Of a stretch of DNA of 34,629 nt, positions 1 to 34,629 are shown in pieces. Where the stretch lies: NCBI GenBank assembly GCA_905236865.1, contig CAJOQX010000329.1:1-34629 (forward strand), read 5' to 3'. A program made the translations under genes and the position numbers. Position 1 is the stretch's first letter. Each line of letters starts with the position of its first letter. This DNA is from Candidatus Rifleibacteriota bacterium. GTDB taxonomy: Bacteria; Muiribacteriota; Ozemobacteria; Ozemobacterales; Ozemobacteraceae. Under the pieces are notes generated by a model. The model worked only from the letters and a program-made list of their open reading frames with translations. It made no database searches and was not told the origin of the DNA.

Positions 1-738
1 CCAACTTTCAGAGCAGAAAAGAGCAAAACTCGCCGTCATTTAACTGAATTTTGGATGGTTGAACCAGAAGTTGCTTATATGGAACTTGCTGAAGATATGG
101 AACTCGCTGAACAGTTTGTAGAAAGCGTTGTCCAACACGTTGTAAATAACTGCGAAGAAGAACTTAAAACCCTAGAACGTGACGTAGAAAAACTCAGAAA
201 AATTAAAGCTCCTTTCTACAGAATGTCTTATGATGAAGCCTGTGAATTTCTTGCCCAGAAAAAGAAAGAATATGCAGCTTCTGATGATGAAGAAAAACGC
301 AAACTTTCTGAAGATATTCTAAAAGGTGGAGTTGGTGATGACTTAGGTGCTGCTGACGAAACTGTTATAGGTATTAATCATGACAAACCAGTTATGATTC
401 ATCGTTATCCAAGCGAAGTCAAAGCTTTCTATATGAAAGAAGACCCCGAACACAAAGGCAGAGTTCTCTGCTTCGATATGATTGCTCCAGAAGGTTACGG
501 TGAAATAATCGGAGCTAGCGAACGTGAAGCTGATATAGACGTTCTTGAAGCAAAGATTAAGAAAGCTGGCATGAACCTTGAACCATTCAAATGGTATCTT
601 GATATTCGTCGCTATGGTTCTGTTCCACATTCTGGTTTTGGTCTTGGAATTGAACGAACAGTATCTTGGTTATGCGGTCTAACTCACGTTAGAGAAACTA
701 TCCCATTTCCAAGAATGATGGATAAAATTTGGCCGTGA
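1..738 (+). CDS. asnS: Asparaginyl-tRNA synthetase, 5'-truncated by the window edge (ORF is open from base 1: PTFRAEKSKTRRHLTEFWMVEPEVAY...)
   Basis: Frame 1 stays open upstream of the listed ATG; class II aaRS motifs (PTFRAEKSKTRRHLTEFWMVEPE, GEIIGASERE, GFGLGIERTVSWLCGLTHVRETIPFPR). Confidence 0.95.
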   Translation, partial: PTFRAEKSKTRRHLTEFWMVEPEVAYMELAEDMELAEQFVESVVQHVVNNCEEELKTLERDVEKLRKIKAPFYRMSYDEACEFLAQKKKEYAASDDEEKRKLSEDILKGGVGDDLGAADETVIGINHDKPVMIHRYPSEVKAFYMKEDPEHKGRVLCFDMIAPEGYGEIIGASEREADIDVLEAKIKKAGMNLEPFKWYLDIRRYGSVPHSGFGLGIERTVSWLCGLTHVRETIPFPRMMDKIWP

Positions 739-777
739 TAAAATAGTCTGAAAATTGAAAACGGAAAGTTGAAAACT

Positions 778-812
778 AAAAAAGCCTAAAAAGTTCCTTT
801 TTAGGCTTTTTT
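778..812 (+). terminator. Rho-independent terminator after asnS
   Basis: AAAAAAGCCTAAAAAG-TTC-CTTTTTAGGCTTTTTT hairpin with T-run; A-rich left arm means it may act in both directions. Confidence 0.85.
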
Positions 813-819
813 ATTCTAC

Positions 820-948
820 TTATTTACCTTCAAAACTATCGAATGAGTTCAAAACATTTTTAGCTCTTAAAATAGCCGAATATTGTTTTATAAACTCTTC
901 TTTTGCTTCTTCGCTCTGTAATTGATTAACTTCTACAATTGCGAGCCT
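820..948 (-). pseudogene. C-terminal remnant resembling type I restriction endonuclease R subunit (HsdR)
   Basis: Minus-strand reading LAIVEVNQLQSEEAKEEFIKQYSAILRAKNVLNSFDSFEGK*; resembles the F(V/I)xxFxxxLRLKNVLxxFxxF segment near HsdR C-termini as recalled. Reading frame runs upstream into the inverted repeat at ~956 and has no start. Confidence 0.45.
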
Positions 949-955
949 CTGAAAG

Positions 956-1102
956 GAGGCTGTTTAAAAACTAAGAATTTATTAAAAATTCAATGTATGG
1001 AGTAATGTCCTCGCCCACTTTCGTAAAGGGGGATTAAGGGGGATTTTAAAATAATTAGACAAAAATAATTTTAAAGTAAAAAGCTAGTTTTTAGACAGCC
1101 TC
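956..1102. repeat. ~147-bp MITE-like element with terminal inverted repeats
   Basis: GAGGCTGTTTAAAAACTA (956-973) versus TAGTTTTTAGACAGCCTC (1085-1102), 17/18 complementary; flanked by ATTGCGAG / CTCGCAAT. Confidence 0.6.
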
Positions 1103-1352
1103 TCGCAATGACGTGTAACTTTTGGTTTCGCAATGACGATTTGACTCGAACATTGATTACAACAATAACTACAACAAAAAACAACCTATATAATTACGCC
1201 AAGCATAGCTTTGCTTTATTAATACGCTACGCTAACTAGAGTAAATTTTCTTCTTTGTTTTTTAAAATAAAAAAAGTAAAAAAAAGCTAAAGTATGAATC
1301 GCAAATTGCCGATTTATTTTCTAAGAAATAAATTAGTTAGGGAATAAATCAG

Positions 1353-1910
1353 ATGGCAGATAAATCTATAGAAGAAAAAGATTATCAAAAAGCGGTTGCC
1401 CTCTTAGGTCGTGAACCAAGAAGCCCTTTTATAATTAAGACTAGATGTGGCAATGGCAATCCCCAGACACTTGTAGCTGACCCAATATTTTTTGAAGACA
1501 ATCTTTGGAAGCCTTTTCCATCTTTTATATGGTTAGTTTGCCCAAGATTAAAAGCTTTGGTTGCAGACCTAGAGCAACAAGGCTTCGTTAAATATTTTTC
1601 CCAAAAACTAATAAATGATGAAAATTTTAGAAATGAATATTTAATAGGGCAGAAGGAAATAGCAGATTATCGTTTGCGATTAGCAGAAGAAAAGTTTGCT
1701 AAACCTCTTCCCCAGCATATTTATGATATTTTGAAAAACACAAGCATAGCAGGCAGTCATAATGTTTGTGGCGTAAAATGTTTGCACGCTCATTTGGCTC
1801 ATTATCTTGCTTTTGGTAACAATCCCATTGGCAAAGAAATAATTGAAAAGATAGGTAATTGCGACAAAGAATCTAATTGTGATAGTGAAAACGCTGGAGG
1901 CAAAAAATGA
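1353..1910 (+). CDS. DUF501 family protein
   Basis: 185 aa; FPSFIWLVCPRLKALVADLEQQG and CGVKCLHAHLAHYLAFGNNPIG signature of DUF501. Confidence 0.8.
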   Translation: MADKSIEEKDYQKAVALLGREPRSPFIIKTRCGNGNPQTLVADPIFFEDNLWKPFPSFIWLVCPRLKALVADLEQQGFVKYFSQKLINDENFRNEYLIGQKEIADYRLRLAEEKFAKPLPQHIYDILKNTSIAGSHNVCGVKCLHAHLAHYLAFGNNPIGKEIIEKIGNCDKESNCDSENAGGKK

Positions 1911-2749
1911 TACGTGGTATATACACCTCTGCAGCAGGTATGCTGGTTGAAACTATGCGACAAGACCAAGTTGCAAACAACTTAGCAAATGTCGATACAA
2001 CTGGTTTTAAACAAGACGGTATGGTTTTCAAAGAACTTCCAGCAATGAGAATTCGCCGTGTTAATGATGGTCAGCTTTATCCACCTAGACCTATTTACCG
2101 TTACCCTCGAATCGGTAAAATTGGTACAGGTTCAATAGTTGATGAAACCTATACTAGATGGGAAGCAGGAAGCATGAGTTACACAGGCAACGAGCTTGAT
2201 GTTAGCCTAGATAACGAAAAAGCTTTTTTCATTGTTGAAGGAAGAAACGGAATTAGATTTTCTAGAGATGGTTCTTGGACACTAGATGACGAAGGCTTTT
2301 TAAGAGACCATAACGGATATTACATACTCGGTGAACAAATAGGTTCTGAAGCACAGAATTCTGGCGTCATAATCAGCGATGATGGCACAGTTAATGCTAA
2401 TTTTCAACGTATTCAAGTTGGATTAGGTGTTAAATGCACTATTGATGAAGAAGGACGTGTTTTGTTAGACAATGAAGCTCAATTCAGAGTCGTAACAGGA
2501 ACAGCTTCTGAAAGAAGAGCATTCAGAAAAGAAGGTGCTAATAAGTTTGTAAGAGCTTTCGGCGATGTAACAAGAGCAGAAACCAACTTCCTACCAGGCT
2601 ACTTAGAAAAACCTAATTTTAGCGTAGTCGAAGAAATGGTAAAGATGATTGAAATTTCTCGTGCTTATGAAGCAAATTCCAAGGTTATTCAATCACACGA
2701 TAACCTATTAGACAAATGCGTAAACAACGTCGGTGCTACTAAGCGCTGA
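1907..2749 (+). CDS. flgF: Flagellar hook-basal body / proximal rod protein (FlgF-type)
   Basis: N-term IRGIYTSAAGMLVETMRQDQVANNLANVDTTGFKQD and C-term VVEEMVKMIEISRAYEANSKVIQSHDNLLDK; ATGA overlap with the upstream gene. Confidence 0.9.
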   Translation: MIRGIYTSAAGMLVETMRQDQVANNLANVDTTGFKQDGMVFKELPAMRIRRVNDGQLYPPRPIYRYPRIGKIGTGSIVDETYTRWEAGSMSYTGNELDVSLDNEKAFFIVEGRNGIRFSRDGSWTLDDEGFLRDHNGYYILGEQIGSEAQNSGVIISDDGTVNANFQRIQVGLGVKCTIDEEGRVLLDNEAQFRVVTGTASERRAFRKEGANKFVRAFGDVTRAETNFLPGYLEKPNFSVVEEMVKMIEISRAYEANSKVIQSHDNLLDKCVNNVGATKR

Positions 2750-2777
2750 TAAATAGAAAAACGGAGGAATAAGTCCT

Positions 2778-3566
2778 ATGATGAGATCATTGTGGTCAGC
2801 ATCCACTGGCATGAAAGGTCAAGAAACTAATATTGCTGTTGTTTCTAACAACTTGTCAAATGTTTCAACTACAGGCTTCAAGAAACAACGTGTTGACTTT
2901 GAAGACTTAATGTATCAGACAATCGTTGAATCAGGTGCTCCTATAACCGCTGATATAAAATACCCTGTAGGCGTTCAGTTAGGTCATGGTGTTAAACCAG
3001 TTGCTACTCATAGACTTTTCTCTCAAGGTGAATATCAACAAACTGACGAATCACTAGACGTAGCAATTGAAGGGGAAGGATTCTTCCAAGTTCAGTTGCC
3101 TAGTGGTGATATTGCTTATACAAGAGATGGTTCATGGAAAATATCAGAAGATGGTATTATTGTAAACTCTAATGGTTATACAATTCTTCCAGAAGTAACT
3201 ATTCCACAAGATGCACTAGGTATCAATATTACTGCCAATGGTATTATTGCAGCAAAGATGCCTAACCAAACAGATCTCGAAGTCATTGGTCAAATTGAAT
3301 TAGCAGACTTTATTAACCCATCAGGTTTAAGAGCTTTGGGTAAAAACTTATTCGTTCCCACAGCAAGTTCAGGTGACCCCGTTGTTGGTATACCTGGTCA
3401 AGAAGAATTTGGTGAAATAGCTCAGGGCTTTATAGAAATGTCTAACGTTAAAGTTGTTGAAGAAATGGTTAATATGATTGTTGCTCAACGTGCTTATGAA
3501 GCAAATTCTAAGACTATTCAAACATCAGACACCATGCTTCAGATAGCAAACAATCTCAGGAGATAA
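2778..3566 (+). CDS. flgG: Flagellar distal rod protein FlgG
   Basis: MRSLWSASTGMKGQETNIAVVSNNLSNVSTTGFKKQRVDFEDLMYQT...VKVVEEMVNMIVAQRAYEANSKTIQTSDTMLQIANNLRR; RBS ggagg upstream. Confidence 0.95.
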   Translation: MMRSLWSASTGMKGQETNIAVVSNNLSNVSTTGFKKQRVDFEDLMYQTIVESGAPITADIKYPVGVQLGHGVKPVATHRLFSQGEYQQTDESLDVAIEGEGFFQVQLPSGDIAYTRDGSWKISEDGIIVNSNGYTILPEVTIPQDALGINITANGIIAAKMPNQTDLEVIGQIELADFINPSGLRALGKNLFVPTASSGDPVVGIPGQEEFGEIAQGFIEMSNVKVVEEMVNMIVAQRAYEANSKTIQTSDTMLQIANNLRR

Positions 3567-3576
3567 TTAAGTTAAA

Positions 3577-4650
3577 ATGATTTTACGTTCTGATTTATCA
3601 AAAAGCTTAATAATAAGTTTGCTAATTGGGTTATCTTTAACTACTTCTTCTTATGCTAAGGCTACAAGCAATACAACCAGCTTTGCTACTTTTAAGAAAA
3701 GTGCTGTTGTTGCTGGTTGCACTGTAAATGCCGATTCTTTAATAAAAAAATCTGATGAAAATTTAGCTAAAGAGTTAGCAAATATTCAATTAGGCAATAT
3801 TCCTAATCCATTAGGAGAAATTATTTTAGATAAAGAAACAATAGCTTATAAACTTGGAGATTTAGCTAATTGTGTAGAAATTCCAGAAAGCGTTACTATT
3901 AAGCGTTTAGGCTCTGTTTTAAACAGCGATTTAGTTAAAGCAAAAATAGAAGAATACTGTATGGAAAATTGCGATGACAAGCTTAGTTTTGACTTTTCAA
4001 GACTTTCTTCTATGATAATACTACCTGGAAATGTAATTAGTTGGGATATTCAATCAAATTCTACCAATGAGTTAGGAATGAGATTATTCGCTTTAGAAGC
4101 TGAAACAGAAGGTGGCCCTTTTAAACAGCTTATTCAAGTTAATGTTAGTAAAACAATTGAAGCAGCAGAGCTTTGTCAGCTTTTAAAACCAGGTGAAATA
4201 ATTACAGAAGATATGGTTAGACCTGTTTCTGTTGTTATAAAGAACGAAAAAAACAATACAGCAGTTGCTTATAAAGATGTTATTGGAAAATCATTAGACA
4301 GATTTAAATCTGCTGGAACTATTATTAGAAATTCTGATTTATCTAAATCAGATAAGAAAATAGCAAAACCTCGTAAATCCACTAAAATCGAAGGCATTAG
4401 AACTCCACAGGCTCTAACCATGATGGCTACAACTTCAAAGAAAGACATTATGACTGAAAACTGGCTTATAAAGCCTGGTGAAAAAGTCGAATACAGAGTT
4501 ATAAGCGGAGCTCTTTCATTGAGCATTCCAGCTAAAGCTGTTCAAGGCGGTAATAGCGGTGATGAAATCGAACTGATTAATCTTAAAAACAAACGCAGAA
4601 TTAATGGTGTAATCACAGAAAAAGGTGTAGTTGAATATGCTCAGAAATAA
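3577..4650 (+). CDS. flgA: Flagella basal body P-ring formation protein FlgA (SAF-domain)
   Basis: C-terminal LCQLLKPGEIITEDMVRPVSVV...VIGKSLDRFKSAGTIIRNSDL...VEYRVISGALSLSIPAKAVQGGNSGDEIELINLKNKRRINGVITEKGVVEY; between flgG and flgH. Confidence 0.85.
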   Translation: MILRSDLSKSLIISLLIGLSLTTSSYAKATSNTTSFATFKKSAVVAGCTVNADSLIKKSDENLAKELANIQLGNIPNPLGEIILDKETIAYKLGDLANCVEIPESVTIKRLGSVLNSDLVKAKIEEYCMENCDDKLSFDFSRLSSMIILPGNVISWDIQSNSTNELGMRLFALEAETEGGPFKQLIQVNVSKTIEAAELCQLLKPGEIITEDMVRPVSVVIKNEKNNTAVAYKDVIGKSLDRFKSAGTIIRNSDLSKSDKKIAKPRKSTKIEGIRTPQALTMMATTSKKDIMTENWLIKPGEKVEYRVISGALSLSIPAKAVQGGNSGDEIELINLKNKRRINGVITEKGVVEYAQK

Positions 4651-5251
4651 ATCTTATTCTTATATAGTAATATTAATCGTATTGTTATCTATTTGTGCGA
4701 ATAACTCAACTTGTTGCGCAGCTTCATTATGGCTAAACGGCAACGACCTTTATTCTTCACAAGGTGCAGCAAGAAACTATCAGCCTGGCGACATTATTAC
4801 TATACAGATTTCTGAATCAACTAGTGCACAGTCTAAAGCAACAACTTCTACAGAAAAAGAATCAACAACAGAAGCTTCTGCTAACCCACAAATTCCTATA
4901 TTCAAAAGAATAATGAAAAAAATAACTGGTCAGCAAAAAATTAAAAACGAATTTGACGGTCAGGGAACAACAACTAGAAGCGGTAGTTTGGAAGGAACAA
5001 TAACTGCTACAGTATTAGAAATACTTCCAAATGGCAATCTTTTAATAGAAGGTAGCCGTGCCATAGCGGTAAATAAAGAAACTCAGATAATGAGAGTAAG
5101 AGGCGTTGCAAGACCTAAAGACATCAGTGCAAACAATAGCATTGATTCAAAACTTCTTGCAGATGCTCAAATCAAGTTTGATGGTAAAGGCAGTGTTTCA
5201 AGAGCTAACCGCCAAGGAATAATGACCAAGCTGTTTGATTCTGTATTTTGA
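4637..5251 (+). CDS. flgH: Flagellar L-ring protein FlgH
   Basis: QPGDIITIQISESTSAQSKATTSTEKES...FDGQGTTTRSGSLEGTITATVLEILPNGNLLIEGSRAIAVNKETQIMRVRGVARPKDISANNSI; ATG at 4637 is preferred over the TTG at 4631. Confidence 0.93.
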   Translation: MLRNKSYSYIVILIVLLSICANNSTCCAASLWLNGNDLYSSQGAARNYQPGDIITIQISESTSAQSKATTSTEKESTTEASANPQIPIFKRIMKKITGQQKIKNEFDGQGTTTRSGSLEGTITATVLEILPNGNLLIEGSRAIAVNKETQIMRVRGVARPKDISANNSIDSKLLADAQIKFDGKGSVSRANRQGIMTKLFDSVF

Positions 5252-5267
5252 TTAAGATATAAGATAG

Positions 5268-5298
5268 AAAAAGGCTCTAGTTATCTAGAGCCTTTTTT
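5268..5298 (+). terminator. Rho-independent terminator after flgH
   Basis: AAAAAGGCTCTAG-TTAT-CTAGAGCCTTTTTT. Confidence 0.9.
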
Positions 5299-5408
5299 CG
5301 TTTTTATTGTCTTTGTTTTTTGTTGTTTTTATTGTTTAAATTACATAAACCAATACTTATGTACTAAAGTAGCTTTACTACGAACTACGTCACCTTTTCG
5401 GTATTACG

Positions 5409-5421
5409 AGAGGCTGTGCTA
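5409..5421. repeat. Solo copy of the AGAGGCTGTGCTA terminal repeat
   Basis: AGAGGCTGTGCTA matches the ends of the 14580-14971 element (AGAGRCTGTGCTAAAA); no partner end found nearby. Confidence 0.4.
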
Positions 5422-5426
5422 TAAAA

Positions 5427-6380
5427 TTATTTTACATCATAGTTATTCTGCTTTGCCTTTTTCAAATACTTGTATAGATCAGAATCTGTAGAAATCACTA
5501 GTTTAGAGTTTCTATTCCCTGCTATTTTTTCTAATGTTTCCAAAGATCTATAAAAAGCATAAAATTCAGGATCTCTATTGTAAGCTTCTGCATAAATACG
5601 AGCAGCTTCTGCATCTGCTTTACCAATTATTTCGGCAGATTTCATTTTCGCTTCAGAATTAATCATTCTTAATTCTTTTTCCATCTTACCAAGAATTTCA
5701 GCTTTCTGACCTTCTCCTTCTGCAATGTATTGGGCTGCAACTTTATTTCGTTCTGAAATCATACGTTCATATATTTTCTGTAAGACTTCATTTGTATAAT
5801 TAATTCTTTTTATTTTTATATCAATTAGTTCAATACCGTATTTGCTAATACTTGGTTTAGCTGTTTCAAGCATTTCATTTAATATTTCTTCTCTGTTTTT
5901 ACGAGGACCAACTAAATTAGCTTCTTCGTTAGAATCACTATTAGAATCTTTCTTGTAATTATCGCTTCTGACTAAATCTACAAGGTAATTTGCAGAGATA
6001 CAGTCTCTAACTACAGAATCAATAATATCATCCAGTTTTGTTTGAGCACTTTGAATTGTACCTACACTCTTATAGAAAAGAAGAGGATCGCTTATTTTCC
6101 ATCTACCTGTGCAATCAACCCATATAAATCTTTTTTCTTTTGTAGTAATTTGGTTTGGAGAGCCATCCCATTTTTGTATTCTTGTATCAAAATAGTAAAC
6201 TTCTTCGATAAATGGAGTTTTAAAGTGAAAACCAGGACCTTTTACCTCTCCAACAGGTTTACCAAAATTAGTTACAAGAGCTACCGTTCCTTCATAAACA
6301 ATATAAAAGCTGTTTAAAAAGAGAATAACCCCAAAAATCAAAACAAAAACAAGAACTACTGTAAGACAGGATTTCTTCAT
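5427..6380 (-). CDS. hflC: Protease modulator HflC (SPFH/band 7)
   Basis: YIVYEGTVALVTNFGKPVGEVKGPGFHFKTPFIEEVYYFDTRIQKWDG...MISERNKVAAQYIAEGEGQKAEILGKMEKELRMINSEAKMKSAEIIGKADAEAARIYAEAYNRDPEFYAFYRSLE. Confidence 0.93.
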   Translation of the reverse strand: MKKSCLTVVLVFVLIFGVILFLNSFYIVYEGTVALVTNFGKPVGEVKGPGFHFKTPFIEEVYYFDTRIQKWDGSPNQITTKEKRFIWVDCTGRWKISDPLLFYKSVGTIQSAQTKLDDIIDSVVRDCISANYLVDLVRSDNYKKDSNSDSNEEANLVGPRKNREEILNEMLETAKPSISKYGIELIDIKIKRINYTNEVLQKIYERMISERNKVAAQYIAEGEGQKAEILGKMEKELRMINSEAKMKSAEIIGKADAEAARIYAEAYNRDPEFYAFYRSLETLEKIAGNRNSKLVISTDSDLYKYLKKAKQNNYDVK

Positions 6381-7390
6381 TTTTCATTACCTCCAAAGTT
6401 TTCTAAAGGCAACAAAGGAGTTATACCATTTTTAGACGAATCATTATCTACAATCACTATATCTTTCATTCTAGGATAGACCTTTTCAACAGTTTCCAAA
6501 TACATTCTCGTTCTAGTTACTTCAGGGTATTTTTTGTATTCGTCTAGCAAAGCAAGAAACCTGTTGGCGTCGCCTTGTGCGATATTTACACGTTCGGTAG
6601 CATAACCTTCTGCTTTTTGTATAACACTTTTAGCTTCACCTCTAGCCTTTGGAACTTGTGCATTATACTGTTGTATAGCATTTTGTATCATACTTTCTTT
6701 TTGTTGTTCAGCTTCATTAACAGAATTGAAAGCTTTTTTAACTGATTGAGGTGGATTTACGTCTTGGAACTTATAAGTTACAATGTGAACCCCAATATCA
6801 TATTTTTTTAAATTATTTTGCATTTCTTGCTGTATTGCATCAGCAAGACTGGCTCTTTCTGTTGTTAGAACATCAGTAACATTTGCATTACCAATGATTT
6901 TTCTTGTAGCTGCTTCTGAGACATCTCTAATTGCAGAAACAGGATCTTTTATCTTGAAAAGGTACTTTGCAGGGTCATCAATTTTGTATTGAACAATCCA
7001 CTCTATTTCGCTTACATTTAAATCACCTGTAAGAACAAGAGATTCATCCAATCTGCTTCTATTATCGTAAACTGTTCTACCACGAGATGAATTGCTGGTT
7101 TTAAAACCAAATTCTTCTTTAAAAATACGTTCTGTTTTAACTCTAGCAATATAATCAATTCCAAAAGGGAGTTTGAAATGTAAACCTGCTGATTCAAGAC
7201 CAATGAATCTACCAAAACGCATTACAATTACTTGTTCTTCTGGTTCAACAACATAAAAACATGAACCTAAGCCAGATATTACTAAAAATGCAATAATAAC
7301 AATAATTCCAACGGATATTACTGGTTTTACGATTAGTGAATTTTTTTGTGGCGTAACATCTACTACATTGCCATAATCTACTTTACTCAT
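6377..7390 (-). CDS. hflK: FtsH protease activity modulator HflK (SPFH)
   Basis: VVEPEEQVIVMRFGRFIGLESAGLHFKLPFGIDYIARVKTER...LLDEYKKYPEVTRTRMYLETVEKVYPRMKDIVIVD; 4-bp overlap with hflC. Confidence 0.93.
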   Translation of the reverse strand: MSKVDYGNVVDVTPQKNSLIVKPVISVGIIVIIAFLVISGLGSCFYVVEPEEQVIVMRFGRFIGLESAGLHFKLPFGIDYIARVKTERIFKEEFGFKTSNSSRGRTVYDNRSRLDESLVLTGDLNVSEIEWIVQYKIDDPAKYLFKIKDPVSAIRDVSEAATRKIIGNANVTDVLTTERASLADAIQQEMQNNLKKYDIGVHIVTYKFQDVNPPQSVKKAFNSVNEAEQQKESMIQNAIQQYNAQVPKARGEAKSVIQKAEGYATERVNIAQGDANRFLALLDEYKKYPEVTRTRMYLETVEKVYPRMKDIVIVDNDSSKNGITPLLPLENFGGNEK

Positions 7391-7467
7391 AGAAACTCCA
7401 ATAAAAATTTTATAAGCTAAAATCTTATCACATTTATAAAATATTGTAAAAGATTATTCATATCTTA

Positions 7468-7590
7468 AGGGCAAACGCAAACTTTTTTTGCTATTAATCA
7501 GTCTTTCGGATACGTCATTGCGAGCCTCTGAAAGAGGCGTGGCAATCTATGATAGGTTCTTCAATAAAAGAAAAAAATTGCGTTTGCCCT
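7468..7590. repeat. ~123-bp MITE-like element with perfect 13-bp terminal inverted repeats
   Basis: AGGGCAAACGCAA (7468-7480) and TTGCGTTTGCCCT (7578-7590), with T7/A7 runs just inside; contains the hairpin repeat GTCATTGCGAGCCTCTGAAAGAGGCGTGGCAATCT. Confidence 0.65.
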
Positions 7591-7644
7591 GACCATTTTC
7601 TAAACTTGTCTAATAAAACAAAGTTTGATAGAATAAAGAAAAAT

Positions 7645-8802
7645 ATGAATAAAGATAAAGACCAACAAAATCTATTCCTTTTTTTTGAAAAAGAATTAGA
7701 GAAAAAAAAAGAAGAGCCTAAAAAGAAATCTTCTATATTACATGATTTTCAACTTTTTCATACAAACAAATATACAGACGAACTAATTCTATTTACAAAG
7801 AATTTCGCTTCATTGTCTAAATCAGGGATGCCAGTTATTAAAGCATTAAATACGCTTCAGTTCCAAGTAAAAAACAAACATTTAAAAAAGATTCTTGAAG
7901 ATACAGCTTTTGATGTTGGAAGTGGAATTCCAATGCATGAATGTTTCAGAAAGCATAAAGATGTATTTAGTAAACTATATTGCGATACTGTAAAATTAGG
8001 CGAAGAATCTGGAAGATTAGATGCGGTATTTGAACGTTTAACCAATATTTTAGAAAAACGAAAAGAAATACAAGAAAATTATTTTAAAGCAATTTCTTAT
8101 CCCATAAATATTTTTATTCTTGCATTTACTGAATTCATGATACTTATGGCTTATGTTATTCCTCCTTTTTCAAAACTTTATGATGGGTTTCCAATGCCGA
8201 AAATCACTAAAGCAGTTATAGCCGCTGGTTTTTATTTACAAGACAACATTAAAATTATTTTAGGCACAATATTATCTGTTTTTATTTTTTATTTCATTTT
8301 TAATAAATTCAAAATAGGTAAGCTTATTATAGATTATTTCAAATTAAAGATACCTGCTTTTGGCAATCTTTCTAAGAAATATAACCTAGTTATATATTTC
8401 AGAAATCTTGTTATGCTTTATAATTCTGGAGTGGGCTTTATTTCAGCAATGAGAATATGTAACGAAACGTTAGAAAACTGTTTTATAAAAAGTAAAATGG
8501 AAAAAGCGTCTAACAACATTGACAAAGGTGAAACAATAACAGAAGCATATAGAGCAACAAAAATATTCCGAAAAAAAACAATGAGTGAAATAGAAATTGG
8601 CGAAGAATCTGGCTATATTGATGATGCACTTGAAAAATTAGCCGATAACTACGAAATAGAACTTAATAACACAATAAAACGTATTATGATAATGGTTGAA
8701 CCCATATATGTAACAATCATGAGCGTGATTAGCGGTATTGTATTAACCGCTATGTGTCTCCCTCTCTACGAAATACTAAAAGTGGTTTCTAAAAAAAATT
8801 AA
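7645..8802 (+). CDS. Type II secretion / type IV pilus inner-membrane protein (GspF/PilC family)
   Basis: LILFTKNFASLSKSGMPVIKALNTLQFQ...YCDTVKLGEESGRLDAVFERLTNILEKRKEIQENYFKAISYPI...MSEIEIGEESGYIDDALEKLADNYE; start moved from 7549 to ATG 7645 because 7549-7590 lies in the inverted-repeat element. Confidence 0.88.
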   Translation: MNKDKDQQNLFLFFEKELEKKKEEPKKKSSILHDFQLFHTNKYTDELILFTKNFASLSKSGMPVIKALNTLQFQVKNKHLKKILEDTAFDVGSGIPMHECFRKHKDVFSKLYCDTVKLGEESGRLDAVFERLTNILEKRKEIQENYFKAISYPINIFILAFTEFMILMAYVIPPFSKLYDGFPMPKITKAVIAAGFYLQDNIKIILGTILSVFIFYFIFNKFKIGKLIIDYFKLKIPAFGNLSKKYNLVIYFRNLVMLYNSGVGFISAMRICNETLENCFIKSKMEKASNNIDKGETITEAYRATKIFRKKTMSEIEIGEESGYIDDALEKLADNYEIELNNTIKRIMIMVEPIYVTIMSVISGIVLTAMCLPLYEILKVVSKKN

Positions 8803-8931
8803 TTTTCGTCAGTTCACTCAACCCATAAAAAATCACAAAAATTCCTAAATAATTTACAAATAATTGTCGAATAAAAGCTGTGATATACTATTTATCCATA
8901 TTATTACGTTAGAATTATTAAGGAGCTTATT

Positions 8932-10863
8932 ATGAGGTCATTATCATATTATAGGAAAGGATATATATTTAAACTAAATAAAACTGCATTTGCCTTTCTC
9001 TGTGCTCTATTGATAAATATTCCAGTAGGAGCCTCTGAAAAACTCACTAAGCTCGATATTTCAGATTATGGAAATAATTCTATTTCTCTTTTTCCAAACA
9101 ATAAAATAAGCGATTTTAACGTAACAATGGATACACCTGAAATTTTAAATGCTGAAATTTATGATTTGAGTTTAGAAGAAAAAAACAAAGTAATTTTAGA
9201 ACCACATCCTAAAGTTAAATATATGCGAATTAATCAAGTTAGTAATTCTCCAGACGTTGTTAGAGCGACTTTAGTCTTCAACGAACCATTAAAAGTTAAT
9301 GCAAAAAAAATAGATAATAAAATAATCATAGAAACTACTCCAACAACAGAATCTAAGAATAATTCACTACAATCTAATAGCAAGATAGATAAAAATAGTC
9401 AAAATTATGATTACAGCCAAATGGATGCCTTGTTTGATAACGAAAATAGTCAAACTATCTTAGATCAAAAACTAAGTTTGGATTTTGAACAAGAAGACTT
9501 ACTTACTCTTCTTGATGCAATTGCTGCAAAATTTAATTTAAGAGTTTTTGCTGATTCTGGAGTAAAAGGTAAAGTAAGTCTAAAAGCCCAAGATGTAACT
9601 TTAAGAGAAATACTAAAAAACCTTTTACTTAATAGAAATTATCAATACACTTTAAAAGGAAGAAATTTAACTGTTATTTCCTTCGACACTACTTCAAATA
9701 AAGTTGCAAAAGAACTTCTTTTCAGAGATTTAAATTTAAAAGACTCTTTGCAAGTTATTTCAAAAATGATGAATATAAATTTAATCATTCATGAAAGTGT
9801 AGAAGATAAGAAAGTTAATTTTTATGTAGAAAATCTAAGCTTAGATGAACTTTTTAATTTACTGATAGAAACAAACGGTCTTGTTAAGAAACACTGCGGT
9901 GGCAATACTTACGTTGTTTGTAAAAAAGAAAGTGCCAGTGAATTTGGTGAAAAAGTTTATCGAACATTTAAGCTTGTTAATTCTAAACCCCAAGAAATAA
10001 TTGATATGATAAAAAACAATAAAGCTCTTGGTAAAAGAATTAACGCTGAAGGATTTTCTGTAAATGAAAGAATAAATTCTATTTCTGTATATGAAGCAGC
10101 AGAAAACATCAACCTTATAGAAAAAATAATTAAAAGTGCTGATGAAAAACTTAAACAAGCTGTTATTGAAGTTAAGTTAGTTGAAATAGACCGTAAAGGC
10201 TTAAAACAACTTGGAATAAACTTTGAAAACAATTCAGAAAACGGTTCCGATATTGGACGTTTACCAAGCAATTATTCTTTGCCAGCAAAACTAGAAAATC
10301 TTGAACAAAAAAGTAAAGCAAAAATTTTGGCTAGTCCTAAAATACGAGCTTTACATGGCAAGAAAGCTTCTATAAACATTGGAAAAGTAATACCTGTTCC
10401 ATATTATAATAGAGAAAAAACTAATAATAGTAATTATGGTTCTTCGACTCAAAGTCAAAAAGAATACAAAGATGTTCAAGTAGGTATCAGACTAGAAGTT
10501 ACTCCAGAAATATCTAGAGACAACGAAATAAGTATGGAACTCAATACAAGCATAGATTCAGTTCTTGGTTTTAATCACGATGGGCAGATTACCAAATCAG
10601 AACGAAATACCAATACTTATATAAGAGTAAAAAATGGAGAAACCGTTATTATTGGTGGTTTGATAGATGAAAGTGGTTATGAACCCAAGAAAAACAATTC
10701 GTTCATGAGCAAAGTTCCTATATTAAAAGGATTTACATCACGTCCTAAATCAGAAATAAACAGAACAGAAATGATTATGCTGGTAACTCCTAGACTTGTT
10801 AATATTGACGAAGATGAAGACGATGCCGATGGAGATACAATTATTATTAAAGATGAGAAATGA
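8932..10863 (+). CDS. Secretin with N-terminal AMIN domain (PilQ/GspD family)
   Basis: AMIN-like VKYMRINQVSNSPDVVRATLVFNEPLKVNAKKIDNKIIIETTPTT; STN/N-domains LSLDFEQEDLLTLLDAIAAKFNLRVFADSGVKGKVSLKAQDVTLREILKNLL; secretin KAKILASPKIRALHGKKASINIGKVIPV...VQVGIRLEVTPEISRDNEISMEL...NTYIRVKNGETVIIGGLIDE...KVPILKGF...EMIMLVTPRLV. Confidence 0.9.
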   Translation: MRSLSYYRKGYIFKLNKTAFAFLCALLINIPVGASEKLTKLDISDYGNNSISLFPNNKISDFNVTMDTPEILNAEIYDLSLEEKNKVILEPHPKVKYMRINQVSNSPDVVRATLVFNEPLKVNAKKIDNKIIIETTPTTESKNNSLQSNSKIDKNSQNYDYSQMDALFDNENSQTILDQKLSLDFEQEDLLTLLDAIAAKFNLRVFADSGVKGKVSLKAQDVTLREILKNLLLNRNYQYTLKGRNLTVISFDTTSNKVAKELLFRDLNLKDSLQVISKMMNINLIIHESVEDKKVNFYVENLSLDELFNLLIETNGLVKKHCGGNTYVVCKKESASEFGEKVYRTFKLVNSKPQEIIDMIKNNKALGKRINAEGFSVNERINSISVYEAAENINLIEKIIKSADEKLKQAVIEVKLVEIDRKGLKQLGINFENNSENGSDIGRLPSNYSLPAKLENLEQKSKAKILASPKIRALHGKKASINIGKVIPVPYYNREKTNNSNYGSSTQSQKEYKDVQVGIRLEVTPEISRDNEISMELNTSIDSVLGFNHDGQITKSERNTNTYIRVKNGETVIIGGLIDESGYEPKKNNSFMSKVPILKGFTSRPKSEINRTEMIMLVTPRLVNIDEDEDDADGDTIIIKDEK

Positions 10864-10910
10864 GAAATGAGAAGTGAGAAGTGAGAGATGAGAAGTGAGA
10901 GGTGAGAGGT
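10853..10910 (+). repeat. Degenerate short tandem repeat TGAGAAR overlapping the secretin stop codon
   Basis: gatgagaaatgagaaatgagaagtgagaagtgagagatgagaagtgagaggtgagaggt. Confidence 0.8.
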
Positions 10911-10931
10911 TGTTGGTGAAACAGTGATAAT

Positions 10932-11000
10932 GAGAAGCTAACGATATGTGGTGTTGAGAGCCTAACGGCTCTTGGTGTAAAAGTTTTCGTTAGCTCTTCA
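10932..11000. repeat. Nested stem-loop
   Basis: GAGAAGCTAACG ... (AGAGCC-TAAC-GGCTCT) ... CGTTAGCTCTTC. Confidence 0.55.
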
Positions 11001-11048
11001 GTTTATATTTGTAGTTATTGTTTAGTTTATGCTAGACTTTTAACTGCT

Positions 11049-11867
11049 ATGAAAAGAAAAAAAACTAGAATAAAAATAGTTATTTGCCTAATGCTTTTTA
11101 TTTTGTTTGTTCTAATTTGGGCATTTTTCATAGAACCCAACCTATTGATAGTAAAAAGAATAACTATTAACGATTCTGATTTACAAGGTATCAGAGTGGC
11201 TTATTTAAGTGATTTACATCTATACAAAGGAAGTAAAAACTACTATTTAAATCTTGTAAAAAAAGTAAATAACGAAAAACCAGATATTATTTTGTTAGGT
11301 GGCGATTATGTCGTTATAAAACTATTTAAACACCAATCAATGAATCTCAAAGAAATAACAGATATTCTAGAAAAACTAAAAGCTAATTATGGAGTTTATA
11401 TGATTATGGGAAACCATGAAGCTTTTGGAAACATATTAAAAAAAATACATAATCACTTAAAAGGAAGTAATATAAAAATACTTCAAAATACTTCAACAAA
11501 ACTCAAAATAAAAAACAAAAACATTTATTTGGTAGGAATTGGAGACTATGCAAGTCATAAAGATAGAATAGACCTAGCTTTTAGAGAGGCTAAGAAACCG
11601 ATTATAGCCTTCACGCATTCTCCAGATATTTTCCCTCAAATTCCTGATTATGTGAACATTACTTTTGCAGGACATACTCACGGAGGACAAGTTTATCTTC
11701 CTCTTTATGGACCAGTGACATCTCCTAGACATCTTTTAGGTTTATATATTAAAGGACTTTATACTAATGGAAATAAAAAAATGTATGTATCTAGTGGAAT
11801 AGGTTCAACACACTTAAAAGTTAGATTATTTAATTTGCCAGAAATTTTAATAGTCGATTTTAAATAG
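11049..11867 (+). CDS. Membrane-anchored metallophosphoesterase (YkuE/YaeI-like)
   Basis: RVAYLSDLHLYKGSKNYYLNLVKKVNNEKPDIILLGGDYV...YMIMGNHEAF...IAFTHSPDIFPQ...ITFAGHTHGGQVYLPLYGPV metallophosphatase motifs. Confidence 0.9.
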   Translation: MKRKKTRIKIVICLMLFILFVLIWAFFIEPNLLIVKRITINDSDLQGIRVAYLSDLHLYKGSKNYYLNLVKKVNNEKPDIILLGGDYVVIKLFKHQSMNLKEITDILEKLKANYGVYMIMGNHEAFGNILKKIHNHLKGSNIKILQNTSTKLKIKNKNIYLVGIGDYASHKDRIDLAFREAKKPIIAFTHSPDIFPQIPDYVNITFAGHTHGGQVYLPLYGPVTSPRHLLGLYIKGLYTNGNKKMYVSSGIGSTHLKVRLFNLPEILIVDFK

Positions 11868-11876
11868 CGATTAGTT

Positions 11877-11893
11877 GTGGTATAATATACCAC
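11877..11893. promoter_or_regulatory. Palindrome containing a TATAAT box upstream of the MscS-type gene
   Basis: GTGGTATA-A-TATACCAC; TATAAT at 11881-11886. Confidence 0.4.
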
Positions 11894-11917
11894 GATTACA
11901 ATTTGAGGTGGGGTTTT

Positions 11918-14524
11918 ATGACTAAAAGATTAATTAATCTATCTATAATCGCAATATTATTATTTTTATCAAATATTATTGGCTTGTATGCAGAAGAAGC
12001 CATAAACACAAATGCTCCAACAAAATATAAAATTGAGGATCTTATTGCAAAATCTGATGATATAGATAGAGAAAGTAAAAACTTAGAAAAAAAATTAAAA
12101 GAATATGCTGATGTTTCAGATGATGAAGAAGAAATAGATTCTTTAAAAAAATCATTAGAATCATGTAAACAAGAATTCCAAAGGAATAAACTAATCGAAA
12201 ACATTAGTATCGATACTATGAATTCCTTGAGAGGGAAAGTTACAATTATATCAGACGAATGTTTTGAGCTAAAGAAAAAAGTTGAAGAACGTCTGAAAAA
12301 TATTGAAAACCTAAATAATAGCTGGAATGAAAAGAAAGAATTTTGGCAACAATTACAAAAACAGAATAATGTTGTAGAAAGCACATATAACACTTATGCT
12401 AAAAATCTATTCCAAGAAAAAAACAAAACCATAGATAAAGCCTTTAAACTTTTCGAAGGGGCCGATAAACCAATATTAAATCTAAATAATAAAATTACAG
12501 ATTTAAATAAGGCAACTAACAATCTTGCTGATGATTTAGACAGGCTTATTCAAAATCTTCGTAAAAGATTATTTAAAAAGTCTGGAAATGCTATGCTTTC
12601 AATTAAGTATTTTAGAGAATTTAAAAATTTATTTAATCAATCAAATAGAAATGAAGAATACTTAAATAAAAAAGGTAGTATAGGTGAAATATTTAACAAT
12701 TACGCTTGGGTTTTTGTTTTACAAATAATAATATTTATTCTTGTTGCCTTATATTTAAAAAATGTAAAAGAAGACTTTATGTCTGTTGTAGGTTTAAATT
12801 TCCTTCATAAAAATTATATTGCTTCAAGTCTAATAATAAGTGTTTTAGTTGGTATTCCGTTAGTCCTAGAAAGCTACCCACCATTAGTAAAATTGGTTTA
12901 TACTATTTTAATTTGTATTGGAACTGCCATTATTTTCTGTGGCAAAATACCGAATAAAAGTATAAAAGCAGGTGTTGTTCTAGTCTTTATATTATATGTA
13001 TTATATAAAATATTTGATTTAGGGAATATTCCTAGTGTTTTATCTCAATTAGTTATGGCTATAGTTTCGCTTGCTTCTGGTATTTATTTCTTAAAATTAA
13101 ACGAATTAAAAGAAGAAGAATCATTTACAAATGAAACAGAAGAAAGCACAGAAAAAACCGATAACAATATAGAAAATCCTGATGATTTTTCTTTAAAGAT
13201 ACAACTAGCAAATAAAATATTAGGTATTTTCCTTATTATTGCCTTTATATTACAAATTGCAGGTTATACAGCATTAGCAAACCACATATATCATATTACT
13301 TTAAAAAGTATTCTAATAATTTTACTAACTTGGGTTACTCTTGATTTTCTATATGGATGCGTAAAAATATTTCTATCAACTGTAATAGTAACTAAATATT
13401 TAAAAAATGTAATTCCAGATAAAGAAAGAGTCGGTAACACATTAAATACAATAATTACAATTGTTACTGCATATTTTGTAATAGCAGGAATTTTATCTGC
13501 TTGGGGCTTCTATGATAATGTTTTATTAGCTTCAAAATCAATATTATCTTTAGGGATTACAATACAAGATACAAGAATTACTTTAGGAAATGTCTTTTGG
13601 GCTATTTTCTTGTTCTATATAGTCCTCGGCATTTCATGGTGTGTAAGATCTACATTAGAAACAAGTTTTTACCCAAAACGAAATATAGAATTAGGCGTAG
13701 GAATTTCTATTAACCGATTAATCTATTATTCGTTCATAGTTATAGCTGTTGCTATTGCTATGGGGGTGTTAGGAATTAGCTTCCAAAGTTTGATGGTTAT
13801 CATAGGAGCTTTGGGTGTTGGTATTGGTTTTGGATTACAAAATATAGTGAATAACTTCGCTAGTGGATTGATTTTATTATTTGAACGTTCTATTAAAGTT
13901 GGAGACATTGTTGTTGTAAATGGAACTTGGGGAACAGTCAAGCATTTAGGACTTCGCGCAACCATCATACAAACTTTTGCAAACGCAGAAATGATTGTTC
14001 CAAACTCTGATTTGGTGTCTTCTACAGTAAACAACTGGACAATGACCAATAGACAAACAAGATTTTCTGTAAAAGTTGGTGTAGCCTATGGAACAGACCC
14101 AAATTTAGTAAAAAAAGTTTTGCTAAATATTGCCAATACTCATTCCAATGTATTAAAAGATCCAGCTCCAAGTGTTGTTTTTAATGAATTTGGTGATAGT
14201 TCTTTAAATTTTGAACTTCGTTGTTGGGTTAAAGAAATTAATATTATGTGGAAAACACAAGACGAAATTATGTATAAAATAGACAAAGAATTCAAAGAAA
14301 ACAATATTGCAATCCCATTTCCACAAAGAGATTTGTATATCAAAGAAATGCCTTCTGATTTAAAAGATGCTGTTTCTGGTATGAAAGATACGGTTCCTGG
14401 CATGAAAGATACAGTTTCTGAGGCAAAAGATGCTGTTTCTGAAATCGAACCTAAAACTAAAAATGAATCGAAACCTAAAACTACTAAATCTAGATATAAA
14501 AGATACTCTTCAGACGAAGAATAA
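11918..14524 (+). CDS. Large mechanosensitive channel, MscS/MscK-type, with long N-terminal coiled-coil region
   Basis: MscS core ALGVGIGFGLQNIVNNFASGLILLFERSIKVGDIVVVNGTWGTVKHLGLRATIIQTFANAEMIVPNSDLVSSTVNNWT; ATG at 11918 after a gaggtgg RBS rather than TTG 11903. Confidence 0.92.
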   Translation: MTKRLINLSIIAILLFLSNIIGLYAEEAINTNAPTKYKIEDLIAKSDDIDRESKNLEKKLKEYADVSDDEEEIDSLKKSLESCKQEFQRNKLIENISIDTMNSLRGKVTIISDECFELKKKVEERLKNIENLNNSWNEKKEFWQQLQKQNNVVESTYNTYAKNLFQEKNKTIDKAFKLFEGADKPILNLNNKITDLNKATNNLADDLDRLIQNLRKRLFKKSGNAMLSIKYFREFKNLFNQSNRNEEYLNKKGSIGEIFNNYAWVFVLQIIIFILVALYLKNVKEDFMSVVGLNFLHKNYIASSLIISVLVGIPLVLESYPPLVKLVYTILICIGTAIIFCGKIPNKSIKAGVVLVFILYVLYKIFDLGNIPSVLSQLVMAIVSLASGIYFLKLNELKEEESFTNETEESTEKTDNNIENPDDFSLKIQLANKILGIFLIIAFILQIAGYTALANHIYHITLKSILIILLTWVTLDFLYGCVKIFLSTVIVTKYLKNVIPDKERVGNTLNTIITIVTAYFVIAGILSAWGFYDNVLLASKSILSLGITIQDTRITLGNVFWAIFLFYIVLGISWCVRSTLETSFYPKRNIELGVGISINRLIYYSFIVIAVAIAMGVLGISFQSLMVIIGALGVGIGFGLQNIVNNFASGLILLFERSIKVGDIVVVNGTWGTVKHLGLRATIIQTFANAEMIVPNSDLVSSTVNNWTMTNRQTRFSVKVGVAYGTDPNLVKKVLLNIANTHSNVLKDPAPSVVFNEFGDSSLNFELRCWVKEINIMWKTQDEIMYKIDKEFKENNIAIPFPQRDLYIKEMPSDLKDAVSGMKDTVPGMKDTVSEAKDAVSEIEPKTKNESKPKTTKSRYKRYSSDEE
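14357..14440 (+). repeat. Four 21-bp in-frame tandem repeats encoding a heptad (xxKDxVx)
   Basis: DLKDAVS/GMKDTVP/GMKDTVS/EAKDAVS encoded by gat tta aaa gat gct gtt tct and derivatives. Confidence 0.85.
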
Positions 14525-14646
14525 TCATTAATACGACAATGAAATAACGAAAATTTGTGTTTCTGATTTTGTCATTGCGAGAGACTGTGCTAAAACTCGT
14601 AATTTGATGAAAAATCAGTGTTTATTTGTTTGTAGCCTACCCATTG

Positions 14647-14697
14647 TCATAAACGTATAGCTTTCAGGCCTAAAGCCCTTAAGCTATACGTTTATGA
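14647..14697. repeat. Perfect 17-bp inverted repeat (hairpin)
   Basis: TCATAAACGTATAGCTT - 17 nt - AAGCTATACGTTTATGA. Confidence 0.9.
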
Positions 14698-14737
14698 TAA
14701 ATATGTAGACTTTTCTTATCTCTCGATTCTTTTAAAA

Positions 14738-14857
14738 GCGAACAGTTGCTTGCTCAACCTTATTCTCCTTCGCGGTCTCTGTTAATTTGTACCTTCGGAT
14801 AGACTTAGAGGGAACGAGCCTTGTGCGGAGAATAGAGGTCTCGCGTCTACTGTCCGC
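14738..14857. repeat. 120-nt imperfect long hairpin
   Basis: GCGAACAGT/ACTGTCCGC (8/9) and TATTCTCC/GGAGAATA (8/8), with 14-nt intervals on both sides. Confidence 0.5.
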
Positions 14858-14889
14858 TCACTCACTACCTACAACCAACCACTTACCAC

Positions 14890-14906
14890 GCCAAGCTTCG
14901 CTTGGC
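14890..14906. repeat. Small hairpin GCCAAGC-TTC-GCTTGGC
   Basis: Perfect 7-bp arms. Confidence 0.6.
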
Positions 14907-15110
14907 TATCCGATCTGTGTAGGCAATTAGCACATATTTTGGACTTAAAAATTAATTTTAGCACAGCCTCTGCGAAAAACCCCAAGTTGCACGCATTGCA
15001 AACCTACAATAGTATGTCATTACTGTAAAAGCCAAAGCTATAATAAAAAAACAAGAGATTACAAAAAGCTATATTTAGAGACTGCTAAATAGAAAGTCAA
15101 AGCAATAATA

Positions 15111-16235
15111 TTATTTTTTCTTATAAGTAGCATAAATAGAAGAAGCGGGTATTTTTTGAATAATCCAGTTATTCTCTTGCTTTTCGTTAGCTATATTTAA
15201 TATAGCATCGATTACTTTGTTTTCATCTTCTTTTCTTACACACATAATAGCATTTTCATAATTAGAAAAATCGTAACTATTATCATCATTTAAAGTAACG
15301 TTTTTCAACAAAGTCATGGTTGCACCAGCAGCACCGCAATCCATCGCAGCATGAATATAATCTTCACTATGTTCAACAGGGCAAATAAAACTAATTTCTT
15401 TATGAGTATAAGAAGTTTTTGTCGGCAACACCCTATCTTCATCAACTTCAAACATACGTCTACGCCATGATGTTCCTTTTTTTATATCATCTATGGCGGC
15501 AATAATTTGTTCCAAACTTGCTGCTCTATTTTGATAACCAACAGTTACCTGTGAATCAACTAAACCGTATTTAATTGGGGTTTGATACATAAAACCACCA
15601 CCAGGTCTATTAAGTTTACCTTTTTCTATAAGCAGATTTTGTAAACCATTAGCATCAAAAGAAGGAACTAACAAATATGTTATCTCCTTTTCTGGAGAAA
15701 TAGTTATCCTTAACAAACCTAATCTATCTCTAATGCCTGTTCCCTTTCCCAAACTAACAGTAGGCACACCAGCCCCTAAGCGTAAAGCAACCTTAGAAAT
15801 ATTTTCACCACTTCCAGATACAGATTGTATTCCTGTTATCAAGGTTAAATCATGTAGTAAAGTATTTTTGCCATGAAGATCTATTTTTATTTCAGGAATA
15901 GCTTTACCGTTTAATTCCAATATATTTTGAGAATAAACAGAACCACGACCAGAAGCTTTTAAATCAAGTTTATCAATTATATAAGAAATTACTTTCTCTG
16001 AATCATCTGTTGTTGTAATTATTCTAAAAATGTCTGTTGGAGAATCTTCTATAGGATCTGAAATACCTAAAATATCAAATAAATTTGTTTTAGTTCTCAA
16101 TCTTGCAGTTCTAGCAGATTCAAACATCAACGTTTTTATTCCAATATCTTTAAAAAGCTTTAAAGCAACTTTAGACAAACCATGATGTATAACCAAAGTA
16201 ATTCGTGAAACTTCTATAAATTCAAAATTATTCAT
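15111..16235 (-). CDS. PII-like protein with three tandem PII-type (ferredoxin-like) segments
   Basis: Three segments with PII-like layout: ITLVIHHGLSKVALKLFKDIGIKTL..., NRAASLEQIIAAIDDIKKGT after GGGFMYQTPI, ISFICPVEHSEDYIHAAMDCGAAGATMTLLKNV...; adjacent to and overlapping the DUF1538 gene. Confidence 0.6.
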   Translation of the reverse strand: MNNFEFIEVSRITLVIHHGLSKVALKLFKDIGIKTLMFESARTARLRTKTNLFDILGISDPIEDSPTDIFRIITTTDDSEKVISYIIDKLDLKASGRGSVYSQNILELNGKAIPEIKIDLHGKNTLLHDLTLITGIQSVSGSGENISKVALRLGAGVPTVSLGKGTGIRDRLGLLRITISPEKEITYLLVPSFDANGLQNLLIEKGKLNRPGGGFMYQTPIKYGLVDSQVTVGYQNRAASLEQIIAAIDDIKKGTSWRRRMFEVDEDRVLPTKTSYTHKEISFICPVEHSEDYIHAAMDCGAAGATMTLLKNVTLNDDNSYDFSNYENAIMCVRKEDENKVIDAILNIANEKQENNWIIQKIPASSIYATYKKK

Positions 16236-18381
16236 TATTTGCCTCTTCAGTTGCTTTTAAATGGCTATTTTGACGATTCCTTATTCTGATACCAAATATA
16301 AGCATTGTCAGAATTGGGAATAAAGAAGCCATAGAAACGATTCCAAAACCGTCTACAACATTAAGTCCGCCACCAATACCCAGACCCATAGCAAGAACTA
16401 AAGGCACAGTAATAGGACCAGTAGTAACTCCACCTGAATCCCAAGCTAATCCAGTAAATTCCTCATCACTAAAATAAGTTAAAATAAGAAGAACTAAATA
16501 ACCAGGAACTAACAAATAACAAGCATTAATATCAAAAATCAGTCTTAATACTCCAACTAATAGTCCTGTGCCAACACCGATAGAAACAGTTCCTACAACT
16601 TTTGAACGTTTTACAGTTCCAACGGTCATCTCTTCAATAGTGATACCTAAAGCATTCAAAGCAGGTTCTGCAATTGTTGAACCATAGCCCATACCAAAAG
16701 CAAAAAGACAAACAAAAGCCATTCCAAGTAAAGTTAGTTTTGCAGTCCACAAAACATCTTTTGTTCTGACATATTCATAATTTCCTGTAGAAGCATCGTA
16801 TCTGCTTTCATCAAAAGGAACAGCCTTTATATTATTAGAATCATCTACAACATAAAAATATTTATTTAGTTGTCCCCTATGATTATAAGCAGAAATCATT
16901 GTGTCTTTCTTGAAATTTTTGAAAATATAACGACCTGTTTCTTGGGCTTCTGTTTTATAAACCATAGGCAATGTTCTACCAATCTGGTTGCCAAGCGAAG
17001 ACAGACCCAACTGTATGCCTGTTGTTAGTATTGCCATACCTATCAATGAAAGCGATATGCCTAATATTGATTCATCAGCTTTTTTTAATCTATCTTTCAA
17101 AATAAAAACCAAAACCAACAAAAGCAATAAGACCAATGGAACAACAGCATATATTGCGAGCCTCATTTCTCTTAAGAAAATTGAAGAAAAATCAAATTTA
17201 TTTAAAACTCTTTCCCTTTGAAAATCATCCTTCTTTGATTTAATTTCATTTTTATTTGTAATAACAGAAACAGGTTTTTTTTCTGCTACTTTCTCGGTTA
17301 TTCTTTCTGTAATTAACTTCTTTTCATCTTCGTTTGCTTTACGACTCAACCATTCTATTAAAGTTAAATTACCTAATAACTTTTTAGCATTATCAGGATT
17401 ATCTACTAAGGATAATATTGCTTCTCTATATTTTTCAGAATTACCATAATAAGAATGTCTAGCTATAGATGTACCTCTTTGGAAAGCTATTTTATTAACT
17501 TCTTCTTCACTTCCAAGCATTTTTACTGCTTCTGCTCTATAGTTTTTAGAAAAGAAATCTGATTCATTCATTGGTTCTGGAGTTGTATTGTTCAAGTATA
17601 GAGCAACAGCAAATACACCTAAAACTGGAAAAAGAGAAGCTAAAGTAACAACACCTAATCCAGAAGATGCTGCACTATTCTTCTTTTTACTAGCTTTACT
17701 AATCCCTATACCCATAGCTAATACAAGTGGAACAGTTACAGGTCCTGTTGTTACACCACCTGTATCCCAAGCAAGATTAATAACATATTTTAAATTTTCA
17801 TCAAAACCAAAATAGACAGTAATTATCAGAGTAACAGGAACTAAAACATATATGAAAGGTTTAAGTCCTATGCCGTAATAAAATCTTGCCATACCACAAG
17901 CGACCGCAACACCTACACCTGCTCCAACCGCCCAAATAAGCATATTTGTCTCTAATTCTAAAAATCTATATAAAAGAGGAGTTGCCCAAGGAGTAACCCC
18001 TTCTCCAGCCAATCTTAAAGTAGAAATAGAAGGTTCTGCCAAAGTTGCTCCAAAACCAAGCAAAAGCCCAAATCCCATTATCACGAAAATATTAGTTTTT
18101 TGAGGTAATTGAACCCCAACCCTATCACCTAATGGCATTAAACCTAAGAAAAGTCCTTCTAAAAACATTGCTAATCCACAAACAACCATACCTACACCAA
18201 CAGCAACTTGAACGGCATTTTCTGGTGAGGACTGCAACACAATAAATTTAAAAGCAACCAAATAAATAATGATAAAAGCAACAGCCTTGATTTGTTCTTT
18301 TAATTTGTTCTTAATATAGTTCCAAATCATTGGCAAAGCGACTTTTAAAGGAAAATGAATTTTTTTTCTTTCTGTTGCCAT
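16228..18381 (-). CDS. Membrane protein with two DUF1538 domains
   Basis: Internal duplication: LAWDTGGVTTGPVTVPLVLAMGIGI and LAWDSGGVTTGPITVPLVLAMGLGIGGG; GFGATLAEPSISTL and GYGSTIAEPALNAL. ATG 18381 preferred over TTG 18399. Confidence 0.88.
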   Translation of the reverse strand: MATERKKIHFPLKVALPMIWNYIKNKLKEQIKAVAFIIIYLVAFKFIVLQSSPENAVQVAVGVGMVVCGLAMFLEGLFLGLMPLGDRVGVQLPQKTNIFVIMGFGLLLGFGATLAEPSISTLRLAGEGVTPWATPLLYRFLELETNMLIWAVGAGVGVAVACGMARFYYGIGLKPFIYVLVPVTLIITVYFGFDENLKYVINLAWDTGGVTTGPVTVPLVLAMGIGISKASKKKNSAASSGLGVVTLASLFPVLGVFAVALYLNNTTPEPMNESDFFSKNYRAEAVKMLGSEEEVNKIAFQRGTSIARHSYYGNSEKYREAILSLVDNPDNAKKLLGNLTLIEWLSRKANEDEKKLITERITEKVAEKKPVSVITNKNEIKSKKDDFQRERVLNKFDFSSIFLREMRLAIYAVVPLVLLLLLVLVFILKDRLKKADESILGISLSLIGMAILTTGIQLGLSSLGNQIGRTLPMVYKTEAQETGRYIFKNFKKDTMISAYNHRGQLNKYFYVVDDSNNIKAVPFDESRYDASTGNYEYVRTKDVLWTAKLTLLGMAFVCLFAFGMGYGSTIAEPALNALGITIEEMTVGTVKRSKVVGTVSIGVGTGLLVGVLRLIFDINACYLLVPGYLVLLILTYFSDEEFTGLAWDSGGVTTGPITVPLVLAMGLGIGGGLNVVDGFGIVSMASLFPILTMLIFGIRIRNRQNSHLKATEEANNE

Positions 18382-18475
18382 TATATGATTTTTCTCCAAA
18401 CAATTATGTGAATGACTATAAAATATTGTCTATAATAAGTCAATTATTCTTTTATTATCAACTTTATAAAGACAT

Positions 18476-18509
18476 AAAAAAAGGGGCTGTTTAAAACAGC
18501 CCCTTTTTT
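18476..18509 (-). terminator. Rho-independent terminator for the alpha-2-macroglobulin gene
   Basis: AAAAAAGGGGCTGTTTAAAACAGCCCCTTTTTT. Confidence 0.9.
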
Positions 18510-18516
18510 ATTTTAC

Positions 18517-21500
18517 TTACTTAGCTGGTAGAATTTCTACTTTTGAGGCTTTACTTAAACCATATATATTAGGATTATACATCAAGCTTGCCATAGAAGG
18601 TTTCATTACGAATGTTCCTTCACAGGTTGCTCTTAAATAATATACAAGTTTAAAACGACCATTCCAGCAGTAGTCTTTATATGCTACCATAGCATCTTTT
18701 CTAAGTTCCTTATGGGTTGCATAGAAATCCCAACAACCATCATAATAACCACAATAAGCTTCTTCTTCGTCTGCACTAGCATCTTCTGGCAAAGTGTCAT
18801 TTTTCAAAGAAGTGTTTATAGCAGTAAAACCTGCAGGTATTGGGTCTTCCAATACTAAGTATTCATAAGAACCTTTGTTATTGCTTCTTTCAAATATGAA
18901 AGTAACTTTAACAATATCACCAACTCTTATTTCTTTGCTACCATTCATATTTTCAATAGTCTTTTGAAGCATAAAGCCATTATCTACTGGTTCGTTCCTG
19001 CCAACCATATCAGGATAAGTATAAGCAAAGCTATAATTTAAAACAGCTCTTGAATCAGATTCTAGTTTGATTTCGTTAGTCAAATCCTCTGAACTAAGTT
19101 CAATGCTTTCAGGAGCTTTACCAATGCTGAGTTCTTTTGTTCCACTCTTGGCAATTACTTTAACTTTGAAATTCTTATCTTCAACAGGTTTTTGAACCTT
19201 GAAATAAGCTGCAAGAGCGTTCAAGGCAATACCAGTATCAGCAGTAGAAGTCCAATAACCTTTATCAGTAATACTCTTGAAAAGGCTACCTGCAAATAAA
19301 TCCGAAGTTTTAATACCTTTAGTAAATACGCTTGTCATAAGAACAAAGGCATCACGACGTACATTAGAGTTGCTCCAGCCTCCATTAACCATTGCCATAG
19401 GCTTCATAGTTAGCATTTTGAACTGAATTTGGTCTAAGGATTTTTCCCCAACATAACATTCTGCATAGTTAATCATGCTTTCTGCTTCTTTGTCTTTTGC
19501 AGGGAATTTCTTTCTCAAAGTTTCCAAATCGGCAGCGTTAATCTTTTTGTTCATAGCAAGAGCCACTACACCAAGACCCATTACAGGCTGCTTGAAAGTA
19601 TCTGCATTGCTATTATTGAACATCTGGTTCTTAACGTAATCTAATGCATTATTTAAATATGATTGGTCAAATTCATAACCAGATTCTTTTAGAACGGTTA
19701 ATGCATAAACTGCATATTGAGTTCCCCACCAGCTTACGCTTGGTTCTGAAGTCCAATAGCTGAATCCACCACTAGTGAGCTGCATTCTGAGGAGGTGTTC
19801 CAAACCTTTCTTTAAGTAAATATCAACTTCTTCAAGAGAGAATTCTTTGAAATATCCTTCTTTAGCAATGTTTCTAATAGCTGCAAGACCAATTATTCTA
19901 GATGAAGTTTGTTCTATACATCCGTGAGGATAATCCATCAAATAAGAAACTGCTGGAACAAGTCTTGTCCAAGGAGTGGAAGCAAGAGTCAAGTGAGCTT
20001 TTAAAGTTCCAGCTTTGTCTATTGAATTCATAGAAGCAACATAAGCAGGAATTTCAGCTTTGATATTTTGTTTTCCCTTGAAGAATCCAAATTTATATCT
20101 GTTGAAGAGCATAGAAGCAGGATTTACAGGAATAGAATTTTCTACTGCATCTGTATTTCCGTTCATATCGCCTTTCATAACAAGTTTACTTGTTAAAGCA
20201 CCTTTATCGGCATTGAGAACAACTTTAGAAACTGCTGTATTAAAGCCACCAAGAGCGACAGAGCCATTCAGAGTGTTAGCAGAAATACCTTCTGAAGCAG
20301 CAACAGCTACATTAGCTGTTCCAGATTTGTCTGTCTTATTATGAGCAGCAGTTACAACAACTGCTTTATCACCAGCAGTCATAAACTGTGGCACAGAAGG
20401 TTCTATATAGAAATCTTTAGCAACTCTAAGCTGTCTTTCAGCAGAACCAAAACTTGCCCCTTTATCGTTAGCAACAGCATAAATACGATAAGAAGTCATA
20501 GTATCTGGGAGCTTAAATTCAACAGAGAGATTACCATTTGAGTCACTTTCCAGATCAGCTTTCCAATAAGCAACAGGTCTAAAATCTTTGCGAGCGTTCA
20601 AATCAGAACTTATTGCACCAACACCTTCACCACCACCAGTAAGTATTCTAGTAGAGAGCAACTTGAACAATTCTTGATTGATTAAAGAAACACGAAGGTC
20701 ACCAGTGAAAATGCTCAATGGCATAAAGAAATTGCTTAGGCTGTTAAGAACAGGAGTTACATAACCAGTAAGATTAAGAACTGACTCATCTACAACACCA
20801 ACAGCAACTTCTGTGGTAACTGGCTTGCCTTTTTCATCAGTAAGTTTTAAATCAACTTTATAATTCTGACCTGGCAAAGCTTTGAGTTCTTCTTTTATTT
20901 GTGGAGCAATAGCAATATTTACAGAATCAACAGAGCTTTGAACTTTGAAGCTAGTAAATCCATAAAAGGCTCTTGGGTATTCTGTGTCTGAATCTATTGA
21001 ATAGACAGGGAATCCACTTCTAACAGATGGAGTAATAAAACTTACAAAAGCATTTGGCTTGCATTTGTCTGTAAGAGTTTCTGTAAATTCACCGAAAGCA
21101 CCGTTAAGTTTAATTACCTTTGCATCAATGATTTCATCTGTTTCTACAGTAACAAGAGCATAATCACAGATTCTCGGTAAAGTGTATTTTATTTTAACTG
21201 GTCTTCCTACTTCAACTTCTTTCTTTTCTGTTACTAAGAATATTTCGTTTGAACTTCTACTTCTGTCGTTTTTATTGAAATCTTGATAGGTTGAATATGA
21301 ATATTCTATCAAAACCATTTGAGCTGAAACAGCTTCTGTTTGCCCATTTACGTAATTTGCACGAAGTAAGTATTCCCCACCTTCTGGGAAAGCAAGCGAA
21401 AATTCAGCAATAGAGTTACTTATTTTTTGAGTATAAGAATAAGATTTAATCCAGGCTTCTTCCCAATTATAATAGAGACCACCGTTGCCATCAACAGCAC

Positions 21501-23769
21501 GTTTTTGGATATACATCCATTTCTTTCTCATTACTTCAAGAGTTACATGACCAGCATTGATTTTTTTGCCATTCTTATCTATAGCGATAACCTGAACAGG
21601 ATATTCTGCTCCAGAGCTGATATTAGATGGAACTTTTGTAATACCGACTCTTACAGATGGAACAGGAGCATAAGATTTAACCAAAGTGGCAGGTTTTCCA
21701 TCAATATCAAGAACAGTAGCGGTAACTTCGATTTTATTCAAACCACTTAAAACTGCTTTAGACATAGGCAAAGAAACTATCAACTCGCCATTGTTGTCTA
21801 ATGTAGAATTACCCTGTTCAAGAAGTTCTTTTTTGATTTCGTTATTGCCAAAACAGAAACCTGGGTAATCAGAGCTTGATGCATCGCCTTCTGTCAAATA
21901 AGCTGACCATTGGACTTTGCAGTTTCTTAATACTCCACCAGCATAGTATTTGCCGATGATTTTACAATCCATAAATGCTTGTTCTGCATCACGACCGACA
22001 ACTTGTCTTATGGTTCTTACAGAAAAAGTCATATTCATATCAACGAAATGACGTGGAGCTTCAAAATCTTGAACTTGGAAATTACAAGTGTAAAGAACTC
22101 CAGTAGTTGTTTGTTCAGCAGTCTGACCAGGGTTTTCTTTTTGCTTTTCGTTGGCAACCGCTGGTTTACGTTGCATGAGTCTATCCCATTTTTCGTCTTG
22201 TTTTCCAAGACTGCCAAAATTCTTAGAAGCTTGAATAGCAGCAACTTCAATTCTGTAAGAACCTCTTGGCATAAAGCTTTTGGTTTCAAAAGAACCAGAA
22301 CAAGTTCCATAAGCATTCAATGCTAATTGCTGTTCTGAAATAGTATCTCCACGAGAATTGAATATTACTACATTTGCTTTAACATCGCTTGATGGAACAG
22401 TAACATTATCGTTATTGTATTCTCTCAAAGCGACTTTCCAATTAACTGTTTCGCCTGGTTTATAAACGCCTCTGTCCGTAAAAGCATAAGCTCTAATTGA
22501 GTCTAGCTTTCTCATATCAGGAGCTGCCATTGAAATATTTGAGTAAAGTCTGTTCTTATCAAGATTTATACAGGCAGAATCATTAGCAGTAGCTGCACAA
22601 ACCATGTAAAGGTCTGCAATATCAATCTTTCCTTTAGATGGAACAGCAACTTGATTTGGAGTAAAAGTTATAAAGTCGTAATCTGTATCTGTGTTTATTC
22701 TTAACAAACCATCTTTGTCGGTTCTTCCTGGAAGAATGATTTTGTTGTGTCTTACATCAAATAGCATAACTGCGACATTAGAAAGTGGCTGGCCTTTTTC
22801 CAGAGAAGTTACCCAAACAAGCAATTCTCTTTTGCCAAATTTATAAGTTATTGCCATATCTGTTACTTGAAAAGCTCTTGTAACAGATGTTGGATTGGCT
22901 TTATCTGTTTCAGTTACTTTAACAACTACAACCCCACCTTTTTCAGGATTATTTCTCAATTCAAGAGGTAATGAGAAATAGTATTCATTATCTGGATTTT
23001 CAGAACCTAAGAAAGATTCAGATTTTACAGAAAAATCAGAAGCTAAGAAATCAGCAAGATTTGGGCAAGAATTTGTAACTTTCTTTAGACCTTCAAATTC
23101 CCTCTTTGCTTCTTCTGTGTATTTTTCAAAATAATTAGCTTGTCCTTTAACACAGTCTTCTGCTTCTGGAGAAACATATCTATTTACAGAACTGTTGTAA
23201 TCTTTTTCATCAACTACTGGTGAAATTGAATATCCATTTGCATAAAAAGCAGAAAAAATAGCAGGAACTGTATGATATTCAACCTTAAAATTGCCAATAT
23301 GTGTGAATTTTAACGGAACAGTCTGTTTGCTATGCAATTCAACTACAGAACTATCTGTTGGGAACTTTATTTCTGACTGTGCTTCTGCTGCAACAATCTT
23401 TTTTGTATAAGGAGCTATATTAAAGTTACCTTCGTTTGTAACTCCACCAACCACTTTTATTTCGTATTCAGTGCCACCAACAAACTTACCATATATTCTA
23501 TATTTGCCATGTTTTTCATGCCAAATATTATCAACTGTAAAATAACCTATACTAGGTGTTATTCTAACTTGTTTTCTTAAATCATAAGCTGGAATTTTTT
23601 GGTCTAATTCAAGAACAATACCTTTACTACTTCCAGACCAAAAGAAAGTAGTCACATCTAGCACTTTTGTATTAGTTACCTTTTTTGCTGCTTCAGCAGC
23701 CATTAGGCTACCACAACAAAAAATGGCAAAAAACACAGCTAAAAACAAAAAGACTAGTTTTTTCTTCAT
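18517..23769 (-). CDS. Bacterial alpha-2-macroglobulin family protein with intact CxEQ thioester motif
   Basis: MG-domain architecture (AYAFTDRGVYKPGETVNWKVALREYN; VAVGVVDESVLNLTGY; YWKADLESDSNGNLSVEFKLPDTMTSYRIYAVANDKGASFGSAE) and YPHGCIEQTSSR; signal peptide; RBS ggagg before ATG 23769. Confidence 0.93.
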   Translation of the reverse strand: MKKKLVFLFLAVFFAIFCCGSLMAAEAAKKVTNTKVLDVTTFFWSGSSKGIVLELDQKIPAYDLRKQVRITPSIGYFTVDNIWHEKHGKYRIYGKFVGGTEYEIKVVGGVTNEGNFNIAPYTKKIVAAEAQSEIKFPTDSSVVELHSKQTVPLKFTHIGNFKVEYHTVPAIFSAFYANGYSISPVVDEKDYNSSVNRYVSPEAEDCVKGQANYFEKYTEEAKREFEGLKKVTNSCPNLADFLASDFSVKSESFLGSENPDNEYYFSLPLELRNNPEKGGVVVVKVTETDKANPTSVTRAFQVTDMAITYKFGKRELLVWVTSLEKGQPLSNVAVMLFDVRHNKIILPGRTDKDGLLRINTDTDYDFITFTPNQVAVPSKGKIDIADLYMVCAATANDSACINLDKNRLYSNISMAAPDMRKLDSIRAYAFTDRGVYKPGETVNWKVALREYNNDNVTVPSSDVKANVVIFNSRGDTISEQQLALNAYGTCSGSFETKSFMPRGSYRIEVAAIQASKNFGSLGKQDEKWDRLMQRKPAVANEKQKENPGQTAEQTTTGVLYTCNFQVQDFEAPRHFVDMNMTFSVRTIRQVVGRDAEQAFMDCKIIGKYYAGGVLRNCKVQWSAYLTEGDASSSDYPGFCFGNNEIKKELLEQGNSTLDNNGELIVSLPMSKAVLSGLNKIEVTATVLDIDGKPATLVKSYAPVPSVRVGITKVPSNISSGAEYPVQVIAIDKNGKKINAGHVTLEVMRKKWMYIQKRAVDGNGGLYYNWEEAWIKSYSYTQKISNSIAEFSLAFPEGGEYLLRANYVNGQTEAVSAQMVLIEYSYSTYQDFNKNDRSRSSNEIFLVTEKKEVEVGRPVKIKYTLPRICDYALVTVETDEIIDAKVIKLNGAFGEFTETLTDKCKPNAFVSFITPSVRSGFPVYSIDSDTEYPRAFYGFTSFKVQSSVDSVNIAIAPQIKEELKALPGQNYKVDLKLTDEKGKPVTTEVAVGVVDESVLNLTGYVTPVLNSLSNFFMPLSIFTGDLRVSLINQELFKLLSTRILTGGGEGVGAISSDLNARKDFRPVAYWKADLESDSNGNLSVEFKLPDTMTSYRIYAVANDKGASFGSAERQLRVAKDFYIEPSVPQFMTAGDKAVVVTAAHNKTDKSGTANVAVAASEGISANTLNGSVALGGFNTAVSKVVLNADKGALTSKLVMKGDMNGNTDAVENSIPVNPASMLFNRYKFGFFKGKQNIKAEIPAYVASMNSIDKAGTLKAHLTLASTPWTRLVPAVSYLMDYPHGCIEQTSSRIIGLAAIRNIAKEGYFKEFSLEEVDIYLKKGLEHLLRMQLTSGGFSYWTSEPSVSWWGTQYAVYALTVLKESGYEFDQSYLNNALDYVKNQMFNNSNADTFKQPVMGLGVVALAMNKKINAADLETLRKKFPAKDKEAESMINYAECYVGEKSLDQIQFKMLTMKPMAMVNGGWSNSNVRRDAFVLMTSVFTKGIKTSDLFAGSLFKSITDKGYWTSTADTGIALNALAAYFKVQKPVEDKNFKVKVIAKSGTKELSIGKAPESIELSSEDLTNEIKLESDSRAVLNYSFAYTYPDMVGRNEPVDNGFMLQKTIENMNGSKEIRVGDIVKVTFIFERSNNKGSYEYLVLEDPIPAGFTAINTSLKNDTLPEDASADEEEAYCGYYDGCWDFYATHKELRKDAMVAYKDYCWNGRFKLVYYLRATCEGTFVMKPSMASLMYNPNIYGLSKASKVEILPAK

Positions 23770-23947
23770 GTTTGCCTCCATATAATTATGTACAATACTT
23801 CTACGTTATACCATAGAACAAGCCTTTTCTCAACTTTTTGTTGCTATATTTCAAAGTGTTGTTAATAGCAAAACAGACTATAAGATAAAACTTATAGTCT
23901 GTTTTGTTATTTAAGGATGCAAATCAATCAAAAAGTTATATTTGTTT

Positions 23948-25045
23948 TTAATTATTTAATTTTACTGTATATACTCCACTCCACACACCTGTACTTGAAC
24001 CTTCTACCGTAGCATGAAATCTAATATAGTAAGTTCCTGCTTCTGTTATTCTTGAATGACCAACAATCGCTTGGTATTCATTAGTAAGGGTATTAGCATC
24101 AAAATCATCGCTACAATAGCGGTTTTGCTTTTTTCTAGCATCTGTGGCAGATCTGTAAACATTCCATAAGAAGCCTTGCACAACAGGAGTTGATTTGGTT
24201 TTAAAACTATATTCAAACATTAGATTTCCTTTAGGTCCAACTTTAATGTTTTGGAAAAATGGATCTTCTTGAGCATCTGTATCAGTATCGGTACCTGTAT
24301 CTGTATCAATAGAAGTAAGAGTCGAAGTATCAACTTTCGCCAAAGTTTGAAAAGACAAGTTACTGCTGAAAGAAGAAGATGTTGTTTTATTTCCGCTCTT
24401 ATCGGTACAAACCAATTCATATAAATATGTGTAAGAAGATTGCAAACCATTTATTGTCTTTTTATGAGACTTAGTATAAGTGCTACTTACAGGAAATTCC
24501 ATTTTGTCACCATCAGGTGTTTTTAATATTAATCGGCTGACACAATCTTCATCACTTTTCCAAGATATTGTAACAGAACTATCAGTAGGATTAACAACAA
24601 CACTACTAAGAACAGGTGGAATGGTATCTGACAAGCCAGGCAATCCATTAGTTCCATGGCATAAATAGCACAAAGTATTATCGGTATAGTTATGGTCAGG
24701 ATTATTTGTTGTATCATTATGACAACTTAAACAATCTGATTGTTGCCAACCAACGTGTTTATTGTCTAATAAAGGAGCATTATCATGACCATTTATAGAA
24801 GTACTTCCATCATCATTTACAACAATTACTGGTGTGACAAGGGAACCAGGAGTTACTGTTGTCCCATCGCCAATAATAGTACTAGTTGATGTTGTATTAC
24901 TAGAAGTAGTATATGCCCCTAATGGATTTATTGTTGCTCCTGAATCAGAGCGGCTAGAAGAACATCCTACAGAAAAGAAAGCCAAAACCATAATTAGGAC
25001 TATTGGCAACCACGGATGCTCTTTTAAACGAGCAAATTCTTTCAT
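23948..25045 (-). CDS. Di-heme (2x CxxCH) lipoprotein with FN3-like domain
   Basis: Lipobox FFSVGC; heme sites SDCLSCHND and LCYLCHGT with nearby His residues; FN3-like PPVLSSVVVNPTDSSVTISWKSDEDCVSRLIL...YTYLYELVCTDKSGN; ATG 25045 preferred over the longer ORF start. Confidence 0.8.
   Translation of the reverse strand: MKEFARLKEHPWLPIVLIMVLAFFSVGCSSSRSDSGATINPLGAYTTSSNTTSTSTIIGDGTTVTPGSLVTPVIVVNDDGSTSINGHDNAPLLDNKHVGWQQSDCLSCHNDTTNNPDHNYTDNTLCYLCHGTNGLPGLSDTIPPVLSSVVVNPTDSSVTISWKSDEDCVSRLILKTPDGDKMEFPVSSTYTKSHKKTINGLQSSYTYLYELVCTDKSGNKTTSSSFSSNLSFQTLAKVDTSTLTSIDTDTGTDTDTDAQEDPFFQNIKVGPKGNLMFEYSFKTKSTPVVQGFLWNVYRSATDARKKQNRYCSDDFDANTLTNEYQAIVGHSRITEAGTYYIRFHATVEGSSTGVWSGVYTVKLNN
24277..24312 (-). 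repeat. Hexanucleotide-like microsatellite encoding (T/D) repeats inside the di-heme lipoprotein
   Basis: ctgtatcagtatcggtacctgtatctgtatcaatag encoding IDTDTGTDTDTDA. Confidence 0.6.
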
Positions 25046-25388
25046 AATTGATTTGAAACCTCCTAAAACGAGTTTGTACACTCTGCAAATATATCGGCTA
25101 TTTATAAAATATTAATTAATTGTTTTTTTGTTGATATAGTAAGGAAGATGGATACAAAAAGTGAGTGCTTATAGCTCTCGTGATAGGCGATATTACCTAG
25201 CAAAGGTTGGCGTAGTAAATGACTAAGCAAAAACAGAAAACAGAAAGTTGAAAAAATAAAAAAACTCACCATAAAAAAAATAAAAAATTCGTTTAATAAT
25301 TTTAAACATCTGCCGAATAAAATCAAAACTTCCACGTTATTAAAAAAATAACGCCAAATTATACATTTCTAGGGAATCATTAATCCAA

Positions 25389-25982
25389 ATGAAGAAAGCT
25401 TTGACTTGGCTAACGACCTTAATGAAAACCGTCTTTTACACCATTGCAGTCTATCCTGTCTTTGTATTAAAGAACATTGGCTACCATTTACGGTCTCCAT
25501 CAGTATTGCTATATGCTACTATGTTCTTTTTTCTAGATAGAATAACCAAACTTATGATTGTAAACAATTCTCATAAGTTACCTATTGATGTTATAAATAA
25601 TTTCTTTACTATAACATTCGTAAAAAATCCAGGAGTAGCATTTGGCTGGTTTCCAGATTGGAGATTGCCTCCTATTCTGATGGCTTTGGCTATGATTCTT
25701 ATCATAAGTTATTACAGTCTTAAACTTCCAGAAGAAGAGCGAATAACTAGATGGGCATTAGCATTGCTTGTGGGCGGTGCTGTAGGAAATCTTTACGATA
25801 GAGTTGTATATGGTTTTGTAGTAGATTTCTTCCTTTTCCATTTTGGTTCATTTGATTTTCCTGTATTTAACATAGCAGATGTAATTATTGATTTAGGCGT
25901 ATTTATGCTATTTATAGATATTTTCTTCCTTTCTGAAGAAGATAACGAAGAAGATATTCTTAGTGAAGCAAGTATCGTTTGA
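25389..25982 (+). CDS. lspA: Signal peptidase II (lipoprotein signal peptidase)
   Basis: FFFLDRITKLMI, FVKNPGVAFGWF, GGAVGNLYDRVVYGFVVDFF, FPVFNIADVIIDLGV catalytic motifs. Confidence 0.92.
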   Translation: MKKALTWLTTLMKTVFYTIAVYPVFVLKNIGYHLRSPSVLLYATMFFFLDRITKLMIVNNSHKLPIDVINNFFTITFVKNPGVAFGWFPDWRLPPILMALAMILIISYYSLKLPEEERITRWALALLVGGAVGNLYDRVVYGFVVDFFLFHFGSFDFPVFNIADVIIDLGVFMLFIDIFFLSEEDNEEDILSEASIV

Positions 25983-25985
25983 TTT

Positions 25986-26777
25986 ATGCATCCTATACTA
26001 CTAGCAACACCTTGGTTTAATGTATATAGCTATGGTTTTATATTAGCGATTAGCTATTCAGTCTGCACTGCCATGACTATATACAAAGCAAAACAAAATG
26101 GTCTCGATGGTGGGACCATTTTTGATTTGATGATGATGTTGCTTGTAGTAGGTATTTTTGGTTCAAGATTACTTTTTGTTCTTGAATATGTTCCACAAAA
26201 GCTTATAACTAAAGATTTTTTATGCTTTGAACAAGGCGGACTAACTTTTTATGGCTCAATAATCAGTGGAATTATTTTTACAATTATTTACTCAAAAATC
26301 ACCAAAATTTCATTCTGGATATTTGCCGATTCATTCGGTTTTTCATTAGGACCAGCTACCGCTATTGCGAGAATAGGTTGTTTTCTTAATGGATGCTGTT
26401 ATGGCAAAGCCTGTTCCCCTCTAATAGGTTTTCAATCAAGAATCGCTGGAACAGGTTATTATCATGCCACTCAATTATATGAAAGCTTTTTATCGTTTAT
26501 AGCTTTTTTGATTCTTATTTTTTTTATTAGGAAAAAGCAAAGCCATTATGGACAATTATTTCTTAGTTATATAAGTTTATATGCCTTTTTTAGGTTTTTT
26601 ATAGAGTTCATTAGAGCAGAAAATCCTGTTGTTTTATTAGGAATGACTCTATCGCAAGTTATTAGTATTATATTGATTGTTACTTCGATTATAGTTTGGA
26701 AATTTATCAGAAATAATAAAGATTTGGAAATAAAATATAATTCTAATAAAATAAAAAACGAAGAGGTTGTTAAATGA
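25986..26777 (+). CDS. lgt: Prolipoprotein diacylglyceryl transferase, copy 1
   Basis: GGLTFYGSIISGI, ATAIARIGCFLNGCCYGKAC, HATQLYES, FFIEFIRAE. Confidence 0.88.
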   Translation: MHPILLATPWFNVYSYGFILAISYSVCTAMTIYKAKQNGLDGGTIFDLMMMLLVVGIFGSRLLFVLEYVPQKLITKDFLCFEQGGLTFYGSIISGIIFTIIYSKITKISFWIFADSFGFSLGPATAIARIGCFLNGCCYGKACSPLIGFQSRIAGTGYYHATQLYESFLSFIAFLILIFFIRKKQSHYGQLFLSYISLYAFFRFFIEFIRAENPVVLLGMTLSQVISIILIVTSIIVWKFIRNNKDLEIKYNSNKIKNEEVVK

Positions 26778-27538
26778 AATCTTTATTAGGAATAGATTTA
26801 CCATTTTATTCTTATGGAATACTAATGGGTATTGCCTTTATTATAGCCGTATTCCTATTCAAATATAATTCAAGAAATAGTTCTTTGCCATGTCCTCCAT
26901 TAATTGATATTTTATTAATTATTTCTATATTTGGTGTTCTAGGAGCAAGAATAAACTATATTTTACTTTTTCCACAATATTATAAAACCTTAAGAGATTG
27001 CTTAGCAATACATGAAGGTGGATTGGTATATTATGGTGGAATGATATTAGCAATAATTGCTTTATTTATTTATTGCAAAATAAAAAAATATTCTTTTTTA
27101 ATGGTCGCAGATTATTTTGTTCCATCTCTAGCTATAGGTCACGCTTTAGGAAGAATTGGCTGTTTAATTAACGATTGCTGTTACGGCACAACAACAAATC
27201 TTATTAAAATTTATCATTTAAAGACTGATTCTATAGGAGTTTTTAGACACCCTACACAGCTTTATGAAATAATCTATCTTATTATTTTAGCTGTCATTTT
27301 TACTTATATTTTAAAAACTGGTTGGCAGGAAAAAGATAGCAAAAGGGGGTTAGTAGCTTCATTATATATTATTTGTTATTCGATATTAAGATTTTTAAAC
27401 GAATTTCTTAGAGCAGATAGCAGAGGTGGATTCTTTACTTATCTAAATTTATCTCCTGCTCAGCTTACCTCAATTGTATTGTTTATTTGCAGTATTCTAT
27501 TTATAATTATAAAAACAAAAAGTATCAAAAGAGGATAA
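26774..27538 (+). CDS. lgt: Prolipoprotein diacylglyceryl transferase, copy 2
   Basis: HEGGLVYYGGMILA, GHALGRIGCLINDCCYGTTT, HPTQLYEI, FLNEFLRADSRGG; 4-bp overlap with copy 1. Confidence 0.88.
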   Translation: MKSLLGIDLPFYSYGILMGIAFIIAVFLFKYNSRNSSLPCPPLIDILLIISIFGVLGARINYILLFPQYYKTLRDCLAIHEGGLVYYGGMILAIIALFIYCKIKKYSFLMVADYFVPSLAIGHALGRIGCLINDCCYGTTTNLIKIYHLKTDSIGVFRHPTQLYEIIYLIILAVIFTYILKTGWQEKDSKRGLVASLYIICYSILRFLNEFLRADSRGGFFTYLNLSPAQLTSIVLFICSILFIIIKTKSIKRG

Positions 27539-27540
27539 AA

Positions 27541-28464
27541 ATGAAAAACATTGAAAATTGGCTTGTAACAGAAGAATATGTAGGTATGCGCCTTGACCAA
27601 GCAATCAACAAAAAATTTCCTGATATTTCTAGAAATATCGCTCAAGAAATGATAAAAAACGGTGAAATAAAAGCCAATAATTCTATAGTTAAAGCTAGTC
27701 TGAAATTAAAAATAGGTGATAATATTGAAATTAACCATAGAACCGATGATTTAAATACAGAAATTCAAGCTACAGAAATGAATTTTCCTATTTTATATGA
27801 AGATGATGATATTATAGTTATAAATAAACCTTATGGTCTTGTAGTCCATCCTGGAGCAGGAAACGAAAAAGTTACTGTTGTATCTGCTCTTCTAAGCCAT
27901 ACCAATCTTAGTCCGATTGGAGCACCAGATAGACCAGGAATAGTACATAGATTAGACAAAGAAACTAGCGGAATTATGGTTTTAGCTAAAAATAAAGAAG
28001 CCCATAAAAATCTTGCAGATCAATTTGCTAGTCACGAGTTAGAAAAAGAGTATATAGCAATAATCCAAGGTCATATTGTAAACCAAAAAGGTAGAATACA
28101 GGTTGCTATAGAACGCGACCCAGTTCATCGCCAACGTATGAAAGCAACTTCGGCTGATAATGGAAGAATGGCTATTTCGATTTTTGAGGTTATGGAATAT
28201 CTAAAAAATTCTACTTTAGTTAAAGTTCAGATTCTTACAGGAAGAACTCATCAGATAAGAGTTCACATGGCTTTTACTGGTCATCCTTTATTAGGTGATA
28301 CTACTTATGGTGGTAGAAAATATGGAAATAACGAACATTTTTTACATAGCCATAAACTAACTTTTAAACACCCAATTTCAGGTAAAACTATGACTTTTGA
28401 AGCAGAATTACCAGTAAGATTCAAACAAGTAATCGAGGAATTGAGGAATGGGAGTGTAAAATGA
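27541..28464 (+). CDS. RluA-family 23S rRNA pseudouridine synthase (RluD-like)
   Basis: S4-like N-term; GVVHPGAGN-type motif (GLVVHPGAGNEKVTVVSALL), PGIVHRLDKETSGIMVLAKN, LTGRTHQIRVHMAFTGHPLLGDTTYGG; ATG 27541 preferred. Confidence 0.92.
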   Translation: MKNIENWLVTEEYVGMRLDQAINKKFPDISRNIAQEMIKNGEIKANNSIVKASLKLKIGDNIEINHRTDDLNTEIQATEMNFPILYEDDDIIVINKPYGLVVHPGAGNEKVTVVSALLSHTNLSPIGAPDRPGIVHRLDKETSGIMVLAKNKEAHKNLADQFASHELEKEYIAIIQGHIVNQKGRIQVAIERDPVHRQRMKATSADNGRMAISIFEVMEYLKNSTLVKVQILTGRTHQIRVHMAFTGHPLLGDTTYGGRKYGNNEHFLHSHKLTFKHPISGKTMTFEAELPVRFKQVIEELRNGSVK

Positions 28465-28829
28465 TGAAAATTACAAATATAAACAGAAGAGGCGGTTTGG
28501 GATTCTATGCTTTTATTTTACTATTACTAGGCTTAGGATTGGCTATATTTGTATTTTTGCCTGATTATAAAGAAGTTCAAGATGGAATTTACAAAGTTTC
28601 TTGCAACGATATTACAACAAAAATCAATTCCGCTGTTGATGATTACAATACAACAAACAGTAAAACATATTCAAAGCCTGGCAATATCGTTGATTTAGAC
28701 ACTTTAAAAGAAAAAGGCTATTTAGATGAAATAAAATACTGCCCACAAAAAGGAACTTTTATGTTTAACGAAAAAGGTAAGGTGATTTGCACTATTCATG
28801 CCAAAGGAGAAAAAAATGACAAAAAATAA
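28461..28829 (+). CDS. Small single-pass protein resembling a degenerate type IV pilin/pseudopilin
   Basis: RRGGLGFYAFILLLLGLGLAIFVFLPDYKEVQ hydrophobic helix; C-terminal LDTLKEKGYLDEIKYCPQKGTFMFNEKGKVICTIH pattern typical of short pilin-like proteins; lacks the usual FTLIE motif. Confidence 0.45.
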   Translation: MMKITNINRRGGLGFYAFILLLLGLGLAIFVFLPDYKEVQDGIYKVSCNDITTKINSAVDDYNTTNSKTYSKPGNIVDLDTLKEKGYLDEIKYCPQKGTFMFNEKGKVICTIHAKGEKNDKK

Positions 28830-29475
28830 AAGACATATATATTTAATAAAAACAGGTCTTCAATTAAGATATATGGCTATTTTAGTCGTTTGTATGCTTA
28901 CAGTTTCAATGACTGTTGGCTGGATTGTCTATCGCACTTCATGGGGACAGATAGTCAATACAGAAGATTTAACTATAGATAAACTTTCTAATATATTCGA
29001 ACAAGTAAATTCACAACTTTTTTGGTGGGTAATAGCTTTTACAGGTATAATTGCTTTTATATCGCTTTTTGTTTCTCATAAAATTGCAGGACCAGTATAT
29101 CGATTAGAAGAAAGCATGAAATTACTTGCTTCTGGTGACTTAACTCATAAAGTTCATTTGAGACAAGGTGATGAATTAGGTGATTTAAAAGATGCCTTCA
29201 ACAAAATGTCAGAGTCGCTAAACAAAATGGTCTATAAAGACCGAGAAGTGATTGAAAGACTCGCAAAAACAGGAGAAAATCTTCAAAAAAAAGTTGACAA
29301 TAAAAATCTTACAAAAGAATCTCTTGAAGAAATAACCTATGAACTTAATGCAATTATTGAAGAATTAAAACTTGTTACCAGCGAATTTAAATTAAGTGAA
29401 AGAATCGAAAATAAAGAAGATACTTCTAATGAAGAAACAACAAAAGAAGAAATCTTAACGGAAACAACCAATTAA
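28816..29475 (+). CDS. Two-TM HAMP-domain protein without recognisable output domain
   Basis: SHKIAGPVYRLEESMKLLASGDLTHKVHLRQGDELGDLKDAFNKMSESLNKM = HAMP; ends in acidic/coil tail; ATG 28816 with aaggag RBS. Confidence 0.8.
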   Translation: MTKNKRHIYLIKTGLQLRYMAILVVCMLTVSMTVGWIVYRTSWGQIVNTEDLTIDKLSNIFEQVNSQLFWWVIAFTGIIAFISLFVSHKIAGPVYRLEESMKLLASGDLTHKVHLRQGDELGDLKDAFNKMSESLNKMVYKDREVIERLAKTGENLQKKVDNKNLTKESLEEITYELNAIIEELKLVTSEFKLSERIENKEDTSNEETTKEEILTETTN

Positions 29476-29493
29476 TTTATTTTTTTCTAATTG

Positions 29494-29522
29494 TTGACTA
29501 CAAAAAACTTTTAAAATATTAT
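29494..29522 (+). promoter_or_regulatory. Putative sigma70-type promoter for the AIM24-family gene
   Basis: TTGACT-N17-TATTAT. Confidence 0.55.
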
Positions 29523-29557
29523 TTAAAAAGAAATTCTTTTAAAGGAGAAATTAACAA

Positions 29558-30241
29558 ATGAATGTTGAATTGCTATTTCAAGGTTCTTATTGTATGGCAA
29601 AACTTTTTCTTGAAAATGGTGAAGAAGTAAAAGCACAGTCAGACGCTATGGTTGCTATGACTTCTAATGTTGCTGTCGAAGGAAAAGCCGAAGGCGGTGT
29701 TTTTGGAATGTTGAAAAGAACCTTTACTGGCGAATCTCTGTTTATGCAGACTCTTAAATGTAATGGCGGGAATGGAGAAGTTCTTGTTGCTCCTTCTGAA
29801 CCAGGCGATTTAGCTGTTTTAGAACTGGCTGGCAATGGTTACATCTTACAAAAAGGTTCTTTTTTAGCTGCCGAAAACGGTATAACAATGGATGCTGTAG
29901 CACAAGGGGTTATGAAAGGTTTGTTTAGCGGACAAGGCTTCTTGTTGCAAAAAGCTGTAGGTAAAGGAAAACTTGTAATTTCTAGTTTTGGCGGAATTAT
30001 GAAAAAAACATTAGCTCCTGGTGAAACCTGGATTGTAGATAATGGTCACATGGTTGCTTGGAGTGATACTGTTAATTACGAACTAAAAAAAGCCTCTTCG
30101 GGCATAATATCTTCTTTAACTTCTGGAGAAGGTTTGGTTTGCGAATGTAAAGGACCTGGAGATGTATACATTCAAAGCCGTAATCCTAGCGGTTTTGGTG
30201 CTTGGGTTCGTCAGTTTATCCCAATACAAAAAAATTCATAG
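29558..30241 (+). CDS. AIM24 (TIGR00266) family protein
   Basis: SDAMVAMTSNVAVEGKAEGGVFGMLKRTFTGESLFMQTLKCNGGNGEVLVAPSEPGDLAVLELAGNGYILQKGSFLA...NGHMVAWSDTV...GEGLVCECKGPGDVYIQSRNPSGFGAWVRQFIP. Confidence 0.9.
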   Translation: MNVELLFQGSYCMAKLFLENGEEVKAQSDAMVAMTSNVAVEGKAEGGVFGMLKRTFTGESLFMQTLKCNGGNGEVLVAPSEPGDLAVLELAGNGYILQKGSFLAAENGITMDAVAQGVMKGLFSGQGFLLQKAVGKGKLVISSFGGIMKKTLAPGETWIVDNGHMVAWSDTVNYELKKASSGIISSLTSGEGLVCECKGPGDVYIQSRNPSGFGAWVRQFIPIQKNS

Positions 30242-30660
30242 TGCAAAATTGTTTTACTGGTAAACTCTATATAAATGGAAGTGCAAAACCTCTATTATCA
30301 AACATTTTTTTTGAGTTTGATAGGCTTTCCTTTCATTTACTAGAATCTGATGATGTTTTTGAAGCCTCTTATTCCAAATTAGAAATTGGTTTAGGAGGCT
30401 TTGAAAATCGTTCTGTAGAAATAAAATCAGTAGATACTAATGGCAAAATTTTATATTCTCTTATCGATGAAAATCAAAAAGATGATTTTCTAGACGCTTG
30501 TTCTAAAATTAGAAATCTTATAAAGCCTGGTATGTTAGAGAAGATAAACAGCCAAGAAAATAAAACAAAACTAATAGAAATCGCTTATTGCTCCCATAGC
30601 TTTATTTGTATATTTATTATACTTGTAATTATTACCCTTATATATAAACATTTTTTCTAA
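30241..30660 (+). CDS. Small uncharacterised protein with C-terminal transmembrane anchor
   Basis: GTG at 30241 overlaps the AIM24 stop (taGTG); C-term FICIFIILVIITLIYKHFF; N-terminal beta-rich segment. Confidence 0.55.
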   Translation: MQNCFTGKLYINGSAKPLLSNIFFEFDRLSFHLLESDDVFEASYSKLEIGLGGFENRSVEIKSVDTNGKILYSLIDENQKDDFLDACSKIRNLIKPGMLEKINSQENKTKLIEIAYCSHSFICIFIILVIITLIYKHFF

Positions 30661-30728
30661 CTTCATATTTTTATCTTATTATTTAAAAAATAAAACGTAT
30701 AAAACAATTACAATCGTGAAAAACTATA

Positions 30729-30757
30729 TTGACATAATTGTATAAATTTTATATATT
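30729..30757 (+). promoter_or_regulatory. Putative sigma70 promoter of xre
   Basis: TTGACA-N17-TATATT. Confidence 0.65.
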
Positions 30758-30761
30758 CGTA

Positions 30762-30775
30762 TTGCATAAACGTAA
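30762..30775. promoter_or_regulatory. Candidate operator downstream of the xre -10 box
   Basis: TTGCATAAACGTAA (reverse complement TTACGTTTATGCAA), 12/14 identical to TTACGTTTGTGAAA at 32206-32219. Confidence 0.45.
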
Positions 30776-30805
30776 AAAATAATAAGACTTATCCGAGGGC
30801 AACAA

Positions 30806-31366
30806 ATGATTGATTCTAAAAATACAAAAACTCCATATCTAGATTTTGGCCAACGTTTACAAGAACTTCGCAAAAAATTTAAACTATCTAGAGCTCAACT
30901 CGGCGAAAAATGCGGAGTTGCTCAAAGCACTATAGTAAATTACGAAAATGGCACACGTATCCCTTTTGCCGATACAGCTACAAAAATGGCGGCAGTTTTT
31001 GGTTTAACAGTTGAAGAACTGCTAGGCATAGAAAATAGCAATATCGAAATGAAAAAAGCAGAAGCTTTAGATTCTTTGAAAAATTTTTATGGCAAAAAAG
31101 GGGCAGAACAAGCTCGTGCTCTTATCGAAGGAGCAGGAAGCCTTCTTGCTGGCGGAACATTAACTCTTGAACAACAAGAAGACTTTATTCTAGAAATGCA
31201 AAAATTGTTCATTATAGCTACCGAAAAAAATAGAGCAAAGCGTAATCCAGAAAAATATAGCTCTAAATCAAAAGAGCATCTTAAACGTGTCGCAGAAATA
31301 GACAAAAAACTCGCAAGGAAAAATAGATATAATTCCTTCTTAGACGAAGAAGAATTTCATGATTAG
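30806..31366 (+). CDS. XRE-family transcriptional regulator (helix-turn-helix plus C-terminal domain)
   Basis: FGQRLQELRKKFKLSRAQLGEKCGVAQSTIVNYENGTRIPFADTATKMAAVFGLTVEELLG. Confidence 0.9.
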   Translation: MIDSKNTKTPYLDFGQRLQELRKKFKLSRAQLGEKCGVAQSTIVNYENGTRIPFADTATKMAAVFGLTVEELLGIENSNIEMKKAEALDSLKNFYGKKGAEQARALIEGAGSLLAGGTLTLEQQEDFILEMQKLFIIATEKNRAKRNPEKYSSKSKEHLKRVAEIDKKLARKNRYNSFLDEEEFHD

Positions 31367-31371
31367 GTCAA

Positions 31372-32133
31372 ATGGAAATAACAAAAGCTTTCTATAAAAT
31401 AGACAATATAATCAAGAAAATAGGAAGCAACAACCCTGAAGAAGTAGCTTCTTACTTAAACTACGAAATAGTTCCTTTAACTAGTAGTCTTGTTGGTTAT
31501 ATTGCAAGAATAAAAAATCAGACTATTATCGGCATAAACAGCCGTCTAAGTCCTATTAAACGCAAATTTGATATTTGGCATGAAATAGGTCATGGAATTC
31601 TAGGACATTTAAATGAAAGTACCTTTACAAGTTTCGGCAACTACCATTTAGATGAAACTCTTTTTGCTCCAAATCAGCAGTTAAACAGCAAAACATTAAG
31701 CCGTCACGAACGTGAAGCCAATCTTGTTGCCGCCGAATATTCTATAGATACATTTAAAATATTAGAAATGATTGGTTACAATAATTCTGTAATAAAGCAA
31801 TTCCGTAATTTGACAACCGTTCAACAACAGCTTAGACGTGAATATGAAACTCTTTTGTTTGCTTTTCAAAATAATTCTAATAATTCAAAAATACAGAATT
31901 ATCGCCTTATAGAATATAAAAAAGAACTAGCTAAATTAGACGAAAAAAAACTCGAATTGGGAAGAGAAATTTCTGAATATGAGATTTTGTCTATACCAGA
32001 AATAGCTCGTAATTTACACACAAGTAGCATTATAATCGAATATAAACTTGAAGCTATACGTCAAAGAGGTTACGACATCGATAGTATTGAATTACCTAAT
32101 TACAACAAAGTTTTCAAACAAGAAGCGGTTTAA
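31372..32133 (+). CDS. ImmA/IrrE (COG2856) family metallopeptidase
   Basis: KFDIWHEIGHGILGHLNEST (HExxH) and SRHEREANLVAAEYSID. Confidence 0.9.
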   Translation: MEITKAFYKIDNIIKKIGSNNPEEVASYLNYEIVPLTSSLVGYIARIKNQTIIGINSRLSPIKRKFDIWHEIGHGILGHLNESTFTSFGNYHLDETLFAPNQQLNSKTLSRHEREANLVAAEYSIDTFKILEMIGYNNSVIKQFRNLTTVQQQLRREYETLLFAFQNNSNNSKIQNYRLIEYKKELAKLDEKKLELGREISEYEILSIPEIARNLHTSSIIIEYKLEAIRQRGYDIDSIELPNYNKVFKQEAV

Positions 32134-32166
32134 CTTTTATTTATTTTTTTATTTTCGTGAATTTTC

Positions 32167-32195
32167 TTGACACAAATGTGAAAATTAAATATTAT
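32167..32195 (+). promoter_or_regulatory. Putative sigma70 promoter of the Y-family polymerase gene
   Basis: TTGACA-N17-TATTAT; the -35 box sits in the dyad TTGACA-CAAA-TGTGAA. Confidence 0.65.
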
Positions 32196-32205
32196 ATGAA
32201 TATAG

Positions 32206-32219
32206 TTACGTTTGTGAAA
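32206..32219. promoter_or_regulatory. Candidate operator downstream of the polymerase promoter
   Basis: TTACGTTTGTGAAA, matching the xre promoter motif. Confidence 0.45.
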
Positions 32220-32267
32220 TTATTTCATTAATGTGAACTTATTGTTGTTTTATAATTATCTCTTTTC

Positions 32268-32318
32268 ATGAGCATAAGCTCGATAACCTACAAATTAAAA
32301 GATTATCCTCTAGCTCAT
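32268..32318 (+). promoter_or_regulatory. Potential structured 5' leader before the polymerase ORF
   Basis: ATGAGC...GCTCAT enclosing GATAA...TTATC; no clear Shine-Dalgarno next to ATG 32341. Confidence 0.35.
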
Positions 32319-32340
32319 AAATTCTCTACTAGTTGATTTT

Positions 32341-33714
32341 ATGACAAACAGAATCTATATATGTATCGACTTAAAAAGTTATTATGCCAGTGTAGAATGT
32401 GTATTCCGCAATCTAGACCCATTAAAAGCCTATCTTCTTGTTGCTGATGAATCACGCACCGACAAAACAATATGTTTAGCGGTTTCCCCTGCATTAAAAG
32501 CTTTAGGTGTTCCTGGCAGACCTAGATTATTTGAAGCAAAGCAAAAAATCCGTGAAGCTGAATCTCTGATGAAAAAAAAGATAGATTATATTGTGGCAAC
32601 ACCTCGAATGTCCGCTTATATAAAGCAATCTGCTGAAATATATAATATTTATTTGAAATATATATCTTCAGAAGATATTCATGTTTACAGCATAGATGAA
32701 GTTTTTATGGATGTAACAAATTATTTACACTTGCATCAAAATTCTGCTCATAAAATGGCAATAACCATGATTAAAGACGTTTTAAAAAATACAGGTATTA
32801 CCGCTACCGCAGGAATAGGCACTAATATGTTTCTTGCTAAAGTTGCTATGGATATAATTGCAAAAAAATCTATCGCTGATTCTGATGGAGTAAGAATAGG
32901 TGAATTAAACGAAAATTCTTATCGTAAAAAACTTTGGGATCATAAGCCATTAACTGATTTTTGGCAAATTGGAACAGGCACATCAAATAGACTAAAACGC
33001 TATGGTATTAATACAATGGGCGATATTGCAGAATATTCCATATATAACGAGGAACTGCTATATAAACTTTTCGGCATTAATGCAGAAATTTTAATAGACC
33101 ATGCCTGGGGCTTAGAACCCTGCCTTATGAAAGACATAAAATCTTATAAACCTAAAAATAGCAGTTTAAGCAGTGGGCAAGTCCTGCCTAGACCTTACAA
33201 ATTCCAAGAAGCTCAAATTATCGTGAAAGAAATGGCAGACTTATTAAGTTTAGATTTAGTGCAAAAAAATCTTGTTACTGAATCTATTACTCTTTATATC
33301 GGATTTGACCACGAATCTTTTTGTAATTATGATGATTCTTGTTATATAGACCATTATGGAAGAATTATCCCTAAACCAGCAGGCGGTACAATTAGGTTTT
33401 CTTGCCCTACAAATTCAAACCAAGAAATAACTAAAGCATTTTTATCCATTTTTAATAACGAAAAAATAGTTAATCGTAATTTACTTATTAGACGGGTTAA
33501 TATTTGTGCAAACAAAATATCTAAAAAATCAAGGTATCATCAGTTAGAATTATTTAAAGATTACGAAAAAGAAAATAAAGAAAACAATCTACAAAAAGCT
33601 ATATTACAAATTAAATCTAAATATGGTTGCAATTCACTTTTAAAGGGAATGAATTTTCTCGAAGCTAGCAGAACCAAAGAAAGGATTTCTCAAATAGGAG
33701 GACATAAGGCATAA
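32341..33714 (+). CDS. Y-family DNA polymerase (UmuC/DinB-like)
   Basis: YICIDLKSYYASVECVFRNLDPLKAYLLVADESRTDKTICLAVSPALKALGV; HVYSIDEVFMDVT; TATAGIGTNMFLAKVAMDIIAKKSIADSDGVRIG. Confidence 0.95.
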   Translation: MTNRIYICIDLKSYYASVECVFRNLDPLKAYLLVADESRTDKTICLAVSPALKALGVPGRPRLFEAKQKIREAESLMKKKIDYIVATPRMSAYIKQSAEIYNIYLKYISSEDIHVYSIDEVFMDVTNYLHLHQNSAHKMAITMIKDVLKNTGITATAGIGTNMFLAKVAMDIIAKKSIADSDGVRIGELNENSYRKKLWDHKPLTDFWQIGTGTSNRLKRYGINTMGDIAEYSIYNEELLYKLFGINAEILIDHAWGLEPCLMKDIKSYKPKNSSLSSGQVLPRPYKFQEAQIIVKEMADLLSLDLVQKNLVTESITLYIGFDHESFCNYDDSCYIDHYGRIIPKPAGGTIRFSCPTNSNQEITKAFLSIFNNEKIVNRNLLIRRVNICANKISKKSRYHQLELFKDYEKENKENNLQKAILQIKSKYGCNSLLKGMNFLEASRTKERISQIGGHKA

Positions 33715-33735
33715 ATAAGGAATTAGGAGTTAAGA

Positions 33736-33921
33736 ATGTCTAAATACAATGATATAATCAATAAACATCGCCCAATACATAAAAATGATTATTTCTCTTT
33801 CAAGCACCCTCCAATGAATAGAAAGCAACGTGCAAAGCTTTTTATGGCTTTTGATGCTTTAAGCGGTTTTAGTGAAGAAATAAATAAAGTAAAAAAAAGA
33901 GACGAACTTTTTTGGATATAA
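33736..33921 (+). CDS. YolD-like small protein
   Basis: 61 aa; HPPMNRKQRAKLFMAFDALSGFSEEI resembles the MSxxdRAaqFaPFaALtGf signature of small YolD-like proteins next to Y-family polymerases. Confidence 0.7.
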   Translation: MSKYNDIINKHRPIHKNDYFSFKHPPMNRKQRAKLFMAFDALSGFSEEINKVKKRDELFWI

Positions 33922-34042
33922 ATTATTTATTAATACTTACTACTACTTTACATACTAAAAAAGTTGCATTTTAAAAATATTATGCTATTTTAGTAGAAAT
34001 TAAACCATTTTAATCACAGTTGTTGTGAAAAGGAGTTTTTAA

Positions 34043-34629
34043 ATGAAGAATTTGACAAAAAAAGCTTTATTATCCATTGCTTTTTTTAGTGCAATGACAT
34101 TAGTAGGTTGTAGTAGTGATAGTGATAATAGTCTTACCAATAGAGCTATAGATGCAAGATTAGCTGAAACCATGGCAATAAAAGTTGCAGTTGCACCTGC
34201 ATTAGATAATAAAAAAGATATTTTGGTTGCTCCAGCTCCAGCAGCAGGTTCTGCCAGAGCTAAACTTGATGATAAAATAAATATAACTCTTCCTGAAGGT
34301 TTTTCTGATTCTAACGATATCGAAACTGCTGTAAACGGAAGTGCAGATTTAGAGAAGAAAAAATTGAAAAATGACAGTGAAGCTACTTTCAAAACTGGAA
34401 CAAATGGAGCAAATAACGTTGCCTCTTATAAAAAAGATGTCACTTTTTACTTTGAACCTGTTTCTACAGAAAAAGTTGACACATATATAATTGCCGATGG
34501 TTCTATTATTTCTGGTGTATCATATTATGGAAATAAATATACGGTAGTATTTGCAACAGAAGATGTTGCAGGAACAGACAAAGATGGTAAAGAAATGACT
34601 ACCACAAATATAAAAGGTAGTGTTTTTAG
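34043..34629 (+). CDS. Lipoprotein of unknown function, 3'-truncated by the window edge
   Basis: MKNLTKKALLSIAFFSAMTLVGCSSDSDNSLTNRAIDARLAETMAIKVAV...; lipobox TLVGC; RBS aaggag; frame open to the last base, so absent from the ORF track. Confidence 0.85.
   Translation, partial: MKNLTKKALLSIAFFSAMTLVGCSSDSDNSLTNRAIDARLAETMAIKVAVAPALDNKKDILVAPAPAAGSARAKLDDKINITLPEGFSDSNDIETAVNGSADLEKKKLKNDSEATFKTGTNGANNVASYKKDVTFYFEPVSTEKVDTYIIADGSIISGVSYYGNKYTVVFATEDVAGTDKDGKEMTTTNIKGSVF

Follow-up and report, generated by a model that had tools for sequence, protein, structure and literature searches.

The window analyzed here, a 34,629-nucleotide stretch of DNA from a member of the Candidatus Rifleibacteriota, contains a cassette of genes on the forward strand. 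Its first gene, xre (positions 30806 to 31366), encodes a 186-aa XRE-family repressor (Pfam HTH_3, 4.7e-14). The second, irrE (31372 to 32133), encodes an ImmA/IrrE-type M78 metallopeptidase of 253 aa that has WHEIGH and RHEREA motifs (Pfam Peptidase_M78, 2.5e-11). The third (32341 to 33714) encodes a 457-aa Y-family translesion DNA polymerase resembling YqjW/UvrX. The polymerase has both the Y-family catalytic domain (Pfam IMS, 8.8e-27) and the C-terminal domain (IMS_C), ends in the tail QIGGHKA, and has PRK03103 as its best NCBIfam match, under the cut-off. The last gene (33736 to 33921) encodes a 61-aa protein with no Pfam match. It resembles the N-terminal arm found in YolD-like proteins, and across about 50 aa it shares 46 to 53% identity with proteins encoded 3' of related polymerases. 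It appears to correspond to this arm alone; an arm-only variant of YolD-like proteins has been described (PMC12926913).

We compared the cassette with three Riflebacteria genomes of the same genus, here called sister genomes; relatives in this genus include Candidatus Riflebacteria MAGs from goat and reindeer. The xre orthologues in the sister genomes are 77 to 82% identical to that of the window, the gene order xre, irrE, polymerase is unchanged, and in each of the four species studied in this genus the M78 gene directly follows xre. In the sisters the polymerase gene starts at the irrE stop with zero gap, whereas in the window the two genes are separated by a 207-bp gap that holds the polymerase's own promoter. 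None of the genes 5' of the window xre was found at the sister loci, so the cassette occupies different contexts in different species, which suggests that it moves. In one sister (contig G003:C47) a tRNA-like sequence lies just 5' of the xre promoter. Searches of phages, plasmids, and viral contigs returned only distant relatives of the XRE protein or the polymerase and identified no mobile carrier.

Both promoters in the window are close to the sigma-70 consensus. The xre promoter (30729 to 30757, forward strand) has a -35 element TTGACA, a 17-bp spacer, and a -10 element TATATT, and the polymerase promoter (32167 to 32195, forward strand) has TTGACA, a 17-bp spacer, and TATTAT; each matches the consensus at 11 of 12 positions. 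The original prediction was that a 17-bp motif shared across these two -35 regions, and covered by a dimeric helix-turn-helix (HTH) repressor, extends well beyond the hexamer. The two 17-mers, TTGACATAATTGTATAA at 30729 and TTGACACAAATGTGAAA at 32167, are identical at 13 of 17 positions, as described. This identity fails as evidence of a shared motif, as 3 of 36 pairs of TTGACA sites in the window match equally well. For two TTGACA-seeded 17-mers in AT-rich sequence, the probability of at least 7 matches in the remaining 11 positions is approximately 0.015 to 0.017 (approximately 0.016 per random pair). Taken alone, these numbers favor the explanation that the motif is the sigma-70 consensus plus AT-rich sequence, with no common operator. 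The near-dyad noted in the polymerase copy is present, but its center had been placed 1 bp off; the true dyad is 14 bp long (GACACA-AA-TGTGAA, 32169 to 32182).

The sister genomes provide independent evidence on this point. In each of the three, the 14-bp dyad TTCACR-WW-YGTGAA occurs three times in the xre promoter, for example as TTCACGAACGTGAA and as the perfect palindrome TTCACAATTGTGAA. Their spacing is fixed, with O1 followed after 23 bp by O2, which lies over the -35 element, and after a further 38 bp by O3. The site at the xre -35 element is thus kept in all three sister species, as the original prediction required of a genuine motif. A matrix trained only on these nine sister sites was then applied to the window. 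At a threshold of 8.5 bits, which was chosen after the sites had been seen, it gave seven sites among the 326 start positions scored in the two intergenic stretches; elsewhere in the window, 5 such sites occur in 34,290 positions, so that 0.05 would be expected in 326. None of 5000 shuffles reached three sites at xre or four at the polymerase.

All seven predicted operators are given on the forward strand, with scores from the sister-only matrix. Those at xre are O1 (ATTACAATCGTGAA, 30707 to 30720, 12.5 bits), a degenerate O2 over the -35 element in the same position as the sister O2 (GACATAATTGTATA, 30731 to 30744, 8.9 bits), and a degenerate O3 near the predicted start site (TGCATAAACGTAAA, 30763 to 30776, 8.7 bits). 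Those at the polymerase are O1 (TTTATTTTCGTGAA, 32148 to 32161, 9.0 bits), O2 over the -35 element, which is the site noticed originally (GACACAAATGTGAA, 32169 to 32182, 16.2 bits), O3 (GTTACGTTTGTGAA, 32205 to 32218, 15.5 bits), and O4 (TTCATTAATGTGAA, 32224 to 32237, 11.0 bits). The polymerase sites are stronger overall than the xre sites. The AIM24 promoter contains no operator, in agreement with the earlier observation that it lacks the motif.

These results leave little room for an explanation by sigma-70 consensus and base composition, which we consider very improbable. The conserved CACR and YGTGAA lie mostly outside both hexamers, sites occur 5' and 3' of the promoter as well as over it, spacing is fixed in the sisters, and the sister-trained matrix gives seven sites against an expected 0.05. 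At the level of sequence, the independent sister-genome data confirm that the element shared by the two promoters is real. The polymerase promoter shares 77 to 79% identity with the sister xre promoters and 63% with the xre promoter of the window, as would be expected from an old duplication or transfer.

Homologues of the XRE protein in other bacteria suggest which protein may bind these sites. A scan by XRE family alone yielded 26 loci, mostly from Firmicutes, and a Y-family polymerase is encoded within approximately 4 kb in 17 of the 26, a number that includes the three sister genomes. Two arrangements recur: XRE (with or without M78), a YqjW/UvrX-type polymerase, and a YolD-like protein on one strand; and XRE, again with or without M78, divergent from DinB. 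The latter is found in two genomes of the same family (G008 and G016), where XRE-M78 is divergent from DinB and operator-like sequences TTGACAAATACGCAA and TTGACTTACGCAA lie on the two -35 boxes. At loci L034 and L035 (approximately 2340 to 2610; another genus of the same family), where XRE-M78 is divergent from a DinB polymerase, TACGCAA-type repeats are common to both -35 boxes. In a Clostridia locus (L071), the XRE protein is 44% identical and its recognition helix, AQST, is the same as in the window; the sites there are TTCACGTCCGTGTT and GACACGTTCGTGAA, the latter on the -35 element (TTGACACGTTCGTGAA). In a Lachnospiraceae locus (L070), the XRE protein is 60% identical with a changed helix (GRT), and the sites are partly similar, with the 23-bp spacing and left half kept and the right half different; no polymerase was found beside this XRE gene. 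Where the helix is of another type, the repeats differ as well (GTTGCGC-GCGCAAC, for example), and at loci whose helices are clearly different, no TTCACR-WW-YGTGAA-type site was found just 5' of xre. Extending the search to the order of L071 and to the family of L070 brought in few additional homologues. It is mainly because the site changes together with the recognition helix, as judged by eye rather than by a formal statistic, that we name the XRE protein as the putative binder. Together with conservation in the sisters, the -35 site of L071 makes a dimeric HTH repressor over the -35 element of both promoters the best-supported reading. The original prediction had overlooked the further operators at each promoter, the adjoining protease of the IrrE type, and the association of this XRE family as a whole with Y-family polymerases.

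In Bacillus, YqjW/UvrX polymerases have been placed under LexA control, by prediction or by experiment (PMC6511836), and the three sister genomes encode LexA. If the sites were LexA boxes, the polymerase would be an ordinary SOS gene. However, the lexA promoters of the sisters have a TTCGC-repeat motif in common and no XRE-type site, the LexA motifs GAAC-N4-GTTC and CTGT-N8-ACAG are absent from the xre and polymerase promoters, and in other bacteria the site varies as the recognition helix of XRE does. We therefore see hardly any likelihood that these are LexA boxes. LexA was not found in the genome from which the window derives, an absence that is uninformative at 79% completeness. In five of six genomes, no Y-family polymerase was detected other than that of the cassette.

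The predicted regulator looks dedicated to the xre/polymerase cassette, based on the distribution of matching sequences. A promoter sequence model matched cassette promoters in four genomes with E values of 2.2e-20, 5.3e-19, 1.1e-18, 1.0e-14, and 1.1e-12; since all five of these promoters served to build the model, what is informative is that no other promoter reached an E value below 1e-11. The next best match had an E value of 0.005 and adjoins unrelated genes (G000:C208), and none else was convincing, with the reservation that two of the four genomes are 69 to 79% complete and targets may be missed. Genome-wide matches to a single operator were at control level in three of the four genomes, so we do not claim a global regulon. 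One operator match (G000:C400) was rejected on the grounds that it falls within an ssb-like gene. Two matches in the window, at 14646 and 14685, were rejected as part of an intergenic inverted-repeat element at 14630 to 14710 (CCCATTGTCATAAACGTATAGCTT ... AAGCTATACGTTTATGA). A 17-mer of this element recurs twice in one sister (L032 of G002, at 2432 and 5974), and the element appears to be repeated within the genus. Inside irrE, a 14-mer that resembles a strong operator, GTCACGAACGTGAA, covers the RHERE codons (31703 to 31716), where the sisters have GTTACGAACGTGAA or AATACGAACGTGAA. It was set aside as an operator because it follows conserved codons; it probably reflects coding constraint, but may serve as a roadblock operator. 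Near position 3110 of another locus (L114, contig G000:C79), two good operator-like sites 33 bp apart flank a TTGACA, 5' of two ORFs, one ankyrin-repeat-like and the other nuclease-like. This locus is a possible second target of the repressor.

We propose that the shared motif is an operator of the neighboring XRE repressor, dimers of which would bind the 14-bp dyads 5' of, over, and 3' of the -35 and -10 elements. The XRE protein would repress its own xre-irrE operon as well as the polymerase gene, the latter from its own promoter in the window species; with weak sites at xre and strong sites at the polymerase, the polymerase should be held more tightly. By analogy with related systems, DNA damage, for example in the form of single-stranded DNA, probably activates the adjoining ImmA/IrrE-type metallopeptidase, which would cleave the XRE protein. 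Expression of the Y-family polymerase, together with its YolD-arm-like partner, would then follow with no need for LexA. M78 proteases of the IrrE/CapP kind are known to cleave XRE partners when stimulated by single-stranded DNA (PMC10904395), and ImmR is cleaved by ImmA (PMC8072749). Consistent with this, the zinc motif HEIGH (HEXXH) and the downstream ERE of the M78 protein are intact in the window and the three sisters. The best natural solved-structure match of the XRE HTH is ImmR of ICEBs1. A fold search with the XRE model gave no match of E < 0.001; in it, DdrO (6jq1) aligned over the HTH only, leaving the C-terminal half unmatched.

Alternatively, the XRE protein may repress both promoters and be released by another signal, or act in a toxin-antitoxin-like role, rather than respond to damage-triggered M78 cleavage. 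Four Firmicutes cassettes (L071, L080, L089, and L092) have no recognized M78 gene adjoining xre, so cleavage is not universal there. This alternative is harder to reconcile with the four species of the genus, in which M78 lies 3' of xre with HEXXH and ERE intact, and with related pairs that work through cleavage (PMC10904395), and we regard it as unlikely. We consider it probable that the polymerase is held off by the XRE protein and released via M78 cleavage, which would constitute a LexA-independent switch for translesion synthesis.

No description of an XRE/M78-polymerase linkage was found in the literature searched, which covered only part of what is published. A known case of an XRE-type repressor that controls a UmuC-like polymerase is HdiR, with umuC, in Lactococcus lactis. 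HdiR is a self-cleaving S24-type protein, whereas the protease of the cassette is an M78 enzyme distinct from the repressor. The best reading of the proposed switch is that it is a variant of the DdrO/IrrE, ImmR/ImmA, and CapH/CapP kind. Like DdrO/IrrE (PprI), which governs the radiation-desiccation response of Deinococcus, it pairs an XRE repressor with an M78 metallopeptidase and has predicted operators in promoters of DNA repair genes and predicted autoregulation. DdrO acts on a 17-bp RDRM and a regulon of approximately 20 genes (PMC5552922); in contrast, the operator here is a 14-bp dyad and the target is local, a translesion polymerase, with no multi-gene repair regulon found in four genomes. 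The Deinococcus translesion cassette is regulated by LexA, and DdrO/IrrE acts on other repair genes (PMC8072749); in the window, by contrast, the polymerase is itself the predicted target of the repressor-protease pair. ImmR/ImmA of ICEBs1 and prophages likewise places an XRE repressor, the closest to ours in its HTH among natural solved structures, beside an M78 (COG2856) antirepressor, but controls element excision rather than a DNA polymerase. CapH/CapP of CBASS operons also combines an HTH repressor with an M78 protease, and the window proteins give weak PADLOC matches to capH and capP; cleavage there is activated by ssDNA (PMC10904395), and the target is the CBASS immune operon instead of a repair polymerase. 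The polymerase itself resembles the YqjW/UvrX-YolD type, a putative Gram-positive counterpart of Pol V, with the conserved C-terminal tail and an adjoining small YolD-arm-like protein, although the latter has no Pfam YolD match. The Bacillus forms differ in being tied to LexA (PMC6511836); XRE and IrrE are not mentioned in that paper, nor are XRE and ImmA in PMC12926913.

We speculate that this arrangement extends beyond the genus. There is about an even chance that an XRE family, usually with an ImmA/IrrE protease and with operators that change together with the recognition helix, provides a widespread LexA-independent mutagenesis switch for single Y-family polymerases across Firmicutes and Riflebacteria. 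If the proposal is correct, error-prone translesion synthesis in these gut bacteria would be induced by a protease-repressor pair and not by RecA/LexA, and Firmicutes carrying the cassette would share this route of induction. For the rumen bacterium from which the window derives and its relatives, the switch would govern the only Y-family polymerase detected in most of the genomes. With its operators defined, it would offer a second route to mutagenesis after DNA damage that can be tested directly.
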